Shown piece after piece: positions 1 through 38,748 of a stretch of DNA of 38,748 bases. Under the pieces are notes generated by a model that saw only the letters and a program-made list of their open reading frames with translations, ran no database searches and had not been told where the DNA came from. This stretch comes from Actinomycetes bacterium (lineage in GTDB: Bacteria > Actinomycetota > Acidimicrobiia > Acidimicrobiales > Ilumatobacteraceae): contig JANYDH010000214.1 of the NCBI GenBank assembly GCA_025359865.1, forward strand, positions 1-38,748, in the 5' to 3' direction. The translations under genes were made by a program, and so were the position numbers. How positions within the stretch are numbered: position 1 is the first letter of the stretch; each line of letters begins with the position of its first letter.

Positions 1-21
1 AGGGCCTAATAGTCATTACGT

Positions 22-27
22 TATAAT
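22..27 (+). promoter_or_regulatory. possible -10 box in AT-rich leader
   Basis: TATAAT lies inside a stretch (about 1-100) that is clearly richer in A/T than the rest of the window. It is 150 nt upstream of the first gene. A matching -35 would fall at the window edge and cannot be seen, so this is a weak call. Confidence 0.25.
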
Positions 28-177
28 CTATTAGTATTTGCAGCAATGCCCTTTGAATATGTCAGTGGGAATGGTAATGAATTAGCGGCACTGTGGAAAT
101 CCCACGTTCAATCAACTTCTGCGCGGCACCACTAGTCAGCCCAGCACGCACCAGCCAGTACCCAGAAGGAGATCACC

Positions 178-969
178 ATGTCACCAGTCTCAGGGGTCAT
201 GACCATTCCCGATTCGATGAGCTCGGAAGGGATCGTCGCCCACGTCCGCCGACTCGAAGCACTCGGTCATCGCTCCGTCTGGATCCCCGACATGTTCGGC
301 CGCGAGATCTACATCACGGCCGGCTACATCTTGGCCAACACCGAAACCATCACCGTCGCTTCTGCCGTGGCTCACGTGTACGGGCGCGACCCCATCGCCA
401 GTGCGCAGGCGGGGCGGACACTGTCTGACCTTTACGGCGGCCGGTTCATCCAGGGCCTCGGTGTCTCTCATCCCATCGCGTCAGAAATGCGCCACGTGCC
501 GTGGGAGAACCCGGTCACCAAGACCAGGGACTACGTCACTGCGATGCGTCAGCCGACCCCGTTGTTCAGCTTCGACAAGACCGCGCCGGTGCCGATCTAC
601 ATCGCCGCCCACGGCCCGAAGATGCTTGGCGTCGCGGCCGAGGGGGCCGATGGTGCCAACAGCTACATGCAGACCACCGAACACACCACGGCTGCCGGCC
701 ACCGCGCCGTATCGATCTACCTCCCGTTACCCGCATATCAGCGGCAGTGGGCGGCGCAAGGCTTCACCGAGGCGGATTGGAGCAACGGTGGCAGCGACCG
801 ACTCATCGACACCTACATCGCGTGGGGCGATATCGACACCGTGTTCGAGCGGATGAACGCGCACATCGCTGCTGGCGCGAGTGCGATCGTGCTTGCCGCG
901 CTCAACCCCGATCTGAGTGCACACGATTCGCCGTGGGACCTGGTGGAAGCGGTCGCGCCAGGACCCTGA
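178..969 (+). CDS. F420-dependent LLM-class oxidoreductase
   Basis: Luciferase-like (TIM-barrel) oxidoreductase, 263 aa, of the type that uses coenzyme F420 in actinobacteria; the substrate is unknown. Visible family features are the N-terminal 'LGHRSVWIPDMFGREIY' segment, 'ITVASAVAHVYGRDPIASAQA' (about residues 60-80, split here by family variation), 'GRFIQGLGVSH' and 'PIYIAAHGPKMLGVAAEGADG'. The ATG is preceded by a good ribosome binding site (AGAAGGAG, about 166-173). The region after residue about 172 ('TTEHTTAAGHRA' joined directly to 'VSIYLPLP') seems to lack some 20 residues that relatives carry there, which would be an in-frame deletion; this comparison is from memory. It stands alone, with the PsiE-like gene 64 nt downstream. 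Confidence 0.85.
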   Translation: MSPVSGVMTIPDSMSSEGIVAHVRRLEALGHRSVWIPDMFGREIYITAGYILANTETITVASAVAHVYGRDPIASAQAGRTLSDLYGGRFIQGLGVSHPIASEMRHVPWENPVTKTRDYVTAMRQPTPLFSFDKTAPVPIYIAAHGPKMLGVAAEGADGANSYMQTTEHTTAAGHRAVSIYLPLPAYQRQWAAQGFTEADWSNGGSDRLIDTYIAWGDIDTVFERMNAHIAAGASAIVLAALNPDLSAHDSPWDLVEAVAPGP

Positions 970-1033
970 CCGGCAGTTCAGCCACGCTGGCATGATGTCG
1001 TCGCCAGCCCGGCTGACATGGAAAGATTGGCAC

Positions 1034-1495
1034 ATGAACGCCAGCAAAGAGTCACATCAACCAGAGGTACCGCTCCGGGTCTTGCACCTTGCCGAGGATC
1101 TGATCCACTACCTCGTCGCCATCGCGATGATCTTCCTTGCCGGATACGTGTTGTTCCGATCCGCGGTCGATTTCTTCGACAAAAGCGACTACGCGACCCG
1201 CGTGATCGGAGGGATCAATGGCGTGCTCTTCGTCGTCATTGTGCTCGAATTGCTCACGACCGTGCTCGCCCACTTCCACGACAGCGGATTCCAGTTGACG
1301 CCATTTCTGATCATCGGTGGCATCTCAGCGGTACGGCACATCCTCACCATCGGCGCACAGGAGTCGCTCGGTGAAGAGTCCAATCAGTCGGCCTTCAATC
1401 ATGCTCAGATCGGCCTCGGTGTGAATGCCGGTGTGACCTTGGTGATGGTGGTTGCTCTGGTGCTGATGCATCGCTCCGGGACTGAAGCGAGCTAG
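1034..1495 (+). CDS. PsiE-like (phosphate-starvation-inducible E) membrane protein
   Basis: 153-aa inner-membrane protein resembling the PsiE family (PF06146), whose biochemical role is unknown. Four hydrophobic segments are visible: around 'LVAIAMIFLAGYVLF', 'GINGVLFVVIVLELLTTVL', 'LTPFLIIGGISAVRHIL' and 'GVTLVMVVALVLM'. The central pattern of a Leu/Glu-rich helix followed by 'IGGISAVRHIL' is typical of the family. I start at ATG 1034, after a weak GAAAG site, because upstream in-frame codons (from 917) give a basic, non-conserved extension that overlaps the end of the oxidoreductase. There is no nearby partner gene downstream. Confidence 0.75.
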   Translation: MNASKESHQPEVPLRVLHLAEDLIHYLVAIAMIFLAGYVLFRSAVDFFDKSDYATRVIGGINGVLFVVIVLELLTTVLAHFHDSGFQLTPFLIIGGISAVRHILTIGAQESLGEESNQSAFNHAQIGLGVNAGVTLVMVVALVLMHRSGTEAS

Positions 1496-1555
1496 TGCTG
1501 CACCACACCCGGCCGGCTCGACGTGTTGTTCACTTCCGGATGCCCACTGGTTACA

Positions 1556-1595
1556 GGCAAAATCACCCGACCTTTGGCGTTTGGTTGTCATTGAC
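1556..1595 (+). repeat. half copy of 48-bp dispersed palindrome
   Basis: Matches the left flank and left arm of the copy at 15825-15872: GGCAAAATC, then GACCTTTGGCGTTTGG, then TGTCATTGAC. The right arm is not recognisable, so this copy is truncated or decayed. The other copies are at 10340-10387 (opposite orientation) and 15825-15872. Confidence 0.6.
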
Positions 1596-1762
1596 CTGCT
1601 GTCGCACAATGCCATTTGGTGGCGTGGGGGGTGGGTTGCCGCTGGTCGTCCTACCAGCAAATGCGGATGGTTGTTGCTGAACTCGTGTTTGTGTCGCAGA
1701 AGTCGGCTCGACGTCGTCGACTGACAGCCCGCCCGCCGGGCCTACCCGTTATTGCGGTGCCG

Positions 1763-1809
1763 AGTCGCGTCGAGTTATCGGGGCTGGCGACATGAAAGTC
1801 GACGCGATC
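1763..1809 (-). repeat. degenerate copy of the hairpin repeat found at 21-22 kb
   Basis: AGTCGCGTCGAGTTA is followed about 20 nt later by GTCGACGCGAT, forming the same GTCGCGTCGA/TCGACGCGA stem as the three repeats at 21023-22000, in reverse orientation. Only the hairpin part is recognisable. Confidence 0.45.
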
Positions 1810-1977
1810 CTCCACGCACAGCCGTCGTGGTCGCTGATGCAGACTTCCACCACAACGCGCCTGTCATGTAACGAACGTTGACGCTGAGGCGCGAGCGCAT
1901 GACCGGGGTCGGGATCGAATGCCGCCAACCCCACCCGCATTCGGCGACAGCCTGTTCACAACAACCCGTTGCCACAC

Positions 1978-3747
1978 TCAGCTCTGTGTAATGAGGCGTG
2001 TGTCGATGAGCCGCGCTGGGCTGGTTCCGACGAAACTCGTGCCCATCCACCCGAACAGATCGACCACGACATCGGTCGGACCGTACGTCGATACGCACAC
2101 GTCGCCATCGGTATCGGGGGCGACGATGACGAAGTTCCCGCGGTTGACGCCAGCCGTCAGGTTGAGGCTGGACGTCAACGGGGCACCCGACGCGCACGGG
2201 TACGCCGTGAGGTAGCCACTGCTGCCTGGGTTCACGCCGGTGAGGTTGAGCAGCACTCCTGTTGCATTGTCGGCAATCCCGTGCACGCCGCGAACATGCA
2301 ACCGCAACGCTTCGTGGGCATCGAGCCGGTGGGACGGAGCGACCCGGGTATCAGCGAGTCGAACGGGGTCGACCAGGCCCATCTCGGCCGACTGGTCGAA
2401 CGCTCCGGCGACGTCGACGATGAGGTGCGTAGCCACGTTCGACGTGACACAGATCGAACCAGACGGACCGGGCGCCACGATCGCCAGGTTCGGCACCGTG
2501 GCACCGGCGGCGAAGTTGAGATTCGAGGTGTTGCTCGGCACGCTGCCGCATGGTTGCACCGTCGCGAACCCGCTGGCGACAGGCCCGACCGCCGTAACGG
2601 TGACGGCCACAGCCTGTGCATCGGCCGGGATTCCATGTACGCCCAGAACCGGTACCACGAGCGGTATGCCAGCGGGCTGGAGGAATCCTTGGTCGCGGGT
2701 GTCGATCAGCCGCTGGGGCGCCACCGGAATGAAGCCGGCCCCAACCGGGAACGTTCCGGTGATGTCGACGACCAGATGGGTCGCTTCGTTTCCGACTACG
2801 CAGATTGAGCCGTCGGGGGCGACTGGTACGATCGCGGCGGCCGCCACGACCTGAGCTTGCTCGAAGGTCGCGCTGGCGACAAGTGGGAGCGAGACCGAGC
2901 ACGGATATGCCGTGAGGAATCCAGCGGCTCGCGGATCGACGACGGTCAAGTTGACGGCCACCGCTGCCGGGTTGACACCTGCCCCGGCCTGACCGGTGGC
3001 CGAGTCCGACGTGACCGACATCTTCGTCACGACTCCTGCGAGAGGGCGGTTCTCGGTTTCCATCACCGTGTTGGCGATGAGTTGGCTGTAGAGCGCGGCG
3101 CCGGTGCGGTTGAGGTGGATCGCGTCGTAGGTGAGACCAGGCTGGTCGGCGATTGCGGCCCAGTCGATGAGGCTCAGGTCTGGGTGGCGGGTGAGGGCCT
3201 CGCGGAGATGGCGGTTCACTTCTGGGAAGTACCAGTAGTACGGCTGGACTTCGCGCCACGCGCTCGCCGAGATGAACTCGGGCTTCACTTCGCGCAACGT
3301 GACCCAGTAGATCCGCTTCACCCCGGCTTCGCGGAGCGTAGCGATCATCAAATCGACCGAGCGATCGAATCGGGCGGGATCCCAATACGGGTAGTTGTGG
3401 CCCCCGCCGACCACCGCGACATCGCCGAACACCCACGGGGTGGTGGCCATGCGCGTCCGCACATGCTTGGACACGAGTTGCTCGACGAACAGCGCGGGTG
3501 TGCCGTCGACGGTGACCTGCCAGTCGGGTGGGAACGCGCCGGCGAGGGTGTCCTTCGCTCCGAGACCGACCGACTCGGTGACGAAGTAGACCCGCTTGTT
3601 GGGCGGAGCGATCTGTGGCCGGGTCGGTGTCGCCGGTCGGGTCGGTGATTCGGCGCGGGCGCTCATCGGCGGCGCGGCCGACGAGAGCATGGTGGCGACC
3701 AGGATGGTCACTACCAACGCCAATTTCGGTCGTGGCCGAAGAGTCAT
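1978..3747 (-). CDS. secreted SGNH-like hydrolase with C-terminal beta repeats
   Basis: 589-aa exported protein. Residues about 8-31 form a signal peptide or anchor ending near 'MSARAES'. Residues about 50-230 are an SGNH/GDSL-type hydrolase-like domain: a block I serine in 'VTESVG' (S59) and a catalytic-type D208-x-x-H211 in 'TYDAIHLN'. Block I is atypical because GDS is replaced by TES. The rest is three repeats of about 90-100 residues, each with 'NLTxVxPxxxGFLTAYPC', a 'G(S/D)ICV' strand, 'THLIVDxxGxF' and a closing 'RLIDTR' motif, seen in many secreted acidimicrobial proteins. ATG 3747 overlaps the stop of the upstream SGNH gene (ATGA, 3744-3747), so the two are translationally coupled. 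A role in de-acylation or acylation of surface glycans is inferred from the divergent acyltransferase. Confidence 0.75.
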   Translation of the reverse strand: MTLRPRPKLALVVTILVATMLSSAAPPMSARAESPTRPATPTRPQIAPPNKRVYFVTESVGLGAKDTLAGAFPPDWQVTVDGTPALFVEQLVSKHVRTRMATTPWVFGDVAVVGGGHNYPYWDPARFDRSVDLMIATLREAGVKRIYWVTLREVKPEFISASAWREVQPYYWYFPEVNRHLREALTRHPDLSLIDWAAIADQPGLTYDAIHLNRTGAALYSQLIANTVMETENRPLAGVVTKMSVTSDSATGQAGAGVNPAAVAVNLTVVDPRAAGFLTAYPCSVSLPLVASATFEQAQVVAAAAIVPVAPDGSICVVGNEATHLVVDITGTFPVGAGFIPVAPQRLIDTRDQGFLQPAGIPLVVPVLGVHGIPADAQAVAVTVTAVGPVASGFATVQPCGSVPSNTSNLNFAAGATVPNLAIVAPGPSGSICVTSNVATHLIVDVAGAFDQSAEMGLVDPVRLADTRVAPSHRLDAHEALRLHVRGVHGIADNATGVLLNLTGVNPGSSGYLTAYPCASGAPLTSSLNLTAGVNRGNFVIVAPDTDGDVCVSTYGPTDVVVDLFGWMGTSFVGTSPARLIDTRLITQS

Positions 3748-5561
3748 GGGATCCACCATCCAGTCGTATCGAACACGACCCCGGTCGCTATCGAACTGAG
3801 TACGCACATCGTGCCGCCTGTCGCCAGGCCGACGGTCACGGTGTTGGCAACGATGCCGCCACCCGACCCGTTGACACTGGCCGTCGTGGGCCGGTCGCCA
3901 CATCCGAAGGCTGCAAGAAAGCCTGCCGTGGCCGGCGACACGATGGTGAGCGTCCCGCTCACGGCGCGTGCCTCGGGTGGTGCCACCCGAATATCAACGG
4001 TCTGTCCGGCACCCTGGATCGGCGTCCACCCACCGGTGCCGTCGCGGGTGTCGTAGACCCGTGTCGGCGTCACCGCTACGAACGCGAGATCTCCGGTGGC
4101 TGAGAACGTACCCGTGAGATCGATGATCACGTCGACGGCCACGTTCGCGTAGACACAGACCGAACCGTCGCCGCCGACCGGCACGAACGCGGCGCCGGAG
4201 ATCGTCTCATTCGCGCCGAACGTCACGGTTGCGGCGTTGGGTCGGGCGGCCCCGCAGGGGTAGGCCGTGATGAACCCCGCCGCGCCCGACCCGGTGACGG
4301 CGAGGTTGAGCGCCACGGCGCTTGCGCCTGCGGGCATCGGGACGCGCATCTCCTGCAGGCGACCGCTCGTCCTGGTGTCGAGCAGCCGGGCCGGGACAGT
4401 TGGTGTCAACCGTTGACCTTCTGCGACGAATCCGCCCTGCAGGTCGACCACGACATCCGCAGCCGCTGAGGAGTAGATGCACAATCGGCGGTCGGCGGAG
4501 ATCGTCAACACCGACATCGCGCTGCGCGAGACACCTGCGACGTAGTTGCCGCTCGAGGTGAGTGGGCGTGTCGGCCCGCAGGCGAACCCGGTGAGGAAGC
4601 CGGCACCGCCGGGATCGACGCTCGTGATGTTGACCGCGACCGACGAGGTACCCACCGGAACGAATGTGGACAGGTCGACCTCGACGGTACCTCCGGCGGC
4701 GAGTCGTCCTGCGTTGAGTGCGCGTGTATCGAGCACGCGTGTCGGCCCGATCGGGATGTACTCGGCGCTCGGCGCAAGACCGGCAGGCAACGAAGCATCG
4801 GTTCCGGTGTGCCGACCGACTGCGAGTTGGCGTGTGGCGTCGGCGGCCATGAGAACAGAGCGGCGCCGATAGGACGTACTTTCCGGAAGGTGGATCATGT
4901 CCCACGAGAGCGGGATTCCTTCGGCGGTGCGCGCCGCCGGCCAGTCCCACACTCGCAGGTTGCCGCGCTCGGCTGCGACCAGTTCGAGCGCGCCGTTGTA
5001 GGCGTCTGCTTCGCTCTGCAGATACGGGAACCGGGTGATCTTGCTCCACCACACCGTGTGTCCAGGGCCGATCGCATCGAGGACGTAGCGGATCGTGCCG
5101 GCGTTACAGGCGAGGTCTGCTTTGCAGAACCCGACATCGTTGTTGCCCAGGTTGACCATCACGTTGGGAGCGTCCCAGCCAGCTGCTCGCCACCACTTGA
5201 TGTAGTTGGCCACCGAGAAGGTGCTGCCTGCCGGTTGGAAGTTGCCCGCCGTGTATCCCAGCCCGGCCCGGTACCGCACCGGCCCCCAACCCGATCGGTT
5301 CAACAACTCGGCCAACGTCGGCTCGATCGCCGCGCCCACGAGCACCGAGTCGCCGATCACGGTGATCGCTCCCAGCGGACCCGCCGTCGGGATGTCGATC
5401 TGCACCTCGCTGCTGATTGCAGCAACGGGGGTTGCTGGAGCGAGCACAACGAGACCGGACGCGCTCACCAGCACGGCAACGCCCACTCGACCCCACCCGT
5501 TCAGCCAGCGGCGTCCAACGATGTGCACGCGAGTGAACTTAGCGGTCGGCCTCGGCGTCAT
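3744..5561 (-). CDS. secreted SGNH hydrolase with C-terminal beta repeats
   Basis: 605-aa exported protein. A basic N-terminus followed by a hydrophobic stretch (about residues 24-49, ending in AATPVAA-like sequence) serves as signal or anchor. Residues about 65-245 form an SGNH hydrolase: 'VIGDSV' (S72, block I), 'NLGNNDVG' (N140/N141, block III) and 'SWDMIHLP' (D221-x-x-H224, block V). Three repeats ending in 'RVLDTR', 'RLLDTR' and 'RVYDTR' follow and are homologous to those of the downstream gene. It is first in a two-gene operon (4-nt overlap). Its ATG is only 13 bp from the start of the divergent acyltransferase, so its promoter must lie inside that gene or be very compact. The in-frame extension upstream of 5561 is antisense to the acyltransferase and was rejected. 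Confidence 0.8.
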   Translation of the reverse strand: MTPRPTAKFTRVHIVGRRWLNGWGRVGVAVLVSASGLVVLAPATPVAAISSEVQIDIPTAGPLGAITVIGDSVLVGAAIEPTLAELLNRSGWGPVRYRAGLGYTAGNFQPAGSTFSVANYIKWWRAAGWDAPNVMVNLGNNDVGFCKADLACNAGTIRYVLDAIGPGHTVWWSKITRFPYLQSEADAYNGALELVAAERGNLRVWDWPAARTAEGIPLSWDMIHLPESTSYRRRSVLMAADATRQLAVGRHTGTDASLPAGLAPSAEYIPIGPTRVLDTRALNAGRLAAGGTVEVDLSTFVPVGTSSVAVNITSVDPGGAGFLTGFACGPTRPLTSSGNYVAGVSRSAMSVLTISADRRLCIYSSAAADVVVDLQGGFVAEGQRLTPTVPARLLDTRTSGRLQEMRVPMPAGASAVALNLAVTGSGAAGFITAYPCGAARPNAATVTFGANETISGAAFVPVGGDGSVCVYANVAVDVIIDLTGTFSATGDLAFVAVTPTRVYDTRDGTGGWTPIQGAGQTVDIRVAPPEARAVSGTLTIVSPATAGFLAAFGCGDRPTTASVNGSGGGIVANTVTVGLATGGTMCVLSSIATGVVFDTTGWWIP

Positions 5562-5566
5562 AGGAT
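5561..5566 (+). promoter_or_regulatory. leaderless -10 box for the acyltransferase
   Basis: TAGGAT ends 8 nt before ATG 5575. This TANNNT box with 6-8 nt spacing and no Shine-Dalgarno sequence recurs at many starts in this window. Confidence 0.5.
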
Positions 5567-5574
5567 CTTCAGCG

Positions 5575-7626
5575 ATGACTCGGCAGGCGATTGCATACCA
5601 GCCTGCCCTCGACGGTGTTCGGGCACTGGCGGTACTGGCGGTGCTGGTGTTCCACGGCGGGTTCTCCCGGTTCTCCGGCGGATATCTCGGTGTGTCGGTG
5701 TTCTTCACGATGTCAGGCTTCCTGATCACGAGTTTGATGCTCGCAGAGCACGAGACGCAGGGGCGCGTCGCCGTAGGCGCGTTCTACGCCCGTCGGGCAA
5801 AACGTCTGCTCCCCGCGAGCCTGCTGTGTCTTGCCGCGATCGCACTGCTCGATGCCACCACGCGGCTCCTCGTCGGTGCCGAGGCATTGCGCCGCGATCT
5901 GCTGGGAAGCCTGTTCCAGGTGGCCAACTGGGTGTCGCTCGCCGGTCACGACTCGTACCGACACCTGCTCGCTCGGTCGGCAGGGCAGGTGTCGCCCGTC
6001 GAGCATTACTGGTCGCTGGCGATCGAGGAGCAGTTCTACTGGCTGTGGCCGCTGATGTTCATTGGCCTCTTCCGATTGGTGCGTTCGCGACGTGCCGCGA
6101 CCGTCGTTGTCGCGGTGGCGACCGGATCGTTCGGTGTCGCTGCGCCAGTCATCGCCGCGGTGTGGGGCCCGGATGCGGCGTATTGGGCCACGCCGGCGCG
6201 GGCAGCCGAGATCCTCACCGGCGTGCTCGCTGCGTTCGTCGTTCACGGTCGGAAACTTCCACAGCGTGTGGGGCTGGCGGCTCCCGTAGGTCTGGCCGTG
6301 CTCGCCGTCGCGATCGTGACCTTCCCCGCCGATAGCGGGCCGGCGTACCACGGTGCACTGCCGCTCGTGGGTCTGGTCAGTGCAGCGCTGATCGTCGGGC
6401 TCCAGGTACCCGGCAGGACCCGGTCGCTGTTGTCGACCGCTGCGTTGGTGTGGGTCGGGCGGATCAGCTACGGAGTGTACCTGCTCCATTGGCCCGTCTA
6501 CGTCGTGCTCGACGAGCGACGCACGGGCTTCGGTCGCCCAGCACTGTTCGCGCTCCGCATCGCTGTCACCTTTGTCATCGCTGTGGCGAGCTACTACCTC
6601 ATCGAGCGGCCGATCCGCTCCGGCCTCTCGTGGAAGCCGGTCCGTGTGGGGATGCTGGCGTTCGGCGCTTCGACGGCAGTACTTGTCGGCATCGTCGTCT
6701 CGGTCGCCCCGGGTCGTGGGAGCTACTGGCGCACATCTGGTGTTGCGGACGCTGCGGCGATCGAGACAGTCCCAGCCGGAACGTTGGCCCCACTCGTCAG
6801 GTCCAGTGCCACCGTCGCCACGGCGTCTGGCCGTACCGTCGCGTCCGACGTAACGGAGACGGATTCGACCGCGGCGCTCGATCCGAGCCCGGTCGCGGCC
6901 CCGAGTAGTACGACGCAGGCGCAGCGCCGGCCGTTGTCGCGCCCGATGCGGGTAGTCGTCGCGGGCGACTCGACGGCGGAGGCGACCGGCATGGGCTTGG
7001 CGCAGTGGGCCGTCGAACACCCAGAGCTCGCGCAGGTCACCATGCTCACCGCGCCGGGATGCGGGTTCTTGCGCGGCGGCACGCTCGACGTAGGCGGATG
7101 GACCGAGTACGAGCCCCGGTGCGCCAGCTGGCTGAACATCGACCTGCCCGGCGAGACGGCCGATCTGCAGCCAGACGTGGTGATGATGATGACGACGTCG
7201 TGGGATGTGCTCGATCGGCGCTGGCCTGGCGATGCGCCGCTCGCGACGCTCACGCCACTCGATCAGAACTACGCGCTACGACTGTTCGCCGACTTCACCG
7301 ACATCACCGATCGGCTGCTCGCCGCCGGCGCCGCGCACGTGGTGTGGGTCCGTGAGCCGGTACCGCAGCCGCTGTGGGGTTTTGGGGGTCCGCAGGTGCA
7401 GTCCGACCCCGCCCGGCACCGGGTGATCGCCGACACGATCGACGCAGTCGTGGCGGCACACGACGGCAGCGTGTCGGTCGTCGATCTCCCCACGTGGCTC
7501 GCCAGCTCAGGGTTGCTGAATGATCACGACGCACGGCCTGACGGTGTGCACTGGACGCCCAAGGCAGCGGCGCGCATCGCCCGCGAGTTTCTCGGTGAAC
7601 GTCTGTTACGTGCGGCGCTCGGGTGA
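5575..7626 (+). CDS. OafA-type membrane acyltransferase fused to SGNH domain
   Basis: 683-aa integral membrane O-acyltransferase (acyltransferase 3 family) with a C-terminal periplasmic SGNH domain, the architecture of enzymes that O-acylate lipopolysaccharide or peptidoglycan sugars. N-terminal 'YQPALDGVRALAVLAVLVFHGG' carries the family R and H27; 'VEHYWSLAIEEQFYWLWP' (about 140) is the second signature, and about ten hydrophobic helices run to residue 385. A Ser/Thr/Ala-rich linker leads to 'VVVAGDSTAEA' (block I Ser, about 463) and 'DGVHWTPKA' (catalytic D-x-x-H type, near 660). The start is fixed by the leaderless box at 5561. It diverges from the two secreted SGNH genes, suggesting joint action on a cell-surface glycan. 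Confidence 0.88.
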   Translation: MTRQAIAYQPALDGVRALAVLAVLVFHGGFSRFSGGYLGVSVFFTMSGFLITSLMLAEHETQGRVAVGAFYARRAKRLLPASLLCLAAIALLDATTRLLVGAEALRRDLLGSLFQVANWVSLAGHDSYRHLLARSAGQVSPVEHYWSLAIEEQFYWLWPLMFIGLFRLVRSRRAATVVVAVATGSFGVAAPVIAAVWGPDAAYWATPARAAEILTGVLAAFVVHGRKLPQRVGLAAPVGLAVLAVAIVTFPADSGPAYHGALPLVGLVSAALIVGLQVPGRTRSLLSTAALVWVGRISYGVYLLHWPVYVVLDERRTGFGRPALFALRIAVTFVIAVASYYLIERPIRSGLSWKPVRVGMLAFGASTAVLVGIVVSVAPGRGSYWRTSGVADAAAIETVPAGTLAPLVRSSATVATASGRTVASDVTETDSTAALDPSPVAAPSSTTQAQRRPLSRPMRVVVAGDSTAEATGMGLAQWAVEHPELAQVTMLTAPGCGFLRGGTLDVGGWTEYEPRCASWLNIDLPGETADLQPDVVMMMTTSWDVLDRRWPGDAPLATLTPLDQNYALRLFADFTDITDRLLAAGAAHVVWVREPVPQPLWGFGGPQVQSDPARHRVIADTIDAVVAAHDGSVSVVDLPTWLASSGLLNDHDARPDGVHWTPKAAARIAREFLGERLLRAALG

Positions 7627-7648
7627 GACAAGACCAAGACGGCGGGGC

Positions 7649-9684
7649 TCACGGACCCGTCGTGCAGTTTCGCTCCGGCACACATGGATCGAGCAGCCAT
7701 TCGGTGATGTGGCGGGCGCGCTCGCCTGGCTGTCCTAACTCGGCGAGCAGCCGCTCGTACAAGGCTGACGACGATCGCAGGACATCCTCTGCGGGCTGGC
7801 GCTTGCCCCCTCGACCACGAACAGCGCCGAGCTGCCGTTGAGTGGAACCTGAAGGTAACCGCGGAGGCTTTCGAGTACATCGGCGAGAAGCACAGCGAAC
7901 TCGGGCGTTCCGGTCACGTTGTCGACAGTGATGGTCGGCCACTCCATCGGAGCGACCTTGCAGTTGGAGTACCAGCCCACCTGCGGCGTGCAGCTCGTGA
8001 TCACGATGCAACCCGGTCCGAGCTCCTGACCTGTTTCGACCGCCAATTCGCGAAGCCAGTCGAATCCGGCGTATTGCAGGTGGGTCTGTTCGACCTGTGT
8101 CGTCACGGTGGCCAGCACCCCGACGAACACGAGTGCCGCGGCGAGAGCTCCTATGGCGACAGCACCCCGCGAGGTCGGCCGCAGCACTGCGCTGGCGCCG
8201 CGCATCGCGCCGGCCATGCCGACTCCGACAACGATTGCGAGGCAAGGCGCCGGCATGACGAGGTAGTTGTGATCGACCTTGCCGGCGGTTGAGAGCAAGC
8301 CCGCGAGGGTGATTGCTCCGACGCCGAGTCCGATCGCAATGCCACGACGGGCATTGCGATCGACGATGCCGACCACGATCGCCGCGGCGAGACCGAACAG
8401 CGTCAGCGTCAGCGCCAGAGTCGCGCGATTCCAATACGGGAAGCTCTGCGGTTCGAACGGCGTGATCAGCTCACTGAATTCGCGCCAACCGCTCGCAGCG
8501 GTGAGGCCCTTCGACCCGATGAGATCCGAGTTGGCCTGTAACGGCGACCGGTCTTGTGTGAGGAGGGTTGTCATGGTCACCAGCCAGGTGGCCGCGATGG
8601 TGCCCGCAGCGGTGGTGGCCAACAGCGGCACCACGATAGGCGACCATCGCAGCCGGCCTGATTGGCATTCGATCAGGAACACGAACACGGCAGCCAGCGA
8701 GAAGGCGGCACCCGGTACGTCGGCTAGCACCATGGTCGAGCTGGACATCACTCCCGTGGTGAGGCACAGCGATGCCGCAGCGGTGATGCCCGCAGCCGGT
8801 GACGCGAGCCGGCGGGCGATTGCCCAGGTGAGGATGATCAGCGCGAGACCGCAGCAGGTGACGACCAGTCGGGCAACGAGGCTGCTTGCACCGAGCACAC
8901 GGAACGGCAAGGCCATCAGTAGCGGCAGGCCCGGGGCCCGGTACTCCATCCAGTAGTAACCGGACACCGATGACCAACTGTGCAGGAAGTCGCGTCCGCG
9001 CAACGCGTCGACCGATTCGTCGTGGCCGAGTGGTACGCGCAGCACCAGCGCTCCCTTGTCGGCCAGCACGTGAGCCCGTTCGACGTCGGCGGCGTCACGC
9101 ACCACTAGCGCCCCGCCTTCGCCACAGAAGAAGTTCTTGGTCTCATGGAAGCTGAGCGTGGAGAATCGTCCGAACGTGCCGAGCGGCCGGCCCCGGTGTC
9201 GGCCGAACAGACCATGGGCGTTGTTTTCCACGAGGTCGGTTCGGCCGTCGATGACCGACACGAGGTCGTCCAGATCGCAGGGGACTCCGGCGTAGTTGAC
9301 GGTGACGACCGCCTTCACCTCAGGGCCGAGCAGCTCGGCCACCGATGCCGGATCCAACCCGAGGGTGCGAGGTTCGATATCGGCGAAGCGGAGGGTGGCG
9401 CCAGCCCGAGCAAATGCGAGCGCTGTTGAGGTGAACGTGAACGAGGGCACGACGACGACGTCGCCGGGCTCAATCTCGAGCAGCATCGCCACCATTTCGA
9501 GAGCGTCCGTGCATGATGTGGTGAGGAGCACGTCGGCGCTCTTGTGCCAGTCGCGGAGCAGCTCGGCAGCCGCCCGGGTGAAGGGGCCGCCCGATGATGT
9601 GTGTCCAGCCTCAATGGCTCGTCGCACGTAGTCGAGCTCGTCGCCCACGATGCGTGGCCGGTTGAAAGGCACCTCGTCGACCAC
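7649..9684 (-). pseudogene. WecE-type aminotransferase N-part fused to GT-C membrane protein
   Basis: The frame reads as a chimera. Its first ~215 residues are a WecE/RffA-like dTDP-4-amino-4,6-dideoxy-sugar transaminase ('EVPFNRPRIVGDELDYVRRA', 'SFTFTSTALAF', PLP-lysine region 'FHETKNFFCGEGGA'). It then switches near 9050, after 'LADKG', to the inner part of a GT39/GT-C-like polytopic glycosyltransferase ('WMEYRAPGLPLLMALPFRVLG' and many helices). The C-terminal half of the transaminase and the N-terminal helices of the transferase are missing. Near the end a one-base loss in the C5 run at 7806-7810 shifts the frame: the conserved-looking tail ('AEDVLRSSSALYERLLAELG' and on to 7649) is in another frame, while the unshifted frame ends at 7735. 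The start is likely GTG 9684, just before VDEVPFNRP. Probably non-functional. Confidence 0.65.
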
Positions 9685-9715
9685 CGCAGCAGAGCGCCAT
9701 ACCGCCGGGCGGAAT

Positions 9716-10294
9716 GTGGCATCGCGCGTGATCAAGCGCGTCATGGCGGCCGGCCTCGGACCCGACGTGAACTCGGGGATGAGCGCCTTCCGATTGTTTC
9801 GTTGTGAACTGCTACCGGCATTTGAAGGGCTGCGCGACCCGTTCGTGTCGATCGACGTGATCCTGTCGTGGTCCACCGCCAGGGTGCGGGCCGTGCCGGT
9901 ACGTTTCGACGGGCGCGCCGGTGGTGAGTCGGGCTACACCCTGCGGCGTCTGGTGCGCCATACCCTCAACATGCTCACGGGGTACAGCACGGCGCCCCTT
10001 CGCTTGGTGAGCGCTCTCGGCCTGCTCGCCTCGCTCGTCGGCTTCGCCTTGCTCGCCTATGTGCTGGTTCGCTTCTTCTTCTACTGGTCGTTCGTGCCGG
10101 GGTTTTCGTTCCTCGCGGCAGCGATCACGTTGTTTTCCGGCATTCAAATGCTGTGCATCGGCGTCTTGGGCGAGTACATGGGCCGCATCCACTTCCGCCG
10201 CATGGGCCGGCCGCCGTACATGGTGCGTGATGCCCAGGGTCGCGGTCTGGCAACGGACCCGCGTCGGGAACGGACCGAGAACCCGGGGGCGTGA
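9716..10294 (+). pseudogene. C-terminal half of a GT2 (DPM1/GtrB-like) glycosyltransferase
   Basis: Encodes only the end of a polyprenyl-phosphate-type GT2 glycosyltransferase: 'MSAFRLFRCELLPAF', 'DPFVSIDVILSW', 'GYTLRRLVRHTLNMLTGYST', two transmembrane helices ('LVSALGLLASLVGFALLAYVLV' region and 'FSFLAAAITLFSGIQMLCIG'), then 'GVLGEYMGRIHFRRMGRPPYMV'. The N-terminal nucleotide-sugar domain with its DxD motif is absent. The similarity starts abruptly at about 9716, next to the divergent start of the truncated transaminase, so both fragments probably share one rearrangement junction. GTG 9716 or ATG 9779 could still start a short membrane protein. Confidence 0.7.
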
Positions 10295-10339
10295 CGTCGC
10301 AGTTGATCAACCCGAGCGATCCGTCCGCGCCCGAGCGCG

Positions 10340-10387
10340 AACCTTTGGCGTCCGGTTGTTGTCAATGACAGCCAAACGCCAAAAGTC
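10340..10387 (-). repeat. 48-bp dispersed palindrome
   Basis: Imperfect inverted repeat. Read on the minus strand its arms are GACTTTTGGCGTTTGGCTGT and the near complement ending CGGACGCCAAAGGT, around a core CATTGACA. It matches the copy at 15825-15872 along its whole length in opposite orientation. It lies between the GT2 remnant and ybaK and could also act as a terminator for the former. Confidence 0.65.
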
Positions 10388-10428
10388 AGAGGACTTCACC
10401 CCGTCTGCGCGTCGGCGGTTGGTTCTTG

Positions 10429-10434
10429 TACGGT
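10429..10434 (+). promoter_or_regulatory. leaderless -10 box for the ybaK leader ORF
   Basis: TACGGT ends 7 nt before GTG 10442, the start of a 19-codon frame that runs into the ybaK start. The geometry matches the other leaderless starts in the window. Confidence 0.4.
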
Positions 10435-10441
10435 GCAGGTG

Positions 10442-10501
10442 GTGATACCGAATCCAGACCTTGGCCGCAGGCTCATCGTCACGACGGCTGCGCTCCGATG
10501 A
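10442..10501 (+). CDS. 19-aa leader ORF coupled to ybaK
   Basis: Short frame VIPNPDLGRRLIVTTAALR from GTG 10442. Its TGA overlaps the ybaK ATG (ATGA, 10498-10501). It would be translated from a leaderless transcript (box at 10429) and feed ribosomes to ybaK, which has no visible ribosome binding site of its own. The peptide resembles nothing I recognise; the evidence is purely architectural. Confidence 0.35.
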   Translation: MIPNPDLGRRLIVTTAALR

Positions 10502-10977
10502 GCGACGTTCATCCCAACGTCGTCCGAGTCGTCGAGGCGGCCGAGTCCCTTGGCATCGTGATCACGCCACGACGATTTCCCGAAGGAACAAAGACGGCGG
10601 TCGACGCCGCTGCTGCGATCGGGGTCGAAGTCGGCCAGATCGTGAAGAGCCTCGTGTTCGGTGTCGATGGAGAGATCGTGCTTGCCTACGTCAGCGGAGC
10701 GAATCAGTTGGACGAGCACAAACTCGCTGCGGCAGCAGGCGGGCTACGCTGCAGCCGAGTCGATGCCGATGCCGTGCGTGCCGCCACCGGCTTCCCCATT
10801 GGTGGCGTGCCGCCGTTTGGCCACACGACGCACTTGCGGATCTTCATCGATCCGGACCTGCTGCAGTACGACGAGGTGTGGGCCGCCGCCGGCACCTGGC
10901 ACGACGTGTTCGGCATCGCACCCCACCAGCTGGTCGAAGCGAGCGAGGGCCTCGTCGCCGACCTTAAGCGCGGCTGA
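10498..10977 (+). CDS. YbaK/EbsC-type aminoacyl-tRNA deacylase
   Basis: 159-aa cytosolic YbaK/ProRS-editing-domain protein (PF04073). The family hydrolyses misacylated tRNAs such as Cys-tRNA(Pro). Visible features are 'TAVDAAAAIGVEVGQIVKSLVF' (conserved K of the substrate pocket in 'QIVKSL'), 'LAYVSGANQLDEHKLAAA' and 'GFPIGGVPPFGH' with the conserved GGVPP-GH loop. It is complete and ends 'DLKRG'. Its last 177 nt, from the GGVPP codons to the stop, recur at 11668-11844, with partial copies at 12623-12676 and 13358-13441, each beside an accessory module. The start overlaps the stop of a leader ORF. Confidence 0.9.
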   Translation: MSDVHPNVVRVVEAAESLGIVITPRRFPEGTKTAVDAAAAIGVEVGQIVKSLVFGVDGEIVLAYVSGANQLDEHKLAAAAGGLRCSRVDADAVRAATGFPIGGVPPFGHTTHLRIFIDPDLLQYDEVWAAAGTWHDVFGIAPHQLVEASEGLVADLKRG

Positions 10978-10989
10978 GTGCGCCCGTCC

Positions 10990-10995
10990 TACACT
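10990..10995 (+). promoter_or_regulatory. leaderless -10 box for the nucleotidyltransferase pair
   Basis: TACACT ends 6 nt before GTG 11002. The box starts 13 nt after the ybaK stop, so the promoter belongs to the accessory module and sits exactly at its left edge. The same TACACT-N6-start arrangement is seen at sufC, the Phd-like antitoxin and uma2. Confidence 0.55.
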
Positions 10996-11001
10996 GTCGT
11001 C

Positions 11002-11172
11002 GTGGAGCAACTTCCCGTCATCGAGGACGATCGCGGTGTGGATGTCGGTCAGATCCGCCGGCAGCTGCGAATGTCCGTACCCGAACGCGTGTGCTCGATG
11101 GTCCACGCGGCGAATGTCATGCTCTCCATCCAGAAGACGGCACAAGCATCGCTCCGTCGCCCGGCTGGCTGA
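11002..11172 (+). CDS. small partner protein of a nucleotidyltransferase
   Basis: 56-aa protein: a short N-terminal segment ('VEQLPVIEDDRGVDVGQIRR') followed by an amphipathic helix ('LRMSVPERVCSMVHAANVMLSIQKTAQ'). Small proteins with a 'SVPERxxxMVxxxNVM' helix commonly precede AbiEii-like nucleotidyltransferases in actinobacteria; this is recalled, not searched. GTG 11002 is preferred over GTG 10978 because of the leaderless box. Its TGA overlaps the downstream ATG by one base (TGATG), indicating coupling. It is probably the antitoxin or accessory half of a two-gene module. Confidence 0.6.
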   Translation: MEQLPVIEDDRGVDVGQIRRQLRMSVPERVCSMVHAANVMLSIQKTAQASLRRPAG

Positions 11173-11657
11173 TGTTCGACCCAGTGCGGATCTGCACCAT
11201 CCTGAACGACGAGGGGGTCGACTACGTCGTCCTCGGCGGGTTCGCCGCCGTCGTGCATGGTTCGTCGCTGCCGACTCGGGACATCGACATTCTGCCGTCT
11301 CGCGCGCCATCGAATCTCGACCGCCTCGGCCGTGCGCTGAGACGGATGAATGCACTGATCCGAACGTCCGACGAGCCTGTGGCTGCTCCGATGGACGGTC
11401 CATTCTTGGCCAACATGCCATTCATGTTGAACCTCGTGACCGACTTCGGGGAGATGGACCTGACGTTCGCACCGTCGGGCGGGCTGGGAGGATTTGATGA
11501 GTGGAACGCGAATGCCATCGTCGTCGACATCTCCGAGGGTCTCTCGGTCCACATTGCAGCGCTCGATGACATCATCGCGTCGAAGCAGGCGGCGAACCGG
11601 CCGAAGGATCAGCGTTCGCTGCCCTATCTCGAATCGCTGCGGGATCAGTTGGGCTGA
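11172..11657 (+). CDS. AbiEii/MNT-like nucleotidyltransferase, putative toxin
   Basis: 161-aa nucleotidyltransferase-fold protein. The motif 'VVLGGFAAVVHGSSLPTRDIDI' contains the GG (22-23) and the D37-x-D39 metal-binding pair of the pol-beta/MNT superfamily; a third acidic candidate lies in 'EMDLTF'. It is shorter than full AbiEii toxins and seems to be the minimal catalytic domain. It forms a bicistron with the small helical protein upstream. Transfer of nucleotides to RNA or protein is known for the superfamily; the target here is unknown. The next feature, 10 nt downstream, is a second copy of the ybaK 3' end. Confidence 0.7.
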   Translation: MFDPVRICTILNDEGVDYVVLGGFAAVVHGSSLPTRDIDILPSRAPSNLDRLGRALRRMNALIRTSDEPVAAPMDGPFLANMPFMLNLVTDFGEMDLTFAPSGGLGGFDEWNANAIVVDISEGLSVHIAALDDIIASKQAANRPKDQRSLPYLESLRDQLG

Positions 11658-11667
11658 ACTCGACAAC

Positions 11668-11844
11668 GGCGGCGTGCCCCCGTTTGGGCACACGACGCAC
11701 CTGCGGATCTTCATCGACCCCGATCTGCTGCAGTACGACGAGGTGTGGGCTGCCGCCAGCACGTGGCACGACGTGTTCGGTATCGCGCCCCACAAGCTCG
11801 TCGAGGCCACCGAGGGCTTGGTCACCGACTTGAAGCGCGGCTAG
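11668..11844 (+). pseudogene. second copy of the ybaK 3' end (177 nt)
   Basis: Encodes GGVPPFGHTTHLRIFIDPDL through DLKRG and stop. It is exactly the same length as positions 10801-10977 of ybaK, with no indels and only scattered, mostly synonymous changes. No start codon or N-terminal part is present. The divergence suggests it came from a related genome rather than from a fresh local duplication. Its TAG overlaps the stop of the opposite-strand acetyltransferase (shared CTAG, 11841-11844). Confidence 0.85.
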
Positions 11845-12308
11845 AGCAGGAGCGCGCTCGACACACTCACGGCTTCGAATCCGTGGCGGGCGTAGAACCG
11901 CTGGGCGCCCTCGTTGGCTACGTAGCTCTCGACGTGTGCCTCAGCGCAACCGTTCGCACGCGCCCACGTCACGAACGCTGCACTGAGCTGGCTCCCGACT
12001 CCGGCATTGCGATGAGCGGGCTCCACGTACAGGCTGCGGAGCACGCCGTATGTCACCGGGAGCCTGGTTGGCGCGGACGGCTGGAGGTATCCCACGGCGA
12101 ACCCGACGGTCACGGTGTCTGCCCAGGCAAGGAGGACGATCGCCGACGGATTGCCGAGGAGGTGCTCGAAGTCGACTCGGCCCTCTCGCTCTGGCCACGT
12201 GACATCAGCGAACCGTTCGTGCTGGCCGGCGTCCTCGCGGAACAGTCCCGCCTCGAGCTCGACGAGCCTGTCGACGTCATCGAGCGTGGCGGGTTCGACG
12301 GTGGTCAT
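11841..12308 (-). CDS. GNAT-family N-acetyltransferase
   Basis: 155-aa GCN5-related acetyltransferase. The acetyl-CoA binding motif A is in 'LRSLYVEPAHRNAGVGSQLSAAFVTWARANG' (R/Q-x-x-G-x-G/A type loop 'RNAGVG'), followed by 'VESYVANEGAQRFYARHGFEAV', the usual C-terminal signature. The substrate is not predictable. ATG 12308 is chosen because TAGGAT ends 7 nt upstream, a leaderless start. It sits in the second accessory module between ybaK fragments; GNAT proteins can be toxins, but this one lacks a visible DUF1778/RHH partner. Confidence 0.8.
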   Translation of the reverse strand: MTTVEPATLDDVDRLVELEAGLFREDAGQHERFADVTWPEREGRVDFEHLLGNPSAIVLLAWADTVTVGFAVGYLQPSAPTRLPVTYGVLRSLYVEPAHRNAGVGSQLSAAFVTWARANGCAEAHVESYVANEGAQRFYARHGFEAVSVSSALLL

Positions 12309-12315
12309 CGAGGGG

Positions 12316-12321
12316 ATCCTA
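12316..12321 (-). promoter_or_regulatory. leaderless -10 box for the GNAT gene
   Basis: TAGGAT read on the minus strand, 7 nt before ATG 12308, with no Shine-Dalgarno sequence in between. Confidence 0.5.
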
Positions 12322-12362
12322 CGATGCTTGCGAATCATGGTGTCGGCCGATTAGATGTTCCC

Positions 12363-12590
12363 ATGCCCGGCACCGGTGACGCCGTCGAACTGACCGCGGT
12401 CCTGTGGGTCGCGCCCGAGGGCGGGTTCAGCGCGCTGAACCCGGAGACGGGCACGACGTCGGAGGGCGAGACCCAGGCGGAGGCGTTGCGCAACTTGGCC
12501 GAGGCCACGGCGCTGTATCTCGAGGAGTTCCCCCTGCCACTCGGTCAGCGGCCAGTGATCACCACCTTCCACATCGCTGACGTTGCCTGA
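12363..12590 (+). CDS. hicB: HicB-family antitoxin, orphan
   Basis: 75-aa HicB-like protein with the partial RNase H-fold signature: 'ELTAVLWVAPEGGFSALNPETGTTSEGETQAEALRNLAEATALYLEE' (given as a pattern: a GGF/Y-A-x-P-E strand, then S-x-G-x-T-x-x-E-A and an N-L-x-E-A helix). HicB normally neutralises the HicA RNase. A hicA gene is absent, but TTG-CCT-GAA-CTC-ACG-CCT (12583-12600) overlaps the hicB stop and would read LPELTP, similar to how actinobacterial HicA proteins begin. It then loses all resemblance and a ybaK tail follows at 12623. ATG 12324 is an alternative start. Confidence 0.7.
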   Translation: MPGTGDAVELTAVLWVAPEGGFSALNPETGTTSEGETQAEALRNLAEATALYLEEFPLPLGQRPVITTFHIADVA

Positions 12591-12622
12591 ACTCACGCCT
12601 CGGGGATGGAGGTCATTCGCTG

Positions 12623-12676
12623 CACCGGCTGGTCGGGGCCAGCGAGGGCCTGGTCACCGACTTGAAGAAGGGCTGA
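12623..12676 (+). pseudogene. tail fragment of a ybaK copy
   Basis: Encodes HRLVGASEGLVTDLKKG and stop, corresponding to the last 17 codons of ybaK (HQLVEASEGLVADLKRG) with several silent and a few missense changes. The left edge is abrupt. It separates the orphan hicB from the VapC-like pair. Confidence 0.8.
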
Positions 12677-12682
12677 GGACGG

Positions 12683-13099
12683 TCAGCGAACGGAGAGCCG
12701 GAGCACGGCAACTGTGGTCGGGAAGGTTGGTGCATTGGCCAGTCGGAGGTCGTCGGTGAGCAGACTGGCACCGAGATACTCGGCGAGAGCGACGTACAGG
12801 CCGTCGGCTCCCGACTTGTTGTGACGGTATGCCCACGCCGGTCTGATCAGCGACACCAGCCCGACCTGCCGGAGGTGCCACCGGGTGAGCCGTTCGATTG
12901 CGGCCTCGGCACGTTGGACGGTGAGCTTGCCGGCGACGACGTGTAGGTAGCGAATGCTCGCGAACACTTCCGAGTAGAAATGCTCCGGAACCCACAGTTC
13001 GGCAGCCGCCGGTACGAGCTGAGCCAGTCGGCGTCCTCGCTCGGTGGAGGTGACGATCTCGACCCCGGCGGAGGCATCGACGTCGATCGGTGTCGTCAC
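12683..13099 (-). CDS. PIN-domain VapC-like toxin
   Basis: 138-aa PIN-domain ribonuclease. Conserved acidic residues: D8 in 'IDVDAS', E44 in 'FYSEVFAS', D98 in 'SGADGLYVALAE' and D116/117 in 'LLTDDLRLA', as expected for Mg-dependent VapC toxins. It starts at GTG 13099, which overlaps the stop of the upstream small gene (GTGA, 13096-13099). It lies between two ybaK 3' fragments and ends 6 nt after the stop of one of them, on the opposite strand. Confidence 0.85.
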   Translation of the reverse strand: MTTPIDVDASAGVEIVTSTERGRRLAQLVPAAAELWVPEHFYSEVFASIRYLHVVAGKLTVQRAEAAIERLTRWHLRQVGLVSLIRPAWAYRHNKSGADGLYVALAEYLGASLLTDDLRLANAPTFPTTVAVLRLSVR

Positions 13100-13275
13100 G
13101 CGTCGGGTGAGCGGAGATGTCGGAGGATCTCGGCTGCGTTCAGCGATTCGATACTTGGCTCGTCCGGAAACTCGAGGATTTCGTCGAGGATCTCACGGCA
13201 GGCAGCAGGGGAGCAGTCCTCGTCGGGATTGAGCACCGCGATCGTGGGCGGCAGCTTCTCTGCGGGCCGAGCCAT
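13096..13275 (-). CDS. putative VapB-like antitoxin, unassigned family
   Basis: 59-aa acidic protein beginning 'MARPAEKLPPTIAVLNPDED'. No ribbon-helix-helix or AbrB DNA-binding motif is visible. The C-terminal half ('EILDEILEFPDEPSIESLNAAEIL') looks like a toxin-wrapping helix. The antitoxin role is inferred from the 4-nt overlap with the PIN toxin. ATG 13275 has TAGCAT 6 nt upstream (leaderless). It is too short to be found by a casual gene scan. Confidence 0.6.
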   Translation of the reverse strand: MARPAEKLPPTIAVLNPDEDCSPAACREILDEILEFPDEPSIESLNAAEILRHLRSPDA

Positions 13276-13281
13276 AGGGAG

Positions 13282-13287
13282 ATGCTA
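13282..13287 (-). promoter_or_regulatory. leaderless -10 box for the vapBC-like pair
   Basis: TAGCAT on the minus strand, 6 nt before ATG 13275. Confidence 0.5.
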
Positions 13288-13357
13288 ACTCGCCTGCGTC
13301 ACATCGACTCGCCGAACGCGCGACCGGCCCCCTGACGGACACTACGAGCAAGGCATC

Positions 13358-13441
13358 GGTGGTGTCCCGCCGTTTGGGCACACGACGCACTTGCGGATCT
13401 TCATCGACCCGGACCGGCTGCAGCACGAGGAGGTGTCAGCC
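13358..13441 (+). pseudogene. head fragment of a ybaK 3'-end copy
   Basis: Encodes GGVPPFGHTTHLRIFIDPDR, then LQHEEV, and then loses similarity. Its left edge is at the same GGVPP codons as the copy at 11668, so two independent copies begin at almost the same point. It contains the conserved block CGTTTGGGCACACGACGCAC. Confidence 0.8.
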
Positions 13442-13514
13442 CGTTCGCGTACGTTGGAGCGACGGGCCGCGAAACGGTCTGGTATCGGGCTGCGTAATCG
13501 TCCATCTCAATTCA

Positions 13515-13553
13515 GTGGAACAGTAGCGTATGAGCCCGTGAAATAGTAGCGTA
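13515..13553 (+). promoter_or_regulatory. direct repeats and -10 box before the AAA/DUF4143 gene
   Basis: GTGGAACAGTAGCGTA (13515-13530) and GTGAAATAGTAGCGTA (13538-13553) match at 14 of 16 positions and start 23 bp apart. The second contains TAGCGT (13547-13552), which ends 8 nt before GTG 13561 and fits a leaderless -10 box. Repeats overlapping a promoter suggest an operator for repression. Confidence 0.45.
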
Positions 13554-13560
13554 GGATATT

Positions 13561-14850
13561 GTGACCAAGAATGCCGCCATCGCGAACTACGTGCGCCGGA
13601 CCGTCGACGATCAACTCGACGTGCTCGTGCCGGCCCTCCCGGCCGTCAGCCTCGACGGGCCCAAGGGCGTGGGCAAGACCTCCACCGCACGGCAGCGGGC
13701 GACGACGATATTCGAACTCGACCGGCAGGCGACACTTGATGTCGTCCGCGCCGACCCCGACCGGCTCGTCGGTGCCCTGCCCCCCGTGCTGATCGACGAA
13801 TGGCAGCGGTACCCGGCGTCATGGGATCTCGTTCGCCGCGCGGTCGATGACGACCCGACCCCGGGACAGTTCCTCCTCACCGGTTCGGTCTCACCGAGCT
13901 CGCCCGCCACACACTCCGGGGCGGCACGCATCGCCACTGTCAGGATGCGGCCGCTCACGCTTGCCGAACGCGGAGTCGGTACGCCAACGGTGAGCCTGGG
14001 GGCATTGCTTGCCGGGGTGAACGGCACCATCGCCGGGGCGACCGATGTGACCCTCGAGCAGTACGTCGAGGAGATCCTGGCGAGCGGGCTGCCAGGCATC
14101 CGGCGCCTCCCGGCCAGTGTCCGTCACGAGGTGCTCGAGGGGTACCTCCAGCTGATCATCGACCGAGACTTCCCGGAAGCCGGACGCCAGGTACGCAACC
14201 CGATGGCCCTTCGCCGTTGGATGACGGCCTATGCCGCGGCGACGGCGACAACCGCGTCGTACGACACTATCCGGGATGCCGCCACGCACCGCCAGGAGAC
14301 GACAGCGAAGTCCACGGCGATCCCGTACCGCGACACGCTCGAGCGGATCTGGGTCCTCGACCCGGTTCCGGCGTGGAACCCGTCACACAGCCGCCTCACC
14401 CGCCTCAATGACAAGTCGAAGCATCACCTCGCCGACCCGGCGCTCGCCGGGGCACTCCTTGGGGCGAACGCCGACACCTTGTTGGAAGGAGCGGACGTAG
14501 GACCGGCGATCCCCCGTGATGGCACGCTGCTGGGCGCTCTATTCGAATCGCTCGTCGCCCTCGACCTGCGCGTGTTCGCCCAAGCGAACCGGGCCAGGGT
14601 CCACCACATGCGCACCTGGGGCGGCGACCGGGAGGTCGACTTCATCATCGAGCGACGCGACGCGCGGATCGTGGCGGTCGAAGTGAAACTCTCGGCGAAC
14701 ATCGACGACGACGACGTGAAGCACCTCGTCTGGCTGGCCGGCAAGCTCGGACCGCAACTGATCGACTCGGCGATCATCACCACCGGATCCGACGCGTACC
14801 GGCGTCCCGACGGGATCGCCGTCGTCCCCGCCGCACTTCTTGGCCCCTAG
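13561..14850 (+). CDS. AAA ATPase with DUF4143 domain
   Basis: 429-aa P-loop ATPase. Walker A 'GPKGVGKT' (33-40), Walker B 'VLIDEWQ' (about 76-82), 'LLTGSVSP' sensor-like segment, and a C-terminal DUF4143 region with a PD-(D/E)XK-like core: 'REVDFIIERRDARIVAVEVKLS' (D, E and K in the usual D-x(n)-E-x-K order). Such ATPases are common, mobile and often linked to defence or toxin islands, but have no settled function. The start codon is GTG, following the direct repeats. This is the last module of the ybaK-linked array. Confidence 0.85.
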   Translation: MTKNAAIANYVRRTVDDQLDVLVPALPAVSLDGPKGVGKTSTARQRATTIFELDRQATLDVVRADPDRLVGALPPVLIDEWQRYPASWDLVRRAVDDDPTPGQFLLTGSVSPSSPATHSGAARIATVRMRPLTLAERGVGTPTVSLGALLAGVNGTIAGATDVTLEQYVEEILASGLPGIRRLPASVRHEVLEGYLQLIIDRDFPEAGRQVRNPMALRRWMTAYAAATATTASYDTIRDAATHRQETTAKSTAIPYRDTLERIWVLDPVPAWNPSHSRLTRLNDKSKHHLADPALAGALLGANADTLLEGADVGPAIPRDGTLLGALFESLVALDLRVFAQANRARVHHMRTWGGDREVDFIIERRDARIVAVEVKLSANIDDDDVKHLVWLAGKLGPQLIDSAIITTGSDAYRRPDGIAVVPAALLGP

Positions 14851-14948
14851 AAACTTCATCGACCGCGGTCTCGATTCTGCGCGAGCGGTGCTCGTCCGAA
14901 CGTGGTCGGGACTACCTGTACGACACCGTGGACTTCATCCGCGATTAG

Positions 14949-15739
14949 GTCGGCGCCTTGCTCGATGCTCGCGACGACGTACTCGTGGTGTCCTGACCGG
15001 AAGCGAGAGCGGTCGTCGAAAAGACCGGAGCGCGATTTGAACAGGCACGGGGCAGCCAGGCCGACGTGATGGCCCGTCTTGCGGCGAGGACTCGCGGCGC
15101 CCCGGGAGACGGCATTGCGCCCGAACGCATCCTCCACTACTTCCTTCCACGGGCGTTCGGCGAAATCGTGGTCGACGACATGATCGACGACGTTCTGCGT
15201 GTCGGCCGCCAGTTCCGCCCCGAGGTGGTCGTCTTCGAGGCGTTCGCGCTCGCCGGGCCGCTCGCTGAGGATGTCCTCGGGGTGCCCGCTGTTGCCCACA
15301 TGTTCGGGCCGCTCCCGCCTCTCGATGCGGTCGTTCTGGCCAATGATGCCGTCTCGCCGATCTGGCGAGCGCACGGTCGCAGCGTGCCCGGGTGGGCCGG
15401 CATGTTCCGACACCTGACCATTCAGATCTGCCCCCTTCGCTGGAGGTGGCCGACGTGCCCGTTGGCAAGTCGATAGGCCTTCGACCCACCGTCTTGCCAA
15501 AGGCGCCCGCGTCGACTGCCGGGCGACCGTTGGCGTACGCGACGTGCGAAGCCGCAGGCGTAGCGGTGTCGCTGCATCCCGACGTGCTTACCGCCGACAC
15601 CCTTGTCGCAGCCGTTCGTAGTGTGCTCGCTGAGGCGAGCTATGGCACCGCAAGCAGTCGCTGTGCAGCGGAGATTGCCGCGATGCCCGACGCGCCGCAG
15701 GTTGTCGAGTCGCTCCGCGACTGGGTGTTACAGCGCTGA
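14949..15739 (+). pseudogene. decayed GT1 (MGT-type) glycosyltransferase
   Basis: Remains of a UDP-glycosyltransferase-like GT1 gene. The first readable part is 'ALLDARDDVLVVS', then TGA at 14994-14996 (GGA would restore the expected S-G-P-E), then 'PEARAVVEKTGARFEQA' and 'FRPEVVVFEAFALAGPLAED' with 'GVPAVAHMFGPLPP'. At the C5 run 15431-15435 a missing base shifts the frame: 'CPPSLEVADVPVG' continues in the next frame. About 150 residues of the central/C-terminal domain are then missing before 'CEAAGVAVSLHPDVLTADTL' and 'AEIAAMPDAPQVVESL'. The lesions are a lost 5' end, a nonsense codon, a frameshift and an internal deletion. Confidence 0.75.
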
Positions 15740-15824
15740 CTGGGTCGGGGTGCCCGGTCGCTCGCCACGACGAAGTTGGCGGTTCCGTGCACGCCCCTGC
15801 GACGGGTAACCGGCAAAATCGTCT

Positions 15825-15872
15825 GACCGTTGGCGTTTGACTGTCATTGACAACAGCCCAACGCCAAAGGTC
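15825..15872 (+). repeat. 48-bp dispersed palindrome, best copy
   Basis: Arms GACCGTTGGCGTTTGACTGT and ACAGCCCAACGCCAAAGGTC pair with three mismatches around the loop CATTGACA. The flank GGCAAAATC (15812-15820) is shared with the half copy at 1556. It lies between the GT1 remnant and the methyltransferase, where it could end transcription from both sides. Confidence 0.7.
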
Positions 15873-15913
15873 GGCCCTGACGGGCGGGCCTGATCGTCGA
15901 CGCGTTCTCGCTC

Positions 15914-16567
15914 CTACATCTGGACCGGTTGGCGAGCGAGTTTCGGCCAGGCGAGCAGCAGGTTGCTCTTGATCGGCCCGATCCGCTGGCGGGTGACGAG
16001 GGAGCCGATGGCCATCTGTGCGGTGACGCGGTTCAGCAGTTCATCGGCGGTGAAGAACCGAACCTGCTGGCCGCTGATGCACCGGTCGGAGAACCATCCA
16101 GCCCAAAAGCCTGGTGTCTTGCGACGCTCCCATTCGACGATGACGAACAACCCGCCTTCGCGTAGCAGCGAGAATGCATCGTCGACCAGACTCTTCAGCT
16201 CGGCGTCGGGGACATGGTGGAGTACATCGATGATGGCGACCACATCGAACGGCTCTGGTGCGCTGGCAGCGAGTTCTGCCACGGTGATGTTCTGAAACGA
16301 AGCACGTGTACGGTCGCCACCGAACAGATGGCCGGGATTCTCGGAGATGTCGATCCCGAGGAACTCGCTCGTTGGTGGCAGTTGGCGCATCAACGCCTCG
16401 GCAAGGATGCCGTCGCCGCAGCCGACCTCGAGAATCCGGCCCTGGGCGCCCGCAGCGACAATTGCCTGTGACAACTTGTCGGTGTTGAGAAACACGGCCT
16501 TGACCCACTGCGAGACGCGGTGCTCGAACGGGCCGAGCATCCTCCGCCCGATGCTGCCGATGCTCAT
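15914..16567 (-). CDS. class I SAM-dependent methyltransferase
   Basis: 217-aa Rossmann-fold methyltransferase. Motif I 'RILEVGCGDG' (about 45-53), acidic ribose-binding strand 'FLGIDIS', 'FDVVAIIDVLHHVPD' (motif II/III) and 'LREGGLFVIVEWERR'. The substrate is unknown. ATG 16567 follows GGTGG; the longer frame upstream is antisense-like and overlaps the nucleoside hydrolase. It is 49 bp downstream of that gene on the same strand, so possibly co-transcribed. Confidence 0.8.
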   Translation of the reverse strand: MSIGSIGRRMLGPFEHRVSQWVKAVFLNTDKLSQAIVAAGAQGRILEVGCGDGILAEALMRQLPPTSEFLGIDISENPGHLFGGDRTRASFQNITVAELAASAPEPFDVVAIIDVLHHVPDAELKSLVDDAFSLLREGGLFVIVEWERRKTPGFWAGWFSDRCISGQQVRFFTADELLNRVTAQMAIGSLVTRQRIGPIKSNLLLAWPKLARQPVQM

Positions 16568-16616
16568 CTCGCCACCATGTCGCACTCGCGGTTCAGCGTG
16601 AGGGTCACGGCGCGGG

Positions 16617-17573
16617 TCATCGCGTGAGTCCGAGACGCCCGAACTCGAGCGCGACGACGGCATCGCAGTCAACGCCGGTGAGGATGGTGATGGGGCGGCG
16701 CCCGGTCCATGCATCAACCCGGTCGAGTCGGCGAATCGCCGGCCAGGTCTTGCCCCGCCCGACGCCGTGACCGCAGTCGACCCGGATCGGGTGGGTTGCC
16801 GTTTGATAGTGCTGAGGTGCGAGGAGGTAGCTGATCGCAGTGGAGTCGTGCACGTGGATCGCGTCGACACCCGACGACCGGATTGCGAACCGACGGTAGA
16901 ACGGCAGGATCCTTGCCAGATGTTGTGCCCGCGGGTTGTCGATGCTGCTGATCCGGTCGAGTAGCGCGCCGCTCATGGTGGTCTGCTCGGTCACGTCGAG
17001 ACCGGCCATCACCACCGGGCAATCTGCTCCGAACACGATGTCGGCCGCCTCAGGATCGTTGAGGATGTTGGCCTCTGCGGCGGGGGAGGCGTTGCCGGGG
17101 CAGAACGCGTTGCCGCCCATCAGCACGATCGACGCGACGTTCGCGGCAAGGCGTGGTTCCAGCAGCATCGCGAGGGCGATGTTGGTGAGTGGCCCGATCG
17201 GAACGAGCGTGATCTCGCCGGGTGCGGCCATCACCTGTTCGATGATGAAGTGAGCCGCGTCGACGGCGACCGGTTTGGTCAGGGGCGGCGAGGTCGCAGC
17301 ATCGCCCTGGCCGTCGTCACCGTGGACGAAGTCGGCCGGACCCCGGTAGTCCATCGCCAGCGGGCGCTGTGCGCCAGCCGCGACCGGAATGTCGGTGCGT
17401 TCCGCGATCTCCAGCAACCGCAGGGCATTGCGGGTGCACGTCTCGGTGTGTGCGTTGCCGAAGATGGTGGTCAAGCCGATCACGTCGAGTTCGGGCGACG
17501 CCAATGCGTAGAAAATCGCCATCGCATCGTCGATGCCCGGGTCGGTGTCGATGATGATCTTGCGCGCGCTCAT
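16617..17573 (-). CDS. inosine-uridine preferring nucleoside hydrolase family
   Basis: 318-aa nucleoside N-ribohydrolase (IUNH family), which cleaves ribonucleosides to base and ribose in salvage. The N-terminal Ca-binding signature 'IIIDTDPGIDDAMA' (D9, D11, D15, D16), 'VPIGPLTNIALAM', 'LMGGNAF', 'EANILNDPEAADIVF' and C-terminal 'HVHDSTAISYLL' (last Asp ligand) are all present, so it should be active. The start ATG has TACCGT 7 nt upstream (leaderless). The exact base preference cannot be read from the sequence. Confidence 0.9.
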   Translation of the reverse strand: MSARKIIIDTDPGIDDAMAIFYALASPELDVIGLTTIFGNAHTETCTRNALRLLEIAERTDIPVAAGAQRPLAMDYRGPADFVHGDDGQGDAATSPPLTKPVAVDAAHFIIEQVMAAPGEITLVPIGPLTNIALAMLLEPRLAANVASIVLMGGNAFCPGNASPAAEANILNDPEAADIVFGADCPVVMAGLDVTEQTTMSGALLDRISSIDNPRAQHLARILPFYRRFAIRSSGVDAIHVHDSTAISYLLAPQHYQTATHPIRVDCGHGVGRGKTWPAIRRLDRVDAWTGRRPITILTGVDCDAVVALEFGRLGLTR

Positions 17574-17580
17574 GGTGGCG

Positions 17581-17586
17581 ACGGTA
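17581..17586 (-). promoter_or_regulatory. leaderless -10 box for the nucleoside hydrolase
   Basis: TACCGT on the minus strand, 7 nt before ATG 17573. It is 22 nt downstream of the stop of the DUF2889 gene, so the hydrolase has its own promoter. Confidence 0.45.
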
Positions 17587-17608
17587 GCGGGTGGGGCAGA
17601 TCAGCCCA

Positions 17609-18298
17609 TCAATCGGTACTGCGCCAACTGTGCGGATCGAGGCCCAGCTTCTCGAATCGCTTCGCGATCCACACCGGCACTTCCAACGGTTCGTTGTTGC
17701 GGATCGCCGCGACCTGCTCGCCGTCTTCGGCCCAGACGTGGCAGGTGTTGAGGTTCATCATCAGCCCGCGCTCTCGCCCCTCGGCCGTTGCGAATGCGCC
17801 GATCTTGTCGCCCGATTCGCGGGCTTGGGCCACGCGGACTGACCACATCGACTGCACCGCTACGGGTGCCATCGCCTGCAGCAGCGCCGTGGTGTGGGTA
17901 CAGCCCCGCGGGCCTCCGAACAGTTCTCGAACCTTGTGGGTGAATCCGCGGGCGATGGACAGCCCGACCAGCTTGTCGTAGTGCCCTTCGATCTTGGTGC
18001 ACGACGCATGAGGATGGGTTTCGAGCACGGCTTTGGCGGAGAGGATCTCGAGCGAGGGCACCGCAATGTGCAGGTCGATGATCATGTGGTGCACGGTCAG
18101 CGGCTCGGGGTCTGTCGGCACGTAGAGGCCCGGTGGCTTCTGGTCGCGGACAGAGCCGCGCAGTACCAGGACGTCGGGCGCCTTGCGATAGGCGCGCACC
18201 ACGTAGGCCCGCTCGTGGATCAACTCGTCGTCGGGGTCGACACCTTCTGGATGCGGGGCGATGTCGTCGAAGACCTCAGCGCGAGATTCGAATGCCAT
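17609..18298 (-). CDS. DUF2889 domain protein
   Basis: 229-aa cytosolic protein of the DUF2889 family, function unknown. Recognisable blocks are 'HPEGVDPDDELIHERAYVVRAY', 'DPEPLTVHHMIIDLHIAVPSL', 'ARGFTHKVRELFGGPRGCTHTTALLQAMAP' (conserved GCTH-T) and 'NTCHVW'. The Cys/His pattern hints at metal or cofactor binding, which is only an inference. The ATG follows GAGGAA with good spacing. It lies 42 bp downstream of sufU on the same strand, at the end of the suf operon. Confidence 0.8.
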   Translation of the reverse strand: MAFESRAEVFDDIAPHPEGVDPDDELIHERAYVVRAYRKAPDVLVLRGSVRDQKPPGLYVPTDPEPLTVHHMIIDLHIAVPSLEILSAKAVLETHPHASCTKIEGHYDKLVGLSIARGFTHKVRELFGGPRGCTHTTALLQAMAPVAVQSMWSVRVAQARESGDKIGAFATAEGRERGLMMNLNTCHVWAEDGEQVAAIRNNEPLEVPVWIAKRFEKLGLDPHSWRSTD

Positions 18299-18340
18299 GT
18301 GGTGTTCCTCAGTGATTCGGTCGGTCGTGCGGTCGAGAGT

Positions 18341-18811
18341 TCAGGCGCTTTGCGCGAGCGCATCGAGCAGCGTGTTCCACGCCAACGTGGCGCACTTGAT
18401 CCGTACCGGGAACTTGACCACGCCTTGCAGTGCTTCGAGATCGCCCAGCTTGGCAGATTCCACCAGCGCCAGATCGACCGAGGTGTCGGACTCGTCGACG
18501 TCGATCGACATCAATCCTTTGAAGCGGCGCACGAGTGCGCGAACTTCGGCGACGCTTTTGCCCTTGATCGCCTGGCTCATCATCGAAGCGGAACTCTGCG
18601 AGATGGAGCAACCCTGGCCGCCGACCTTCACATCACTGACCACGGCCCCATTTGGACCGTCTTGGACCTCGACATACACGTCGATCTCGTCACCGCACAG
18701 CGGGTTGTGCCCTACGGCGTGCGCGGCAGGAGGGGGCAGTTCGCCGCGGTTGCGCGGCGTGCGGTAGTGGTCGAGGATGATCTCGCGATACAGGTCTTCC
18801 AAGCCGGCCAT
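18341..18811 (-). CDS. sufU: SufU Fe-S cluster assembly protein
   Basis: 156-aa SufU-type protein. In Gram-positive bacteria SufU is a zinc-dependent sulfurtransferase that accepts persulfide sulfur from SufS. The Zn/cluster ligands are visible: C39 and D41 in 'NPLCGDE', C68 in 'GQGCSIS' and C140 in 'RIKCATLAW'. The insertion before the last Cys distinguishes SufU from IscU. ATG 18811 is preceded by GGAGG with 8-nt spacing. It is 15 bp downstream of sufS in the order sufC-sufS-sufU. Confidence 0.93.
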   Translation of the reverse strand: MAGLEDLYREIILDHYRTPRNRGELPPPAAHAVGHNPLCGDEIDVYVEVQDGPNGAVVSDVKVGGQGCSISQSSASMMSQAIKGKSVAEVRALVRRFKGLMSIDVDESDTSVDLALVESAKLGDLEALQGVVKFPVRIKCATLAWNTLLDALAQSA

Positions 18812-18826
18812 GGGTTGTGCCTCCGT

Positions 18827-20059
18827 TCAGGTTCCGAAGATATCCGATGCGCTGTCGAGCGCGTCGGCCAGGATGTCGACCTCGGACTCGTCGTTGTAGA
18901 TGTAGAAGCTCGCCCGCGCCGTGGCCGGTGCACCGAGCAGACGCATCAGCGGCTTCGCACAATGGTGGCCGGCACGTACACACACGTTGCGCTGGTCGAG
19001 CACCTGCGACAGGTCGTGCGGATGAATGTCGCGGAACGCGAAACTGAACGTGGCGCCACGCGCTTCGACGTTGGTCGGGCCGTGGATGGTGATGTCGTCT
19101 CCGAACCGTTCGGTGAGCGAACGCAATGCGTATGCCGAGATCTGCATCTCGTGATCGCGGACGTTGGCCATCCCGAGCGACGAGAGGAACTGAAGTGCGG
19201 CATGCAGCCCGATCGCCTCGATGATCGGGGGGGTGCCGGCTTCGAACTTGGCCGGTAGCGGCGCAGTGGTGAACCCGTCGAGGCGGACGTCGGCGATCAT
19301 GTTGCCACCACCGAGAAACGGCGGCATCGCATCGAGCAGCGTCTCGCGACCCCACAGCATGCCGATGCCCGACGGACCGCACAGCTTGTGACTGCTGAAC
19401 GCCAAGAAGTCGGCATCCCAGGCCTGCACGTCGGTGACGTTGTGGGGCACGTACTGGCAGCCGTCGACGATCGCGATCGCTCCGGCAGCATGTGCTGCCG
19501 CGCACAGTTCGCGGACCGGGGTGATGGTGCCGAGCACGTTGCTCATCGCAGTAAAGCTGAACGCCTTGGCACCGTCGAGCAACGGTGCAAGGTTGGTGAG
19601 GTCGAGCTGGCCATCGGCGGTGAGCGGCACCCAGCGCAACACGATGCCTCGCTCGGCGGCAAGTTGGTGCCACGGCACAATGTTGGCGTGGTGCTCCATG
19701 TGAGTGAGCAGTACGACATCGCCTGCATGCAGGTTCGCGTAGCCCCATGACCGCACGATCAGGTTGAGCGATTCGGTGGCGTTCTTGGTGAACACCACCT
19801 CGTGGGCGCGGCGGGCGTTGATGAACTTCTGGGTGGCGCTGCGTGCCGCTTCGAACGCATCGGTGGCCTCGGCGGCGAGCCGATAGGCGCTGCGGTTGAT
19901 CGGTGCGTACGCCGTGGCCATGAACGTGGACATCGCATCGATGACCGACTGCGGCTTCTGGGTGGTGTTGGCCGAATCGAGGTAGACGATCGGCTGGCCG
20001 TCGATCAACCGGTCGAAGATCGGGAAGTCGGCCCGTACGGCTGCTACGTCGAGACTCAT
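18827..20059 (-). CDS. sufS: SufS group II cysteine desulfurase
   Basis: 410-aa PLP enzyme that converts cysteine to alanine and passes persulfide sulfur to SufU. 'HMEHHANIVPW' (120-130) binds PLP, 'SSHKLCGPSGIG' contains the PLP lysine K225, and 'RAGHHCAKP' holds the catalytic C367. Both ends match the family ('MSLDVAAVRADFPIF' and the terminal 'DILADALDS'), so it is complete. The start is 7 nt after the sufC stop. The upstream in-frame extension overlaps sufC and was not used. Confidence 0.95.
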   Translation of the reverse strand: MSLDVAAVRADFPIFDRLIDGQPIVYLDSANTTQKPQSVIDAMSTFMATAYAPINRSAYRLAAEATDAFEAARSATQKFINARRAHEVVFTKNATESLNLIVRSWGYANLHAGDVVLLTHMEHHANIVPWHQLAAERGIVLRWVPLTADGQLDLTNLAPLLDGAKAFSFTAMSNVLGTITPVRELCAAAHAAGAIAIVDGCQYVPHNVTDVQAWDADFLAFSSHKLCGPSGIGMLWGRETLLDAMPPFLGGGNMIADVRLDGFTTAPLPAKFEAGTPPIIEAIGLHAALQFLSSLGMANVRDHEMQISAYALRSLTERFGDDITIHGPTNVEARGATFSFAFRDIHPHDLSQVLDQRNVCVRAGHHCAKPLMRLLGAPATARASFYIYNDESEVDILADALDSASDIFGT

Positions 20060-20066
20060 CGCAGCG

Positions 20067-20825
20067 TCACCGGAATGCCTCGTAGCCATCGCGCTCCAAC
20101 TCGGCTGCCAGTTCCATCCCACCGCTGGCGACAATGCGGCCGTCGACGAGGATGTGGACCTGGTCGGGCTGTAACTCGTCGAGCAACCGCTGGTAGTGGG
20201 TGATCAGCACGACACCCATCGTGGGCCGTGCAGCACGAACTTCGCGAATCCCCTTGGCGACGATCCGCAACGCATCGATGTCGAGGCCGGAGTCGGTCTC
20301 GTCGAGAATCGCCAGATCGGGCTCGAGCATCGCCATCTGCATGATCTCGTTGCGCTTCTTCTCGCCGCCGCTGAACCCTTCGTTGAGGTAGCGGTCGACG
20401 AACGAACTGTCCATACCGAGGCGCTTCATCCAGTCCATCGCCGCCAAGCGCAGCTCCAAGACCGAGAGGTCGACTCCCTTGCGAGCCGATTTCGCCTGGC
20501 GGAGGAACTGGATCACGGACACGCCGGGGATCTCCTGCGGATACTGGAACGCGAGGAAGATGCCTGCTTTGGCGCGAACATCGGTTGGCCAGTCGGTGAT
20601 GTCGTCGCCTTGGAAGTAGATGTGCCCCGACGTGACCTGGTACTCGGGCGAGGCGAGCAGCGTGCTGGCGAGTGTGCTTTTGCCGGACCCGTTCGGCCCC
20701 ATGATCGCGTGCACCTCGCCGGCGTTGACCGTCAGTGACAGTCCGCGAAGGATGTCGGTGTCGTTGTCCTCCGCCGTTTCGGTGGGTCGGGCGTGGAGAT
20801 CGTCGATGCGGAACAGCTCGGTCAC
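20067..20825 (-). CDS. sufC: SufC Fe-S assembly ABC ATPase
   Basis: 252-aa soluble ABC-type ATPase that drives the SufBCD scaffold. Walker A 'GPNGSGKST' (43-51), Q-loop 'FLAFQYPQEIPG', signature 'FSGGEKKRNEI', Walker B 'LAILDETDSGLD' and H-loop 'ITHYQR' are intact. It starts at GTG 20825 with TACACT 6 nt upstream, a leaderless promoter that would drive sufC-sufS-sufU. In other actinobacteria sufB and sufD precede sufC; here the upstream side is a repeat island with no sufB or sufD, so its partners must be elsewhere or have been separated by rearrangement. Confidence 0.95.
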   Translation of the reverse strand: MTELFRIDDLHARPTETAEDNDTDILRGLSLTVNAGEVHAIMGPNGSGKSTLASTLLASPEYQVTSGHIYFQGDDITDWPTDVRAKAGIFLAFQYPQEIPGVSVIQFLRQAKSARKGVDLSVLELRLAAMDWMKRLGMDSSFVDRYLNEGFSGGEKKRNEIMQMAMLEPDLAILDETDSGLDIDALRIVAKGIREVRAARPTMGVVLITHYQRLLDELQPDQVHILVDGRIVASGGMELAAELERDGYEAFR

Positions 20826-20831
20826 ACCGAC

Positions 20832-20837
20832 AGTGTA
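20832..20837 (-). promoter_or_regulatory. sufC: leaderless -10 box for the sufCSU operon
   Basis: TACACT on the minus strand, 6 nt before GTG 20825, the same box and spacing as at 10990, 29575 and 36489. Confidence 0.55.
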
Positions 20838-20886
20838 TTTCCCCTATCGCCATAGTGGAAACCTCATCTGAGCGAGTCACCTCCCA

Positions 20887-21012
20887 TCAGGCGAGCAGGT
20901 TTTCGTCCCGGCTGAGTTGCCAGACCAGCTCGATGAGGTCCAGTTCCCCGCTGATCGCCACGATTTCGCCGGTGGCGACCACTTCGACATGGCCGACGAG
21001 CCGACCGGTCAT
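20887..21012 (-). CDS. small ORF, 41 aa, unknown
   Basis: ATG 21012 to TGA 20887 encodes 'MTGRLVGHVEVVATGEIVAI' followed by an acidic helix ending 'SRDENLLA'. The composition is protein-like with alternating strands, but I recognise no family. It lies just upstream of sufC and directly after repeat copy 1. It may be a remnant or a small antitoxin-like protein. Confidence 0.25.
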   Translation of the reverse strand: MTGRLVGHVEVVATGEIVAISGELDLIELVWQLSRDENLLA

Positions 21013-21022
21013 CGCGTGGTGG

Positions 21023-21121
21023 GATCAACCCCTGCTTTCCTCGCGATGCCCGCAATTCGGGTTGTGCTGGGAGTCGCGTCGAGGTAATGGGTCAGACGAC
21101 AGGTAACTCGACGCGACTTCC
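21023..21121 (+). repeat. ~100-bp hairpin repeat, copy 1
   Basis: Begins GATCAACCCCTGCT, contains CCCGCAATTCGGG and then the inverted pair AGTCGCGTCGAG ... CTCGACGCGACT (12-bp stem, ~22-nt loop). Two further copies lie at 21332-21450 and 21877-22000 in the same orientation. Confidence 0.75.
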
Positions 21122-21331
21122 AGCGAATGGCAGCCATCAGGTCGCGCCACCGCTGTCGGCCGGAACTGTCCCCCTACGGGTCGCGCTCAAAGGGGCGACG
21201 TGCAGCGATGGCACGTCGGTGTACGTCGATGGCCAGATCGTCAACTCGATCGGATTTGCGGTCGAACTGGACTCGACGAGCGGCTTGCCAACCGTATCCC
21301 GATCCTCGTCGGGTAACTCGACTGCGCACTG

Positions 21332-21450
21332 CCGCCCCCGGCCGCTGGCCGAAAGATCAACCCCTGCTCTCCTCGCGATGCCCGCAATTCGGGTCGTGGT
21401 GGGAGTCGCGTCGAGGTAATGGGCCAGACGACAGGTAAATCGACGCGACT
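21332..21450 (+). repeat. ~100-bp hairpin repeat, copy 2
   Basis: Similarity to copy 3 extends leftward (CCCCCGGCCGCTGGCCGAAA), so the unit may be about 120 bp. It has the same CCCGCAATTCGGG block and GTCGCGTCGA/TCGACGCGAC stem as copy 1, with one stem pair lost (AAATCGACG). Confidence 0.75.
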
Positions 21451-21481
21451 GCGGCCGTGCAGGGGAGTCGGGCTGCGCGGT

Positions 21482-21487
21482 TAGATT
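21482..21487 (+). promoter_or_regulatory. leaderless -10 box for the DUF433 gene
   Basis: TAGATT ends 6 nt before codon ACG 21494, exactly where the conserved DUF433 N-terminus (xSRLDRIT) begins. This marks ACG as the position of the former ATG. Confidence 0.45.
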
Positions 21488-21493
21488 TGGAGT

Positions 21494-21727
21494 ACGAGTC
21501 GTCTCGATCGGATCACGGTAGATCCAGCGGTGTGCCACGGCAGCCCGTGCATCCGTGGGATGCGCTATCCGGTCGAGATGATCGTCGAGCTGCTGTCGTC
21601 GGCGATGACGACCGATGAGGTGCTTATCGACTGCTCAGACCTCGAACGCGATGACGTCCTAGCAGCATTGGAGTTTGCCGCCATGGCCACTCGGACCCGG
21701 TCGATCATTCAGATCAACGCCGCTTGA
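21494..21727 (+). pseudogene. DUF433 antitoxin with lost ATG start
   Basis: 77 codons from ACG: the readable protein is 'SRLDRITVDPAVCHGSPCIR', then 'GMRYPVEMIVELLSSAMT' and 'LERDDVLAALEFAAMATR', a typical full-length DUF433 (VapB-like) domain. The expected initiation codon is ACG rather than ATG, at the right distance from a leaderless -10 box. Initiation could occur weakly at ACG or internally at GTG 21530, which would remove 12 residues. It is followed directly by a broken DUF5615 toxin gene. Confidence 0.6.
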
Positions 21728-21876
21728 ATGCGTCTGCTCGTCGACGCACAGCTGTGGCTTCGACTCGCGGCCCTGCTCTCCGGGTTGGGTCACGACGTCG
21801 TGCACACCCGGGGCTGAGTGAAGGGAACCGGACACCTGACGAGGTGGGGCTCCTCCCGGTACCGCAGGCGAGGTTG
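21728..21876 (+). pseudogene. truncated DUF5615 (PIN-like) toxin
   Basis: ATG directly after the DUF433 stop. It reads 'MRLLVDAQLWLRLAALLSGL' and 'GHDVVHTRG', then TGA at 21815-21817. In the next frame the expected continuation 'GLSEGNRTPDEV' follows, so one base is missing from the G4 run 21810-21813. After that the family sequence stops and repeat copy 3 begins at about 21877. The normal protein is about 110-120 aa, so the C-terminal two-thirds is gone. Confidence 0.7.
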
Positions 21877-22000
21877 ACCGCTTCCACCGCCAGCCGGCTG
21901 AAAGGTCAACCCTGCCCTCCTTGCGATGTCCGCAATTCGGGTCTTGGTCGGAGTCGCGTCGAGGTACAGGGCCGGACGACAGGAAACTCGACGCGACTTT
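21877..22000 (+). repeat. ~100-bp hairpin repeat, copy 3
   Basis: Most diverged of the three: GGTCAACCCTGCC, TCCGCAATTCGGG, then AGTCGCGTCGAG ... CTCGACGCGACT. The 12-bp stem is conserved while the loop differs, suggesting that the structure matters. Its left edge coincides with the truncation point of the DUF5615 gene. Confidence 0.75.
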
Positions 22001-22055
22001 GGCCACGAGACACCCCGAACCAGCGGCGTGCCAGAATCGGAGGAGGTCCGGTCGA

Positions 22056-23474
22056 TCAACTGGTGGTGAGGTCGTCGAGGATCCCGCAGAGCATTTCGAT
22101 GGTCGTGCGCGGGTCGATGATGCACATTCGCAGGCAGGTTTCGCCGTGCCAGGTGGTAGGAACGACGAGTGTCACGCCGGTTGTGGCCCGGTCCTGGCTC
22201 CAGGCGTGGTATCTCGGCGAGGTCCAGCCATGAAGCCGAAACAGCACGATCGACAGATCGGGATCGAGGAGCAGTTCGAACCCCTCCCGATTGCGGATCT
22301 CGGCGGCCAGGGCGCGAGCTGTCGAGAGCGTGGCTTCGATGGCGGCTTCGTATGCGGCGGTGCCATAGGTAGCGAGGGAGAACCACAGCGGCAAACCGCG
22401 TGCCCGTCGCGACAGGTGGTAGGCGAAGTCGGCCGGGTTCCACTCGCCACGGTCCACGGCTTCGAGGTAGGCGCCGTGTTGCGAGTGAGCGCGGGTCGCG
22501 AGTGACGGATCGCGGTAGATCAGCGCGGCGCAGTCGTACGGGGTGTACAGCCATTTGTGCGGGTCGACGCCGAAGCTGTCAGCCAGCTCGATACCCGCCA
22601 GCCGCGGTCGGGCGCTGGGCGCACACAGCGCGGCCAATCCGTAGGCGCCGTCGACGTGCAGCCACAGCTCACGTTCGGCACAAACGTCCGCGATCTGGTC
22701 GAGGTGATCGACCGCGCCTGCATTCGTGGTGCCGGCGCTGGCGACTACAGCGAACACCCCGGTCCTGTTCTCGCGCGCGGCGGCTTCCAGCGCAGAGTGC
22801 AACGCGTCGCCGGTCATCCTGTCGTGGTCGTCAACGTCGACGAACACCACGTCGACATCCATCACATTCGCTGCAGCACGTACGGATGCGTGCACTTCAT
22901 CGGTCGCAGCGATGCAGTATCGAGACGGGCGCGGGTGGCGCTGGGCATGGGCGTGGCGAGCGGTGACCAGTGCGCTGAGGTTGGCGGCAGACCCGCCCGA
23001 CACGAAGCACCCACCAGCACCCGACGGCATACCGGCGAGACCGACGAGCCAGGCAAGGGCCTCGTTCTCTGCGGCGATCGCTCCCGCGCCTGCTTCCCAC
23101 ATTCCCGCGAAGATCGACGATGCGCTGACGACGAGATCGAACATAGTGGCCGCCACCGTCGGTGCCGCCGGCACATAGGCGAGGTTCAGCGGGTCGTCCA
23201 TCGGGCGGCAGGCCGGCATGAGTTCGTCGCGGAACAGACGCAGCGCTTCGTGCCCGCCGAGCCCGCCCGGTGAGATCGAACCGCGAAGCAGATCGGTGAG
23301 CTCGCTCGCAGGACGGGCACCCCACACGGTTGGTTTGGCCAGCTTCAACCGTTCGATCGCGTAGCCGATCACCGAATGGGCAAGCAGGTCGGCCGATGCA
23401 TCCCAGTCGTGCATCGCAGTCGGTCGTTCAGGTAGCGGTCGTTCAGGTACCCGTCGTTCAGGATTCTGGCTCAC
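22056..23474 (-). CDS. group II PLP-dependent amino acid decarboxylase
   Basis: 472 aa from GTG 23474, or 451 aa from ATG 23411. Family: aromatic amino acid, glutamate and related pyridoxal-dependent decarboxylases. Visible signatures are 'GCFVSGGSAANLSALVTAR' (phosphate binding), 'DEVHASVRAAAN', 'AGTTNAGAVDHL', 'HVDGAYGLAA' (Asp to PLP nitrogen) and 'FGVDPHKWLYTPYDC' (PLP lysine). GTG 23474 lies two nt after the desaturase stop; the extra N-terminus is a 15-bp x3 tandem repeat (PER-xx units, 23423-23467), so ATG 23411 may be the true start. It is the last gene of a four-gene overlapping operon. The amino acid substrate is not predictable. Confidence 0.85.
   Translation of the reverse strand: MSQNPERRVPERPLPERPTAMHDWDASADLLAHSVIGYAIERLKLAKPTVWGARPASELTDLLRGSISPGGLGGHEALRLFRDELMPACRPMDDPLNLAYVPAAPTVAATMFDLVVSASSIFAGMWEAGAGAIAAENEALAWLVGLAGMPSGAGGCFVSGGSAANLSALVTARHAHAQRHPRPSRYCIAATDEVHASVRAAANVMDVDVVFVDVDDHDRMTGDALHSALEAAARENRTGVFAVVASAGTTNAGAVDHLDQIADVCAERELWLHVDGAYGLAALCAPSARPRLAGIELADSFGVDPHKWLYTPYDCAALIYRDPSLATRAHSQHGAYLEAVDRGEWNPADFAYHLSRRARGLPLWFSLATYGTAAYEAAIEATLSTARALAAEIRNREGFELLLDPDLSIVLFRLHGWTSPRYHAWSQDRATTGVTLVVPTTWHGETCLRMCIIDPRTTIEMLCGILDDLTTS
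23423..23467 (+). repeat. 15-bp x3 tandem repeat at decarboxylase 5' end
   Basis: Three units beginning GTCGTTCAGG, in phase with the decarboxylase frame (PER-RV, PER-PL, PER-PT). They could vary in number by slippage without shifting the frame. Confidence 0.7.
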
Positions 23475-23475
23475 G

Positions 23476-24426
23476 TCAGTAGCCCGCGCGCATGGCACGC
23501 CAGATCGCTGGATAGCTCGGGTACTCGAAGCTGTCGTCCACGTAGCCGGCCTCGCGTAGCGCCTCGTGGTAGCGCGGGAGGTGGCGGAACGGGATTCCCG
23601 AGTCGACATGGTGGGCGAGGTGCCAGCCGATCCGGTACGGCACGAGCATGAACCGGGCGAACGGGTGTTGATTCACGCTGTGGGTAGTCTCACGGCGATC
23701 CGGCGAGGCCTGCATCCCGCCATGCTCGGCCACCGAGCGGAGCCGATTGATGACCCGCCACACGGTGAGATACGGCACCAGCCAGAGCAGCGGGTACACC
23801 CACCAGTGTCCGCTGCCGATCGATACGGCGATCAGCCCCATCTGCACGATCATGATCTTCCAGAACGTGAGTCGTGACCGGGTATCGGGCGACCGCCAGT
23901 TGCCGAGGAGCTGACGCATCAGCCGTAGCCCGGTTCGTCCGGTGGCATCGCGCAGCAGTTTGCGGCGAAAGCTGGCCGGCGTGATCGGGTAGCCGCGGTA
24001 CAACGCAATGTCTGGTTCGTCGGGGCCGAACTCCTGGCGGTGATGAGCCATGTGCACCCGACGATAGGCGTCGGTGGAGGTGAAGCTCGGAAAGCCGAGC
24101 AGCCAACGTCCGACCAGATCATTCGCTCGACGATTCGAGAACAGGAGGCGGTGTGCGGCCTCGTGCATGAGGGACGCGAACTGCGCGTGGGTGCGGCCCA
24201 TCAGCAACACACACATCGGCCAGGTCCACGGTGACCACCGGACTCCCACGTAGATGACTGCGCCGGTTTGGGCATACATGAACACCACCGATGCTGCGTT
24301 GCGCCATGACGGGATCGCTCGCAGTTCTGCGCGAAAGGTTGGGACGGCGCGACCGTCTGCGCGCACCGCGCCTGTCGCGTGAGCGATGGGCAACTGTGCT
24401 GGCACCATCCCGGCCAGCGCGTTCAT
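23476..24426 (-). CDS. membrane fatty acid desaturase family
   Basis: 316-aa integral membrane di-iron desaturase/hydroxylase. Three histidine boxes are present: HEAAH (88-92), HMAHH (125-129) and HLAHH (about 270). Hydrophobic helices surround them. ATG 24426 is chosen because it overlaps the upstream acyltransferase stop (ATGA, 24423-24426), instead of ATG 24438. The substrate could be an acyl chain, a carotenoid or a small lipid. The operon context with an acyltransferase and an amino acid decarboxylase suggests modification of an acylated metabolite. Confidence 0.88.
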   Translation of the reverse strand: MNALAGMVPAQLPIAHATGAVRADGRAVPTFRAELRAIPSWRNAASVVFMYAQTGAVIYVGVRWSPWTWPMCVLLMGRTHAQFASLMHEAAHRLLFSNRRANDLVGRWLLGFPSFTSTDAYRRVHMAHHRQEFGPDEPDIALYRGYPITPASFRRKLLRDATGRTGLRLMRQLLGNWRSPDTRSRLTFWKIMIVQMGLIAVSIGSGHWWVYPLLWLVPYLTVWRVINRLRSVAEHGGMQASPDRRETTHSVNQHPFARFMLVPYRIGWHLAHHVDSGIPFRHLPRYHEALREAGYVDDSFEYPSYPAIWRAMRAGY

Positions 24427-25571
24427 CGGGGCTTCCATCGGCGCAGGAGGGGTCGTTCGATTCCGTACCAGCTTGCGGCTGCGAGCATGCTGGCGAACAC
24501 AGTGGAGATGATGATGAACGACACCGGTGACGTTGCCCAGTCATGCAGTGCGATCACTTGTTGCACCGGCCATGCATACAGGTATAGACCGTAGGAGAGG
24601 TCGGCGCCTTGCAGTACTCCGGCAGCGTGGCCGAGGAGCGCGGCGATCGGTGGCAGCAGCAGCACGAGCATCGCGTTGGCTACATGTTCGGCGAAGAAAA
24701 GCGACCGAAGTCCAGCGGCGACGGCCACGATGAGCGCCAACACCGTCAGCGGTCCGAACAGGCGGATCCGGTCGGCGTATGCGGCGGCGAGCGCTCCCGC
24801 CAGGAACACGAAGACGAGCGCAACGAGTTGCGCGTCGAGATATGGACCTACCACGAACGTGGTTCCGGCAGGCCCCCAATGGAAGCCGGCCGCCAAGACC
24901 GCAGTGATGAGCAATCCGGTCGCGATCACCCTGCGTCCGCCAAACCGGGGGGCCAGCACCGCAAGCAGGCCGACGACCAGATAGCAACGCATCTCATACG
25001 GAAGGGTCCACAGCGAGCCATTGATCCAACTGTTCCCCGTCGCTCTGCCATACGGCGTGCTTCGAGCGAACACATCGCCAATGCCGTGCGAGAACTCGAT
25101 CGGCATCAACGCTGCCCGGCCGACGTAGGTAAAGGGTCCGTCTGCGGCGAAGGAGAAGAAACCGCGCAGAGTGCCACGGTCGTGAATCCAGCCGATCAGG
25201 CCTGCGCCGAATGCGGAAATGATCAGCGTGACGAAGTACGCGGGCAGGATGCGTACGGCACGGGAGCGGGCGAAGGCGCGCGGTGCTCGGTTGAGGGCCG
25301 ACCGGCCGACCAGCAGACCGCTGAGCGCGAAGAATCCACCGACGGCGAATCCGCCGAGCGTGAGGAAGCGGGGCGTCAACGGTGATGGTGGCTCGTCACC
25401 GAATCCTCCGAGCGCCCAGGTGTGGCTGACCAGCACCAAGAACGCGAGGATCAATCGGACGAGGTCCATGCCGGCCGACCGGCCGGCCAGGAATTGCTCG
25501 AGCGTGAGCGAAGTCAGACGTGGCTGGGCTGCGTCAACGGCCGGCAACTCGACGGTGATGTCACCAACCAC
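24423..25571 (-). CDS. acyltransferase 3 family membrane protein
   Basis: 382-aa polytopic O-acyltransferase-like protein (PF01757 type) without the C-terminal SGNH domain present in the protein at 5575. 'MDLVRLILAFLVLVSHTW' carries the family R and catalytic-type H, 'GGFFALSGLLVGRS' is the second helix signature, and 'SWINGSLWTLPYEMRCY' replaces the usual WSL-x-x-E motif. About ten helices. It starts at GTG 25571, overlapping the hydrolase stop by 11 nt; ATG 25469 is a weaker option. Confidence 0.82.
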   Translation of the reverse strand: MVGDITVELPAVDAAQPRLTSLTLEQFLAGRSAGMDLVRLILAFLVLVSHTWALGGFGDEPPSPLTPRFLTLGGFAVGGFFALSGLLVGRSALNRAPRAFARSRAVRILPAYFVTLIISAFGAGLIGWIHDRGTLRGFFSFAADGPFTYVGRAALMPIEFSHGIGDVFARSTPYGRATGNSWINGSLWTLPYEMRCYLVVGLLAVLAPRFGGRRVIATGLLITAVLAAGFHWGPAGTTFVVGPYLDAQLVALVFVFLAGALAAAYADRIRLFGPLTVLALIVAVAAGLRSLFFAEHVANAMLVLLLPPIAALLGHAAGVLQGADLSYGLYLYAWPVQQVIALHDWATSPVSFIIISTVFASMLAAASWYGIERPLLRRWKPR

Positions 25572-26172
25572 GTTCCACCCACTCGGCCAGATGTGGCCGT
25601 TCGTTGCCGATCGTTGTATCCACGCCGTGGCCGGGCATCACCACGGTGTGCGCGGGCAGGATGAACAGCTTGTTGTCCAACGAGTCGATGATGGTGGCAA
25701 AGTCGCCGCCGAAACCGGTGTTGCCGGGACCACCGGGAAACAACGTGTCACCCGAGAACAACACCGGTGCCCCCTCGATCAGGAACGAGATCGACCCGGC
25801 AGTGTGCCCGGGGTTGTGGATCGCGTGTAGCCGCAACCGGCCGACCTCGATCACTTCCGCATCGTCGATGAACAGGTCGTAACCGACATCTTTGAGCATC
25901 GGAGCATCTTGGCTGGCGACGGCAACCTCGTAGCCGGCTTCGCGCATCTTCGCGACGGCACCGATGTGGTCGTGGTGCCCGTGCGTTTCGAGTACCCGGC
26001 GAACGTCGAGGCGCTGGCACAACTCGAGCAGCTTCTCGTGCTCGTTGGCCGCGTCGATCAGGACCGACTCACCGGTTTCCCGGCACCGCAATACGAAGAC
26101 GTTGTTCTCGTAGGGACCAACTACCAGACGGTGGATCTCCAAGCGGCTGTCGGCCCAATGCAACGTGGTCAT
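25561..26172 (-). CDS. metallo-beta-lactamase-fold hydrolase (glyoxalase II-like)
   Basis: 203-aa di-metal hydrolase. 'THGHHDHIG' (H64-x-H66-x-D68-H69), 'NPGHTAGS', 'FSGDTLFPGGPGN' and 'MPGHG' supply all the metal ligands. The size and order are those of hydroxyacylglutathione hydrolase-like or persulfide dioxygenase-like proteins without the C-terminal helical domain. It is first in the four-gene operon with acyltransferase, desaturase and decarboxylase, and divergent from the GlxA regulator. CAGAAT 6 nt upstream of ATG 26172 is a possible leaderless box. Confidence 0.85.
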   Translation of the reverse strand: MTTLHWADSRLEIHRLVVGPYENNVFVLRCRETGESVLIDAANEHEKLLELCQRLDVRRVLETHGHHDHIGAVAKMREAGYEVAVASQDAPMLKDVGYDLFIDDAEVIEVGRLRLHAIHNPGHTAGSISFLIEGAPVLFSGDTLFPGGPGNTGFGGDFATIIDSLDNKLFILPAHTVVMPGHGVDTTIGNERPHLAEWVERGW

Positions 26173-26297
26173 GCGGGCATTCTGTCACTCCGCAGCCGGG
26201 TCGCGGTCGTCCGTCTCGTGCGGATCGGCGGACGAAGGCAGGAATCGTGGGAAGCATGTCATTGACGCCATTGGGCCGCGTCGGCGAGAGTGGTGAG

Positions 26298-27317
26298 GTG
26301 CCTAACCATCGTGTCGTGTTCCTGGTGTTCCCGAGGTTCCAGTCGCTCGACCTGACCGGGCCGTTCGAGGTCTTCGCTGGCGCCAACGTTGCATTGGGTC
26401 GGGATGCGTACGCCCTCACTCCGGTGGCGATGGTTGCCGGTCCGGTGCGGTCCGAAAGTGGCCTCCAAGTGATGATCGACGTGGCCGCCGGCGCAGTGCG
26501 TCCCGGAGCGGTCGACACTCTCGTCGTGGCCGGTGGCAATGGGGTCATCGCCGCCCGCGATGACGAAGCGTTGGTCACCTGGGTCAGTGGGGTCGCTCGC
26601 CAAGCCGACCGTGTGGCGTCGGTATGCAGCGGTACGTTCGTGCTGGCCCAGGCTGGCCTGCTCGACGGATGCCGTGCCACGACGCATTGGTCGCGTGCCG
26701 ACCGACTGGCACGCGAGTACCCGAAGATCGAGGTGGATGCCGACCCGATCTACATCCGGGCGGGAAAGGTCTGGACGTCGGCCGGTGTGACGTCCGGTAT
26801 CGACCTTGCACTGGCGATGGTGGAAGACGATCACGGTGCGGCAGTTGCCCAAGCGGTGGCTCGCGGCCTGGTGATGTTCCTGCGTCGACCGGGCGGCCAG
26901 AGCCAGTTCGCTGCCGGCGTCTGGTCGGGTCCCGTTGCCGATGGGCCGATCCGCGCTACGCTCGACCGCGTTCAGTCCGACCCCTGCGCCGACTGTTCGC
27001 TACATTCGCTCGCGGCCAGCGCGTCGATGAGCGAGCGGCACTTTTCGCGTGTGTTCGTCCGCGAGGTCGGCTGCACGCCAGCGGTGTACGTCGAGCGAGT
27101 TCGTGTCGAGGCTGCCCGTCGGGCGCTCGAGCAGTCGGCGGACGGCCTTGAGCCGGTTGCCGCCCGGTGTGGCTTCGGTAGCGCCGAGACGATGCGTCGA
27201 GCGTTCATCCGACGGCTCGGCGTTCCACCGTCGGACTACCGCGGCCGATTCTACGCAGCCTCGGCCCCGTCATCCCCCCAATCACCGTCATCCCCCCATG
27301 CAGGAGCGCAGCAATGA
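26298..27317 (+). CDS. GlxA-type regulator (DJ-1/PfpI + AraC HTH)
   Basis: 339-aa transcription factor. The N-terminal DJ-1/PfpI-like domain ('RVVFLVFPRFQSLDLTGPFE', 'VASVCSGTFVLAQAGLLDG' with the nucleophile-elbow Cys, 'RATTHW') is followed by an AraC/XylS DNA-binding domain ('SMSERHFSRVFVREVGCTPA', 'VAARCGFGSAETMRRAFIRR'). GTG 26298 matches the usual family N-terminus; ATG 26256 and GTG 26247 are possible. Its stop overlaps the start of a second DJ-1 protein (ATGA, 27314-27317), so it probably regulates or senses the same compound. Confidence 0.88.
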   Translation: MPNHRVVFLVFPRFQSLDLTGPFEVFAGANVALGRDAYALTPVAMVAGPVRSESGLQVMIDVAAGAVRPGAVDTLVVAGGNGVIAARDDEALVTWVSGVARQADRVASVCSGTFVLAQAGLLDGCRATTHWSRADRLAREYPKIEVDADPIYIRAGKVWTSAGVTSGIDLALAMVEDDHGAAVAQAVARGLVMFLRRPGGQSQFAAGVWSGPVADGPIRATLDRVQSDPCADCSLHSLAASASMSERHFSRVFVREVGCTPAVYVERVRVEAARRALEQSADGLEPVAARCGFGSAETMRRAFIRRLGVPPSDYRGRFYAASAPSSPQSPSSPHAGAQQ

Positions 27318-27922
27318 CCACGTATGGAGTTGTCACATTCACCGATGCAGAAGAACTCGACTTTGTCGGGCCGTGGGAGGTGTTCACCGTGTCGGCGATG
27401 ATCAACAACCTCGCCGCCGAGGCCGAGATCGACCGGGTCGTGCTCGTCGCTCCTGGTACCGATCCGGTGCGTTGCAACAAGGGTCTCCGGGTGATCCCCG
27501 ACCACTCGTTCGACGACCATCCTCCGCTCGATGTAGTACTCGTCCCCGGCGGCTTCGGCACGCGCCGAGAGGTGAACAACCCGGCCTTCATCTCGTGGCT
27601 GCAGCAGGTCGCGCCGACCTGCCAGTGGATAACGAGCGTCTGTACCGGGTCGCTGATGTTGCACGAAGCCGGTCTCGCCGCCGGTAAGCGAGTCGCCACG
27701 CACTGGGGCTTCGAAGACGAGTTCGAAAAGCGCGGCAACGTGACCATCGTCCGTGATGCTCGCTGGGTGCGTGACGGCAACGTCGTTTCCAGCCAGGGTG
27801 TGTCCGCCGGGATCGACATGTCCCTGTGGCTGATCGGTCAGATCAACGACCCGACCCACGCGAAGGCCGTCCAGCGCTACATCCAGTACGACCCGGCTCC
27901 GCCCTACCAAGCCGAAGTCTGA
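27314..27922 (+). CDS. DJ-1/PfpI family protein, isonitrile hydratase-like
   Basis: 202-aa DJ-1/PfpI superfamily protein. 'EELDFVGPWEVF' and 'SVCTGSLMLHEAGL' with C110 at the nucleophile elbow, then 'RVATHWGFEDEF', match the isonitrile hydratase (InhA)-like branch rather than chaperone or protease branches. It is translationally coupled to the GlxA-type regulator. The actual reaction is uncertain; related proteins hydrate isonitriles or act on aldehydes. Confidence 0.8.
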   Translation: MTTYGVVTFTDAEELDFVGPWEVFTVSAMINNLAAEAEIDRVVLVAPGTDPVRCNKGLRVIPDHSFDDHPPLDVVLVPGGFGTRREVNNPAFISWLQQVAPTCQWITSVCTGSLMLHEAGLAAGKRVATHWGFEDEFEKRGNVTIVRDARWVRDGNVVSSQGVSAGIDMSLWLIGQINDPTHAKAVQRYIQYDPAPPYQAEV

Positions 27923-27971
27923 CCGCCGCGCATCGCCACCCGCCTGCGGTCCGGCCCGGAGGTCTCGACGG

Positions 27972-28403
27972 TCAGGGAGCCGGCCTGCTGGCACCGGTAT
28001 AGGCGGCGATCTCGCGGGCGAAGCTGTCGAAATCGTCGAGTTGCGCCAAGAACGCGACGACTCGTTGATCGTCGACGTCGGCGTAACCATGCACGAGGAT
28101 GTTCCGAAACCCGTTTGCCGCCGAGCATCCGCCGGCTATGTCTGCATCGAGGATGCCCTTGGCGGCCAATAGCTCGAACGCAGCCCGGTTGGTGTCGGGC
28201 GCCCCCAGCGCATCGCTCGCGCACACGTGCTGAGCGATGTCGATCATCGCCTCGATGGCAGTGATGAACAGGTACTTGACGCTGTTGAGTTCTGTGTCGT
28301 CGCCGAGCAGCGAAGCAGCGCCGATGTCGGCTGCCGTGCGCAAGGCGGCGACGCGCCGACGCAGTTCGGCGAGCAATCGATGAATGCGGACCTCATCGAC
28401 CAT
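27972..28403 (-). CDS. hepT: HepT-family HEPN toxin
   Basis: 143-aa HEPN ribonuclease (DUF86). The catalytic R-x4-H motif and the modified tyrosine are in 'NGFRNILVHGYADVD' (R-N-I-L-V-H-G-Y). Helices 'YLFITAIEAMIDIAQHVC' and 'SFAREIAAYTG' match the family. In studied MntA-HepT pairs, MntA AMPylates the Tyr next to the HEPN motif to silence HepT. ATG 28403 overlaps the end of mntA by 11 nt. Confidence 0.9.
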   Translation of the reverse strand: MVDEVRIHRLLAELRRRVAALRTAADIGAASLLGDDTELNSVKYLFITAIEAMIDIAQHVCASDALGAPDTNRAAFELLAAKGILDADIAGGCSAANGFRNILVHGYADVDDQRVVAFLAQLDDFDSFAREIAAYTGASRPAP

Positions 28404-28788
28404 GTGCGACTGCGTCCAGGTATTCGCGGCGGGCACGTTCACGTCGAGGGCGCTCGTCCGCGTAGAGCTTCCTGATCGTGGCTTGCCAGTGCACTCGCGT
28501 GGGCGGGTCATCATCGAACAGGAGCATCCCGCGCGTCGCGACGATACCTCGCAACTCGAACGGAGCATCGTTCAATACCAGCAAATCGATCTGGTCGTCG
28601 AGCGGAACCTCCCATGATGGCGGTGGGTCGATGGGCCAGAAGGCCGCAACATCGATATCGGAGCCAGTGCGATCAGTCCCCGCGGCGCGGCTTCCGAACA
28701 GGAACCCGAACGAGGCACCTGACGTTCGCAACGATTCGATGTTCAAGGCGAGCACATCGTCGATGTCGCTGCGGGCGTCTGTTGCCAT
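28393..28788 (-). CDS. mntA: MntA-family nucleotidyltransferase antitoxin
   Basis: 131-aa minimal nucleotidyltransferase. 'FGFLFGSRAAGTDRTGSDID' contains the GS-x10-D-x-D motif, with a third acidic residue in 'DDQIDLLVL'. It is full length for the family and should AMPylate the neighbouring HepT. ATG 28788 has TAGGAT 6 nt upstream (leaderless). The order antitoxin-toxin with overlap is standard. Confidence 0.9.
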   Translation of the reverse strand: MATDARSDIDDVLALNIESLRTSGASFGFLFGSRAAGTDRTGSDIDVAAFWPIDPPPSWEVPLDDQIDLLVLNDAPFELRGIVATRGMLLFDDDPPTRVHWQATIRKLYADERPRRERARREYLDAVAHGR

Positions 28789-28794
28789 GGACGG

Positions 28795-28800
28795 ATCCTA
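28795..28800 (-). promoter_or_regulatory. mntA: leaderless -10 box for mntA-hepT
   Basis: TAGGAT on the minus strand, 6 nt before ATG 28788. Confidence 0.5.
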
Positions 28801-28885
28801 CGACACGCCGCGCCTCGCCTCGCCGCCGCGCCCAACCAAAGAGCGATCTTGGACCCGCGAAAGCTCGCCTGCGGGCGGGGCACTG

Positions 28886-29290
28886 TCAGCTGGAGACCAC
28901 GTCGAAGCCGAGGGAGAGGGCGACGGGGATCTGGCCGGGGTCGAAGGTGACGAACCGGACCGGGCGGGGGAGTCGGTCGGCGGCGGCGAGGTGCAGCGCG
29001 TCGCTGAGCCGGAGCGGCTGGTCGCGCATCAGCGCGGTCGCACGGTCGATGCAGCGCTGGTCGACGGGCACGATCGCGAGCCGGTCCCAGGTGAGCCGCA
29101 CCAGATCTTCCAGGTCGCCGCGTAACACGGCCTCCTCGACGACTCGGTCGACCAGCGCGAGTGCCTCCATCAACGTGAGGCCACTCGTGCACCAATCCGG
29201 CTCGGAGGCGAGCGCGGCGGAGACGATCGCGCGCGCAGGCACGTCCAGGTGGAGCGCCACCACCGCGCTTGCGTCGAGGTACAGCGTCAC
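28886..29290 (-). CDS. vapC: PIN-domain VapC toxin
   Basis: 134-aa PIN-domain RNase. Acidic residues: D in 'LYLDASAVV', E in 'LTLMEALAL', D in 'RLSDALHLAAA' and D in 'FVTFDPGQ'. It starts at GTG 29290, which overlaps the antitoxin stop (GTGA, 29287-29290). The C-terminal 'FVTFDPGQIPVALSLGFDVV' is typical of VapC of Phd/Xre-linked pairs. Confidence 0.9.
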   Translation of the reverse strand: MTLYLDASAVVALHLDVPARAIVSAALASEPDWCTSGLTLMEALALVDRVVEEAVLRGDLEDLVRLTWDRLAIVPVDQRCIDRATALMRDQPLRLSDALHLAAADRLPRPVRFVTFDPGQIPVALSLGFDVVSS

Positions 29291-29568
29291 CCGCGGATCT
29301 CGCGCAGCAGTCGGTCGAGGCGGACCGTGCCCCACACCTGCACCGTGTGGGGCGATACGTGCCCATCGGTGCGGCGCGGCGGGAGCACCGCACCCGATGC
29401 CACGAGCGCGGCAAGGTCGGGCGCCCCAGCAGAAGACGTCGGATCCACCGGACCGAGTTGCGCGGCGGGCCGGCCGTTGACGGTGATCACCGTCGTCTCG
29501 CCGATCGACGCACGGCGGATGCGAGCCGCCAGATCGGTACGCAATTCACGGATCCCGAGTTCCGGCAT
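29287..29568 (-). CDS. Phd/YefM-family antitoxin
   Basis: 93-aa antitoxin. 'MPELGIRELRTDLAARIRRA' followed by 'GETTVITVNGRPAAQLGPV' is the Phd/YefM DNA-binding fold; the C-terminus is the toxin-binding tail. ATG 29568 is chosen over ATG 29571 because TACACT ends 6 nt upstream. It is coupled to VapC. The promoter sits within two operator-like direct repeats, consistent with the autorepression known for the family. Confidence 0.88.
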   Translation of the reverse strand: MPELGIRELRTDLAARIRRASIGETTVITVNGRPAAQLGPVDPTSSAGAPDLAALVASGAVLPPRRTDGHVSPHTVQVWGTVRLDRLLREIRG

Positions 29569-29574
29569 CATTGC

Positions 29575-29592
29575 AGTGTACAGAAGTGTACA
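29575..29592 (-). promoter_or_regulatory. operator direct repeats over the -10 box of the phd-vapC pair
   Basis: AGTGTACA occurs at 29575-29582 and 29585-29592, exactly 10 bp apart (one helical turn), each containing the palindrome TGTACA. On the minus strand the first repeat includes TACACT (29580-29575), the leaderless -10 box. Binding of the antitoxin here would block the promoter. The divergent acyl-CoA dehydrogenase starts 48 bp away and could be affected. Confidence 0.6.
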
Positions 29593-29639
29593 CACGCGTA
29601 CGCATTCCGACTGGCGCAAACCGGCCCGGAGGCGACACC

Positions 29640-30764
29640 ATGGTGAACATGAACTTTGCCTTCACCGAAGAACAAGAAGAACTCCGCAAGACTGTACGGG
29701 CGTTTCTCGACGCCAAGAGCCCCGAGCTTGCCGTTCGCGAGCAGATGGACACCGAGGACGGCTTCGACGCTGCTGTCTGGGCGCAGATGGGTGAGCAGAT
29801 GGGCCTCCAAGGCCTGATCGTGCCGGAAGCTTTCGGCGGCTCGGGCTATGGCTACGTCGAACTCGGCATCGTGCTCGAAGAGATGGGCCGCGCGCTGTTG
29901 TGCGCCCCGTTCTTTTCCACCGTTGTGCTTGCCGGCAACACCTTGATCCACAGTGGAGACGAGGCCGCCAAGGCAGCCCATCTGCCCGGGATCGCCGCCG
30001 GCACCACGATCGCGACGCTGGCATTCACCGAGCCATCGGGCAAGTGGGACGAGGCCGGCATCACCATGCCAGCATCTGGATCTGGCACCTCGTGGACACT
30101 TACCGGTACCAAGATGTTCGTGCTCGACGGCCACAGCGCGAACCTCATCCTCGTTGCAGCCCGTACCGACAAGGGCGTCAGCCTGTTCTCCGTCGATGGT
30201 GCCGCTGCCGGCCTCACCCGCACGTCGCTCAGCACGATGGACCAGACCCGCAAGCAGGCCAAGCTCGAGTTCGCCAACACGCCCGCCACGCTCATCGGTA
30301 CCGAGGGCGAAGGCTGGACCGTACTGTCGACGGTACTCGATCTCGCTGCCGTCGGCCTGGCCGCCGAGCAGGTCGGTGGTGCCCAGAAGGTGCTCGACAT
30401 GGCCGTCGAGTACGCCAAGGTGCGCGTCCAGTTCGGCCGCCCGATCGGCTCGTTCCAGGCGATCAAGCACAAGTGCGCCGACATGCTGCTCGAGGTCGAG
30501 TCGGCCAAGTCGGCCGCCTATTACGGCCTGTGGTGCGCGTCGGAGATGAACGATGAACTGCCGTCGGTGGCCTCGCTTGCCAAGGCGTACTGCTCCGAGG
30601 CGTACTTCCACGCCACGGCCGAGAACATCCAGATCCACGGTGGCATCGGCTTCACCTGGGAGCACCCGGCGCACCTGTACTTCAAGCGGGCGAAGTCGTC
30701 CGAGCTGCTGTTCGGTGACCCGACGTATCACCGCGAACTGCTCGCCCAGCGCATCGGCCTCTGA
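29640..30764 (+). CDS. acyl-CoA dehydrogenase family protein
   Basis: 374-aa FAD-dependent acyl-CoA dehydrogenase. N-terminal helical domain 'FAFTEEQEELRKTVRAFL', beta-domain 'LAFTEPSGKWDE', and C-terminal 'VQFGRPIGSFQAIKHKCADM' and 'QIHGGIGFTWEHPAHLYFKR' (FAD-binding region). The usual catalytic Glu of short/medium-chain enzymes is not obvious at 'HLYFKRAKS', so it may belong to the FadE28/ChsE2-like group that works as a heteromer. ATG 29640 has GGAGG at 29628-29632. A strong hairpin follows the gene. Confidence 0.88.
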   Translation: MVNMNFAFTEEQEELRKTVRAFLDAKSPELAVREQMDTEDGFDAAVWAQMGEQMGLQGLIVPEAFGGSGYGYVELGIVLEEMGRALLCAPFFSTVVLAGNTLIHSGDEAAKAAHLPGIAAGTTIATLAFTEPSGKWDEAGITMPASGSGTSWTLTGTKMFVLDGHSANLILVAARTDKGVSLFSVDGAAAGLTRTSLSTMDQTRKQAKLEFANTPATLIGTEGEGWTVLSTVLDLAAVGLAAEQVGGAQKVLDMAVEYAKVRVQFGRPIGSFQAIKHKCADMLLEVESAKSAAYYGLWCASEMNDELPSVASLAKAYCSEAYFHATAENIQIHGGIGFTWEHPAHLYFKRAKSSELLFGDPTYHRELLAQRIGL

Positions 30765-30793
30765 TCCAGCCCTCACCCAGCCCTCACCCATCA

Positions 30794-30838
30794 GCTTTGG
30801 TCGTGAGATGTCGCTCAGCGACAGCTCACGACCAAAGC
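30794..30838 (+). terminator. strong hairpin terminator after the acyl-CoA dehydrogenase
   Basis: Near-perfect inverted repeat: GCTTTGGTCGTGAG ... CTCACGACCAAAGC with an inner TGTCGC/GCGACA pair and a 3-nt loop. One mismatch pair interrupts about 20 bp of stem. There is no U-tract, as is common in GC-rich actinobacteria. Confidence 0.75.
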
Positions 30839-30884
30839 CAGCGGTGGGATAGATAGCGTAATGATGACGCGCAGGAGTAGAGCG

Positions 30885-30914
30885 ATGGGCACGATTCGAA
30901 TGTGCGTGCGGTGA
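30885..30914 (+). CDS. 9-aa leader ORF (MGTIRMCVR)
   Basis: ATG 30885 has an AGGAG site 7 nt upstream (30873-30877). Its TGA overlaps ATG 30914 of the next gene (TGATG). The membrane protein has no ribosome binding site of its own, so termination-reinitiation is likely. Confidence 0.35.
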   Translation: MGTIRMCVR

Positions 30915-32347
30915 TGGTCAGTCCCACAGCAGATGCGAGTCCCAAGACGCCGAGCGCAACGAAATTAGCGTCGCCAGCTCTCCGTCTCGTCGCCTGGTTG
31001 ATGATTCCGGCAGCTGGATTTGTCTGGTCGTCTGTGGCGCTACAGCGTAGCTGGTTCTTCTACGACGAGTGGGCGATGATCGACCGTGTGATGCATACGA
31101 ACGTTCTTGATGGTCTGTCAGCGTCATTCAACGGTCATCTGTGGATGATCAGTTCTCTGGTCTACAGGGTCCAGGTTTCTTGGTTCGGCGTCGGCAGCCA
31201 CGCCTTCGTTGGTGGTGTTCTCATTGGGTCCCTCGTCGCGATGCACGTTGCCCTCACTGCACTTCTGCGGGCTTGTTCGGTGCCTCTACTGGTCAGCCTG
31301 TTGAGCGCCGGCCTGGTTACTTACTTCGGCGTTGGATCCCAGAACAGTATCTTCGCGTTCCAGGCGCCCATCAACCTTGCCATCGCCTTGAGTGCCGTGT
31401 CTGCGACGCTTGTCCTGACCCGACCGCCGTCTGGTTGGAACGCGTTGATCGTTGCTGTCTTGTTGCTGTTGTCCGTGGGCGCCGATAGTGGCACAGCGCT
31501 ACCCTGGGTTTGCTTTGCTGCCGTTGTCCTAGCGCAGACATGGCGCAATCGTTACGCATGGTGCGCGGCCCCAGCGCTGTTCGGCCTCGGTGTGTGGCTG
31601 TTGGCGGGGGATCTCGGCCCGAGCCAGCCGGGAACGCTCATCGGCCGTGTGAACTTCTCGTTGCATCTACTGCTCGAGTCGTCCGGCGGTTTGGTGGGTG
31701 GGGCAGAGACCGCCGGAATCTTGGTGCTGCTGGCGTCGGCGATGATCGTTTGGGTCGGACGTCGCCGTCAGGCGATTACACGTCCTGCGTGGATCGTGTT
31801 CGGTGCGGGAACCGGCACGGCGGTCCTGATGGTCGGATCGATCGCCCAGGCGCGTGCGGCGCTTGTCGGCAGCGACTTCGTGAACTACAACCGATATCTG
31901 CAAGCTGTGGCCGTGCCACTCTTGATTGGTTTGCTTCCTGCTGTTTCGGACTCGCTCCGTTCGTTGTTCCATCGGCTGCGGCCTCATGGGCTAATCCGAT
32001 TCTGGTCGGCTCTCACGTGGGCCGTCCCTTCGCTGATGATCCTGATCTCGTTCAACGCCGGACTCGACACGCGGCGCGCCTACGTAGCCGGTTTCGACTA
32101 CTCGAACCTCGCCGTAGAAGCCGCATCACGCACGGCTGCCGTGGTGATCAGGGATGGCTGCCCGAATGGTCGTCGCCTCGACCTGACGAGTTCACCGGCT
32201 GCGGGACTCAGTCCGCAGATGTCTACGCAGCTCCTTGTGGAGGTCATGGCGCGCCAGGCCTATCGAGCACCTCACACTCTTGTCGTCGACCCGGTGGTCG
32301 TCGATCGAATGTGCGGCCCGATGCCTGAGCCGAGCGGAGCGCCCTAG
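30914..32347 (+). CDS. polytopic membrane protein, GT-C-like
   Basis: 477-aa membrane protein with about 11 hydrophobic helices and a soluble C-terminal tail of about 90 residues. 'RSWFFYDEWAMIDRV' near residue 45 places acidic residues in the first extracytoplasmic loop, as in GT-C glycosyltransferases, but no complete family signature is seen. 'NGHLWMISSLVYR' and 'VNYNRYLQAVAVPLLIGLLP' are notable blocks. ATG 30914 is favoured over GTG 30902 because of the overlap with the leader ORF. Codon use is less GC-biased than in neighbours, hinting at acquisition. Confidence 0.65.
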   Translation: MVSPTADASPKTPSATKLASPALRLVAWLMIPAAGFVWSSVALQRSWFFYDEWAMIDRVMHTNVLDGLSASFNGHLWMISSLVYRVQVSWFGVGSHAFVGGVLIGSLVAMHVALTALLRACSVPLLVSLLSAGLVTYFGVGSQNSIFAFQAPINLAIALSAVSATLVLTRPPSGWNALIVAVLLLLSVGADSGTALPWVCFAAVVLAQTWRNRYAWCAAPALFGLGVWLLAGDLGPSQPGTLIGRVNFSLHLLLESSGGLVGGAETAGILVLLASAMIVWVGRRRQAITRPAWIVFGAGTGTAVLMVGSIAQARAALVGSDFVNYNRYLQAVAVPLLIGLLPAVSDSLRSLFHRLRPHGLIRFWSALTWAVPSLMILISFNAGLDTRRAYVAGFDYSNLAVEAASRTAAVVIRDGCPNGRRLDLTSSPAAGLSPQMSTQLLVEVMARQAYRAPHTLVVDPVVVDRMCGPMPEPSGAP

Positions 32348-32363
32348 CTCGCGGCGGTGGGGA

Positions 32364-32369
32364 TAGCGT
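32364..32369 (+). promoter_or_regulatory. leaderless -10 box for the 152-aa protein gene
   Basis: TAGCGT ends 7 nt before GTG 32377. Confidence 0.45.
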
Positions 32370-32376
32370 TACTGGC

Positions 32377-32835
32377 GTGGAGCTGGTCACGTGGGTGTTC
32401 ATCGCAGCAGCGGCCGTGGTGGTGTTCTTGATTGCGGCGATCGTGGTCGGCCGTGAGGCGCACCGGCTCGACGCGGTCTCACCCCGGTCGGTCTACATGA
32501 TCGATGAAGTGGTCGAGTTCGTCGCCGAATACCTCCCCACGGAATCGCAGGCACGGCTGACACCGGACGAGCTTGAGCAGCTTCTCACGTTCCACATGCG
32601 CTGGCTGCACGCCAAGGGCCTGCAGCCAACCAATGTGATCGACCGCCGTCAAGACATCGATGAGCTGGTGATCGTCGGTGAGGACACCGTGGTCGCCTAC
32701 CTGCTGGGCGAGGCCGAGCGGGTGGGCATCGACATCCTCGACGATGTCGATGTGGTCAACGTGGTCGAAGCGCACCTGGCCTACTTCCAGGCGATCGGTG
32801 CCGTCGGTCCGATGGCCGTCGATCTCGATCTGTAA
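32377..32835 (+). CDS. conserved hypothetical protein, one TM helix
   Basis: 152 aa. Residues 4-24 ('VTWVFIAAAAVVVFLIAAIVV') form an N-terminal membrane helix. The cytoplasmic remainder is acidic and helical: 'SVYMIDEVVEFVAEYLPTES', 'RLTPDELEQLLTFHMRWLHA' and 'DTVVAYLLGEAERVGIDILD'. I recognise no named family. The ordered helices and clean leaderless start indicate a real gene. It precedes the candidate RNA at 32859-33096. Confidence 0.65.
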   Translation: MELVTWVFIAAAAVVVFLIAAIVVGREAHRLDAVSPRSVYMIDEVVEFVAEYLPTESQARLTPDELEQLLTFHMRWLHAKGLQPTNVIDRRQDIDELVIVGEDTVVAYLLGEAERVGIDILDDVDVVNVVEAHLAYFQAIGAVGPMAVDLDL

Positions 32836-32912
32836 CCACGGCTGAAAATCACTGGCACGCGCTCCGACAGAGTGCTTGAATGAGCGCACCAGAGAGAGGA
32901 GGTGGTCCAATA

Positions 32913-32957
32913 GTGATAGCCAAATGTTGTGGGACACTGGAGGTGGTTGGCCGCTAG
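32913..32957 (+). CDS. 14-aa leader peptide with Cys-Cys
   Basis: GTG 32913 to TAG 32957 reads VIAKCCGTLEVVGR. The AGGAGGTG site is 8 nt upstream and is the best Shine-Dalgarno sequence in the window. Tandem Cys codons (TGT TGT) suggest cysteine-responsive translation, as reported for poly-Cys upstream ORFs in mycobacteria. No function is shown. Confidence 0.4.
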   Translation: MIAKCCGTLEVVGR

Positions 32958-33066
32958 GCCAGCACGCTGGACCGCCTGGCGAAATCCCCGCCAACCTCCG
33001 CTGCTCTTCCCGCCGAAACTCGTCCCATCGGCTTGATCCGGATGAGCAGTCTCGAATCAGCTTGCG

Positions 33067-33096
33067 CACCGGGGAGGTCACATGGCCTCCCCGGTG
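33067..33096 (+). terminator. perfect 11-bp GC hairpin
   Basis: CACCGGGGAGG and CCTCCCCGGTG flank the loop TCACATGG. It could end the candidate RNA before the leaderless gene at 33134. No U-tract is present. Confidence 0.6.
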
Positions 33097-33120
33097 TCGC
33101 GCCTGGGCTGCGTGCGCCGC

Positions 33121-33126
33121 TATCTT
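33121..33126 (+). promoter_or_regulatory. leaderless -10 box for the 74-aa protein gene
   Basis: TATCTT ends 7 nt before ATG 33134. Confidence 0.5.
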
Positions 33127-33133
33127 CACGGGC

Positions 33134-33358
33134 ATGCATCGGCCGACCCGTTTCGAGCACACCCGATTCCTCGGTGACAAGCGCACCCAACTCGTGTACG
33201 ACCTCGACACCTGGGACGACTCCGCCGTGATCGACGAGATCATCACCGCAGAGACCGGGTTGTGCTTCGGGCCCGATTCGCTGGCCGAGGCACGCAACCG
33301 CGGCTACATGCTCGCAGCGCCCGGGGTGCGCCGCCGTCATCGCAAGCCACGGGCGTGA
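33134..33358 (+). CDS. small conserved hypothetical protein
   Basis: 74 aa starting 'MHRPTRFEHTRFLGDKRTQL', with a middle acidic segment ('DLDTWDDSAVIDEIITAE') and a basic tail ('GVRRRHRKPRA'). The basic ends and acidic middle suggest nucleic acid or ribosome association, but no family is recognised. The leaderless box fixes the start; a longer in-frame extension to 32876 runs through the candidate RNA and was rejected. Confidence 0.65.
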   Translation: MHRPTRFEHTRFLGDKRTQLVYDLDTWDDSAVIDEIITAETGLCFGPDSLAEARNRGYMLAAPGVRRRHRKPRA

Positions 33359-33374
33359 CCACCGGCCCTCGGAG

Positions 33375-34136
33375 ATGATCTCCAACGGCGAGTTCGTCTC
33401 GGGCGGTTTGACACTGCCACGGTACTTCGCTCGCCCAGCGGGCCGACACGAGGTGCTCCCCGGGCTGATCCTGGTACACGGCTTCCCGATCGGCCCGCTC
33501 GACGCACGCCAGAGCGCACTGACGTTTCCCGAGCTGATCGACCGGATCGCGAACGAGCTGAGCTGGGCGGCGATGACGTTCACGTTTCGAGGATGCGGAA
33601 AGAGCCCCGGCGATTTTTCTTTGCAGGGCTGGGTGGACGATCTCCGCGCGGCGATCGACCATCTCATTGCCGAAGCGAATCCGCTCGGCATCTGGATCGT
33701 CGGCACCAACACGGGTGGCTCGATCGCGGCATGCGTTGCGGCCGATGATCCGCGGGTCAGAGGTGTTGCCTTACTCAGCTCGCGCGCCGACTTCGACGAC
33801 TGGGCCGCGCAACCGCGTCGCTTCTTGGAGCATGCTCGCGACATCGGAGCGATCCGCACCCCTGGGTTTCCGAAGGCGTTCGACGAATGGGCGCGAGAGC
33901 TACGCCGATTTCGACCAGAGGACGCGGCGCAACGGCTGGCCCCGCGACCGATGATGGTGATGCACGGCGACGATGACGAGAGCGTGCCAACGAGCGATGC
34001 CCGCCGTCTGGCCGAAGCTCACGGCAGCGCCGACCTGCGAGTGATCACCGGCGCCGGTCATCGTCTGCGCCACGACCCGCGTGCCGTGGCGGTGTTGATG
34101 GGCTGGCTCGATCGTCAGAAGTCGCTGTCCCAGTGA
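33375..34136 (+). CDS. alpha/beta hydrolase-fold protein lacking the Ser nucleophile
   Basis: 253-aa alpha/beta hydrolase. 'LILVHGFPIGP' is the oxyanion strand-loop, 'MTFTFRGCGKSPGDFSL' follows, and the C-terminal acid and His are in 'MHGDDDESVPTSDARR' and 'ITGAGHRLRHD'. The nucleophile elbow, normally G-x-S-x-G, reads 'VGTNTGGS', with Asn at the nucleophile position. It may be a non-catalytic or unusual member. It starts 16 nt after the preceding small gene, so possibly co-transcribed. Confidence 0.8.
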   Translation: MISNGEFVSGGLTLPRYFARPAGRHEVLPGLILVHGFPIGPLDARQSALTFPELIDRIANELSWAAMTFTFRGCGKSPGDFSLQGWVDDLRAAIDHLIAEANPLGIWIVGTNTGGSIAACVAADDPRVRGVALLSSRADFDDWAAQPRRFLEHARDIGAIRTPGFPKAFDEWARELRRFRPEDAAQRLAPRPMMVMHGDDDESVPTSDARRLAEAHGSADLRVITGAGHRLRHDPRAVAVLMGWLDRQKSLSQ

Positions 34137-34162
34137 TCTCTGTGTGACGGCTCGTGCCGGAC

Positions 34163-34957
34163 TCAGCGCGTGAGGCGACGGCGAACGGTACTGGCCAGGT
34201 GGCGACCCTTGACCCCGGCCATCCGTTCACCCAGCCACATCGCACGGCCCTTGATCCGTTCGGTGGGCGTGAGATTGCGCAGTTGTTCGGTGAGCACGCC
34301 GGGCACCGGTGCCGGGAGCGCACTCGGCGTGGCTAGTTCGGTGGGGGCCGCCACGGTGGGAATCGACGCTCCGGGTGCCAGCAGCGCGCGCTGCATCGCG
34401 GAGCGAACGGCGAACTCGTGGGTCTCGATCAGGGTCATGATCGGCTTGCGGACCACCAGCACCGAGTCTTCCCACACCTCATTGCCCCAGTCGGTGTAGG
34501 CGTCGATCAGTTCGAACCGGAGGTAACCAGCGAGTGCACGCATGCCGTCGGTGTAGTAGCGCCAGCAGTCGAGCGGGAAGCGATGTTCGTAGCCGCCCGA
34601 CGGTGCGATGAGCATGAGCAGTCCGCCCGGCTTCAACACCCGGCCGATCTCGAACGCTGACGCCCAGAAGTACTCGACATGCTCGAACGCCTGGCCCGAC
34701 ACGATCACATCGACCGAATCGCTGGGTACCTCGTGCCAGTCGTACGCGTTGTCGACCTGGACCGACACATTGTGGCCTGCGGCGATGTCGAGCCCGATGT
34801 ACTCCCATGGGGCGCAGTCGAGCAGCGTGCGATACGTGAGGCTGACGGGGTTGACCTGTTGGCTGCCGAAGTCGAGGATGCGCAGTGGCAGATGCGCGGA
34901 GTCGGCGAGGTAGCTGTCGACGAACATCTGCATCTTGCGGTATGAACTGGCGTGCAT
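34163..34957 (-). CDS. SAM-dependent methyltransferase in the nucleotide-sugar operon
   Basis: 264-aa class I methyltransferase. 'LRILDFGSQQVNP' is a diverged motif I, 'EYIGLDIAAGHNV' the acidic ribose strand, 'SDSVDVIVSGQAFEHVEYFW' and 'RVLKPGGLLMLIAPSGGYEH' motifs II-III. 'APSGGYEHRFPLDCWRYYTD' is seen in sugar or polysaccharide methyltransferases. A C-terminal extension of about 80 residues (Pro/Ala-rich, then basic) may bind membrane or partner. ATG 34957 is 5 nt after the galE stop. It probably methylates a glycan or sugar. Confidence 0.82.
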   Translation of the reverse strand: MHASSYRKMQMFVDSYLADSAHLPLRILDFGSQQVNPVSLTYRTLLDCAPWEYIGLDIAAGHNVSVQVDNAYDWHEVPSDSVDVIVSGQAFEHVEYFWASAFEIGRVLKPGGLLMLIAPSGGYEHRFPLDCWRYYTDGMRALAGYLRFELIDAYTDWGNEVWEDSVLVVRKPIMTLIETHEFAVRSAMQRALLAPGASIPTVAAPTELATPSALPAPVPGVLTEQLRNLTPTERIKGRAMWLGERMAGVKGRHLASTVRRRLTR

Positions 34958-34962
34958 GGTGG

Positions 34963-35973
34963 TCAGTCGCCGTAGCCGTCGAGGTGTGTGCTGTGCCAAC
35001 GCCATGCGCTGGCGATGATGTCGTCGAGTGTGTGTATCGGCTGCCACCCGAGGGTGGCCTGGATGAGCGCCGGGTCGGCATAGGTGGCGACTGCATCGCC
35101 AGCGCGTCGCGGGCCCACCTCGTACGGCACCGTGATGCCACTGATCCGTTCGGTGGCGTGGATCACATCGAACACGCTGCTGCCCACACCGGTACCGACG
35201 TTGAGCGAGATCGCCGACCCCGCCTGTTGCTGCGCGGTGAGACCCGCGAGCCCGGCGAGATATGCGAGCGACTTGATGTGCGCGTCGGCCAGGTCGTCGA
35301 TGTGGATGTAGTCGCGGATGCAGGTGCCGTCGGCAGTGGGGTAGTCGGTGCCGAACACCATGACCGCAGGCGCCCTGCCGAGCGCAGCCTTCATCACCAA
35401 CGGGATGAGGTTCATCGACCGCGCCCAGTCCTCGCCGATGAGGGCGTCACTGCTCGCGCCGGCGGCATTGAAGTAGCGCAGGCTGACCGACCGGAGGCCC
35501 TTGGTGACGCCGTACCAGTACAGGATTTTTTCGACCATCGCCTTGCTCTCGGCGTACACACTCTCGGGCGCAACGGCAGCGAGTTCGGTCACCGGCACCT
35601 CGGTCGGGGTGCCGTTGACCGAGCAACTCGATGAGAACACGATGTCGCGCACGCCCGCAGCGAGCATCGCCTCGACGAGTTCCACGGTGCCGCCGATGTT
35701 ATTGATCCAGTACCGCTCGGGCTGCTCCATCGATTCGCCGACGCTCTTGTACGCGGCGAAATGGACCACCTGGGTGACGTTGTGCGAGCGGCACACTTCG
35801 GTGACGAGCGCACGATCGTGGATGTCGCCGACCACGAGTTCGGCCCCGAGTAGTGCTTGGCGGTACCCGTACTCGAGCGTGTCGAGTACGACCACGTTGC
35901 GCCCCTGATCGCGAAGCATGCGGACGGTGTGCGAGCCGATGTAGCCGGCGCCGCCGGTGACGAGGACGGTCAT
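34963..35973 (-). CDS. galE: UDP-glucose 4-epimerase
   Basis: 336-aa extended SDR enzyme interconverting UDP-glucose and UDP-galactose. NAD-binding 'TGGAGYIGSH' (6-15), 'HFAAYKSVGESMEQP', Ser in 'FSSSCSVNG', catalytic Y140-x3-K144 in 'YAESK', then 'SLRYFNAAGA' and 'CIRDYIHIDDLADAH'. It is full length. ATG 35973 overlaps the uma2 stop (ATGA, 35970-35973), so translation is coupled. Confidence 0.93.
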   Translation of the reverse strand: MTVLVTGGAGYIGSHTVRMLRDQGRNVVVLDTLEYGYRQALLGAELVVGDIHDRALVTEVCRSHNVTQVVHFAAYKSVGESMEQPERYWINNIGGTVELVEAMLAAGVRDIVFSSSCSVNGTPTEVPVTELAAVAPESVYAESKAMVEKILYWYGVTKGLRSVSLRYFNAAGASSDALIGEDWARSMNLIPLVMKAALGRAPAVMVFGTDYPTADGTCIRDYIHIDDLADAHIKSLAYLAGLAGLTAQQQAGSAISLNVGTGVGSSVFDVIHATERISGITVPYEVGPRRAGDAVATYADPALIQATLGWQPIHTLDDIIASAWRWHSTHLDGYGD

Positions 35974-36482
35974 GATTCGATTCGTTCCCATGGGAGTTGG
36001 GCAGCAACGTCGGCTGCGGTGAGACCGAGGACCGCGCTGCGGTCGACCGGGCGATAGGTGAGCGTGAGTTGGTCGAGCCCGAGCCACACGACGCCACGGG
36101 TGGCCGGGTCGACGATGAGCACTTCGTCGACGCCGTATCGCGCATAGAGCGGCAGTTTGTCCATCGTCTCATCGCGTCGTGACAGCATCTCGATCACGAG
36201 TCGGGCTCCGCTGGTGAACGCCTCGGTGGGTAATTCGTCGAGGTAGCCGGCGTCGGGAATGCGGTAGTCGTGAGGTACGCCAATGTTGAACTCGCCGAGC
36301 GTGATCAGGCCCCGCGCCTCGGCCAACGGTTCGAGCGCAGCGAGTAGCTTCAACAGGAGGAAACTGTGCCGTGGATGTGGTGCTGCGTTCATGTGATATT
36401 CGCCGTCCCAGACTTCGTCGAACTTGTCGATGCCGAGCCGGCGTCGTTCGGCAATCTGGTCGAGGGTGACGACCGCGCGCAT
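35970..36482 (-). CDS. Uma2-family PD-(D/E)XK nuclease-like protein
   Basis: 170-aa Uma2 (DUF820) protein. Motifs are 'MRAVVTLDQIAERRRLGIDKFDEVWDG' at the N-terminus (start plus helix), 'IPDAGYLDELP' (Asp), 'LVIEMLSRRDETMDKLPLYA' (Glu and Lys) and 'YGVDEVLIVDPATR', the restriction-endonuclease-like core. Function is unknown; Uma2 genes are often multicopy and mobile. ATG 36482 is favoured over GTG 36509 because TACACT ends 6 nt upstream. It interrupts the sugar genes yet keeps 4-nt couplings. Confidence 0.85.
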   Translation of the reverse strand: MRAVVTLDQIAERRRLGIDKFDEVWDGEYHMNAAPHPRHSFLLLKLLAALEPLAEARGLITLGEFNIGVPHDYRIPDAGYLDELPTEAFTSGARLVIEMLSRRDETMDKLPLYARYGVDEVLIVDPATRGVVWLGLDQLTLTYRPVDRSAVLGLTAADVAAQLPWERIES

Positions 36483-36488
36483 ACCGTC

Positions 36489-36494
36489 AGTGTA
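36489..36494 (-). promoter_or_regulatory. leaderless -10 box for uma2
   Basis: TACACT on the minus strand, 6 nt before ATG 36482, inside the operon. It could also raise expression of galE and the methyltransferase. Confidence 0.5.
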
Positions 36495-36505
36495 GAGAAC
36501 CGGTG

Positions 36506-37465
36506 TCACAAGGTTTCGTGCGCGCGGAAGAACTCGACCATCCGGGTCAGCCCGTCACGCAACGAGATCGTCGGCTTCCATCCGTACGTGGATTCGATGA
36601 GCGTGCTGTCGGGTTGGCGCTGTAGTGGGTCGCCCTCACGTTCGGCAGGCAGTGCGACGGTGATGATCTCGCTGGCAGAACCGGTGATGTCGATGATCAT
36701 CTCGGCCAGTTCGCGCATGGTGAACTCGCCTGCGTTGCCGACGTTGACCGGCCCGGTGATGTGCCCGTCCATCACAGCGGCGAGCCCGAGGATTTCGTCG
36801 GCGACGTGGCAGAAACTACGGGTCTGCGAGCCATCGCCATGCAGTGTGATCGGCTCGCCGCGTAGGGCCTGCACGACGAACGTGTTGACCACCCGGCCGT
36901 CAGCGGGGCGCATCCGTTCGCCGTAGGTGTTGAAGATCCGCACGATCCGCACCTCGAGGCCGTGCCAGCGATGGTAGGCCATCGTGATCGCTTCGCTGAA
37001 CCGCTTTGCCTCGTCGTAACAACTGCGCGGGCCGATGCAACTGACGTTGCCCAGATAGCTCTCGGGCTGCGGGTGCACGAGTGGGTCGCCGTACACCTCG
37101 CTCGTCGAAGCGAGGAAGAACCGGGCGCTGTGCGCGACCGACAGGTCGAGCAGGTTGCGGGTGCCGGTGCTGCCGACGGCGAGGATCTCGAGTGGCATTG
37201 TGGCAAAGTCCAGCGGCGACGCAGGGCTGGCCAGGTCGAGCACATGATCGAACCTGTCGCCGCCGGGCAGCGATGTCGGCAGTGTCACGGTCACGTCGTG
37301 CTCCACCAACGTGAAGCGTGGGTGATCAGCGAGATGGGCGATGTTGGCGCGCCGTCCGGTGGAGAAGTTGTCGACTGCGGTGATGGTGTCACCGCGTGCG
37401 AGGAGGAGGTCGGCCAGATGCGAGCCGACGAATCCGCCGCCTCCGGCGATGAGGATGTTGGACAT
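36506..37465 (-). CDS. UDP-glucuronate decarboxylase (UDP-xylose synthase)
   Basis: 319-aa SDR enzyme that converts UDP-glucuronate to UDP-xylose. 'IAGGGGFVGSHLADLLL' binds NAD, 'LASTSEVYGDPLVHPQPESY' holds the catalytic S/T and E, 'IGPRSCYDEAKRFSEA' gives Y150 and K154, and 'VRIFNTYGERMRPADGRVV' is the conserved substrate region with the Arg for the carboxylate. ATG 37465 overlaps the upstream dehydrogenase stop by one base (TGATG), so its substrate is made by the coupled gene. Confidence 0.92.
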   Translation of the reverse strand: MSNILIAGGGGFVGSHLADLLLARGDTITAVDNFSTGRRANIAHLADHPRFTLVEHDVTVTLPTSLPGGDRFDHVLDLASPASPLDFATMPLEILAVGSTGTRNLLDLSVAHSARFFLASTSEVYGDPLVHPQPESYLGNVSCIGPRSCYDEAKRFSEAITMAYHRWHGLEVRIVRIFNTYGERMRPADGRVVNTFVVQALRGEPITLHGDGSQTRSFCHVADEILGLAAVMDGHITGPVNVGNAGEFTMRELAEMIIDITGSASEIITVALPAEREGDPLQRQPDSTLIESTYGWKPTISLRDGLTRMVEFFRAHETL

Positions 37466-38745
37466 CAGCGGCCGATGCCGGTGTGGACGAATCCGGCCTT
37501 CTGCCATGCGGTGCGGTCGAGCAGGTTGCGTCCGTCGACGACCTGGCGGCCGCGCATCGTCGCTGCAACCTGTACGGGCTCGAGCCAGCGGAAGTCGTCC
37601 CATTCGGTGAGCACCGTCAGCACGTCGGCGCCAGCGGTGGCTGCGTAGCCGTCGGTGGCGACGGTGATGCCAGGGGGTACACCCGGCTTCATGGCCTCGA
37701 CCGTGGGATCGAATGCCTGCACGGTAGCCCCGGCGTCGAGCAGGCGGCGGATGATCGAGATCGATGGCGAATCGCGCAGGTCGTCAGTGCGCGCCTTGAA
37801 CGTGAGCCCCCACACCGCGACGACCTTGCCATCGAGGCTGCCCCCGGCGGCCACCCGGATCTTGTCGGCTACCCGGTCGAACTGCTCGTCGTTGACAGTG
37901 ATGACCCCGCTCAACAGGTCGAAGTGGTAGCCGGCCTCAGTGGCGATCTTGAGCAGCGCCCGCGAATCTTTCGGAAAACAGGAGCCGCCCCATCCTGGGC
38001 CTGGACGAAGGAATTCGGTGCCGATCCGCTTGTCGTAGCCCATGCCGACGACCACATCGTTGACGTCGGCGCCGACGCCTTCACAGATCGCGGCGATCGC
38101 GTTGATGAAGCTGAGCTTGGTCGCCAGGAACGCGTTGGCCGCGTACTTGATCGTTTCGGCCGAGGCCGGGTCGGTGACGATGATCTGGGCGCGGACCTTG
38201 TCGTACAGTGCGCCGACGGCGATGGCGGCGGCGCGGTCCTCGCAGCCGACTACGACGCGGTCGGGCTTCAAGAAGTCGTCGACGGCGGAGCCTTCGCGGA
38301 GGAACTCGGGGTTGCTGACCACGCGCACGTCGGGGCGCTTCAATACCCGCTCGACCACCTTGGTGCTGCCGACGGGCACGGTCGACTTGTTGACCACGAT
38401 CGCTTCGTACGGCAGCACTGGCGCGATCTGGGCAGCGGCTGTCTCGACGTAGCTCAGGTCGGCGGAGCCGTCGTCGCCCTGCGGCGTAGGGACGCACAGG
38501 AAGGCGATCTCGCAGTCGACCACTGCGGCAGCCGCGCCGAGCACGAATCGAAGGTTGCCCTTGCGGAGACCTTCCTCGACGAGTTCCTGCAACCGATGCT
38601 CGACGATCGGGATCTCACCCCGGTTCAAGCGCTCGATCTTGACGGGGTCGATGTCCGCGCACACCACGTCGTGGCCGAGGTGGGCGAAGCATGCTCCGGT
38701 GGTGAGGCCGACGTATCCGGTCCCGATGATGGCGAGGCGAGTCAC
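37465..38745 (-). CDS. UDP-glucose 6-dehydrogenase
   Basis: 426-aa NAD-dependent dehydrogenase oxidising UDP-glucose to UDP-glucuronate. 'IIGTGYVGLTTGACFA' (Rossmann), 'FLCVPTPQG', 'STVPVGSTK', 'NPEFLREGSA', 'KYAANAFLATK', and the catalytic Cys C256 in 'GWGGSCFPKD'. The C-terminal domain 'VWGLTFKARTDDLRDSPS' is complete. GTG 38745 is three bases from the window end, so a slightly longer start outside the window is possible. It heads the sugar operon as seen here. Confidence 0.93.
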   Translation of the reverse strand: MTRLAIIGTGYVGLTTGACFAHLGHDVVCADIDPVKIERLNRGEIPIVEHRLQELVEEGLRKGNLRFVLGAAAAVVDCEIAFLCVPTPQGDDGSADLSYVETAAAQIAPVLPYEAIVVNKSTVPVGSTKVVERVLKRPDVRVVSNPEFLREGSAVDDFLKPDRVVVGCEDRAAAIAVGALYDKVRAQIIVTDPASAETIKYAANAFLATKLSFINAIAAICEGVGADVNDVVVGMGYDKRIGTEFLRPGPGWGGSCFPKDSRALLKIATEAGYHFDLLSGVITVNDEQFDRVADKIRVAAGGSLDGKVVAVWGLTFKARTDDLRDSPSISIIRRLLDAGATVQAFDPTVEAMKPGVPPGITVATDGYAATAGADVLTVLTEWDDFRWLEPVQVAATMRGRQVVDGRNLLDRTAWQKAGFVHTGIGR

Positions 38746-38748
38746 GGC

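Follow-up and report, generated by a model that had tools for sequence, protein, structure and literature searches.

A divergent homologue of the Ms_IGR-5 RNA in an acidimicrobial genome, with a conserved micro-ORF whose translation may gate the RNA fold

The window, i.e., the whole stretch of 38,748 nucleotides that was analysed, harbors a small RNA upstream of a small gene without Pfam match, which is itself followed by an alpha/beta hydrolase gene. Elsewhere in the window, a PIN-like toxin gene (28886-29335, reverse strand) lies beside a PHD-like antitoxin gene (29287-29619, reverse strand), as recognised by eye, and we take this pair to be of the VapBC type. The elements of the RNA locus are listed below in order of position; for the pairings P1 to P4, the share of paired cells in the alignment of Acidimicrobiia-type RNAs is given.

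32876-32881, forward strand: -10-like hexamer TTGAAT of an inferred promoter, with T at the conserved -21 and -16 positions
32888-33096, forward strand: the RNA, about 209 nt, its ends inferred from the RF02471 match, a conserved A at -9 and the closing hairpin
32897-32909, forward strand: extended Shine-Dalgarno (SD) sequence AGGAGGTGGTCCA, complementary to the 16S 3' tail with one G-U
32900-32909, forward strand: 5' arm of P1, on the SD side (91.5% of cells paired)
32913-32957, forward strand: micro-ORF with GTG start, 14 codons and TAG stop, MIAKCCGTLEVVGR, its frame kept in relatives
32931-32935, forward strand: 5' arm of P3, GGGAC, in Gly-Thr codons (99.1% of cells paired)
32942-32951, forward strand: 5' arm of P2, in the last codons of the ORF (88.9% of cells paired)
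32968-32977, forward strand: 3' arm of P1, TGGACCGCCT, 16S-tail-like, in Acidimicrobiia-type RNAs
32978-32987, forward strand: conserved motif GGCGAAAUCC (GGCGAAUNCC in relatives), found by eye
32990-32999, forward strand: 3' arm of P2, found as an inverted repeat, including CCTCC (32995-32999)
33012-33032, forward strand: hairpin P4, 33012-33016 x 33028-33032 (83.1% of cells paired)
33022-33026, forward strand: 3' arm of P3, GTCCC, in the P4 loop, from covariation and RNAalifold
33067-33096, forward strand: closing hairpin, terminator-like without U-tract, arms 33067-33080/33083-33096
33134-33358, forward strand: downstream small gene MHRPTRFEHTRFLGDK..., context outside the RNA, no Pfam match

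The SD starts with an AGGAGG core (32897-32902) located 10 nt before the GTG, the inferred RNA start being 25 nt before it, and the micro-ORF contains tandem Cys codons (TGT TGT, 32925-32930). The original prediction was built on this strong SD and its 14-codon, tandem-Cys frame, to which it added an anti-SD pairing, a competing CCTCC and a terminal hairpin, and it proposed either a cysteine-linked attenuator or an independent RNA. The SD and the frame are present. The anti-SD pairing, which extends over 10 positions (32900-32909 x 32968-32977) with 90% complementarity, is also real, as is the terminal hairpin, whose arms are 14 nt long and 93% complementary. The CCTCC is there too, as part of another inverted repeat (32942-32951 x 32990-32999). 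The heptamer AGGAGGT occurs 6 times on the forward strand of the window, for a mean of 2.97 in shuffles, 3/100 of which reach 6. A search of the draft genome to which the window belongs did not retrieve the 16S tail pattern; with a shorter search pattern, the tail GGATCACCTCCTTT was detected in the genomes of 4/8 relatives.

A strict consensus scan of 32700-33400 retrieves no sigma-70-type promoter and no U-tract terminator. Among 64 Acidimicrobiia-type loci, 72% have a T at -21 relative to AGGAGG and 77% have one at -16. Ahead of the RNA, 93 other loci share a promoter-like pattern composed of an A-tract with T and TA positions, whose conservation is weaker in the 64 Acidimicrobiia-type ones. 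At the other end, a strong hairpin is present at a similar place in 66/66 Acidimicrobiia-type loci (median -32.5 kcal/mol; median 115 nt past the stop, in a search from +100 onwards, without a control for chance). Between the stop and the 3' arm of P2 lies GGCGAAUNCC; outside the ORF, no other motif is as constant. The segment 32888-33060, from which the terminal hairpin is excluded, has a z of -2.2, 5/200 shuffles being as good, and 32859-33103 folds better than shuffles with a z of -5.2. It is homology, and not folding energy, that shows that the window RNA exceeds chance.

This homology is with a known family of RNAs. The segment 32888-33057 matches the complete Rfam model RF02471 (Ms_IGR-5, positions 1-184) with 36.4 bits and an E-value of 7.3e-7 for 421 bases under permissive settings, below the gathering cut-off of 45 bits, and a search of the whole window identifies no Rfam family at its own cut-off. 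The full-length match is linked to the family through relatives that exceed the cut-off. RF02471 matches occur in 23/61 genomes, the window's own counted, of which 4 are above the cut-off, and in 70/396 genomes sampled from the phylum, of which 34 are above it. Since the window scores 36.4 bits and 4/61 genomes pass, the RNA is described here as a divergent homologue and not as an Rfam-called member; that it is a homologue of Ms_IGR-5 is, by comparison of sequences, almost certain, which supports the second option of the original prediction, that of an independent RNA.

A DNA search detects the RNA in 26/61 genomes, again with the window's own counted, and a sequence-only model (R1, 71 positions, trained on 48/81 listed rows of relatives) matches 146 of the same 396 phylum genomes. 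By DNA similarity only, matches are found in 0/15 genomes of up to 2.2 Mb, as compared to 26/46 larger ones; R1 matched two genomes of the class with sizes of 2.0 and 2.2 Mb. One genome, G276, contains two differing copies of the RNA (L286 and L296), each with an ORF; with a listed contamination of 7%, it may therefore be a mixed assembly.

The Ms_IGR-5 family is already known. According to published reports, the M. smegmatis transcript ncMSMEG15794c overlaps IGR-5, Ms_IGR-5 is scored 'yes' by RNA-seq in S. lividans and is a free-standing transcript in both these species as in S. avermitilis, and ribosome-protected reads lie on Ms_IGR-5 in M. abscessus and M. smegmatis; the authors of the latter work describe such non-coding RNAs as being without clear evidence of translation (PMC8079986, PMC4974804, PMC8780764, PMC10454040, PMC3828370, PMC5521070, PMC8388888, PMC11133741, PMC9094748, cited collectively). 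The open-licence literature yielded no study of what Ms_IGR-5 does or of whether it is coding, an absence that is weak evidence; nor were its coding nature, its peptide-free conservation, P3 or the start/spacing rule described below found there.

A short frame follows the extended SD in 89/89 distinct loci found with RF02471 (90 loci in all; the ORF was located by script in 87, and by eye in L221 and L080). It is likewise present in 72/72 distinct further loci, as compared to 25.9% when the variable stretch is shuffled, and in 60/72 with canonical starts only, as compared to 11.4% of shuffles, these controls ignoring relatedness. The further loci (77, of which 72 distinct) belong to genomes without an earlier RF02471 match; no R1 training row is among the 77, L253 is the same as L005, and they may overlap contigs of the pattern scan. 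Using a pattern that required no stop and no length modulo three, the stop falls at the same point in 153/153 distinct loci among the matches listed (128 TAG, 15 TGA, 10 TAA). An in-frame stop precedes the motif in 1/159 listed loci, versus 122 and 127 for the two alternative frames. The short frame and the alternative pairings of the original prediction are real and conserved in relatives.

The encoded peptide, in contrast, is not kept. At the tandem-Cys stretch, the commonest codon of the Acidimicrobiia-type set is AGT (Ser, 54), TGT being next (20), and any Cys is present in 57 of 142 distinct ORFs among the matches listed. It is the P2 and P3 arms that encode the recurrent C-terminus, and compensations in P3 alter the amino acids, from Gly to Val and from Thr to Ile or Met. 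Furthermore, the motif is read in a different frame in 4/89 RF02471 loci, in which the alignment indicates that one base is missing before the stop, and in 16/72 further loci. In these out-of-frame loci, the start and the stop stay, while the end of the peptide becomes, e.g., GGGSS. No other observation speaks as strongly for selection on the act of translating and not on its product. Val and Leu are depleted in the variable codons of 142 listed relatives, relatedness being uncorrected. Taken with the published ribosome footprints, the evolution of the ORF makes it very probable that it is translated.

The start codon and its distance to the SD appear to be coupled. With starts that are themselves inferred, the near-cognate codons CTG, ATT, ATC, ATA and ACG lie at most 9 nt after AGGAGG in 53/53 cases among the matches listed, in 34/34 of a second set, where a CTG at 10 would be equally good in L239, and in 12/12 of the further-loci set; ATG and GTG lie at least 10 nt from AGGAGG in all three sets, and TTG spans 7-12. 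The first two sets overlap, and the scripts favour a canonical start where both fit. Both kinds of start are encountered in 4/37 families, and the genus of the window itself combines a GTG at 10 (the window) with a CTG at 8 (L041, L050). We infer that initiation would be kept weak or moderate despite a very strong SD.

The pairings were analyzed in an alignment, A1, of 66/69 Acidimicrobiia-type loci, from which L017 (divergent past the stop), L175 (with a long insert) and L005 (with a different 3' part) were left out. Taken overall, the pairing values are reached by 0/500 shuffles, which ignore relatedness, and slid versions pair 25-46% of cells. In these 66 RNAs, both-side changes affect 5/5 pairs of P4, 3/5 pairs of P3 and 3/10 pairs of P2; P1 displays none (0/10) because its SD side hardly varies. 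The compensatory changes put forward as a check by the original prediction hence exist in P2 and P3, and not in the anti-SD helix. The 3' arm of P1 was not seen by eye in the Actinomycetia RNAs. RNAalifold predicts P3 unprompted; P1, P2 and P4 are missing from its prediction, with local hairpins there instead, pseudoknots being beyond it. A further candidate pairing, P5 (33001-33010 x 33040-33049), is present in the window, at a place where the alignment is poor, and was set aside.

P3 is also found in other classes. In 66 of 93 loci, retained after removal of short, Acidimicrobiia-type and >95%-alike sequences, its four core pairs are formed in 264/264 cells, as compared to a maximum of 138/330 for slid versions, with swaps to CGA[C/T]/GTCG (two) and GGAT/ATCC (five). 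Of 71 further loci, 48 have an exact complement to P3 downstream, for 15.0 expected from shuffles that ignore relatedness; it was not found in the other 23/71, mostly with other arms or another frame, and variants include 15 GTGAC/GTCAC and two GCGAC/GTCGC in the same hairpin context. P2 reaches 579/593 in other classes by our own count; when slid by 3 columns, it still pairs in 341/462 and 328/404 cells of the Actinomycetia set, which counts against it. The first helix of the Rfam structure (SD GGUCC x GGAC) is possible in most RNAs. By eye, its GGAC arm changes with the P4 loop and not with the SD in L014, L079 and L081, and we doubt that it would be a universal pairing.

The reading that we favor, with a probability of roughly 55%, is that ribosomes open the fold of the RNA as they translate a micro-ORF that is itself disposable, which would make the RNA a translation-gated switch. 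As its evolution supports, the extended SD leads into a micro-ORF of 10-19 codons, of which the start, the frame and the stop are kept and the peptide may change, and codons of its second half pair with downstream sequence in P2 and P3. The untranslated RNA would fold with P2 and P3, P1 also hiding the SD in Acidimicrobiia-type RNAs, and a ribosome initiating and reaching the stop would open P3 and P2. As both have to be opened by the ribosome, the RNA would be folded when untranslated and open when translated; with a moderate initiation rate, the state of the RNA would report how easily ribosomes start and move. As a putative output, the 3' strands, once freed, may base-pair with further RNAs, or the RNA may be more stable when translated. 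More speculatively, and with the odds somewhat against it, the RNA might be one that is licensed throughout the phylum by a content-disposable micro-ORF, the ribosome acting as a helicase that flips a pseudoknotted RNA, so that the RNA would read out translational capacity directly, and initiation being set weak by a trade between start quality and SD spacing.

Other explanations have to be weighed against this one. The match of AGGAGGTGGTCCA to the single-stranded 16S tail, which variants mostly keep (by eye), and starts that look weak for such a strong SD could suit a 30S decoy or sensor, in which 30S subunits are retained or counted by means of near-complete pairing with the 16S tail and the micro-ORF just lets ribosomes leave. 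This is conceivable but rather doubtful, as it explains neither why the stop position is constant nor why ORF codons take part in P2 and P3. The RNA could also act in cis as the leader of the small gene or the hydrolase downstream, with attenuation at the closing hairpin. Indeed, one of these two genes is located downstream on the same strand in 39/55 Acidimicrobiia-type loci (with >1300 nt downstream), a partial conservation that argues against a free-standing RNA, and 32974-32990 x 33070-33086, 71% complementary, is a window-level candidate that could compete with the hairpin. However, either gene is found in 1/79 loci of other classes, though the ORF and P3 are conserved there, and outside Acidimicrobiia the conserved downstream gene of a transcription attenuator is thus not observed. 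As examples seen by eye, an aminotransferase-like gene lies upstream of the RNA in Mycolicibacterium (L087), and in Cellulomonas (L095) the gene after it is methionine-aminopeptidase-like. With neighbours that vary between classes, the RNA looks free-standing, and a role as cis leader is unlikely.

A functional micropeptide is quite improbable. Its C-terminus has EV in 142/142 pattern-found ORFs among the matches listed, a constancy fixed by the search pattern, and Ser amounts to 30.1% of the variable part versus 10.4% in shuffles (14.0% in the largest of 200; 142 listed frames); yet the C-terminal codons are those of the P2 and P3 arms, and 20 loci possess unrelated ends (e.g., GGGSS) read in another frame. 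The enrichment in Ser, which involves both codon families (AGY 108, TCN 64), might instead point to an amino-acid attenuator for serine or for another residue that is not cysteine. We hold this to be very improbable, given that 33/142 listed frames, the window's included, lack Ser in their variable part and that there is no common downstream gene.

Cysteine attenuation, the first option of the original prediction, is rejected. Mycobacterial cysteine attenuators typically possess a conserved poly-Cys run, followed by a cysteine/sulfur operon. Canestrari et al. reportedly described, in 2020, poly-cysteine leaderless uORF attenuators in mycobacteria. What the window shares with these attenuators is an actinobacterial short ORF that contains Cys codons, and within its genus Cys-Cys recurs in L002 and a single Cys is found in L004. 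In contrast to them, its frame has a leader and an SD instead of being leaderless, the RNA has its own hairpin end, and neither the conserved poly-Cys run nor the cysteine operon is found. Tandem Cys occurs in 5/142 distinct ORFs among the matches listed, so the Cys pair whose conservation was at stake in that prediction is not conserved, and the genes that follow are, as had been correctly noted, not cysteine genes. A response to cysteine is therefore extremely improbable.

Although the family is catalogued as non-coding, its micro-ORF is remarkably uniform across many Actinobacteria, among them mycobacteria and streptomycetes. That the frame is kept and the peptide discarded suggests that the signal is translation itself, and the start/spacing rule provides a precise prediction that is testable in laboratory strains.

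Among known systems, Ms_IGR-5 is the closest: it shares with the window RNA homology over the whole model, the extended SD at the 5' end and the 3' hairpins. The window RNA differs by its SD-hiding P1 and its score below the cut-off. Whereas Ms_IGR-5 is filed as a non-coding sRNA, the relatives keep a translated-looking frame together with P3, a pairing absent from the printed Rfam structure line of RF02471. CC2171 (RF01867), an sRNA of Caulobacter, displays the same AAAGGAGGUGAUCCAGU-type start in its alignment; its match to the window is weak (14.4 bits for a cut-off of 75), it was found in 1/14 control genomes (Caulobacter vibrioides), and a search of the window's genome did not retrieve it. 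At its 5' end, this alphaproteobacterial RNA is likewise fully complementary to the 16S tail, and it may be analogous. Finally, a report on S. aureus describes small ORFs and leaders with extended SDs and non-canonical start codons (PMC13009471). These sites have all three traits, extended SD, non-canonical starts and small ORFs, in common with the present RNA, and those described differ from it in being mRNA initiation sites and leaders, in another phylum.
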